Shown here piece by piece: positions 1 to 31,473 of a DNA stretch of 31,473 bases (position 1 is the first letter of the stretch; every line of letters starts with the position of its first letter). The stretch lies in assembly GCA_001515955.1 (NCBI GenBank), contig LOES01000062.1:1-31473 (forward strand). The letters run 5' to 3'. The stretch comes from Clostridia bacterium BRH_c25. Lineage in GTDB: Bacteria; Bacillota_A; Clostridia; Lutisporales; Lutisporaceae. Below the pieces are notes generated by a model. The model was not told the origin of the DNA. It made no database searches and worked only from the letters and a program-made list of their open reading frames with translations. Both the position numbers and the translations under genes were made by a program.

Positions 1-2
1 GC

Positions 3-1175
3 AGCATGGGCAGTCCGCTTCTGGTTATATCTGAAAATGGAGGCGAGCTGGAGCTCATTGGCAACCTTTGGACGGGAGGCGTGGCTGAGGATGGAGGAAT
101 GGAGGCATCGGTGCAAGCCTTGCTGGAGCGCAAAGCTTCACAGGAAAAAAGGACACCGGTTGAAGAAGGAATAGTACAGTATTACGGAAACACTATTGAC
201 CCCATATTTATTTATGAGCAAATACCTTTTGAAGATGGCACACTTGTACTTGCTGAAAAGATAACAGATGGTGAACATTATCCGGAACTGCACTTCCTTG
301 ATGCCGACAATAAGGTTACTTGCCTCACACAGGGAAGCTACTGCTGGACCCTCAATTATACGCAGTTCAAAGGCCGCTGCATATATTTCGGACTTGCAGG
401 AGTAGAAACACGTCAATACAATGGTGACCTGATCCCTGTTAAAGAGGTGGAAGCCTTGTTCTCTGATAAAACAGTAAGTGTCATACAAAGAAAAAAAGCA
501 ATCGCACATATTAACCGGATGGAAAGAGATACACGTATATTTGAAAACCCTCAAGGATATATAATGGTTGTTGAAGGTAGGGATGTACCTGAGGATTTTA
601 TTTTTGCATTTGAAAATGGGAAAAGAAAGTCTATTTCGAAAATGCATATTGAGCGCAGCATAGATCATATGCCTGACTATCTTAAGTCGGAGAAGGCAGA
701 GATTTATAACTCATTTGCTTTTACATTTACGCCAATGTTGACTCCAATTGAATGGTATAAAGGATATAAGGAAGACGAGATTTGCCTGGAGGGCAAAACC
801 GATCATAATGGAAACCGCAATATTCTCAGTTTAAGGCCTGCCGGACATATGAGCTTTTTGGACTCATTTATACTGCCCCAGGATATCAAGCCATTATACC
901 TTTCTGACAACTATCCAAGAACAACCGGATTTTCAGCCGGTGAGACAGTTGCAGTGAGATACCCGGGGAAAAGGAAGCTGCTGGATTGCCGTATTCTAAG
1001 GCTCACACGGCAGAAGGTTGAAGTGGAAATAGGGCAGGACAGCCTTGCTGTAATTGACACAAATGAAAAAGGACAGCTCACATTGCCGAAAGAGGAAGGC
1101 TATTACCTCTTCGTTCTCCGGACGGAGGAAGATAAGGAAATACAAACATATACCGGTATGCTTATAATTAAATAG
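3..1175 (+). CDS. Hypothetical protein, probably 5'-truncated by the window edge
   Basis: I do not recognise this protein. The reading frame is open to the first complete codon of the window. The first ATG (position 6) has no room for a visible ribosome binding site, so the true start may lie outside. The visible part is about 389 residues, mostly polar with many beta-prone stretches and no membrane segment. A Thr-rich C-terminal part reads like an all-beta extracytoplasmic or ligand-binding domain, but that is only an impression. It ends 17 bases before a secreted protein gene, and a lipoprotein gene follows that, so the three are probably co-transcribed and this one may also be envelope-associated. 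A signal peptide, if any, would be in the missing N-terminus. Confidence is high that it is a real gene and low on its role. Confidence 0.7.
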   Translation, partial: SMGSPLLVISENGGELELIGNLWTGGVAEDGGMEASVQALLERKASQEKRTPVEEGIVQYYGNTIDPIFIYEQIPFEDGTLVLAEKITDGEHYPELHFLDADNKVTCLTQGSYCWTLNYTQFKGRCIYFGLAGVETRQYNGDLIPVKEVEALFSDKTVSVIQRKKAIAHINRMERDTRIFENPQGYIMVVEGRDVPEDFIFAFENGKRKSISKMHIERSIDHMPDYLKSEKAEIYNSFAFTFTPMLTPIEWYKGYKEDEICLEGKTDHNGNRNILSLRPAGHMSFLDSFILPQDIKPLYLSDNYPRTTGFSAGETVAVRYPGKRKLLDCRILRLTRQKVEVEIGQDSLAVIDTNEKGQLTLPKEEGYYLFVLRTEEDKEIQTYTGMLIIK

Positions 1176-1192
1176 GGAAAGGATATTTAACT

Positions 1193-2500
1193 ATGTTAAA
1201 AAAAATATTTATATTAATGCTGGTACTTGTAATTTGCACGATTGGGATTATATATGCCTTTGCAGCAGGAAATGTGGCACTTGACATTGAACTGAACGGC
1301 AAGGCTGTTGATATGCCAGCTGCAGCCCCTATACAATTCACACAGGTAGATAGTAAACAGAAGATTGAGACAGAAAATAAAATGCAGATCGGTAATATGA
1401 TAGATAGCATGGATGTAGATGGAGGAAGGGCTTACATCTATGAAAAGGCAGATGATATGGAGGATTTTCATGCAGGCTTTGCAGGGAGAGATGCATTTTA
1501 TGACCTGGGAGCGATAGGAAGCAGGAATGGCTCTTTGAATGAACTGGCCTATGTCAGAGCTTTTGAACTATATGGGAAGCTTATTGTAAAGTTTCAGGGG
1601 GTCTTTGGCAGCCATGTCACAAATACAAGTTATTTTACAATTGAGCAAGGTGTCCCAAAACCATTTCTTTTAACTGAAGGTATTACAACAGAAATGGATA
1701 TTGATAGTGACGGCATGAAGGAAATTATAGCGGAATTGCCAGGTACAATCCCTTCAGTCAATATATTCGAATGGGATGGGGACTCCTTTTTGACAGCGAG
1801 TGCGGATGAAGCATTAAATGCAGGCTCAATAATCTTTAATTGTGAGGATGGAAGTTTTTCGGCCTACTACAGGTTTGACAATACAGAAGATACAGAAGTG
1901 ATAGATTACTATTACACCAATAATGGAATGCGGCTGAAAAAGAAGCCGGGGAATACAGGTGATATTCTGTCAGAGAACACTATTGACTACAATAAAGATT
2001 CCGTATATGAAAAGGTTGTGGTAAAAATGACAGAGGGAAAGCAATATGAGGAGACAGCGGCAGGTCCTTTTCAGGGATGGAACTGGCAGGGAAAATTTGT
2101 TCTTCAGCTTATTGATGATAAGAGAAAAGCAATATCCGAGCTTGACCTTAATAAAGCCTTCAAAAGTGAAGAGCTGATATTCAATAGAGTATTCCTTATA
2201 CAAGCTGATGATTATAACAATGACGGAAATACGGACTTTGCCATAGGTCAATACGGCTCAAGCAATGGCAACTTCTACAGGCTATTTACCATAAACAATA
2301 ATGGTATTGAATTGCTGCCTGTCAAAACAGGAGCGATTTTCAGCAGCTGGGGAAATAGCAGATACACTATAGCATTTGAGAAATTTTCAAAAAGTGGATT
2401 TTTGAACTCTTACTATGATAACAGCAAGGGGAAGATTATAAAACAGTATTTTGTATGGGACGGTTCACAGTTTGTGCTGAAAAGCTCAATTGAGGAATAG
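1193..2500 (+). CDS. Secreted or membrane-anchored protein with Asp-rich calcium-type loops
   Basis: A 435-residue protein with a typical export signal: two lysines after Met, a hydrophobic run over residues 6-22, and a possible signal peptidase site after AFA (about residue 24). The rest is extracytoplasmic in character. Three loops resemble the calcium-binding aspartate loops of FG-GAP/VCBS repeats: DIDSDG at about 169-174, DYNKDS near 265, and DDYNNDGNTD at about 339-348. Each is followed by a hydrophobic beta strand. This suggests a partial beta-propeller, as in many clostridial surface proteins of unknown role. The ATG at 1193 is preceded by an AAGGA-type ribosome binding site about 12 bases upstream. 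It lies 17 bases after the previous gene and 30 bases before a lipoprotein gene, so an operon is likely. Substrate and function are not deducible. Confidence 0.75.
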   Translation: MLKKIFILMLVLVICTIGIIYAFAAGNVALDIELNGKAVDMPAAAPIQFTQVDSKQKIETENKMQIGNMIDSMDVDGGRAYIYEKADDMEDFHAGFAGRDAFYDLGAIGSRNGSLNELAYVRAFELYGKLIVKFQGVFGSHVTNTSYFTIEQGVPKPFLLTEGITTEMDIDSDGMKEIIAELPGTIPSVNIFEWDGDSFLTASADEALNAGSIIFNCEDGSFSAYYRFDNTEDTEVIDYYYTNNGMRLKKKPGNTGDILSENTIDYNKDSVYEKVVVKMTEGKQYEETAAGPFQGWNWQGKFVLQLIDDKRKAISELDLNKAFKSEELIFNRVFLIQADDYNNDGNTDFAIGQYGSSNGNFYRLFTINNNGIELLPVKTGAIFSSWGNSRYTIAFEKFSKSGFLNSYYDNSKGKIIKQYFVWDGSQFVLKSSIEE

Positions 2501-2530
2501 CCGGTAACCGGGGAAAGTGGTGAAAAAGAT

Positions 2531-3025
2531 ATGAAGCAAATAGTTGTTAATATTCCAAGGGGAGATAAAAAGTGCAGGAGTATATGGATATTGAGCATAG
2601 CTTTATTAATGATTCTAATAACTATTCTTCTATTATTTGCGGGATGTTCAAGAAACGATGCCTTGAATAAGCAGGGTATAGATATTGCCGGCTCTACGTC
2701 AAGTATTGGAGCGGTGGGGGAGAATACAAACGACTTTGACACACAAAGTTATAAATATGCTTTTACCTTAACAAATAATGAAGCAGCAGATATAACAATA
2801 GTTTCAGCTGAACCTGTGCTATCAGAAAAATTCCTTGAAAGAGTTTCTGATGGAGATACAACTATACAGGTAAATAGAGTTGTTTCTCAGGGGGAGAGTA
2901 TAGAGGTAACCGGTGAAATCATATTTGATGCAACAGGGCTGACCAAAGAACAGATAGTCAGTATGGAACCATTTATTAAAGAGGTTAGAATTGTAGAAGA
3001 AAGAACAATTAATAAGTCATTTTAG
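2531..3025 (+). CDS. Putative lipoprotein of unknown function
   Basis: A 164-residue protein with a charged N-terminal segment (residues 1-17, several Lys/Arg), a long hydrophobic stretch (18-37) and a lipobox-like LFAGC with Cys39. It is therefore probably lipidated and held on the outer face of the membrane. The unusually long pre-membrane segment and Phe at -3 of the lipobox make processing slightly less certain. Residues 75-160 look like a single Ig-like beta-sandwich (alternating hydrophobic strands, a 'TNNEAADITI' turn, late acidic segment). This type is common in small clostridial lipoproteins without known function. It starts at ATG 2531 behind GTGGTGA and is the last gene of the left-hand envelope group; no strong terminator is visible after it. 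Confidence 0.7.
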   Translation: MKQIVVNIPRGDKKCRSIWILSIALLMILITILLLFAGCSRNDALNKQGIDIAGSTSSIGAVGENTNDFDTQSYKYAFTLTNNEAADITIVSAEPVLSEKFLERVSDGDTTIQVNRVVSQGESIEVTGEIIFDATGLTKEQIVSMEPFIKEVRIVEERTINKSF

Positions 3026-3707
3026 ACCATTAACATACATTGACACGCAACTGTATGCATCGATAAAAGCCTTACTTGAACGTAATTAATCATGGAAAGG
3101 GTACCTTAATGTGGAAAGGGAAAGAAAAATATTAAGGAACATAACGATCTACCTTGCACCATTATAGATAACTTAGTACCCAGCTATGATCTTTCGACCA
3201 TAACCAAGCAGTTCACTACCTATAATGATGGTTCGTTCGACTATGCAGAATACCTACACAGCCACATACAACCTCTCGGCTGTATATGACCATTACAGAA
3301 CTCTGCATAATCTTAGCTCGACCCTATATGATAAGTTGGGATCCTGTTATAATCAAGGGTAATCGACTATAATAGAACCTTTCCTTACCATATAGAATCT
3401 TCCCTCCGACTGTATACGAGCCTTTCGACCCGTATACAATCTTTGGCCGACCCATACACGCCCCTGTTACGGAGCATATATGAGTCTTGGCTCAACCGTT
3501 ATGTTCCTACAATGTTAGGTTGCCCAGATTAAAAGAACTAATGCACATAATAAATTTGTAAATTTACTAAACATTGGATTTAGTTAACAATAGAACTTGA
3601 AAGTTTTGGCCAATTCCGGACATGTATTTTAACAAGGGTACCTAAGTACTTCTTATTAATTTAGATCCATCAGAATAATATATATTTGGGGCGGGAGGAA
3701 TAGTAAA
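3026..3707. other. 680-base gene-free region with two small direct repeats and a periodic array
   Basis: No open reading frame with a ribosome binding site is visible on either strand. Near 3036-3059 a CATACA...TGTATG imperfect hairpin could end the upstream operon, but it lacks a T-run. The nonamer TGGAAAGGG occurs twice (about 3092 and 3111). From about 3155 to 3510 the sequence is a degenerate tandem array listed separately. The last 200 bases are AT-rich and may hold the promoter of the acetyltransferase, though no convincing -35/-10 pair stands out. Confidence 0.6.
3155..3510. repeat. Degenerate tandem array, unit about 21 bp
   Basis: The tract shows about 17 imperfect copies of a unit resembling CTTTCGACCCGTATACAAT. 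The TATA/CATA core recurs near 3163, 3185, 3199, 3221, 3242, 3265, 3285, 3306, 3327, 3348, 3368, 3391, 3413, 3433, 3453, 3475 and 3500. The mean spacing is about 21 bases, with one short step of 14. Steps of 20 to 25 are not multiples of three overall and several units carry stop codons, so this is not a coding repeat. It is not CRISPR: units are contiguous, degenerate and lack spacers. Function is unknown. Confidence 0.6.
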
Positions 3708-4244
3708 ATGAAACAATTGCAATTAAGAAGCGGAGCTACAATGGTGATCAGGAAGGCAGCAAAGTCCGATGCAGATGGGATAGTGGAATATATAGAGACA
3801 ATCAGCGGTGAATCGGATAATCTGACCTTTGGACCTGGGGAATTCGAAATGAGCATTGAAAAGGAAGCAGAGTTTCTGGATAGTATAGCAACACAAAACA
3901 ATGCTATTTACCTGGTTGCCGAAATTGGTGGCAAAATAGTTGGAAGCCTGCATTTTTCAGGTGGGGCAAGACCTAGAACAGCACATGTCGGAGAGTTCGG
4001 TGTAAGTGTGCTGAAGGAGCACTGGGGAAACGGAATAGGGACAGAGCTTATCAGGTATTTGCTTGAATGGAGCAAAGAAACAGGGATAATAAGAAAAATC
4101 AATTTACGGGTCAGAACAGATAATTTCAACGCAATCAGCGTGTACAAAAAGCTTGGTTTTACCCAAGAGGGGATCATAACAAGAGATCTTTTGATTAATG
4201 GAGAATTCCATGATATGCTGCTTATGGGATACCATGTAGATTAA
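3708..4244 (+). CDS. GNAT-family N-acetyltransferase
   Basis: A 178-residue acyl-CoA-dependent N-acetyltransferase. The acetyl-CoA pyrophosphate loop is visible as WGNGIG at residues 106-111, between the strand HVGEFGVSVL and the following helix. The typical C-terminal motif NAISVYKKLGF lies at 141-151. Length and order fit the RimJ/RimL-like and small-molecule (polyamine, antibiotic or ribosomal protein) acetyltransferases; the acceptor cannot be told from sequence. The start ATG 3708 follows GGGAGGAATAG, a good ribosome binding site. It is followed 55 bases later by a DUF2164 gene. Confidence 0.88.
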   Translation: MKQLQLRSGATMVIRKAAKSDADGIVEYIETISGESDNLTFGPGEFEMSIEKEAEFLDSIATQNNAIYLVAEIGGKIVGSLHFSGGARPRTAHVGEFGVSVLKEHWGNGIGTELIRYLLEWSKETGIIRKINLRVRTDNFNAISVYKKLGFTQEGIITRDLLINGEFHDMLLMGYHVD

Positions 4245-4299
4245 GGGGATTTTTTGAGCAACAGGCATAGATTGCCGGATATATTGATGGAGGTATAGT

Positions 4300-4536
4300 A
4301 TGAATGATAAAGACAAAATAAAGCTTACCAAAGAAAAAAGGGACGATATGATTTCTGCGATAAAGTACCACTTTTTAAAGGAAAGAGAAGAAGAATTAGG
4401 TGATTTGGCTTCAAATCTGATTCTAGACTTTATTATTAAGGAATTGGCGCCAGAGTTTTACAATCAGGGGGTTTACGACTCATATAAATATATGGGCGAC
4501 AGAGTTGAAGACTTATTGTCGATTCAGAAATATTGA
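4300..4536 (+). CDS. DUF2164 family small protein
   Basis: A 78-residue cytoplasmic protein matching the DUF2164 pattern from memory of the family. It has 'IKLTKEKRDDMISAIK' at residues 7-22, an acidic EREEELGDLAS segment at 28-38, and the hallmark FYNQGVYD near 56-63 with a C-terminal helix ending in EDLL. The family is small, all-helical and uncharacterised, found in Firmicutes and Proteobacteria. Start ATG 4300 has GGAGG five bases upstream. It sits between an acetyltransferase and a small membrane protein, and no functional link is evident. Confidence 0.8.
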   Translation: MNDKDKIKLTKEKRDDMISAIKYHFLKEREEELGDLASNLILDFIIKELAPEFYNQGVYDSYKYMGDRVEDLLSIQKY

Positions 4537-4605
4537 ATCGGACGATATACAGCTGGTATGTAAATAACGGAGCAGTAACATAAGTTACTATGGGGGTATG
4601 ATTGT

Positions 4606-4908
4606 ATGGTTGATAGAGCTTCTATTAAGGGTATTGGAAATATGTTAGGGGTTATTTCCATAGTGATACCGGCAATAGTTTTTATGCTCATTTTAAATTG
4701 GTATTTCAAGCTGACTCAGTATCAACGGTTGGAAGGATTGCCTTTGCTGATAGCACCATTTGCAGGCTTTATGGGATTTATTACAGGATATGCTTCTTTA
4801 AAGATATATGCTAATAAATTTGCGAAATCCGGTATGGCAGCTAATGTGGTGTTATTTTTATTGCCCTTTGCTTATTGGATATTGGGCACGTTGATATTCG
4901 GAGTTTAA
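4606..4908 (+). CDS. Small membrane protein, three predicted segments
   Basis: A 100-residue hydrophobic protein with membrane segments at about 14-33, 47-65 and 78-97. A short positively charged loop (AKSGMAAN region, KIYANKF) lies before the last one. I recognise no family. The start ATG at 4606 is preceded by TATGGGGGTATG, a G-rich ribosome binding site; the nearby ATG at 4598 is out of frame. It lies 69 bases after the DUF2164 gene and about 110 bases before the alkylation-repair operon, so it is probably the last gene of the small upstream group. Confidence 0.6.
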   Translation: MVDRASIKGIGNMLGVISIVIPAIVFMLILNWYFKLTQYQRLEGLPLLIAPFAGFMGFITGYASLKIYANKFAKSGMAANVVLFLLPFAYWILGTLIFGV

Positions 4909-5019
4909 ACCGGTCATAGTCACATAATCTCGAATTACTTGATGAAATTTAGGAAGATTTTTAATAGTATTTTCCGGTATAATTTACTTGTATTATATTA
5001 ATAGATAGGGAGAAAATTC

Positions 5020-5589
5020 ATGAATAAGCCTGTAAGAATCTCCGACAATGAAAAATGGGAGGCTGTTATCTGCAGTAAAAAGAGCTATGATGGTTTATTT
5101 TTTTATGGAGTAAAAACAACGGGGATTTTCTGTCGGCCTTCCTGCAGTGCAAGGACTCCTGACCGTGGAAATGTAGTTTTCTTTGATAATGACATAAATG
5201 CGATAGCTGCAGGATTCCGCCCCTGCAAGAAGTGCCGCCCGGATAAGGCAGTCTTTGAGCCAGACCTGGAACTGGTGAAAAAAGCTAAAGACATATTTGA
5301 TGCAAATTATACCGGATCAATAAAAATAGGTCACATTGCAAAGCAGCTTGGGGTTAGCTTCAATCATCTGACAAAGCTTTTTAAGAAACAGTTTGGTCCT
5401 ACCCCAACCAGTTATATTACCGGATTAAGAGTGAACAAAGCTGCAGAATTACTCGGACAGGCAGACATGAGCATTTTAGAGATTGCATATATGGCAGGCT
5501 TTAAAAGCCTATCCAACTTTTATAGATGCTTTAAGGAACAGACCGGATATACACCGAAAGAATTCAGAAAAAATGGAGGTGACTTGTAA
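5020..5589 (+). CDS. adaA: AdaA-type methylphosphotriester-sensing transcription activator
   Basis: A 189-residue protein made of the Ada N-terminal zinc domain followed by an AraC-type helix-turn-helix. The four zinc cysteines fall at residues 38, 42, 69 and 72 (GIFCRPSC ... RPCKKC), the same numbers as in E. coli Ada. Cys38 is the residue known in Ada to accept a methyl group from phosphotriesters and so trigger activation. Two AraC helix-turn-helix units span about 90-185 and end in GYTPKEFRK. The C-terminal guanine methyltransferase of Ada is absent and is supplied by the next gene, as in B. subtilis adaA/adaB. The gene overlaps the next start by one base (TAATG). It probably activates this operon in response to alkylation; that is inferred from the family. 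Confidence 0.93.
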   Translation: MNKPVRISDNEKWEAVICSKKSYDGLFFYGVKTTGIFCRPSCSARTPDRGNVVFFDNDINAIAAGFRPCKKCRPDKAVFEPDLELVKKAKDIFDANYTGSIKIGHIAKQLGVSFNHLTKLFKKQFGPTPTSYITGLRVNKAAELLGQADMSILEIAYMAGFKSLSNFYRCFKEQTGYTPKEFRKNGGDL

Positions 5590-6050
5590 TGCCAGTATTT
5601 TTCTATGAATCTGCTATCGGCAAAATTGGCATAGCCGAAAAGGCCGGCAGAATTACTAATGTGTATTTTACTGATGATAAAGTGCCAAAGGATATGCAAT
5701 TATGTGAAACAACATTATTGAAAGAAGCTGCAAGGCAGCTTGAAAATTATTTCAAAGGAGAGCTTAAAGAGTTTTCGCTGCCCCTTGAGCCTTCAGGCAC
5801 AGCTTTTATGAAGCAGGTGTGGACTGCCCTTTGTGAAATACCCTATGGCAAGACGGCGTCATACGGAGAGATAGCTGAAAAAGTCGGAAAGCCCAAGGCC
5901 GCTCGGGCGGTAGGACTTGCCAACAATCGCAATCCCATTCCGATATTCATTCCCTGCCACAGGGTTATAGGTGCAAATGGTTCACTTACAGGCTATGCCG
6001 GAGGACTTGATTTAAAAATGAAATTGCTTGATTTGGAGAAGATAAGATAA
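5589..6050 (+). CDS. adaB: Methylated-DNA--protein-cysteine methyltransferase (O6-alkylguanine repair)
   Basis: A 153-residue suicide methyltransferase. The active-site motif PCHRV is present with acceptor Cys123. Upstream lie the helix-turn-helix signature IPYGKTASYGEIA (84-96) and the conserved arginine finger region KPKAARAVGLANNRNPI. It transfers the methyl group of O6-methylguanine in DNA onto its own cysteine. Length equals that of single-domain Ogt/AdaB proteins. It starts in the stop codon of the adaA-like gene, and its own stop overlaps the start of the glycosylase gene by one base, so the three are translationally coupled. ogt is an equivalent symbol; adaB is preferred because of the adaA neighbour. 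Confidence 0.95.
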   Translation: MPVFFYESAIGKIGIAEKAGRITNVYFTDDKVPKDMQLCETTLLKEAARQLENYFKGELKEFSLPLEPSGTAFMKQVWTALCEIPYGKTASYGEIAEKVGKPKAARAVGLANNRNPIPIFIPCHRVIGANGSLTGYAGGLDLKMKLLDLEKIR

Positions 6051-6652
6051 TGCAAATATTCGAATATGGTCAAAAGGAAACAGATTACTTAAAAAGCAAG
6101 GATAAGAAGCTTGGTGCCGCCATTGAAAGGATAGGAACAATCAAACGCAGTATCACCCCTGATCCATTTACAGCACTTGTATCAAGCGTTGTTGGTCAGC
6201 AAATCTCCAGCAAGGCGGCGGATACTGTATGGAACAGATTGAATGAATTGCTTGGGAGCATTACCCCTGAGAGTATTGCACGAGCAGAACTGTCTGGGAT
6301 TCAGAGCTGCGGAATGTCAGTGCGTAAAGCGGAATATATAAAAGGAATCTCAGCGGCCGCCATATCCGGGGAGGTGGATTTTGGCATGCTTCACACCTTA
6401 ACCGACGAGGAGATAATAAAAAAACTTACATCGTTGCATGGAGTAGGTGTCTGGACTGCTGAAATGCTGCTTATCTTTTCCCTTTGCCGCCCAAATGTGG
6501 TAAGCTATAAGGATTTGGCAATCTGCAGGGGGATGATGAACCTGTATGGTCATAAGGAACTGTCAAAGGAAAAATTTGAAAGATATAGAAAGCGCTATTC
6601 GCCTTATGGCTCAGTTGCATCCTTGTATCTGTGGGCGCTTTCTGTAGAATGA
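6050..6652 (+). CDS. DNA-3-methyladenine glycosylase II (AlkA-like, HhH-GPD family)
   Basis: A 200-residue base-excision glycosylase. The helix-hairpin-helix is visible as LHGVGVWTA (129-137), followed by the GPD segment with the catalytic aspartate, here Asp155 in VSYKDLAICRGM. VVGQQIS at 47-53 is the conserved helix motif of the AlkA branch. It lacks the N-terminal AlkA_N domain of E. coli AlkA, as do many Firmicute members. It removes alkylated purines such as 3-methyladenine, leaving an abasic site. It is translationally coupled to the methyltransferase gene, completing a three-gene adaptive-response operon that ends in the terminator at 6711-6736. No iron-sulfur cysteines follow the domain, so it is not an endonuclease III type. 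Confidence 0.9.
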   Translation: MQIFEYGQKETDYLKSKDKKLGAAIERIGTIKRSITPDPFTALVSSVVGQQISSKAADTVWNRLNELLGSITPESIARAELSGIQSCGMSVRKAEYIKGISAAAISGEVDFGMLHTLTDEEIIKKLTSLHGVGVWTAEMLLIFSLCRPNVVSYKDLAICRGMMNLYGHKELSKEKFERYRKRYSPYGSVASLYLWALSVE

Positions 6653-6710
6653 TAACTATGTACCATTATAAATGCAGTAACTGAGAAGGGGAATAATTTG
6701 TCTGTTTACA

Positions 6711-6736
6711 GAGCCTGATGATGAAGGCTCTTTTTT
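6711..6736 (+). terminator. Rho-independent terminator of the alkylation-repair operon
   Basis: GAGCCT (6711-6716) pairs perfectly with AGGCTC (6725-6730) around an 8-base loop and is followed at once by six T. The T-run runs directly into the -35 box of the next promoter. Confidence 0.85.
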
Positions 6737-6737
6737 A

Positions 6738-6766
6738 TTGACAAACCAGTATATCCATAGTATGTT
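6738..6766 (+). promoter_or_regulatory. Sigma-A promoter of the marR-MFS unit
   Basis: TTGACA at 6738-6743, 17 bases, then TATGTT at 6761-6766. The first T of the -35 box is two bases beyond the preceding terminator's T-run. The expected transcript start near 6773 leaves a short leader before the ATG at 6801. Confidence 0.75.
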
Positions 6767-6800
6767 ATTCATATATAGAATAATTCGGAGGATGAATTAT

Positions 6801-7229
6801 ATGGATCAACAATTATTTCACCAACTCTTGGATATTTTTGAATTTAAAAAGAGCTACCAGCTCAGAAGCAGCGGACTGAACTACCTACAGCTTCATGTGC
6901 TAGAGAGGATATATGAAGGAGAGGGTCTGAAAACTCTAGATATATCTAAACAGATGGGTATTTCGCCATCGACTCTGATAGGTGTGCTTGATGAGCTGGA
7001 AATTAGAGAACTAATTAAAAGGGACAGGCAGAAGGCTGATAAAAGAGTGGTTCTGGTTACTACTGCGGATAAGGGAAAGCAGAAAGTTCTTCAGCATATC
7101 AAGGAGGATGAAGTATTTTTAAGAAACCTTACAGCCTGCCTGAATGAAGAGGAGTCAGTTCAGTTCACAGGGCTGCTTCAAAAGATAATCAACAGCACTA
7201 CTGAGTTGGAAGATCTTTTTAAGGGATAA
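6801..7229 (+). CDS. MarR-family transcriptional regulator
   Basis: A 142-residue winged helix regulator. The recognition helix region is DISKQMGISPSTLIGVLDELE, and the wing is the classic DKRVVLVTTADKGK segment, flanked by dimerisation helices. The start is ATG 6801, nine bases after CGGAGG. A longer reading frame from a TTG at 6738 would begin inside the -35 box and is rejected, and the ATG at 6792 is too close to the ribosome binding site. It lies 21 bases before an MFS exporter gene. In the family, such pairs usually consist of a repressor of its own operon that releases DNA on binding a small phenolic or drug-like ligand. The ligand here is unknown. Confidence 0.9.
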   Translation: MDQQLFHQLLDIFEFKKSYQLRSSGLNYLQLHVLERIYEGEGLKTLDISKQMGISPSTLIGVLDELEIRELIKRDRQKADKRVVLVTTADKGKQKVLQHIKEDEVFLRNLTACLNEEESVQFTGLLQKIINSTTELEDLFKG

Positions 7230-7250
7230 TTATATTAATGAGGTGTTATA

Positions 7251-8450
7251 GTGAACTCAAATAGGAATAAGGTAGTAGAGTTTTTTGGCTTGAATAAAAG
7301 CATGGGGGCCATGCTCGTAATGGTAATACTTATTGGACTTGGGGAGAAGATGGCGGAAAGGTTCCTGCCGCTTTATCTTGTGGCAATCGGGGGCTCTATC
7401 TATGCTGTAGGGTTTCTTAATGCGATGGACAATTTGCTGAGTGCGCTGTACTCCTTCCCTGGAGGTTACATTACCGACAAGGTGGGCTATAAGAAGGCCT
7501 TGATGATATTCACACTCATATCACTTTTCGGCTATGCCATCGTTATACTGATACCTACTTGGCAGGCGGTACTTGTAGGCTCGGTGTTTTTTATCGCATG
7601 GACGGCAATATCTCTTCCTGCAATTATGAGCATGGTCTCAAAGACTGCCAGGAAGGAAAAAAGGACAATGGGAGTGTCGGTACATTCCCTTGTAAGAAGG
7701 ATTCCTATGGCCTTGGGGCCTGTAATAGGCGGTGTATTAATTGCATTGTACGGAAAGATATCGGGAATAAGGATAGCCTTTGGAGTGGCTTTTATATTAG
7801 GACTGGCAGCGCTGTTTTTTCAATACTATTTTATGGAGGATGACAAGCCTGCAAAAGACCCGAAGCCTGTAAGCTTCAGAAATGCTTTGGAGTACTTCAG
7901 TCCATCACTGAGAAACCTTTTGGTATCTGATATACTTATAAGGTTTGCAGAGCAGATACCCTATGCATTTGTAGTAATATGGGTTGTCGAGAATAATGGT
8001 CTTTCACCCCTCCAGTTCGGTATACTCACTACAATTGAAATGGTTACAGCATTGCTTGTATATATTCCGGTTGCCTATATGGCTGATAAATACGGCAAAA
8101 AGCCCTTTGTACTTATCACCTTCGGCTTCTTTACGCTGTTCCCCTTGATATTGTACTTTTCAAGAAGCTTCTGGGTTTTTGTGCTGGCATTTATAATCAG
8201 AGGACTTAAGGAGTTTGGAGAACCGACAAGAAAGGCTCTGATAATGGACCTTGCGCCGGAGGATGCTAAAGCAAGGACCTTTGGCACTTACTACCTTTTA
8301 AGAGATATTGTAGTCTCCACAGCAGCTCTAAGCAGTGCGTACTTATGGAATATCTCACCGCAAGTGAATTTTTTGACTGCTTTTGCTTTTGGACTTATAG
8401 GGATGATATGGTTCGCTATATTTGGCAGGGATTTACAGCTGAATAAATGA
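7251..8450 (+). CDS. Major facilitator superfamily transporter, probable exporter
   Basis: A 399-residue integral membrane protein with about 12 hydrophobic segments in two halves separated by a charged middle loop (EDDKPAKDPKPVSFRN, near 196-211). The MFS motif A, GGYITDKVGYKKAL, lies between the second and third segments, and a second copy, MADKYGKKPFVL, is in the C-terminal half. The start is GTG 7251 behind GAGGTG. Membership of the drug/proton antiporter-type branch is inferred from the motif and the MarR regulator next door; the substrate cannot be named. It ends close to a strong hairpin shared with the convergent murC end. Confidence 0.9.
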   Translation: MNSNRNKVVEFFGLNKSMGAMLVMVILIGLGEKMAERFLPLYLVAIGGSIYAVGFLNAMDNLLSALYSFPGGYITDKVGYKKALMIFTLISLFGYAIVILIPTWQAVLVGSVFFIAWTAISLPAIMSMVSKTARKEKRTMGVSVHSLVRRIPMALGPVIGGVLIALYGKISGIRIAFGVAFILGLAALFFQYYFMEDDKPAKDPKPVSFRNALEYFSPSLRNLLVSDILIRFAEQIPYAFVVIWVVENNGLSPLQFGILTTIEMVTALLVYIPVAYMADKYGKKPFVLITFGFFTLFPLILYFSRSFWVFVLAFIIRGLKEFGEPTRKALIMDLAPEDAKARTFGTYYLLRDIVVSTAALSSAYLWNISPQVNFLTAFAFGLIGMIWFAIFGRDLQLNK

Positions 8451-8458
8451 CGTGAGAA

Positions 8459-8500
8459 GACCTCCTTGAGCTAAAGCTGCTCAGGGAGGTCATGGTTTTG
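8459..8500. terminator. Terminator between convergent MFS and murC genes
   Basis: A 13-base stem (8459-8471 with 8479-8491, outer part GACCTCC/GGAGGTC) has a seven-base loop. On the plus strand it is followed by ATGGTTTTG and then a later TTTTA. The T-tract is imperfect, so it is a good plus-strand terminator candidate; on the minus strand no T-run follows. Confidence 0.65.
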
Positions 8501-8510
8501 TCCGATTTTA

Positions 8511-9890
8511 TTATAACCCTATTCCATCCAGTATCATAGGCCCTAGCTTGAATACATCTCCAGCACCCATTGTGAATATAAGATCTCCGGGTCTTGCCTC
8601 TTTGACTATCATGTCTGCAATGCTTCTGAAATCATTTCTGTAAACAGCATTTGCACTGTATTTATTTATACTGTCCACCAGATCTGAAGGATTAACCAAT
8701 CCTGTATCCTTTTCCCTTGCTGCGTAGATATCCGTGATTATTACGTTGTCAGCGTCATAGAAGGCCTCTGAGAATTCATCAAACAAAGTCCTGGTCCTGG
8801 TATAAGTATGGGGCTGAAATACACACCAGATCTTCTGGTGTGGGAACTGTTTGGCAGCTTGCAGTGTGGCTTTGATTTCGGTTGGATGATGGGCGTAATC
8901 ATCAACAATTGTAATATTATTACGGGTGCCCTTTATGTCAAAGCGCCTGTAGGTGCCTTTGAATTCTTGCAGGCTTTTCTTTACAATACTCATGTGTATA
9001 CCTGCATTATAAGCTATTGCTATAGCTGCCATAGCATTAAGTATATTATGCTCTCCAGGAATGCTCAGAGAGAAGGCGCCGAGCTTTTTACCCCTGAATC
9101 TGACATCAAAGGTAGGATGACCAAGACTGTCATATCTGATATTCCTTGCGTGAAAATCAGCCTTGTTTTTTATACCATAGGTCAGCACTTTACAGTCGGC
9201 TTTTTTAGAAACGTTTAAAGCGTTTTCATTGTCGCTGCAGACAATAAGGCTGCCTTCTTTTGGTATCAGCCTTGCGAATTTCTCAAAGGCTGATATTATG
9301 TGTTCCAAATCTCTGAAATAGTCCAGATGGTCTTTCTCTACATTTAGGATGGCAGCAACATAAGGATAGAATTTTAGGAAGCTTTCAGTGTATTCACAGG
9401 CCTCCGTCACAAAGTACTTGCTTTTGCCTACCCTGACATTTCCATCTATTGCTTCTATTTCGCCTCCAATAAGTATTGTGGGGTCCAATTCGGCATTTTT
9501 CAAAATGATTGAGACCATTGAGGTGGTTGTTGTCTTTCCGTGACAGCCGGCAATTGCTATACCATAGGCATAGGTTTTCATTATAATTCCGAGAAATTCC
9601 GCTCTATCGATTATTGGGATTTTTAGCTCCTTTGCTCTGACTATTTCACAATTGTCCTGCTTCACTGCCGCTGTATAGACTACTAGCTCAGAAGCTTCAA
9701 CGTTTTTCGGGTCATGAGGAATGGAGATTTTAGCACCATTTTTTATAAGCTTGCCAATTATGTTGCTGTCATTGATATCAGAGCCTGTGACAGTATAACC
9801 TGCTTCGAGCAATATTTGAGCAAGGCCGCTCATACTTATACCACCAATACCCACAAAATGAACATTCTTTACATCATTGAGGGAAATCAT
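8511..9890 (-). CDS. murC: UDP-N-acetylmuramate--L-alanine ligase
   Basis: A cytoplasmic ATP-dependent ligase that adds the first amino acid, L-alanine, to UDP-N-acetylmuramic acid in peptidoglycan synthesis. The N-terminal Rossmann motif VGIGGISMSGLA (about 13-24), the Mur P-loop GCHGKTTTTS (about 115-124) and the middle-domain DDYAHHPTE motif are all present, in the order and length (459 residues) normal for MurC. The start chosen is ATG at 9890, eight bases after AAGGAG. The GTG at 9899 would overlap the ribosome binding site. It is the only minus-strand gene and diverges from spoVG across a 570-base AT-rich gap. A promoter match lies at 9969-9997. Confidence 0.96.
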   Translation of the reverse strand: MISLNDVKNVHFVGIGGISMSGLAQILLEAGYTVTGSDINDSNIIGKLIKNGAKISIPHDPKNVEASELVVYTAAVKQDNCEIVRAKELKIPIIDRAEFLGIIMKTYAYGIAIAGCHGKTTTTSMVSIILKNAELDPTILIGGEIEAIDGNVRVGKSKYFVTEACEYTESFLKFYPYVAAILNVEKDHLDYFRDLEHIISAFEKFARLIPKEGSLIVCSDNENALNVSKKADCKVLTYGIKNKADFHARNIRYDSLGHPTFDVRFRGKKLGAFSLSIPGEHNILNAMAAIAIAYNAGIHMSIVKKSLQEFKGTYRRFDIKGTRNNITIVDDYAHHPTEIKATLQAAKQFPHQKIWCVFQPHTYTRTRTLFDEFSEAFYDADNVIITDIYAAREKDTGLVNPSDLVDSINKYSANAVYRNDFRSIADMIVKEARPGDLIFTMGAGDVFKLGPMILDGIGL

Positions 9891-9968
9891 AGGATACACT
9901 CCTTAAAAAAAATTGCATTGAATAAGCTTTGTTATTAGACTAGAATCTTTATATTATATAACGTATTG

Positions 9969-9997
9969 ATTTTACATTCTTATACTCATGCTGTCAA
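9969..9997 (-). promoter_or_regulatory. Sigma-A promoter of murC
   Basis: Read on the minus strand: TTGACA (complement of 9992-9997), 17 bases, then TAAAAT (complement of 9969-9974). This gives a leader of roughly 70 bases before the murC ATG. Confidence 0.65.
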
Positions 9998-10391
9998 CTT
10001 ATACTTCTATGTTTTATCATACTATATGTTTTAAAAAAATCATATAATATTCATATTATTATTATAGCCAATATTTTGTTACCAGATAATAGGCAATCTA
10101 AATTTTCCATACAATAATGGGGATTATCTGTGGATGTGCATGCTTTGAATGGGAAAATAAGTAAATTATTTCGTGTAATATTGGATAAAGACCTTAAAAA
10201 TTGAAAAATTATGACTGATTTAAAAAAATAAAACTACAGATAATATAGTTGATAAGACTTCTTTGACAGCATAATAATGTGCCAATTTTGAATAGTACTT
10301 ATGAAGTTGAAATAGCGATCCTATTAACACACATTATGTGAATGAATATGCTGGAATCATGCATGGCTTATAAAAATGTTTGTTAGAAAAA

Positions 10392-10418
10392 GAAGGAAAA
10401 AACTAATAAATGACGAAT
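10392..10418 (+). promoter_or_regulatory. Sigma-H promoter of spoVG
   Basis: GAAGGAAAA (10392-10400) fits the sigma-H -35 consensus RNAGGAWWW at every position. After 11 bases, GACGAAT (10412-10418) fits RNNGAAT. It lies about 45 bases before the spoVG start. spoVG is a classic sigma-H gene in Bacillus, which supports the call. Confidence 0.75.
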
Positions 10419-10463
10419 TATTATTCAAATGACAAAATGAACGACGGAAGGTGGTGAACTAGA

Positions 10464-10724
10464 ATGGAAATAACGGACGTAAGAATCAGGAAGGTTAATG
10501 CGGAAGGTAAGATGAAGGCAGTAGTATCGGTAACCTTTGATAATGAATTTGTTGTTCATGACATCAAGGTTATAGAAGGCCAGGAGGGCTTGTTCATAGC
10601 TATGCCGAGCAGAAAAACCCCCGACGGAGAATTCAAGGATATAGCACATCCGATAAATTCTTCAACAAGAGAGAGGCTGCAAACCTCAATATTGGAAGAG
10701 TATGAAAAAGTAAAGAACGAATAA
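10464..10724 (+). CDS. spoVG: Septation/sporulation regulator SpoVG
   Basis: An 86-residue SpoVG, near the usual 85-100. The conserved beginning [12 protein letters not shown] and the central [21 protein letters not shown] (about 49-69) are diagnostic. SpoVG is a small dimeric nucleic-acid-binding protein that influences asymmetric septation, capsule and stress genes. The start ATG 10464 has GGAAGGTGGTGA upstream. A sigma-H promoter match precedes it and a strong terminator follows, so it is probably transcribed alone, unlike in some relatives where it is joined to glmU. Confidence 0.97.
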
Positions 10725-10738
10725 TATGATTTTAGGAT

Positions 10739-10770
10739 ATCCACCTATGAATAGGTGGATGTTTTCTTTT
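10739..10770 (+). terminator. Terminator of spoVG
   Basis: ATCCACCTA (10739-10747) pairs perfectly with TAGGTGGAT (10752-10760) around the tetraloop TGAA, followed by GTTTTCTTTT. Confidence 0.88.
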
Positions 10771-10876
10771 CTGTCATTTTTTTGACTCACCCCTTATATA
10801 TATAAATAGATCGTGTTTTATGAAAGATACATTGCCTTTGTGTTCAATTCATGAGATATATGAAGGGGGTGAAAGA

Positions 10877-11245
10877 ATGACAGAAAAGAAGAAACCAAGC
10901 CCTAAGCCGGAGATGGATATGTATGATATGGAAATGCCGGAGATGGAAATGCCGGAGATGTGGGGAATGTGTCCGATGATGCATGGCTGCCCCATGATGT
11001 GTCCGATGATGTCCGGACAGATGATGCAGATGCCTGATGACGAGGAACAGAGGATGGGAATGGAGTATATGAGAGACCCGGATTGGTATGAAGAGGATGA
11101 CAGTGATTACAGCAGTGAAGAGTCGGATGAATATCCGGGTTATAGGAAGAAAAAGAAGAAAAAGTTCAAGTACCCGCCATATCCGATCTTCTGGCCGCCT
11201 TTCTATCCTGTAAAGCCTTATAAAAAGAAACACAAGAAGTGGTAG
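10877..11245 (+). CDS. Met/Cys-rich small protein, possible spore coat or metal-binding protein
   Basis: A 122-residue protein of extreme composition; I do not recognise a family. Residues 12-52 carry most of its 21 methionines, with the repeated word PEMEM and a Cys-Pro-Met-Met cluster containing Cys32, Cys38 and Cys42. Residues 66-87 are acidic (Asp, Glu, Ser, Tyr). Residues 90-97 are nearly all lysine, and the end (98-122) is Tyr/Pro/Trp-rich and basic. Low-complexity Tyr/Lys/Pro tails are common in clostridial spore coat proteins, while Met/Cys clusters can bind copper; both are inferences. The start ATG 10877 follows GAAGGGGGTGAAAG; a frame extension to 10820 lacks a ribosome binding site. 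It is bracketed by two terminators, so it is a separate unit. Confidence 0.8.
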   Translation: MTEKKKPSPKPEMDMYDMEMPEMEMPEMWGMCPMMHGCPMMCPMMSGQMMQMPDDEEQRMGMEYMRDPDWYEEDDSDYSSEESDEYPGYRKKKKKKFKYPPYPIFWPPFYPVKPYKKKHKKW

Positions 11246-11267
11246 AAGTCGGATAAATGACTTGAAT

Positions 11268-11311
11268 GAGCATCGTTATTTGCTATATGCAATAAACTGA
11301 TGCTCTTTTTT
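11268..11311 (+). terminator. Terminator after the Met/Cys-rich gene
   Basis: GAGCATC (11268-11274) pairs with GATGCTC (11299-11305). The inner part TTATTTGC/GCAATAAA also pairs with one bulge. Six T follow. Confidence 0.85.
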
Positions 11312-11403
11312 CAACTTTTTTATACAATATTGAAAAAGGGTATAATAAGTGATATATTCTACTAAGAATATGTAATAAATGTATATAAAGAAGGTAGGAC
11401 AAG

Positions 11404-12312
11404 ATGCAAAATAAATTGACAGGTGAAATATCGAGGCTGAGGAAAGAGCGGAATGCGGTTATACTTGCACATAACTATCAGGTGCCGGAGGTACAGGATA
11501 TAGCCGATGTGGTAGGAGATTCATACTCCTTAAGCCAGCATGCGGCTAACACCAGCAGCGATGTAATAGTATTCTGCGGGGTACATTTCATGGCAGAGAG
11601 TGCCAAAATACTTTCACCGGATAAAACAGTCCTGCTGCCTGTAAAGGATGCCGGATGCCCAATGGCTGATATGGTAACGGCACCCAGACTCCGGGAAATG
11701 AAAGCCAAATATCCTGATGCAGCAGTAGTATGTTATGTGAATTCCTCTGCGGAGGTAAAGGCAGAGAGTGATATCTGCTGTACTTCTTCAAATGCTTTGA
11801 AAGTAGTGCAGAGTGTCAGGAACAAGCAAGTAATCTTTGTACCGGATGAAAACCTCGGCAGTTATGTGGCTTCCAAGGTGAAGGACAAGGAAGTGATTTT
11901 ATGGAGGGGTTTTTGCATTACCCATAAGAGAGTTAAGGCAGAGGAAGTACAAAAGATAAGGCAGCTCCATCCCAATGCGAAAATACTTATGCATCCTGAG
12001 TGCGAGCCGGAGGTTCAAAAGCTTGCAGACTTTCTTGGCAGCACTTCTGAGATAATCAGGCATGCAGGAGAGATACCTGAAAGAGATATAATCATCGGGA
12101 CGGAGGAAGGGGTTCTTCATACCCTTAGGAAGCAGAACCCGGATAAGAACTTCTACCTTCTCTCGACGGGTTTGATATGTACAAATATGAAAAAGACCAG
12201 GCTTGAAGATGTACATAATGCACTGCTCTATATGCAGCATGAAATTCATGTAGAGGAAGATATGCGAATAAAAGCACTGAAATCGTTGGAAGAGATGCTG
12301 AAGATAAAATAA
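11404..12312 (+). CDS. nadA: Quinolinate synthase NadA
   Basis: A 302-residue iron-sulfur enzyme that condenses iminoaspartate with dihydroxyacetone phosphate to quinolinate. The three [4Fe-4S] cysteines expected from Thermotoga-type NadA are at Cys85 (KDAGCPMAD), Cys171 (WRGFCITH) and Cys259 (ICTNMK). The N-terminal [14 protein letters not shown] (22-35) and the MHPEC motif (196-200) are typical. It is of the short bacterial/archaeal length class. Start ATG 11404 follows GAAGGTAGGA. It is first in nadA-nadB-nadC, 14 bases before nadB. No riboswitch or recognisable NiaR/NrtR operator is evident in the 90-base leader. Confidence 0.96.
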
Positions 12313-12325
12313 GAGGGGGATTTAC

Positions 12326-13882
12326 ATGCCGCTGAGATATTTAACGGATTTCGACACTCAGAAAATTGAGAGTGAAAAGTGGGATGTGGTGATAATTGGC
12401 AGCGGTATTGCAGGACTCTATTCAGCAGTCAATCTTGATCCCAGCCTGAAAGTGTGCATCCTGAGCAAGGAGACCATGGATGAAAACAACTCATATCTGG
12501 CTCAAGGAGGGATTGCAGCTGCCATAGGTGCAGATGACCTGCCCGAATATCATTTTACGGACACAATTAAGGCCGGAGCAGGCCACTGTGATGAGGAAGC
12601 CGTGAATGTGCTTGTTGAGGAAGCTCCTAAAGACATAGACATATTGTGCAAATTAGGAACGAATTTTGACAGGAACTCTGACGGAACCCTTACCACAACA
12701 AGAGAGGGAGGGCATGGCCGTTTTAGAATTGTACATGCTCTGGGAGACGCCACCGGGAAGGAAGTTGTGGATTCACTTCTCAGGGTGTGCAGGAAAAAAG
12801 AGAATATCACAATAAAAGAGAACTGCTTTGCTATAGACCTTTTTGTGCAAGGTGGAAGATGCGTCGGGGTACTGATTGCAGAAGGCATTGATGCAGAGGC
12901 TGCAAAAAAGGCTTTATACTGCCGCAGTGTTATTTGCGCCAGTGGAGGAATAGGTCAGGTATACAAGAATACTACCAACTCTGAAGTGGTTACAGGTGAC
13001 GGAATCTCCATGGCATACAGGGCGGGTGCCGTATTGACGGATATGGAGTTTGTACAGTTCCACCCGACAGCCTTCTACAAACCAACCCAGGAGGGAAGCA
13101 GATTCCTGATTTCTGAAGCTGTCAGAGGTGAAGGGGGAATACTGCTGAACATAAACCATGAGAGATTCATGCATAAATATAATGAAATGGGAGAGATTGC
13201 ACCAAGAGATATTGTATCAAGAGCAATATTCTCCGAAATGAAAAAAACAGGCAGTGACAGGGTATATCTGGATATAACCCATAAGGATGCCGATTACCTG
13301 AGAAAGAGGTTCCCCACTATCTATGACAGGTGCTTTAAGGAAGGGGTGGACATCACTAAGGAATACATACCTGTTTCCCCTGTTCAGCATTATTTTATGG
13401 GCGGAATAAGGACAGACCTGATGGGAAGAACAAATATCGAGGGTTTGTATGCCTGTGGGGAAGCGGCAAATACAGGAGTCCACGGCGCTAACAGACTGGC
13501 CAGTAATTCCCTGCTGGAAGGGCTGGTATTCGGAAGAAGATGTGCAGGAGATATAAACTGCAATATAAGTAGATTTGAACTGGAAAATGTATATTTTTCG
13601 AATACTTCCAAGAATTATGGGAAGTCTTTAGATACAGCAAAGATAAGGAATGAAATAAAAGCACAGATGGATGCCAATGCCGGGATTGAGAGAAACGGCC
13701 CTGATATGGAAGAGACTCTGAGGTGGATAAACAGCATAATCAGCAGCCTGGAGGAAGCTGACCTCAGGAGTGTAAGTACAATGGAAACACTTAATATAGC
13801 TTATATTGCATCACTTATACTGAAGAGTGCCATTGAAAGAAGGAAAAACTGCGGCAGCCATTACAGGACGGACAGTGAGTGA
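12326..13882 (+). CDS. nadB: L-aspartate oxidase NadB
   Basis: A 518-residue flavoprotein that oxidises L-aspartate to iminoaspartate for NadA. The FAD-binding GSGIAGLYSA lies near 26-35, SYLAQGGIAAA at about 56-66, the substrate-region QFHPTAFY and APRDIVSRAI in the middle, and MGGIRTD ... LYACGEAANTGVHGANRLASN toward the C-terminal third. These are the succinate dehydrogenase/aspartate oxidase family signatures. Start ATG 12326 follows AGAGGGGGA. In anaerobes fumarate is the likely electron acceptor, which is family knowledge. The length is close to normal, with a rather short C-terminal helical domain. Confidence 0.95.
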   Translation: MPLRYLTDFDTQKIESEKWDVVIIGSGIAGLYSAVNLDPSLKVCILSKETMDENNSYLAQGGIAAAIGADDLPEYHFTDTIKAGAGHCDEEAVNVLVEEAPKDIDILCKLGTNFDRNSDGTLTTTREGGHGRFRIVHALGDATGKEVVDSLLRVCRKKENITIKENCFAIDLFVQGGRCVGVLIAEGIDAEAAKKALYCRSVICASGGIGQVYKNTTNSEVVTGDGISMAYRAGAVLTDMEFVQFHPTAFYKPTQEGSRFLISEAVRGEGGILLNINHERFMHKYNEMGEIAPRDIVSRAIFSEMKKTGSDRVYLDITHKDADYLRKRFPTIYDRCFKEGVDITKEYIPVSPVQHYFMGGIRTDLMGRTNIEGLYACGEAANTGVHGANRLASNSLLEGLVFGRRCAGDINCNISRFELENVYFSNTSKNYGKSLDTAKIRNEIKAQMDANAGIERNGPDMEETLRWINSIISSLEEADLRSVSTMETLNIAYIASLILKSAIERRKNCGSHYRTDSE

Positions 13883-13933
13883 CAGACACTGAAGCTTGGC
13901 AGATATATAGATATATGTTTAGGAGGATTTTCC

Positions 13934-14776
13934 ATGCTGGATAATATGAACATCGATAAAATAATAAAAAATGCACTGGAAGAGGACCTGGGTTGGGGAG
14001 ATGTGACAACTGACTCCACCATACCTGAAACAGCTTTTACAAAGGGTAATTTTATCGCAAAAGCAGAGGGGATAGTCTGTGGCACTGAAATATGCAGAAG
14101 AGTATTTGAAATAGTTGACGAGGACATTAAATTTCAAGTCTTTATGGAGGATGGGCAGAGAGCTTCCAAGGGTGATGTAATAGCTGCAATAAGCGGAAGT
14201 GCCAGGAGTATCTTAAAAGGTGAAAGAACCGCTCTGAACTTTTTCCAAAGGATGTCCGGTATAGCTACAATGACTGATAAATTTGTTTCCAGTGCTTCTG
14301 AATTTAAGGCTAAGATTGTAGACACCCGCAAGACAGCTCCAGGACTTAGAATTCTGGATAAATACTCAGTAAAGGTTGGAGGAGGCTCCAATCATAGGTT
14401 CAATCTTTCCGACATGGTGCTGATAAAGGATAACCATATAAAAGCTGCAGGAGGTATAACCCCTGCTGTAGCGGCAGCAAAAAAGAGTGTCTCCCATACA
14501 GTGAAGATTGAGGTGGAAGTGGAGTCGATAAAGGAGCTTATGGAAGCGATGGAGGCCGGTGCCGACATAGTTATGCTGGATAATATGTCACTGGATATGA
14601 TGAAGGAAGCTGTAAGTATTGCACAGGGAAGAGTATTGCTGGAAGCTTCAGGCAATATGGCACTGGAGGGAGAGCGGAATGTCAAGGCTGTTGCCGGGAC
14701 GGGAGTAGACATAATATCTGTTGGCGCACTGACAAATTCTGTCGATTCCTTTGATATAAGCCTAAGATTTTTATAG
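13934..14776 (+). CDS. nadC: Nicotinate-nucleotide pyrophosphorylase (carboxylating), NadC
   Basis: A 280-residue quinolinate phosphoribosyltransferase that joins quinolinate to PRPP, releasing CO2 to give nicotinate mononucleotide. Signatures are EDLGWGDVTTD near the N-terminus, the DTRKTAPGLR substrate motif at about 136-145, GGGSNHRFNLSDMVLIKDNH (about 155-174), and the acidic EVEVESIKEL strand. ATG 13934 follows AGGAGGATTTTCC. It is the last gene of the nad operon, 51 bases after nadB, and ends in a strong terminator. Its PRPP co-substrate is made by prs about 2 kb downstream. Confidence 0.96.
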   Translation: MLDNMNIDKIIKNALEEDLGWGDVTTDSTIPETAFTKGNFIAKAEGIVCGTEICRRVFEIVDEDIKFQVFMEDGQRASKGDVIAAISGSARSILKGERTALNFFQRMSGIATMTDKFVSSASEFKAKIVDTRKTAPGLRILDKYSVKVGGGSNHRFNLSDMVLIKDNHIKAAGGITPAVAAAKKSVSHTVKIEVEVESIKELMEAMEAGADIVMLDNMSLDMMKEAVSIAQGRVLLEASGNMALEGERNVKAVAGTGVDIISVGALTNSVDSFDISLRFL

Positions 14777-14778
14777 CT

Positions 14779-14838
14779 GAATAGCTATGGAATAGTCTGC
14801 TTTTGTTTAAGCAAATTATTCTAAAGCTATTCTTTTTT
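14779..14838 (+). terminator. Terminator of the nad operon
   Basis: A long imperfect stem: GAATAGC (14779-14785) with GCTATTC (14826-14832), continuing inward to a TGCTT/AAGCA tip at 14798-14812. TTTTTT follows at 14833. Confidence 0.85.
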
Positions 14839-14909
14839 GTGGTATTCTTTTTTCTGGGATTTCATTATGTTAAAATAGAGAGGGAATAACTAGGAATTGG
14901 GGTGATATA

Positions 14910-16280
14910 TTGAGTAATGTATACAGTATTACATCTATAATACTTGCCGCCGGGGAAGGAAAAAGAATGTATTCCAAAGTGCCTAAGGTATTGCACAAGG
15001 TATGTGGAGTCCCCATGGTAGAGCATGTTATAAATTGTGCCCGTAAGCTTTCCGATACAGAGCCTGTTGTAGTGATAGGTCATGGGGCGGATCAGGTCAG
15101 CAAGTCAATAAAGGGTGTGAAATTTGTGCTGCAGGAAAGGCAGCTTGGTACCGGACATGCGGTAATGCAGGCGGAGAAGTATATTACGGAAGGTGATATT
15201 CTTATACTATGTGGGGATACACCTCTTCTCAGGCCGGAGACACTCATGGAAATGTATGAGGCTCATAAGAAGGAGGGCTTCAGTGCAACAATCCTGACCT
15301 CAGATACAGAAGATCCCACAGGCTATGGAAGAATAGTAAAAAAGGCCGGGAAGCTTGTAGAAGCGATTGTCGAGGAGAAGGATGCCGACAGCAGTACAAA
15401 GCTTATAAAAGAGATAAACTCAGGAATATATTTCTTCAGCGGCAGAGAACTGAAGAAAGCTCTTAAGCAACTAAATAACAACAATGCACAAGGGGAATAC
15501 TATCTTACTGATGTTATAGGCATAATGAGGGAAAAGGGTCTTATGATCGGAGCCTTCAAAATAGGGGATAATGAAGAAATCATGGGCGTCAATAACAGAT
15601 ATCAGCTAAGCCTGGCTAACGGAAGCATGGGGCACCGGATAGCAAAGAAGCTTATGCTGGATGGAGTAACCATAATAGATCCAAATAACACATACATTGA
15701 GGCTTCTGTAAAGATAGAGCGGGATGTAACCATATATCCGGGCTGTATACTTGAGGGAGATACAGTGATTCAGGAGGACTCGGTAATAGGCCCTAATACA
15801 AGGATCAGGGACGGCAAAATAGGAAAAGGAGTCAGCATACAGAACTCCATAGTGCTTGAAAGCTCCATAGGAGAAGGCACTACAGTCGGTCCTTTTGCAT
15901 ATATAAGACCGGGCAATAGGATTGGAAGGCATGTAAAAATAGGGGATTTCGTCGAAATGAAGAATTCCAGTTTTGGTGACCATTCCAAGGCTTCCCACTT
16001 AACCTACGTTGGTGATGGTGATGTGGGTAATAATGTAAACCTGGGGTGTGGTGTTGTGTTCGTCAACTATGACGGGAAACACAAGAACAGAACATACGTA
16101 GGGGACAATTCCTTCGTAGGCTGCAATGCAAATTTGATTGCACCGGTCAAGATAAACTCAAATTCATATATTGCTGCCGGCACTACTGTGACAAAGGAAG
16201 TGCCCCAAGACAGTCTGGCCATTGGAAGAGTAAAGCAGGAGAACAAAGAAGGCTGGGTAACCGAAAGAGAAAACAAATAA
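14910..16280 (+). CDS. glmU: Bifunctional UDP-N-acetylglucosamine pyrophosphorylase/glucosamine-1-phosphate acetyltransferase
   Basis: A 456-residue cytoplasmic enzyme making UDP-GlcNAc for peptidoglycan. The N-terminal uridylyltransferase domain has LAAGEGKRM (12-20) and the LCGDTPL metal motif near 99-105. From about residue 250 the left-handed beta-helix of hexapeptide repeats carries the acetyltransferase site (RPGNRIG and SHLTYVGD ... NYDGKHK). The start is TTG 14910, well spaced after TTGGGGTGA; no better ATG exists. A terminator lies upstream, so transcription probably starts in the gap near 14871 (TAAAAT with a weak -35). prs follows after 22 bases. Confidence 0.97.
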
Positions 16281-16302
16281 TTTTTGGGAGGTTTCTATTG
16301 AA

Positions 16303-17250
16303 ATGAATGTACATGGAAAGAGCATTAAGGTCCTGAATTGTAATGCCAATAAAGAATTGGCCAAGGACATAGCCTTCAATCTTGGCATACCGGTGGGAGA
16401 TGCTCAGGTAAGTACTTTTAGCAATGGGGAGATAGGTGTAAGTATAAATGAATCCATTAGGGGTGCGGATGTGTTTGTGGTCCAGTCGACCAGTGCCCCT
16501 GTAAATGATAATCTTATGGAGCTTTTGATAATGATAGATGCATTGAAGAGAGCTTCAGCGGGAAGAATAAACGCGGTAATGCCTTTCTACGGTTATGCAA
16601 GGCAGGATAGAAAGTCCAAATCCAGAGAACCGATATCTGCAAAGCTGGTTGCCAACCTGATTGAGGCAGCAGGAGCCGACAGGGTTATTACCATGGATCT
16701 CCATGCTCCGCAGATTCAGGGCTTCTTTGATATACCTGTGGACCATTTGTATGCAGCACCGCTTATTGTAAACTATTTTATTAACAAGAAGCTCAATAAT
16801 GTAGTTGTGGTTTCTCCGGATGTAGGTGGAGTTACCAGGGCGAGATCACTTGCTACCAAGCTTGATGCACCTCTGGCTATAATAGATAAAAGGAGACCGA
16901 AACCCAATGTCTCAGAGGTAATGAATATCATAGGTGATATTGAGAACAGAGACTGTATTGTAGTTGATGACATTGTGGATACCGCAGGCTCCATAGTAAA
17001 TGCTGCAAAGGTTCTGAAGGATATGGGGGGCAAGGATATTTATGTTGCCTGCACACATCCTGTTTTGTCAGGGCCTGCTTTTGAACGTATTCAGGATTCG
17101 GTAATAAAAGAGTTGATTGTGACAAATACAATACCGCTTCCTGCCAACAAGCCGATGGACAGGATAAAGGTACTGTCTGTTGCATCTTTGTTTGCTGAAG
17201 CTATAAAGAGAATATATGAAGGCTTATCCTTGAGCAAGCTGTTTGATTAG
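16303..17250 (+). CDS. prs: Ribose-phosphate pyrophosphokinase (PRPP synthetase)
   Basis: A 315-residue enzyme forming PRPP from ribose-5-phosphate and ATP, feeding purine, pyrimidine, His, Trp and NAD synthesis. The ATP-binding flexible loop [13 protein letters not shown] is at 98-110, His134 lies in [13 protein letters not shown], and the PRPP signature [14 protein letters not shown] is at 217-230. The length is that of class I, phosphate-activated enzymes. ATG 16303 follows GGGAGG by 11 bases; the TTG at 16298 is followed directly by a stop. Unlike in B. subtilis, no ctc/rplY gene separates prs from pth. Confidence 0.97.
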
Positions 17251-17311
17251 TGGACTCTGCCCTGCTTTATAGATGGTGGAGTCTTGGGAATAGGATAAGC
17301 GGAGGTTTTTT

Positions 17312-17878
17312 ATGTATTTGATTGTAGGACTGGGAAATCCAGGGGACAAATACAGATATACAAAGCATAATGTAGGGTTTATGGTATTGGACTATTTTGC
17401 CGCTGCCCATAATATCAGCATCAGTAGGATAAAGCACAAGGCCGTACTGGGTGAAGGCTTGATAGGACAGGAAAAAGTGATTCTTGCAAAGCCGCAGACA
17501 TATATGAATTTGAGCGGGGAAAGCGTGCAGGAGCTTATGCATTGGTACAAAGAGGACATATCCAGGCTCATAGTAGTATATGATGATGTGGATCTTGCTG
17601 TTGGAAGAATCAGAATCAGGCCTGAAGGAAGCTCAGGCACCCATAATGGAATGAAATCGATAATATATAATCTGAATACAGACAAGTTTCCAAGGATCAG
17701 AGTCGGTATAGGCAAACAGCCGGATTATATGGATCTGGGGGATTATGTCTTGGGCAGGTTCTCAGATGAGGAGATACCCTTGATGGAGGAAGCTGTCAAG
17801 AAGTCAGCTCAGGTTATCGAGGAAATAATAAAAAGTGATGTAATATCTGCAATGAACAAATATAACAGAGAAAAATAA
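17312..17878 (+). CDS. pth: Peptidyl-tRNA hydrolase
   Basis: A 188-residue hydrolase that frees tRNA from prematurely released peptidyl-tRNA. The N-terminal signature IVGLGNPGDKY (4-14) with Asn9 and the catalytic His19 in TKHNVGF, the VVYDDVDLAVGRIRIR segment, and GSSGTHNGMKSI with its conserved Asn are all present. The length is normal. ATG 17312 follows GGAGG. It is separated from prs by 61 bases containing a weak GACTC...GAGTC hairpin that is not a convincing terminator. The gene corresponds to spoVC of B. subtilis. Confidence 0.96.
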   Translation: MYLIVGLGNPGDKYRYTKHNVGFMVLDYFAAAHNISISRIKHKAVLGEGLIGQEKVILAKPQTYMNLSGESVQELMHWYKEDISRLIVVYDDVDLAVGRIRIRPEGSSGTHNGMKSIIYNLNTDKFPRIRVGIGKQPDYMDLGDYVLGRFSDEEIPLMEEAVKKSAQVIEEIIKSDVISAMNKYNREK

Positions 17879-17925
17879 TTGGATGCTTTTTCAAAAGGGT
17901 TAAGACTTCAATAGGAGTGTTTTGC

Positions 17926-17987
17926 AAAGGATGAGGTCGATATATAATATATCCGACCTCAATTATTCGTCCGTAATCCTTTTTTTT
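17926..17987 (+). terminator. Terminator after pth
   Basis: GAGGTCG (17933-17939) pairs with CGACCTC (17954-17960). An outer AAAGGAT (17926-17932) can pair with ATCCTTT (17976-17982), merging into a run of eight T at 17980-17987. Confidence 0.7.
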
Positions 17988-18006
17988 ATTAGGAAGCAAT
18001 GTTTTT

Positions 18007-18082
18007 CACTAAGAAATTCCACTACTTATGCTCCCGTCCTGTTGCTCCCGCAAAAAGACCCGCATAAGGGAATTTCTTAGTG
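18007..18082. repeat. 76-bp element with perfect 14-bp terminal inverted repeats
   Basis: CACTAAGAAATTCC (18007-18020) is exactly complementary to 18069-18082. Inside, after a four-base bulge, CTTATGC (18025-18031) pairs with GCATAAG (18062-18068). The central 30 bases repeat GCTCCCG and can form a small TTGC/GCAA hairpin. It sits between the pth terminator and the mfd ribosome binding site. It could be a small non-autonomous mobile element or a structured leader of mfd; no transposase is near. Confidence 0.75.
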
Positions 18083-18108
18083 TAAAACAAGGCTTTGGAG
18101 GTGAGAAA

Positions 18109-21100
18109 TTGAGTATCGATAACACGCTGAAGCCTCTTTATGAAATGGAAGAGCTTAATGAACTGCTTTCATCTCTTGAAGCAAACCTGAATATTGTAGA
18201 GGTATATGGTATTTCCGATACCCAGAAGGCTATAGCAGCCGCACTGATATGCAAGCATTTTGGGAAACCATGCCTTTTCATTACTCACAATGAGTTGCTT
18301 TCAAGGAAAATTTATGAGGACATATCTTTTTTTGACCCGGATATGGCAAATTTGCTGCCTGGCGGGGAGATGATGTTCCGAAGGATTGATGCCAAAAGCA
18401 AAGAAATTATGCAGAACCGTTTAAAGGCTTATGATGACATTATCAGTGGTAAAAATAGTATTGTTTGCGCTTCTATAGAGGCACTGCTTCCAAAAGCAGT
18501 GTCGCCTGAGCTTTTTGCGTCAATGGCGAGGGAACTTTACCTGGGTGAATCCGTCTTATTGGAAGAGATGAAGGAATATTTTATAAAGGCCGGCTACGAG
18601 CGCGTTGATATGGTAGAAGGAAAAGGTCAGTTCTCCATAAGAGGAGGTATAATTGATTTCTATTCTCCCATCCATCAGAATGCTGTCAGGATAGAGTTGT
18701 TTGACGATGAAATTGATTCTATCAGGTATTTTGATGTATTAACACAGCGGTCGGTAAGCAAAGCAAAAAAAGTGAGGATAACTCCTGCCAGAGAATTTAT
18801 TGTAACAAAAGAGGAGTTTGTCACAGGAGCAGAAAATCTCATGTTGGAGCTTTCTGCAAGACTCAGAACCTCGGGGGGTGACCGCAGGAAGAAAACCTCG
18901 GATACCAGGGTTAAGGAAAGGATATCGGAGGATATTGAAAAGCTGAAGCAGGGCATACATTTTGAAGGAATAGAGAAATATTCCCCATATTTCCCCCACA
19001 AGAACTATAGTCTTATAGAGTATATGAAAGACTGTATTATTTTCATAGATGAGCCCAATAGGGTAAAACAGCGGGTTGAGACCCTGGGGCTTGAGTTCCG
19101 GGAACATTTCAATCAGCTCCTGGAGGATGGGGAGGTTTTGCCGGGGCAGTTTGATTCCTTATTCACCTATGAGGATCTTCTTTTGAGGATGCGGGATAAT
19201 AGAAAAATCTGTCTGGATGCCTTATACAAGAGCAACATTGATTTTAATCCCCAGAAGACCATAAGCATTACCAGCCGTTCCATGCATCCTTTCCATGGAA
19301 AGCTTTCCATGCTGATGGAAGAGATTGTTACATGGAAAAAACGCAGATATAAGGTTCTTATACTTGCAGGGATGAGGGAAAGAGGCTTGCGGCTGGCCTC
19401 CGATCTTAGAGAGAGGGATATAGATGTAATATACAAGGACGAGCTTGACATTGAGCTGAAGGAAGGGCATATAGTTATTCTGCCCGGTATATTGAACAAC
19501 GGATTTGATTTTCCATCTATCAAGTATGCTGTGATAAGTGACAGGGAGGCTTTTGGTTCCAAGCGGAAGACCGCTGAAAAGAAAAAGGGTAAAGTCATAG
19601 ATGTTTTTACCGACCTTAAGGTAGGAGATTTTGTAGTTCACGAAAACCACGGCATAGGACAGTACATTGGCATTGAAAAGCTGAAGATAGACAATATGAT
19701 CAGAGATTATCTGCATATCAAGTATTCAGGCAATGATAAGCTTTATATACCCACCGACCAGCTGGACATGATACAGAAGTATATCGGGTCGGAGGACAAG
19801 GGCCCCAAGCTGAACAAGCTGGGTGGGGCAGAATGGGTGAAAGTAAAGACGAGAGCAAAGAAGGCCATAGAATCTATGGCTTTGGACTTGCTCAAGCTCT
19901 ATGCAGAAAGACAACAGGCTGTTGGCTTCGAATTCTCAAAGGATACAAAGTGGCAGAAGGAATTCGAGGACATGTTCCCCTATCAAGAGACCCAGGATCA
20001 GCTGCGTTGTATCGAAGAGATAAAGCAAAGCATGGAGGACCCCAGAGTAATGGAAAGACTTTTATGCGGAGACGTAGGATATGGCAAAACAGAGGTTGCA
20101 CTCAGAGCGGCCTTCAAATGCGTAATGGACAGCAAGCAGGTTGCGATTCTGGTGCCAACAACAATTTTGGCACAGCAGCATTATAATACCTGTATACAGA
20201 GGTTTGCCAACTTCCCTGTAAATATTGATGTTCTGTCCAGATTCAAGACTCATGCTGAGCAGAGCAAGGTAATTGCCAATCTTAAAAACGGTAATGTGGA
20301 CATAATAATAGGCACTCACAGGCTTTTGCAGAATGACCTGGCTTTTAGCGACCTGGGGTTGTTGATAATAGATGAAGAACAGAGATTTGGAGTCGCTCAC
20401 AAGGAAAAAATCAAAAGCATGAGGAAAAATGTTGATGTTCTTACGCTTACCGCAACTCCCATACCAAGGACACTGCATATGTCGCTGATAGGTATAAGAG
20501 ATATCAGTATAATCGAGGAGCCTCCGGAAGAAAGGTATCCGGTTCAGACCTATGTAATGGAGCAAAATGATGAGATTATAAGGGATGCCATTACAAAGGA
20601 AATTGGAAGGGGAGGCCAGGTATATTATCTGTATAATCGTGTGAGAAGCATACAAAAGGTTGCAGCAAGGCTCAAGGAGATGGTACCCGAGGCCAGGGTT
20701 GCGGTAGCACATGGACAGATGGATGAGAAGACTCTTGAGGATACTATGCTGGACTTTTATAATAATGAATATGATGTGCTGGTTTGTACGACTATAATAG
20801 AAGCAGGGTTGGACATACCGAATGTAAACACCATAATAATAAATGATGCTGATAAAATGGGGTTATCGCAGCTTTATCAGTTAAGGGGAAGAGTTGGACG
20901 TTCCAACAGACTTGCTTATGCATATTTCACATATCAAAGGGATAAGGTGCTGAATGAAGTTGCAGAGAAGAGGCTTCAGGCTATAAGAGAGTTTACCGAG
21001 TTCGGCTCCGGCTTTAAAATAGCCATGAGAGATCTGGAAATCAGGGGAACGGGCAATTTATTGGGCAGAGAACAGCATGGACATATGGAGGCAATAGGGT

Positions 21101-21624
21101 ATGACCTTTATATAAAGCTTCTTGAGGATACCGTAAGGGAGCTTAAGGGTGAAGCGGTTACTGAGGCTGTGGATACCTCCATAGAGCTTCAGATAAGTGC
21201 ATTTATTCCGGAAAGCTATATAGCTGATGAAAATCAGAAAATTGAAATATATAAGAAGATTGCATACATTAGCAGCCATGAGGATCTTTATGATATTGAA
21301 GAAGAGATAGAAGACAGGTTTGGAGATTTACCCGAGGTGGTCAGAAATCTTCTGGATATATCCTATATAAAGCATCTGGCCCGGAAATGTGGTATAGTAT
21401 CCATAGCTCAGAAGAAAAATAACATCATAGTGAAATTCAGCTCGGATAAAAGCATCAAGCCGCTGACTGCAATAAGAGTGGCAGGAGAATATATTAACAG
21501 GCTGCTTTTTACTGCAAGCGGGCAGCCATATTTTACGGTAAGGATAGACGAGGACAAACCGGATGAAAATATCAAGTTTATGAAGGAGTTCTTAGAAAAA
21601 ATTAGTAGTTTCCAGAATGAGTGA
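18109..21624 (+). CDS. mfd: Transcription-repair coupling factor Mfd
   Basis: A 1171-residue DNA translocase that removes RNA polymerase stalled at lesions and recruits UvrA. Visible in order: a UvrB-like N-terminal part, the CarD-like RNA polymerase-interacting domain starting near residue 504 (VGDFVVHENHGIGQYIGIEK), Walker A GDVGYGKTE near 654, the DEEQRFG box near 754, helicase motif VCTTIIEAGLDIPN near 905, and a C-terminal TRCF domain. The start is TTG 18109, five bases after GGAGGTGA; the encoded length then agrees with B. subtilis Mfd (1177). A frame extension to 18028 would run through the inverted repeat and is rejected. The leader carries the 18007-18082 palindrome. Confidence 0.96.
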   Translation: MSIDNTLKPLYEMEELNELLSSLEANLNIVEVYGISDTQKAIAAALICKHFGKPCLFITHNELLSRKIYEDISFFDPDMANLLPGGEMMFRRIDAKSKEIMQNRLKAYDDIISGKNSIVCASIEALLPKAVSPELFASMARELYLGESVLLEEMKEYFIKAGYERVDMVEGKGQFSIRGGIIDFYSPIHQNAVRIELFDDEIDSIRYFDVLTQRSVSKAKKVRITPAREFIVTKEEFVTGAENLMLELSARLRTSGGDRRKKTSDTRVKERISEDIEKLKQGIHFEGIEKYSPYFPHKNYSLIEYMKDCIIFIDEPNRVKQRVETLGLEFREHFNQLLEDGEVLPGQFDSLFTYEDLLLRMRDNRKICLDALYKSNIDFNPQKTISITSRSMHPFHGKLSMLMEEIVTWKKRRYKVLILAGMRERGLRLASDLRERDIDVIYKDELDIELKEGHIVILPGILNNGFDFPSIKYAVISDREAFGSKRKTAEKKKGKVIDVFTDLKVGDFVVHENHGIGQYIGIEKLKIDNMIRDYLHIKYSGNDKLYIPTDQLDMIQKYIGSEDKGPKLNKLGGAEWVKVKTRAKKAIESMALDLLKLYAERQQAVGFEFSKDTKWQKEFEDMFPYQETQDQLRCIEEIKQSMEDPRVMERLLCGDVGYGKTEVALRAAFKCVMDSKQVAILVPTTILAQQHYNTCIQRFANFPVNIDVLSRFKTHAEQSKVIANLKNGNVDIIIGTHRLLQNDLAFSDLGLLIIDEEQRFGVAHKEKIKSMRKNVDVLTLTATPIPRTLHMSLIGIRDISIIEEPPEERYPVQTYVMEQNDEIIRDAITKEIGRGGQVYYLYNRVRSIQKVAARLKEMVPEARVAVAHGQMDEKTLEDTMLDFYNNEYDVLVCTTIIEAGLDIPNVNTIIINDADKMGLSQLYQLRGRVGRSNRLAYAYFTYQRDKVLNEVAEKRLQAIREFTEFGSGFKIAMRDLEIRGTGNLLGREQHGHMEAIGYDLYIKLLEDTVRELKGEAVTEAVDTSIELQISAFIPESYIADENQKIEIYKKIAYISSHEDLYDIEEEIEDRFGDLPEVVRNLLDISYIKHLARKCGIVSIAQKKNNIIVKFSSDKSIKPLTAIRVAGEYINRLLFTASGQPYFTVRIDEDKPDENIKFMKEFLEKISSFQNE

Positions 21625-21698
21625 TTTAAGGTATAATTATTTAATGGTGTCCATTTGTCGATTATGATTCAAATTACAAGTAGGGGAGCGATGTACAA

Positions 21699-22670
21699 TT
21701 GTTTAACAGAAAATACAAGCTGCTTCTGGTATCCTTGGCACTTGTTGTGCTGGCAGCATTTCTTGCCGGCTGTAACATGGTAAGGATTAATCCGGAAGTT
21801 GACAATAACACTATAATAGCAAAGATCTCAGGTGAAGAAGTCAAAAAAGAAGAATTTAATAAAATGTTTGGAATATTCAAGTCTCAGTATGAGCAGCAAT
21901 TTGGCACTGAAGTATGGGATCAGGAGGTTGACGGCAGAAAATTTGGTGATGTTGCCAGAGAAAAACTGCTGGATATGCTGATTGATGAAAAACTGCAGAT
22001 GAAGAAAGCAGAAGAGCTCGGAATTACTATTACTGATGCTGAGGTAAACGATGAGATTGAAAAGGCCAAGAAGTACTTTGATTCGGAAGAGAAGTTCAAT
22101 GAATATCTGAAGGGACAGAGCATGGATCTGGAATACTTCAAGCAGTCCGTTAATAAGGAGCTTACAATTAACAAGCTTATAGAAAAGCTTACAGAGAAGG
22201 TTATATTGTCTGATGAAGAGGTAAAGGTTTATTATGATACCCATCAGAATGAATTCATAAGTGTTAAGGCAAGCCATATACTGCTTGATTCCAAGGAAGA
22301 AGCTGAGAAAATGCTTCAGAAGGTAAAAGGCGGGGAAAACTTCGCTGAACTGGCTATGCAGAATTCAAAAGACCCAAGTGCAAAGGAAAACAGTGGGGAT
22401 CTTGGTTATTTCAGATACGGAGACATGGTGGAGCCTTTTGAAACGGCTGCATTTGCATTAAAACCCGGAGAAATCAGTGAAATTGTTCAAACTGACTTTG
22501 GCTTTCATATTATAAAGGTTGAAGACAGCAAGCTTGACAAGTTCGAAGATGTAAAGGAACAGCTCAAGGGAAACCTGTTGAATGATAAGAAGAGCACGGA
22601 ATATGAAAAGCTTTTGGAAGAGATGAGAAAGAATGCTAATATAGAAAAATTCGTCAAGAATCTGAAATAA
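21699..22670 (+). CDS. PpiC/parvulin-type peptidylprolyl isomerase lipoprotein (PrsA-like foldase)
   Basis: A 323-residue lipoprotein folding factor on the outer face of the membrane. The signal peptide is residues 1-24 with lipobox LAGC and Cys25. Residues 40-165 form a SurA/PrsA-type helical chaperone part, and residues 188-280 are a parvulin domain (ASHILLDSKEEAEK, FAELAMQNSKDPSAKENSGDLGYF, PFETAAFALKPGEIS, TDFGFHIIKVE). A C-terminal helix follows. The start is TTG 21699, ten bases after GGGGAG; an ATG at 21691 is in another frame. A candidate promoter (TTTCCA, 17 bases, TATAAT at 21632-21637) lies at the mfd end. It probably helps fold exported proteins, perhaps including sporulation proteins. 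The prsA symbol is not certain. Confidence 0.9.
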   Translation: MFNRKYKLLLVSLALVVLAAFLAGCNMVRINPEVDNNTIIAKISGEEVKKEEFNKMFGIFKSQYEQQFGTEVWDQEVDGRKFGDVAREKLLDMLIDEKLQMKKAEELGITITDAEVNDEIEKAKKYFDSEEKFNEYLKGQSMDLEYFKQSVNKELTINKLIEKLTEKVILSDEEVKVYYDTHQNEFISVKASHILLDSKEEAEKMLQKVKGGENFAELAMQNSKDPSAKENSGDLGYFRYGDMVEPFETAAFALKPGEISEIVQTDFGFHIIKVEDSKLDKFEDVKEQLKGNLLNDKKSTEYEKLLEEMRKNANIEKFVKNLK

Positions 22671-22681
22671 GATAGTACATG

Positions 22682-22722
22682 TATAAAAGACAGCAGTATA
22701 TTAATACCGGCTGTCTTTTATA
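22682..22722 (+). terminator. Terminator after the foldase gene
   Basis: A 13-base perfect stem: TATAAAAGACAGC (22682-22694) with GCTGTCTTTTATA (22710-22722), 15-base loop, the TTTT tract lying in the descending arm. Confidence 0.75.
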
Positions 22723-22734
22723 TATCGCATTTTT

Positions 22735-22853
22735 CCGGGCAATGGGCAAGAGGCAAGGGGCAATAGGTTCAAGCCAGGCTTCGAAGCTCATCCCGAATTC
22801 CCATTGCCTATTGCCTATCGCCCATTGCCCGGAAGATTGCAGCGCAATCTTCC
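22735..22853. repeat. Palindromic element A with GGCAATG-type heptamer arms
   Basis: The left arm 22735-22767 and right arm 22800-22832 are inverted copies (28 of 33 positions agree). Both are built of tandem 7-base words of the type GGCAATG, GGCAAGA, GGCAATA, GGCGATA. The 32-base centre contains GCCAGGCTTCGAAGCT. A separate perfect hairpin with GAAGATTGC/GCAATCTTC arms and loop AGC (22832-22852) directly abuts the right end. An open frame across it has no homology or ribosome binding site. Confidence 0.85.
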
Positions 22854-22914
22854 ATTTGACATAATGTAAGAATTTTAGTGTGTTTTATTTATTATCTATA
22901 ATTTACAAAATTGT

Positions 22915-22944
22915 GTATAAAAAAACCTAGTTGGTAAAATAATA
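22915..22944 (+). promoter_or_regulatory. Candidate sigma-G promoter of spoVT
   Basis: GTATA (22915-22919) fits the sigma-G -35 GHATR. After 18 bases AATAATA (22938-22944) differs from CATWHTA only at the first base. spoVT is a sigma-G gene in B. subtilis. Confidence 0.45.
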
Positions 22945-22988
22945 ACCATTACAAACACTTATGTAAATCAAAAAAAGGAGGGTATAAG

Positions 22989-23546
22989 TTGAAAGCAACC
23001 GGAATCGTAAGAAGGATAGATGACCTTGGAAGAGTTGTAATACCGAAAGAAATAAGAAGAACTCTGCGTATAAGAGAAGGAGATCCGCTGGAAATATTCA
23101 CGGATAGGGAAGGCGAAGTCATACTTAAAAAATACTCCCCAATAGGTGAACTCAGTGATTTTTCAAAAGAGTATGTAGAGTCTCTCCATAGTTCACTGGA
23201 GCATATAACATGTATATCTGACAGAGATACCATTATTGCGGTTGCAGGTGCACCGAAAAAAGAACTGCTGGATAAAAGAGTCAGCCCTTCTCTGGAAAAG
23301 ATAATGGAAGACAAAACAACAGTTGTTTTAAGCCTGACCGGAGAAAACAAGATGATAAATATTTCTGCGGATGAAGAGGGTGCACCCAAGTACACCACAG
23401 GTGTAGTAGCACCGATTATGACTCAAGGTGATTCTATAGGAGCAGTCTTATTACTTTCTAAAGATCCAAACATACAAATGGGAGAACTCGAAGTCAAACT
23501 GTCGGAAACTGCAGCCAGCTTCTTAGGAAAGCAAATGGAGCAGTAA
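22989..23546 (+). CDS. spoVT: Stage V sporulation protein T, AbrB-family transition regulator
   Basis: A 185-residue forespore transcription regulator (B. subtilis SpoVT is 178). Residues 1-50 are the AbrB-type swapped-hairpin DNA-binding domain (ATGIVRRIDDLGRVVIPKEI, RIREGDPLEIF). Residues 55-183 are a GAF-like sensor domain (ISDRDTIIAVAGAPKKEL, GVVAPIMTQGDSIGAVLLLS). It tunes sigma-G genes, spore resistance and germination in relatives. The start is TTG 22989, eight bases after AAAAGGAGG. A candidate sigma-G promoter precedes it and a terminator follows. Between the preceding terminator and its promoter lies repeat element A. Confidence 0.96.
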   Translation: MKATGIVRRIDDLGRVVIPKEIRRTLRIREGDPLEIFTDREGEVILKKYSPIGELSDFSKEYVESLHSSLEHITCISDRDTIIAVAGAPKKELLDKRVSPSLEKIMEDKTTVVLSLTGENKMINISADEEGAPKYTTGVVAPIMTQGDSIGAVLLLSKDPNIQMGELEVKLSETAASFLGKQMEQ

Positions 23547-23560
23547 TGAGCGTTTGGCAA

Positions 23561-23592
23561 AAGTAGTAGTCTTAGAGGCTGCTACTTTTTTT
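23561..23592 (+). terminator. Terminator of spoVT
   Basis: AAGTAGTAGTC (23561-23571) pairs with GGCTGCTACTT (23577-23587), two G-U pairs, five-base loop, followed by a run of T to 23592. Confidence 0.85.
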
Positions 23593-23639
23593 ATTTTTGT
23601 TCTACTATCCCCAAATAGTGTATATTCTAAAAATATATA

Positions 23640-23747
23640 GATGCGAGATGCGAGATACGGGATACGAGAAGGTTCCGTGGTTTCTGTACCAAGACCCGTA
23701 AGGAATACCCCAACTTCTCTCGCATCTCGTATCTCGTATCTCGCATC
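23640..23747. repeat. Palindromic element B with GATGCGA/GATACGA heptamer arms
   Basis: The left arm 23640-23671 reads GATGCGA GATGCGA GATACGG GATACGA then GAAG. The right arm 23714-23747 is the inverse (TCTCGCA, TCTCGTA, TCTCGTA, TCTCGCA-type words) with only a few mismatches and a two-base indel. The 42-base centre includes AAGGTTCCGTGGTTTC at its left and AAGGAATACCCC at its right. It lies between the spoVT terminator and the flippase gene, in an otherwise gene-free stretch of about 350 bases whose last 130 bases are AT-rich and probably hold the flippase promoter. Confidence 0.85.
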
Positions 23748-23903
23748 TTCAGTATTTTGCGATTTAACTATGGAAATTTGGCAATATTAACAATGGAGAG
23801 TAAAATTGAATAATAAGGAAGTATATCATAAGAAATATATTATGTTAAAATGTACTATATGTGTTAAAATAATTATGTTTAAGTTATTTTGGGGAGGTCG
23901 CAA

Positions 23904-25505
23904 ATGAGTTCTAGAAAGCAATCATTTATAAGAGGAGCCGCGATACTTGCAATAGCGGGTATCATATCAAAGGCTCTGGGCGCGATATATAGGATACCTT
24001 TAGGCAGGATAATAGGTTCTGAAGGCATGGCGTATTACCAGACCGCATATGAGCTTTATATACTGATGCTGACAATTTCCGCTTACTCCATACCTATAGC
24101 AATATCCAAGCTGGTGTCGGAGAAAATAGAGCTGGGAAGGCGGGATGAAGCACACAAAACCTTTAAGGTAGCGCTTACATTAATAGCATTTTTAGGCATA
24201 ACGCTGTCGGCATTATTATTTTTAAATGCCCAAGGCTTTGTATCGGCTGTAAAGAACCCCAGAGCATATCTGGCTGTACTTTGTGTCGCACCGGCAATAT
24301 TCACCGTATCCTTAAGCGGAGCCTTCAGGGGATACTTCCAGGGCATGCAGAACATGACTCCAAGTGGAGTATCACAGGTGACGGAGCAGCTTGCCCGCGT
24401 GGTCTTCGGCTTCATACTGGCTATAGTATTTCTGCCATTAGGCTATGAGGCTGCAGCCGGAGGGGCAGTTTTTGGCACCACAATCGGCGGGCTTGTAAGT
24501 TTTCTTACACTCATATATATATACAGAGAAAGAAGAAGTGAGATAAGATTAGGTATACAAGCTTCAGGTAATATGAAAATGGAATCTGCATTAAGCATAG
24601 CAAAGAGGATAGTGATTTTTTCGGTACCTATAACGATTGGCGGCAGTATAATGCCTGTGATGACAGTAATTGATACATTTATCGTTATGGATAGGCTTCA
24701 GTGGGCGGGCTTCTCCCTTGAGACTGCCACCAGCCTGCTGGGACAACTTAAAGGTATGGCAGGAGCTTTTATAAATTTGCCGCAGGTGTTTACGATAGCC
24801 TTGGCGGCAAGCCTTGTCCCGGCAATTTCAGAGTCAATAGCCAGAAATGATTTTAGTGGAGCTGCCAGGAAGTCGGAGCTGGCAATAAGAGTAAGTCTGA
24901 TGGTTGGATTGCCTGCTGCTTTTGGACTTTTTATACTTGCCGATCCTATAATGAAGCTTATGTATCCGGCAGAACCGGCTACTTTGGGAATGGTACTCCG
25001 GTACCTGTCAACTGCAGTAATATTCCTGACCCTTGTCCAGACTATGACAGGAATACTTCAGGGCATGGGGAAGGAAAGAATTCCTGTAAAAAACCTGGTA
25101 ATAGGTGCATTGGTAAAAGTGGTGGTAAGCTATACACTGACTTCAGTGCCTTTTATAAACATAAGAGGTGCAGCTTTAGGTACTGTTGCAGGCTATGCAG
25201 TATCATCAATATTGAATCTGTCTGCAATAATAAAGTATCAAAAGTCCAATATGAGTATAACAAAGATAGTTATGAAGCCTGCAATAGCTACAGGAGCTAT
25301 GATGGCTGCGGCATATTTCAGCTATAGGCTGTTGTTTGAAGCTATAGGCAGAAATTCTGTAGCAACGCTCATAAGTGTTGCATTTGCCGCATTGGTATAT
25401 GTAGTAGTGCTTATACTTATTAAAGGCATTGCTACAGAAGAACTGGAAATGGCCCCAGGGGGCAAAAGGCTTTCAACCATATTGAAGAAAAAGGGACTAT
25501 TATAA
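23904..25505 (+). CDS. SpoVB/MurJ-like polysaccharide or lipid II flippase (YabM type)
   Basis: A 533-residue MOP-superfamily membrane protein with about 14 hydrophobic segments. The N-terminal FIRGAAILAIAGIISKALGAIYRIPLG region (written here by position, 8-34) and the SISE-like PAISESIARND motif near the middle are characteristic of the SpoVB/MurJ branch, which moves lipid-linked cell-wall precursors outward. Its place between spoVT and mazG is that of B. subtilis yabM, a SpoVB paralogue. ATG 23904 is six bases after GGGGAGG; the TTG at 23889 is rejected. Whether it serves vegetative wall or spore cortex synthesis cannot be told. Confidence 0.9.
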   Translation: MSSRKQSFIRGAAILAIAGIISKALGAIYRIPLGRIIGSEGMAYYQTAYELYILMLTISAYSIPIAISKLVSEKIELGRRDEAHKTFKVALTLIAFLGITLSALLFLNAQGFVSAVKNPRAYLAVLCVAPAIFTVSLSGAFRGYFQGMQNMTPSGVSQVTEQLARVVFGFILAIVFLPLGYEAAAGGAVFGTTIGGLVSFLTLIYIYRERRSEIRLGIQASGNMKMESALSIAKRIVIFSVPITIGGSIMPVMTVIDTFIVMDRLQWAGFSLETATSLLGQLKGMAGAFINLPQVFTIALAASLVPAISESIARNDFSGAARKSELAIRVSLMVGLPAAFGLFILADPIMKLMYPAEPATLGMVLRYLSTAVIFLTLVQTMTGILQGMGKERIPVKNLVIGALVKVVVSYTLTSVPFINIRGAALGTVAGYAVSSILNLSAIIKYQKSNMSITKIVMKPAIATGAMMAAAYFSYRLLFEAIGRNSVATLISVAFAALVYVVVLILIKGIATEELEMAPGGKRLSTILKKKGLL

Positions 25506-25510
25506 AGTAA

Positions 25511-25580
25511 AAGGTTCCGGGGTTTCGGGGTGTAGGGGCGCCCATTGGGCGTCCGCTGTGGGGGTGAACAGTGTTCACCC
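25511..25580. repeat. Element D: two tandem nine-base hairpins
   Basis: The element begins with AAGGTTCCGGGGTTTC (25511-25526). Two hairpins of the same build follow. The first is GGGCGCCCA (25536-25544), one base, TGGGCGTCC. The second is GGGTGAACA (25562-25570), one base, TGTTCACCC (25572-25580). Both are preceded by a G-run (GTAGGGG, GTGGGGG). It fills the 107 bases between the flippase and mazG genes. Confidence 0.75.
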
Positions 25581-25612
25581 AGATGAAGCAAAAGAAAAGA
25601 GGCGAAAAATAT

Positions 25613-27070
25613 ATGCCAGAGATAACTATTGTGGGACTTGGACCAGGTGACTACAGGCAGCTGAGCTTGGAAGCCCTTGAGATTATAAAGGGTGCAGAGA
25701 CCTTGGTTCTGAGGACTGAGAAGCATCCTGTGGTAGATCGTATCAGAGAATCAGGCATCAGCTTTACATGCTGCGATGATATTTATGACAGCGGGGAATC
25801 CTTTGATGAGACTTATGAGAGGATTAGCGAACGTGTATTAAGTCTTTGCAGTGAAAAGGGCAAAGTAGTATATGCCGTACCGGGACATCCCCTGGTAGCG
25901 GAAAAGAGCGTTGAGCTTATTGCAGCAAAAGCGGGAGAGAATATAAAAGTCAGCATAATCCCTGCGCTGAGCTTTATAGATGTTATATTAAGTGTCTTGA
26001 GGATAGATCCGGCCAAAGGACTAAAGATTATTGACGGATTGAGCATCAGAACACAGAAGCCCGACAAGAACTGCGGGAATATTATTACACAGGTATATGA
26101 CAGGCTGGTGGCTTCGGAAGTAAAACTCATGCTAATGGAATACTATATGGATGACTTTGAAATCTGTGTTATAAGGGCTGCCGGAGTGGAAAATCTGGAG
26201 CGTATCGAGAGGATGCCACTCTATGAGCTGGATAGGATAGAATGGGTGGATTACCTGACAAGTGTCTATATCCCGCCTGCATTGGAGAAAGCCAGATATA
26301 AGAGCTTTGAAGAGTTGGTGGAGCTTATGCAGAGCTTGAGAAGCGAGAATGGCTGCCCTTGGGATAAGGAGCAGACAAGAGAATCCTTAAGGCCATACCT
26401 TCTTGAGGAAACCTATGAGGTGCTGGATGCCATTGAGAAGGATGATCTTGATCTTTTGGTTGAGGAGCTTGGAGACCTGCTGCTTCAGGTTGTGTTCCAC
26501 TCTCAGATAGCCAAGGAAGATGGAGAGTTTGATATTGGAGAAGTTATTACTAACATAGTAAATAAGCTGATAATCAGACACCCTCATGTTTTCGGTGATG
26601 TCAAGGCTACAAGTGAAAGCGGAGCTTTAAAGAGCTGGGAAGCATCAAAGCGCAAGTATAAAGGCATAGATACATTTACACAGACCTTGGTGGATATCCC
26701 TGAAATCCTACCAGCATTGATGAGAGCTTACAAGGTACAGCAGAAGGCGGCCCTGGCAGGTTTTGACTGGGACAACATAGAAGATGCATTTTCAAAGGTT
26801 TATGAAGAGGCTGAAGAGGTCAGGGAAGTATATAAAACCGGAGAAAATGGCATAATAGAAGGAGAAATCGGGGATTTACTGTTTTCGGTTGTTAATATAT
26901 CCAGGTTTTTAAAGATCCAACCTGAACTCGCGCTTAGAGCTACTACGGAAAAATTTATAAAAAGATTTAGGTATATTGAGGAAACGGCCTTGCAATCTGG
27001 GAAAAAACTTGATAAAATGAGCTTGCAGGAGATGGATAAGCTCTGGAACGAAGCAAAACAGCAAGTTTAG
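25613..27070 (+). CDS. mazG: Bifunctional tetrapyrrole-methylase-like/MazG nucleotide pyrophosphohydrolase (YabN type)
   Basis: A 485-residue fusion. Residues 1-220 resemble the SAM-dependent tetrapyrrole methylase fold, with GLGPGD at 8-13 and VPGHPLVAE near 87-95. From about 225 there are two MazG domains with the magnesium-binding EExxE/ExxD pattern (ENGCPWDKEQT, LLEETYEVLDAIEK, EELGDLLLQVVFHSQ, then EEAEEVREVYK and EIGDLLFSVVN). MazG hydrolyses nucleoside triphosphates to monophosphates, often cleaning non-canonical nucleotides. The fused methylase-like domain has no established role. Start ATG 25613, behind AAAGAGGCGA, agrees with the family's MPxITIVGLGPGD beginning; the frame extension to 25571 starts inside a hairpin. 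Same fusion and position as B. subtilis yabN. Confidence 0.94.
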   Translation: MPEITIVGLGPGDYRQLSLEALEIIKGAETLVLRTEKHPVVDRIRESGISFTCCDDIYDSGESFDETYERISERVLSLCSEKGKVVYAVPGHPLVAEKSVELIAAKAGENIKVSIIPALSFIDVILSVLRIDPAKGLKIIDGLSIRTQKPDKNCGNIITQVYDRLVASEVKLMLMEYYMDDFEICVIRAAGVENLERIERMPLYELDRIEWVDYLTSVYIPPALEKARYKSFEELVELMQSLRSENGCPWDKEQTRESLRPYLLEETYEVLDAIEKDDLDLLVEELGDLLLQVVFHSQIAKEDGEFDIGEVITNIVNKLIIRHPHVFGDVKATSESGALKSWEASKRKYKGIDTFTQTLVDIPEILPALMRAYKVQQKAALAGFDWDNIEDAFSKVYEEAEEVREVYKTGENGIIEGEIGDLLFSVVNISRFLKIQPELALRATTEKFIKRFRYIEETALQSGKKLDKMSLQEMDKLWNEAKQQV

Positions 27071-27098
27071 AGCAAATAGGAAAGTAGAACTATAAGAA

Positions 27099-27157
27099 TG
27101 AACCATTTGTCCTAAAAGAGCTTCAAAAAAAGTATCCATAGTCACAAAAATGGTTCA
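27099..27157. repeat. Ten-base inverted repeat between mazG and HU gene
   Basis: TGAACCATTT (27099-27108) is the exact complement of AAATGGTTCA (27148-27157), 39 bases apart. There is no T-run, so it is not a simple terminator. It could be an operator upstream of the HU gene or an RNA stem. Confidence 0.5.
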
Positions 27158-27279
27158 AATTAAGCCTTTTATGCAAAAAAAGATAAAAATTAGCGGAAAA
27201 AAGAAGGATTTTTGCGAAAGAGGTAGAATACCCATAAACAGTAAATATTTCCTACAAAATATAAAATGGAGGGAAGAAA

Positions 27280-27558
27280 ATGAATAAATCAGATCTTATC
27301 AGCAAAATGGCTGAAAAAAGTGCAATGACAAAGAAAGATTCCGAAAAAGCTCTTAAAGCACTGATAGAAAGTGTAGAAGAAGCTCTTGCAAAAGGTGACA
27401 AGGTTCAATTAGTTGGCTTTGGAACTTTTGAAGTTAAAGAAAGAAAAGCAAGAGTCGGCAGAAATCCAAGAACCAGAGAAGAGATCAAAATACCAGCATC
27501 AAAGGCTCCAATATTCAAAGCTGGCAAAGATCTTAAGGATCTCGTAAATAAGAAGTAA
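27280..27558 (+). CDS. hup: Histone-like DNA-binding protein HU
   Basis: A 92-residue HU, the usual 90-92. It has the N-terminal helices ([25 protein letters not shown]), the [13 protein letters not shown] strand, the DNA-inserting arm with [17 protein letters not shown] (including the conserved Pro of the arm), and [12 protein letters not shown] at the end. It bends and packages DNA as a dimer. ATG 27280 follows GGAGGGAAG. It has its own strong terminator, so it is mostly a single-gene unit with 210 bases of AT-rich leader. HU in this slot, between mazG and rqcP, is common in Clostridia. Confidence 0.97.
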
Positions 27559-27570
27559 GTACATATTTAA

Positions 27571-27600
27571 GAAAAATCAGGCTTTAGGGCCTGATTTTTC
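27571..27600 (+). terminator. Terminator of the HU gene
   Basis: A 12-base perfect stem: GAAAAATCAGGC (27571-27582) with GCCTGATTTTTC (27589-27600), six-base loop, with T5 in the descending arm. Confidence 0.88.
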
Positions 27601-27623
27601 GCTATCAGGAGGATGTGAGTATA

Positions 27624-27866
27624 TTGAGACTTGACAAGTATCTAAAGAATTCCAGGCTTATAAAAAGAAGAACAGTAGCCAAGGACGCCTGCGAAGGCGA
27701 GAAGGTTTATCTAAATGGCAAGCAGGCAAAGCCAAGCGCAGAGGTCAAGGTGGGAGATACAATTGAGATTGTGTTCGGCGAAAAAAGCATAAAGGCTGAA
27801 ATCGTAGATATATCTGATAACGCATCAAAAGCAGCAGCAAGAGAAATGTACAGGCTTATTGATTAA
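27624..27866 (+). CDS. rqcP: S4-domain RNA-binding protein RqcP (YabO)
   Basis: An 80-residue protein that is almost entirely an S4 RNA-binding domain (RLDKYLKNSRLIKRRTVAK, VYLNGKQAKPSAEVKVGDTIEI). In Bacillus, RqcP works with RqcH on 60S-like stalled 50S subunits, supporting alanine-tailing in ribosome quality control. The start chosen is TTG 27624, giving the family's MRLDKYLK beginning, 11 bases after AGGAGG; a GTG at 27615 would sit only two bases from the ribosome binding site. Its stop codon lies at the base of a long hairpin (27865-27918). Confidence 0.92.
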   Translation: MRLDKYLKNSRLIKRRTVAKDACEGEKVYLNGKQAKPSAEVKVGDTIEIVFGEKSIKAEIVDISDNASKAAAREMYRLID

Positions 27867-27969
27867 GTGCTTTTCAACACAACAAATTTCCATTTATTCA
27901 AGTGTTGAAAATGCACTTCATTGATGTTGTGCCTCTACAGGATTAGCAATACTTTCTGTGAAGAGGCAC
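27865..27969. other. Two consecutive strong hairpins after rqcP
   Basis: Hairpin 1: AAGTGCTTTTCAACAC (27865-27880) with 27902-27918, one bulged base. Hairpin 2: GTGCCTCTACAG (27929-27940) with CTGTGAAGAGGCAC (27956-27969), a two-base bulge. Neither is followed by a T-run. The remaining 150 bases to yabP hold the sigma-E promoter candidate. Confidence 0.6.
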
Positions 27970-27991
27970 ATACCATCCATGGTTAATTTAT

Positions 27992-28019
27992 TCATATTTG
28001 CGGTCCCCCAGCATATAAA
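27992..28019 (+). promoter_or_regulatory. Candidate sigma-E promoter of yabP
   Basis: TCATATT (27992-27998) matches the sigma-E -35 KMATATT completely. After 13 bases CATATAAA (28012-28019) matches six of eight in CATACAHT. yabP/yabQ are sigma-E genes in B. subtilis. Confidence 0.6.
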
Positions 28020-28118
28020 TATACAAATCGCTTATATGCCGATATAAATCGCACTGGAAGATTGCAGATGAAGAAGTAAATAAAGGATATAGTGCAAAAC
28101 ACATTGGGGGGGGTTTAA

Positions 28119-28406
28119 ATGGAAGAAAAGAAGCTAATAAAGTCAAAACCTCACAATATTACGATAGAAGGACGGGAAAGGCTTATAGTTACCGGTGTCA
28201 GAGATGTAACAAGTTTTGATGACAATACGGTCGCATTGGATACTGAAGCAGGAGGCCTCACTATAAAAGGAACAGATTTGCATATTAACAGGTTGAGTGT
28301 AGATGATGGAAACTTGTATGTGGAGGGGTATATAATTTCCTGCATATACAACGACAAAATGGATGTCAAAAGAACCGGTAGTTTTTTGAGCAATATATTC
28401 AAATGA
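28119..28406 (+). CDS. yabP: Sporulation protein YabP
   Basis: A 95-residue beta-rich protein of the YabP/YqfC family. It has an 'HNITIEGRERLIVTGVRDVTSFDD' beginning and the typical LDTEAGGLTIKGTDLHINRLSVDDGNLYVEG core at about 44-74 (given by position; the hallmark words are TIKGTDLHI and LYVEG). In B. subtilis it is needed for spore coat/cortex formation, made in the mother cell. ATG 28119 follows an unusually long run of eight G, GGGGGGGG, seven bases upstream. A good sigma-E promoter candidate lies about 100 bases before. yabQ follows after 120 bases. Confidence 0.93.
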   Translation: MEEKKLIKSKPHNITIEGRERLIVTGVRDVTSFDDNTVALDTEAGGLTIKGTDLHINRLSVDDGNLYVEGYIISCIYNDKMDVKRTGSFLSNIFK

Positions 28407-28526
28407 AGCTTGATACAATCAATAATAGCTTTCTGTCCTTAAAAATGGCATGGTTGATTACAGCTTGGCGATGTAGTTAACTATGCCGTTTATATCTGAC
28501 AAACTGTGTGCTGAGGAGGTCTTTTA

Positions 28527-29054
28527 GTGGAAACCGTTCAATTCCAGAGTTATGTATTCTCCTATTCAGTGTACGGGGGAATACTCATAGGTATTTTATA
28601 TGATATTTACAGAGCCATAAAGGGAAAGAAGAAAAGTGAAAGGTTGATTACATCCTTATGGGATGCACTATTTCTTTTATCTGTATTCTTCGTTGTGATA
28701 TGGGCGGTTTTTTCAAGCAGCTACGGAGATATCAGAGCTTATGTTTTCATAGGCTTCCTGGTAGGGTTCTATTTATTCGAAAAGCTTCTTGGTAGGATTG
28801 TGGTAGGGGTATTTCATTTTTTGTACAGAAAAGCAGCGCTTTTTTTAAAGAAAACCAATAATATTCTTGCCTTGCCTGTTAAGCTGCTTTGTTCCTTTCT
28901 CTACAGATGCTATAACAGCTTTATACATATATTGGGGAGAGGAAGAATCAGGTTAAGAAAAGCGCGAAAATTGCCGAAACAAGTAATATACGACTATAAG
29001 AAGTATTATGGACTGATAGTGAAAAGAAAAAGCAAAAAAGAGCATGGAAATTAA
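28527..29054 (+). CDS. yabQ: Spore cortex membrane protein YabQ
   Basis: A 175-residue membrane protein. The family-typical start (YVFSYSVYGGILIGILYDIYRAIKG) places a first membrane segment at about 8-25 followed by the conserved DIYRA. Further segments lie at about 44-63 and 70-90, and the C-terminal 70 residues are very basic. In Bacillus YabQ sits in the membranes around the forespore and is required for cortex. The start is GTG 28527, six bases after GAGGAGGT. The yabP-yabQ gap has a hairpin GGCATGGTT (28447-28455)/AACTATGCC (28479-28487). Confidence 0.88.
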   Translation: METVQFQSYVFSYSVYGGILIGILYDIYRAIKGKKKSERLITSLWDALFLLSVFFVVIWAVFSSSYGDIRAYVFIGFLVGFYLFEKLLGRIVVGVFHFLYRKAALFLKKTNNILALPVKLLCSFLYRCYNSFIHILGRGRIRLRKARKLPKQVIYDYKKYYGLIVKRKSKKEHGN

Positions 29055-29116
29055 ATTGCTTATTTAAGGCTTCATCTGAAAGGATTTTCGTACCTACCGT
29101 CGAATATATATAAGAA

Positions 29117-29315
29117 TGCGCACTAGCGTGCGCAGATGCGAGATACGAGAGTTAGGGCCAGGCTACGAAGTTATGGGGGACGGATAACAGGTCACACAGG
29201 TCTGTTACACGGAATCGCTATGCGATTACCCGTTACTTAGCTTGAAAGGAATACCCGAGCTTTTCTCGAATCTCGTATCTCGTATCTCGAGTCTGAAGAA
29301 TGCTTCGCATTCTTC
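29117..29315. repeat. Palindromic element C with GATACGA heptamer arms and nested hairpins
   Basis: The left arm 29135-29150 has two words (GATGCGA GATACGA). The right arm 29264-29293 has four (TCTCGAA, TCTCGTA, TCTCGTA, TCTCGAG). Hairpins flank both ends: TGCGCAC/GTGCGCA at 29117-29134, and GAAGAATGC/GCATTCTTC with loop TTC at 29295-29315. A third, AATCGC/GCGATT with loop TAT (29213-29227), is in the 113-base centre, which also holds GCCAGGCTACGAAG and AAGGAATACCC. It fills most of the 330 bases between yabQ and the divIC-like gene; the rest is AT-rich. Confidence 0.85.
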
Positions 29316-29384
29316 TACATATATGAAATATTTGTACATACTATATTACTATGAGATCTGATTATAAGTATTGAGGGGATGCAG

Positions 29385-29690
29385 ATGAAAAAGCGGAAGC
29401 TAAGATTTAAGAATCTATTTATAATTATTTTTATTGTTTACGCAGCGATTACAATAATAAATCAACAGTTTGCAATTTCTGAGCTCAGAGAGGCAGAACA
29501 GGCTGCAGTCTCGAAGATAGAATCTGTTAAAAAGGATAATGACAAGCTGGTGGAAATGATAAATAATGCAACTTCAGTTGAGTATATAGAAAAAATGGCC
29601 AGAGAACAGCTTGGCTTGGTCAAGTCCGGAGAGAGGGTATATATAGATCAGTCTTCTGCTGATAATAATATACAAAACAGGGATAATTAG
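29385..29690 (+). CDS. DivIC/FtsB-family septum formation initiator
   Basis: A 101-residue bitopic membrane protein. A basic N-terminus (KKRKLRFK) precedes one membrane segment (about 10-27), a coiled coil (about 30-65, ELREAEQAAVSKIESVKKDNDKL) and the conserved YIEKMAREQLGLVKSGERVYI end. It matches B. subtilis DivIC in size and position (between yabQ and the S1 protein). It would join FtsL and DivIB in the divisome. The start is ATG 29385, six bases after GAGGGG; the ATG at 29379 touches the ribosome binding site. divIC is the likely symbol. Confidence 0.9.
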   Translation: MKKRKLRFKNLFIIIFIVYAAITIINQQFAISELREAEQAAVSKIESVKKDNDKLVEMINNATSVEYIEKMAREQLGLVKSGERVYIDQSSADNNIQNRDN

Positions 29691-29772
29691 CCATAAGATT
29701 GACAGCAGAAGGGTTTTAATATATTATATCCATAGCAGTTCTATTGTTTATTAAAGGAGGAGTATTTTTTAT

Positions 29773-30198
29773 ATGCCTATAGAGGAAGGTAAGGTAGTTG
29801 AAGGAACAGTCTCAAGTATTACTAGTTTTGGAGCCTTCATTCAGCTGCCGGAAGGTAAAATGGGTCTGGTCCATATTTCAGAAATTGCAGATACTTATGT
29901 AAAGGACATAAAACACTTTATAAAGGAAAAGGATAAAGTGAAGGTTAAAGTATTGTCTGTTGAAAAGAACGGTAAAATAAACCTCTCAATAAAACAGGCG
30001 CAAGTAATTAAGAGAATAGTAAGGCCAGTGGAGATCGACTGGGAGCAGGAATCAAGAAAGAACCAGGGAAATTCATTTGAAGACCGCCTTTCAAAGTTCT
30101 TAAAGGAAAGCGATGAAAAACTTCAGCAGCTTAAGAAAAATACTGACTCAAAGCGTAATGGCGGATACAGGAAAAGCGATGGACTGCAAAAGAGTTAA
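29773..30198 (+). CDS. S1-domain RNA-binding protein (YabR type)
   Basis: A 141-residue cytoplasmic protein. Residues 5-72 are a clear S1 domain (GKVVEGTVSSITSFGAFIQL, GLVHISEIA, VKVKVLSVEKNGKINLSIK). The C-terminal half is charged and low-complexity (Lys/Ser/Asn), probably flexible. It corresponds to B. subtilis YabR, recently placed with ribosome-associated and general RNA-binding proteins of this type. ATG 29773 is 12 bases after AAAGGAGG, slightly long spacing, with no nearer start. A weak hairpin with ACTGTCA/TGGCAGT arms (30267-30287) and a T-rich tail may terminate it. Confidence 0.93.
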   Translation: MPIEEGKVVEGTVSSITSFGAFIQLPEGKMGLVHISEIADTYVKDIKHFIKEKDKVKVKVLSVEKNGKINLSIKQAQVIKRIVRPVEIDWEQESRKNQGNSFEDRLSKFLKESDEKLQQLKKNTDSKRNGGYRKSDGLQKS

Positions 30199-30383
30199 TG
30201 CAATTTGACAATATAAGAATTTCGTATTAACCGCAATCATTAAATTATATAATTATGCATAAATATACTGTCAGCAGGTCTGGCAGTTTATTGTTTGTAA
30301 TGGGCTTGCAGCTTGAGGCCTACAAATGTACTTCTATGCTTTATTGAAACAAATGAAAAATGGAATAATAAAAGGAGATGCAA

Positions 30384-31316
30384 ATGAAAAGAATAGCTGC
30401 TATCGACATTGGTACAAACTCGATGAGATTGATGCTCTGTGAAATTGTAGGCAATTCCATAGCAAAAAAGGAGAAGGAGCTTATTACAACCAGGATAGGT
30501 AAGGATGTTTCAAAGACGGGACTGATTACAGAAAAGTCACTGGTAAGAAATATCGATGCTCTGAAATACTTTAAAAACAAAGCTGACAGGTATGGAGCAG
30601 AAGCTGTGTTTGCAATAGCAACCAGTGCTGTTCGTGACGCATCAAACGGAGAAGCCTTTGCTGCTGATGCCAAGAGCCAGGCAGGAGTGGATGTCAGAAT
30701 CATCAGCGGTGAGGAAGAAGCAGAGCTTGGACTAAAAGGTGTAATGAGTGAAATTACAGATCCGGAAGAAAAAGTGCTGGTAATTGATATCGGTGGAGGA
30801 AGCACCGAGCTTGTGCTTGGAAGCATGGATAGAATCGATTACTCCATAAGTATACCTGCAGGGGCAGTCAGAATGACGGAGCAGTTTGTTGCAGGCAATC
30901 CTATAAGCGGTGATGATGCAGCAAATATGAAGAATAAGCTTAATGAACTTTTTAAAGAGCCCTTAGAATATTTAAACAAAAAAAGAATAGACAGGATAAT
31001 TGCTATTGGAGGTACTGCTACTACAGCCGCCGCAATCTTTCACGGCTTGAGCATATATGACCCTGAAATAGTACATAATACAGTTATTAATATTGGTTTT
31101 ATAGATGATACGTTCAAAAAATTTAAAGATATGTCTGTCCAGGAACGCTGCGGAGTCAAAGGATTGCAGAAGGAAAGAGCGGATGTGATTCCTGCCGGTA
31201 TATATATTCTGAAGCATCTTATTGAAGGCCTGAAAAAGGATAGCCTTATTATAAGCGAAAATGACAATCTGGAAGGAATGATAGTAAAGTACATATTGAG
31301 CAAAGCCAGGCAGTGA
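30384..31316 (+). CDS. ppx: Ppx/GppA-family exopolyphosphatase/guanosine pentaphosphatase
   Basis: A 310-residue phosphatase of the sugar kinase/Hsp70 actin fold. The phosphate 1 motif AAIDIGTNSMRLML (5-18), the phosphate 2 motif VIDIGGGSTELVLG (about 132-145) and AIGGTATTAAA (about 210-220) are in place. It has only the core two domains, like short Ppx proteins, and lacks the C-terminal HD-like extension. It removes terminal phosphate from polyphosphate or converts pppGpp to ppGpp; the two are not separable by sequence here. ATG 30384 is six bases after AAAGGAG; the ATG at 30378 touches it. It stands where spoIIE follows in Bacillus. Confidence 0.92.
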   Translation: MKRIAAIDIGTNSMRLMLCEIVGNSIAKKEKELITTRIGKDVSKTGLITEKSLVRNIDALKYFKNKADRYGAEAVFAIATSAVRDASNGEAFAADAKSQAGVDVRIISGEEEAELGLKGVMSEITDPEEKVLVIDIGGGSTELVLGSMDRIDYSISIPAGAVRMTEQFVAGNPISGDDAANMKNKLNELFKEPLEYLNKKRIDRIIAIGGTATTAAAIFHGLSIYDPEIVHNTVINIGFIDDTFKKFKDMSVQERCGVKGLQKERADVIPAGIYILKHLIEGLKKDSLIISENDNLEGMIVKYILSKARQ

Positions 31317-31360
31317 AAATCCATATATTTTAAAGGGTATAAATACCAGTAAAAAAGGTA

Positions 31361-31389
31361 TTGACGTTTAAGAGCAAAGACGATATAAT
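31361..31389 (+). promoter_or_regulatory. Strong sigma-A promoter of the tRNA gene
   Basis: TTGACG (31361-31366), 17 bases, TATAAT (31384-31389). The start point would be near 31396, about 30 bases before the tRNA. Confidence 0.85.
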
Positions 31390-31427
31390 AGTATTTGTCG
31401 TTATGGCACGGTATTTGATTCGGGTAA

Positions 31428-31473
31428 GCCGAAGTGGCGGAACTGGCAGACGCACAGGACTTAAAATCCTGCG
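31428..31473 (+). tRNA. tRNA-Leu (anticodon UAA), 3' part outside the window
   Basis: The first 46 bases of a leucine tRNA: acceptor GCCGAAG, then the D-arm TGGCGGAACTGGCAGACGC, then the anticodon stem CAGGA/TCCTG enclosing loop CTTAAAA, so the anticodon is TAA. The variable arm, T-arm and acceptor 3' strand are cut by the window edge. Confidence 0.93.

Follow-up and report, generated by a model that had tools for sequence, protein, structure and literature searches.

A 31,473-nucleotide stretch of Clostridia bacterium BRH_c25, referred to in its full length as the window, holds four intergenic elements, A to D, that share short sequence words and raise the question of whether they belong to one repeat family. 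A sequence-only reading had proposed a single family whose modules are exchangeable, the heptamer arms being one type of module. Our analysis supports this proposal for A, B and C, which are probably copies of one family of non-autonomous mosaic elements that occupies intergenic sites in this clostridial lineage, with D as a separate element.

Modules of elements A, B and C

The matching words that had suggested a common origin are all present, at most one base from the positions first given for them: GCCAGGCTTCGAAGCT at 22773 and GCCAGGCTACGAAGTT at 29157 link A and C, AAGGAATACCC at 23700 and 29246 links B and C, and AAGGTTCCGTGGTTTC at 23669 and AAGGTTCCGGGGTTTC at 25511 link B and D. We compared 16-mers between the different intergenic regions of the window (25 regions totalling 4,718 bases) and found 12 diagonals with at most one mismatch, compared to 0 to 4 in 40 dinucleotide shuffles. 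Among the 43 pairs listed, 39 join B and C within the heptamer arms, one joins B and D, and three are AT-rich words outside the elements, placing the B–C sharing far above chance. The A–C match agrees at 14 of 16 positions and is unproven by the window alone, because its two-mismatch class has a real count of 31 compared to 8 to 23 in 20 shuffles; this part of the proposal instead draws support from relatives, in which the same word, termed the L-core, lies inward of 24 of 72 arrays.

Element A opens with a left arm of tandem heptamers GGGCAAT/GGGCAAG (22737..22767, plus strand, as are all features below for which a strand is assigned), detected by TRF at period 7 and as inverted repeat I1. 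L-core/array comparison defines an inner segment at 22768..22799 with its L-core at 22773, and G001 L113:34-113, from the closest relative, is of the same type. The right arm of inverted heptamers (22800..22830) was identified by inverted-repeat search, TRF at period 7 and folding (z −7.3), and is followed by a terminal palindrome, GGAAGATTGC AGC GCAATCTTCC (22831..22853, no strand), recognized by sequence reading and folding. Inverted-repeat search gives arms of 41 nt at 83% for A, 31 nt at 90% for B and 17 nt at 94% for C.

In element B, a left arm of GATGCGA/GATACGA heptamers (23639..23669; inverted repeat, TRF, folding z −6.7) is followed by AGGTTCCGTGGTTTCTGTACCAAGA (23670..23694), a remnant of a CCGTG module assigned by comparison with G301 loci, where similar words precede the R-core, for example at L243, L245 and L248. 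Core/array context places the B R-core, CCCGTAAGGAATACCC, at 23695..23710 and, together with TRF, a right arm of CTCGTAT/CTCGCAT heptamers at 23718..23748, 7 nt past the core. Matches to B occur in all six genomes examined in the genus of G001.

Element C begins with a left terminal palindrome, TGCGCACTAGCGTGCGCA (29117..29134, no strand), found by folding and resembling G001 loci L084, L088 and L104, and continues with a left heptamer array (29134..29150) from the inverted-repeat search and an L-core, GTTAGGGCCAGGCTACGAAGTTAT (29151..29174), from L-core/array comparison. A cargo segment with inner palindromes (29175..29240) resembles the cargo at G008 locus L109, and is followed by an R-core with a diverged 5′ end, CTTGAAAGGAATACCC (29241..29256; core/array context), a right array of CTCGAAT/CTCGTAT heptamers (29264..29294; TRF and core/array context) and a right terminal palindrome, GAAGAATGCTTCGCATTCTTC (29295..29315, no strand), like those past arrays in G001. 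The grammar read from these sequences is predicted to be terminal palindrome, tandem-heptamer array, L-core, interchangeable cargo, R-core, tandem-heptamer array and terminal palindrome; on this reading C has all of these parts, whereas many copies have only some.

Comparison by eye with syntenic sites shows that A, B and D are absent from L001, L002, L003, L004 and L005, and that C is absent from L001, L003 and L005, the C site lying beyond the contig end in L002 and being visible only in part in L004. A 430-bp multi-copy MITE-like composite in G001 that includes the heptamer-core module is likewise missing from the orthologous site in five of five sister genomes, and among its aligned copies some contain the heptamer-core part and others lack it. 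No target-site duplication is defined for A, B and C, because divergence of the intergenic flanks in relatives prevents their borders from being placed. We rejected an origin of the arrays in 7-bp target-site duplications, as the arms of all three elements form inverted, not direct, repeats.

Element D and GTAG-tagged REPs

Element D had been counted in the same family as A, B and C and is instead a pair of RAYT-class REPs with GT[AG]G tags. A G-rich degenerate array, AAGGTTCCGGGGTTTCGGGG (25511..25530), detected by TRF and resembling the array before a REP at G012 L144 and L150, precedes two palindromes: REP 1 (25532..25554), with a GTAG tag at 25532-25535 and an imperfect palindrome whose longest unbroken stem is 5 bp, and REP 2 (25558..25580), with a GTGG tag at 25558-25561 directly before GGGTGAACAGTGTTCACCC, which has an 8-bp stem and 3-nt loop. 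According to PMC6006769, GTAG REPs are defined by a GTAG or GTGG tetranucleotide 0–2 nt 5′ of a short, well-paired hairpin, and both D palindromes carry such a tag. Both REPs point the same way, making D a REP pair and excluding a REPIN, which consists of two inverted REPs.

Our assignment of D to this known kind, attributed to RAYT-type HUH transposases, agrees with PMC3733652, PMC6006769 and PMC3116915: D likewise has GTAG and GTGG 5′ of 19-nt palindromes, and palindromes of this kind flank a short RAYT-like protein family in relatives. In these relatives GTAG palindromes adjoin the gene at five RAYT-like loci of four genomes: the G012 gene has GTAGGGGCGAACAGTGTTCGCCC, and variants of it stand at G093, at G005 and at the two loci of G297. 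In contrast, A, B and C are 100–200 nt long with tandem-heptamer arms, show by eye no GT[AG]G tag at the foot of an arm, and have no linked Y1 gene among the loci searched.

The proposed B–D module does not survive these assignments. The match (15 of 16) is the sole one on its diagonal, and one or more diagonals of this kind turned up in 21 of 40 shuffles. We rejected it as a common module both for this chance-level frequency and because the two words sit in different modules: the word in B closes a CCGTG-type module that precedes the R-core, an arrangement also seen in L243 and L245, and in D it belongs to a GGTTTCGGGG array before the REP, as in L144 and L150.

Cores and heptamer arrays in related genomes

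In relatives, the end of a family element is a heptamer array facing either an L-core (about TTAGGGCNGGGCTTCGAAG) or an R-core (CCCNNAAGGAATACCC). The 72 GAGATAC-class arrays divide into 24 that face an L-core, 25 that face an R-core and 23 with neither, and the L-core stands beside 53 of 3,600 arrays in shuffles. The shuffled controls named at the outset as a possible challenge to the family do not reproduce the sharing: in a 378 kb G001 sample, 243 15-mers recur in at least three intergenic regions compared to 0.0 in five shuffles. Of 291 genomes of the class, three contain the exact GAGATAC array, each of them in the genus of G001, and none contains its reversed control. Across 22 genomes of the order, 16 carry the exact R-core, at 89 sites compared to 15 for the reversed control, site counts that include several copies of one G001 composite.

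We searched the downstream side of 88 fetched core sites and found a period-7 array at 49, a period-8 array at 4 and neither at 35, and some core matches may therefore be due to chance. Arrays lie past the core at 22 of 34 sites in the window and genus and at 31 of 54 sites outside the genus, compared to period-7 arrays at the same score in 21 of 1,220 random windows. All six core sites of G003, G208, G299 and G300 are without an array at threshold, and G298 has an array and no exact core. An order rule for the modules, the subject of a check suggested at the outset, is borne out in the genus, to which the polarity figure applies. A GAGATAC-class array is nearby in 22 of 54 core contexts, drawn from the window and from fetched loci that mostly belong to the genus; in 21 of the 22 it is downstream on the same strand, 19 times at a distance of 6–7 nt. 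Core-to-array spacing over all 53 array-bearing sites is 1–11 nt, with 29 at 6–7 nt.

Heptamer length seems to matter more than heptamer spelling, as the same core adjoins quite different words in relatives. G301 alone contains at least three clearly distinct heptamer classes, the two arms of one element can carry unlike words, and the nearest upstream array is of another class at L251, L252, L275 and L084. One orthologous spacer holds 7-mers in G001, different 8-mers in G012 and G011, and a short remnant in G010. Cargo also varies between copies, comprising CCGTG arrays, a GTCATCCTGAACGC module, a REP or nothing, and cores stand in tandem at nine places, five of them with an intervening array of score at least 9. 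Copy number is high in certain genomes (G001, G301) and low elsewhere.

The arrays are intergenic with 7-nt units, the defining feature of the heptameric tandem-repeat class of Geobacter, Nostoc and Xanthomonas: 13 of the 15 arrays sampled in G001 and 6 of the 8 in G012 lie between genes, and period 7 is the commonest of periods 4–15, with about 3, 4 and 5 arrays in the window, G001 and G012 samples. An automatic search for heptamer-arm hairpins returned three in the window, three in G012 and none in the G001 sample, and is too strict, since L113:34-113 looks like such a hairpin and was missed. A rule by which heptamers rotate to CYNR + NNN fits all those encountered and carries little weight because an estimated 59% or so of random 7-mers fit it. 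A gene-orientation test of 75 sites with a crude ORF caller was uninformative, as 31 sites were called inside an open frame.

Origin of the family and known heptamer repeats

The sequence-only reading anticipated a gene whose presence tracks the family; of two enzyme families tested, Y1 transposases and reverse transcriptases, neither follows the core. From 31 Y1 loci we examined the 22 with an ORF found, and none had a core or strong period-7 array within 260 nt. PF01797 is lacking in core-positive G009, G208, G004 and G003, and is present in G002, G093, G297, G298 and G005, which are without the exact core; with neither flanking nor tracking, we rejected Y1 transposases as movers of the core family. 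Reverse transcriptase PF00078 was found in 0 of 6 genus genomes and 8 of 22 in the family, absence in these draft genomes not being absolute, and was rejected because it is not found in the genus and does not follow the core. The search of the two enzyme families met no parent transposon sharing terminal inverted repeats with A, B and C. Structured RNA was rejected with no Rfam matches in the window at gathering threshold or in seven loci at E 0.1.

An explanation in which all four elements are of REP/REPIN type, moved by HUH (Y1) transposases of the RAYT/IS200 kind with the heptamer hairpins as very long REPs, accommodates D, the strong single-strand folds of A and B and the seven PF01797 matches in G001. 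We consider it unlikely given the bare flanks of the Y1 genes, the disagreement between PF01797 and core presence in both directions, the untagged arms of A, B and C, and elements that cannot form one long hairpin because their arms are unlike. Somewhat less likely still, by our analysis, would be arrays acting as binding sites of a regulator or RNA-binding protein and kept by selection: a single binding protein is hard to reconcile with unit sequences that differ completely between copies of one genome, and the A, B, C and D sites are not common to the relatives compared. The intergenic location of most arrays is nevertheless in its favor, as are, in the accessible parts of the two reports, paired opposite-strand arrays that are predicted regulator sites in Geobacter (PMC2700814) and Beggiatoaceae TAACTGA repeats upstream of start codons (PMC4679880); a role of this sort has been suggested for both.

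Slippage is the likely source of the arrays themselves. That they are plain simple-sequence repeats beside ordinary sequence, with the mosaic a coincidence, is very improbable: period-7 arrays do exceed every other period of 4–15 in loci L006-L080 (4.1 per Mb), whereas the core–array association (53 of 88), polarity (21 of 22), L-core excess and recurrent 15-mers all stand well apart from coincidence. The least credible alternative derives the elements from decayed copies of one known insertion sequence; the 430-bp G001 composite carries the same module, yet it occurs with and without the heptamer-core part, cargo varies between copies, and A, B and C contain no open frame of 80 residues.

For the mosaic family that we favor, copies may spread by transposition through an enzyme acting in trans, modules may combine when one element inserts into or beside another, and arrays may arise and then be rewritten by replication slippage in 7-nt steps beside the core. 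A more speculative and rather doubtful extension would make the elements a new class of small mobile cassettes, each with a conserved core that directs the building of a terminal array. The length of the array unit (7 nt, sometimes 8), and not its sequence, would be specified, and each insertion or rewriting would then give the element a fresh heptamer. This would require an activity that measures length, for example templated synthesis, a step of a polymerase or the action of a nuclease of the HUH or another type, and we know of no described activity of that sort.

The small dispersed repeats of Nostoc punctiforme are reportedly short palindromic elements embedded in tandem heptamers. Like MITEs, A, B and C are short, non-autonomous and multi-copy and in part have terminal palindromes, but the search of two enzyme families met no parent transposon for them, and they showed no constant terminal inverted repeat or target duplication. 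PMC3116915 also names small dispersed repeats. Geobacter metallireducens likewise has tandem 7- or 8-mers, partly in opposite-strand pairs at variable distance and in tens of copies; in the available portion of PMC2700814 each class of paired octamers or heptamers has one consensus unit, read as a regulator site, whereas here a single core is joined to many units and other repeats form part of the mosaic elements. Heptameric repeats of Xanthomonas and Nostoc (PMC4692102) and the Beggiatoaceae TAACTGA repeats (PMC4679880) similarly form intergenic, sometimes inverted arrays, and the accessible parts of these reports describe no shared core, cassette order or unit exchange. For the heptamer arrays known from Geobacter, Nostoc, Xanthomonas and Beggiatoaceae, the accessible texts give no agreed origin. 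Literature searches with heptamer and core strings gave no title that looked relevant among the matches listed, in all of which the three heptamer strings scored 0. No such elements were named for uncultured Clostridia among the papers listed.

This case illustrates intergenic mosaics built from REPs, arrays and cargo in uncultured Clostridia. The core marks where arrays form and bears different heptamers within one genome, thereby offering a handle on why the unit length is seven: arrays of differing age and spelling can be compared at one kind of site, and it becomes possible to ask which protein or replication step sets the length. Separately, of the five period-7 arrays listed for loci L006-L080, four lie in two Nitrospirota-type records and one in a Clostridia record.

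Four intergenic elements and their sites in relatives

The four intergenic elements proposed in the sequence-only reading, together with the words quoted for them, were confirmed in the sequence with positions off by at most one base. Elements A (22735–22853), B (23639–23748) and C (29117–29315) carry inverted tandem-heptamer arms, and element D (25511–25580) does not. Compared with shuffles, single-strand DNA folding is far better for A (z −7.3) and B (z −6.7), moderate for D (z −4.3) and weak for C (z −2.1, equaled by 4 of 200 shuffles; segment 29117–29262 only, right arm excluded). Between different intergenic regions of the window, 16-mers differing at no more than one position match on 12 diagonals versus 0–4 in 40 shuffles, an excess almost wholly between B and C and within the arms. 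The B–D match is the sole match on its diagonal, and at least one such diagonal arose in 21 of 40 shuffles; the A–C match belongs to the two-mismatch class (31 real versus 8–23 in 20 shuffles). Under this shuffle control, the near match between B and C stands far above chance, and the window by itself proves neither the A–C nor the B–D match.

A MazG protein scan located syntenic loci with conserved gene order in five relatives: L001, from a Bacillota MAG (80% identity), and L002, L003, L004 and L005. On reading by eye, all five lack the element at the A, B and D sites, as do L001, L003 and L005 at the C site (the L002 contig stops before C and the L004 site is seen in part). At the D site of L001 merely a few bases separate the two genes, and in some relatives the site holds different sequence, for instance an open frame where B would lie in L005. 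These element-free sites suggest that the elements would most simply be gains in the window's lineage. Where the window has A, L001 (about 7408–7590) instead carries a ~70-nt segment, ending TGGAAGCCTTTTTTATAAT, that is nearly repeated.

Cores and apparently exchangeable heptamer arrays

Short conserved words lie inward of the heptamer arrays, the L-core (common to A and C) beside the left array and the R-core (common to B and C) before the right array. We scanned module order at 54 occurrences of AAGGAATACCC (up to one substitution) in the window and fetched loci, mostly from the genus of the closest relative, G001. An array of the GAGATAC class lies near 22 of the 54, downstream on the same strand in 21 and at a spacing of 6 or 7 nt in 19. 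Inward of 72 distinct GAGATAC-class arrays we found the L-core at 24, the R-core at 25 (several being copies of one G001 composite) and neither at 23; the L-core pattern, four substitutions allowed, occurs in 53 of 3,600 shuffled flanks. The A–C and B–C matches claimed earlier are therefore genuine module sharing, borne out by the L-core of A and C and the R-core of B and C adjoining arrays in relatives.

We counted 89 exact copies of the R-core CCCNNAAGGAATACCC, spread over 16 of 22 genomes from the order, against 15 occurrences in 9 genomes for the reversed control. We fetched 88 distinct sites with up to one substitution and searched 60 nt after each core: a period-7 array (score at least 9) follows 49 and a period-8 array 4, and period 7 reaches the same score in 21 of 1,220 random windows from longer loci. 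Arrays accompany 31 of 54 sites outside the genus, mostly fetched via the core. For the window plus the genus the figure is 22 of 34, a count favored because genus sites were partly fetched by array similarity. None follows within 60 nt at this score at any of the 6 sites of G003, G208, G299 and G300. The distance from core to array is 1–11 nt, with 6–7 nt at 29 of 53 sites.

Array units after the R-core vary widely, including CTCGTAT and CTCGCGA/CTAGCGA in G001, CTGAGTT, CTAGAGG/CCAGAGG and CGCAACT/CGAAACT within G301 alone, and CCTCGTG (G302), TTCCGGC (G008) and CGTAGCA (G066) elsewhere; in G009–G011 the units are 8-mers such as CCTCGCAA. With many different units beside the same R-core and unit length kept, the heptamer arm, named as a module type in the sequence-only reading, seems to be exchangeable, retaining its length but not its sequence. 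The nearest upstream array may differ in class (L252 has CTGAGTT left and CTCGTAA right, and L251 the reverse). Because such unlike left and right arrays lie close together, at 46–114 nt in L251, L252, L275 and L084, we infer that they belong to one element. Tandem cores occur at 9 places, 5 of which have an intervening array of score at least 9. Turnover is seen in a spacer between genes we take to be coaD and ackA, where G001 has 7-mers adjoining a CTTCAAAG core and its sister genomes have CCTCGGAA-like 8-mers (G012), CCTCGTAA 8-mers (G011) or a short remnant (G010). In this spacer of G011 and G010 (L339, L340) the array abuts an apparent ribosome-binding site, GGGAGG, of the reverse-strand gene. 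GAGG is present in the array units, which gives the impression that the array grew out of the GGGAGG stretch.

Judging from the available parts of the respective papers, the closest known systems include the paired tandem octamers and heptamers of Geobacter metallireducens (PMC2700814) and the heptamer arrays of Nostoc, Xanthomonas and Beggiatoaceae (PMC4692102, PMC4679880). For these arrays the same texts, with subscription literature mostly outside scope, describe no single core joined to many different units, no unlike arms and no tandem core-plus-array cassettes.

Element D and RAYT-type genes

The palindromes of D, the first imperfect, are tagged GTAG and GTGG, the tags that define canonical REPs in the accessible portion of PMC6006769. 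A gene for a 162-residue Y1-like protein in G012 has GTAGGGGCGAACA.TGTTCGCCC on both sides, and other GTAG palindromes border the related genes in G093, G297 (two loci, one truncated at a contig end) and G005, the stem varying along with the gene for the RAYT-like protein (REP-associated Y1 transposase). GTAG palindromes stand beside the gene in 5 of 11 RAYT-like loci scanned; the remainder comprise 3 fragments unmatched by the motif and 3 of a longer type with no GTAG palindromes in view. Some genes for longer RAYT-like proteins carry palindromes of their own type, such as GGTGCCTGGCACC. By its sequence, D is thus a REP pair, its tagged palindromes resembling those beside RAYT-like genes; a REPIN is ruled out by the shared orientation of both REPs. 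The earlier placement of D in the module family of the other elements is not supported, and the B–D match, at chance level, pairs words from different modules. PMC3733652, in the part available, already describes other taxa with mosaic intergenic regions and with REPs lying inside repeats of other kinds. RAYT-like genes encoding 276–283 residues in L164, L166 and L168 (G001) and L159 (G005) are bracketed by inverted sequences of the TGCCAG/GGTGCCTGGCACC type.

Spread, candidate movers and associated repeats

With element B as query, G001 gave 57 match rows at E up to 1, a number that in part counts one array on both strands. At E up to 0.01, B matched all six genomes of the genus. We sampled 378 kb of G001 and 387 kb of G012, from contigs partly picked for holding matches and so with somewhat favorable counts; 243 and 61 15-mers, respectively, recur there in at least 3 intergenic regions, whereas five shuffles of each gave 0.0. 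Among periods 4–15 the commonest is 7, though from few arrays. Of 291 genomes sampled from the class, 3 contain exact CGAGATACGAGATACGAGAT, all of this genus, and none contains its reversed control.

Of the 22 family genomes, 17 match the Y1 transposase profile PF01797 (16 above cut-off), and across the 22 its presence does not track the core; neither the core nor a strong period-7 array lies within 260 nt at any of 22 readable Y1 loci (31 given). The reverse transcriptase profile PF00078 matches in 8 of 22 family genomes and in 0 of 6 genus genomes, counts taken on draft genomes of unstated completeness. The enzyme gene earlier proposed to track the family thus found no counterpart in the two enzyme families searched. 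Spread and module grammar are shown, and the best-supported picture is that the elements would be non-autonomous, land between genes, nest inside or beside one another and have their end arrays rewritten in seven-nucleotide steps.

The 430-bp G001 composite joins a palindrome, an array, the R-core and further modules, and all five sister genomes lack it at the orthologous site (gap 21–77 nt versus 490–500 in G001). It is a multi-copy MITE-like element; some of its aligned copies include the heptamer–core part and others do not. The element (L113:9400-9870, G001), searched at E 1e-6, yields 49 matches in its own genome and 34 in the five sister genomes, reaches about 440 bp and ends, by eye, in AGGAGAA[AG]AATG[TC]GAC / GTCGCATTNTTCTCCT; a ~180-nt part shows 86-92% identity in the main G008, G009 and G010 copies. 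An Rfam search of L101, which contains a copy, gave no match.

A GTCATCCTGAACGCAGTGAAGGATCTTTGACCC-like module occurs in L096, L101, L103, L105, L125, L242 and others, joined to the R-core in several copies; similar words are frequent between genes across many phyla. A second kind of array, with TCCGTG about every 10 nt by eye, stands as cargo before the R-core (for example in L084, L112, L245, L248 and L252) and forms an inverted pair in L252. AGTCAGA-like heptamer arrays in Nitrospirota-type records (L078:7495-7590, L078:7767-7799 and L065:14192-14225), one of which has inverted GACTTCT arms, may be in-frame parts of genes.
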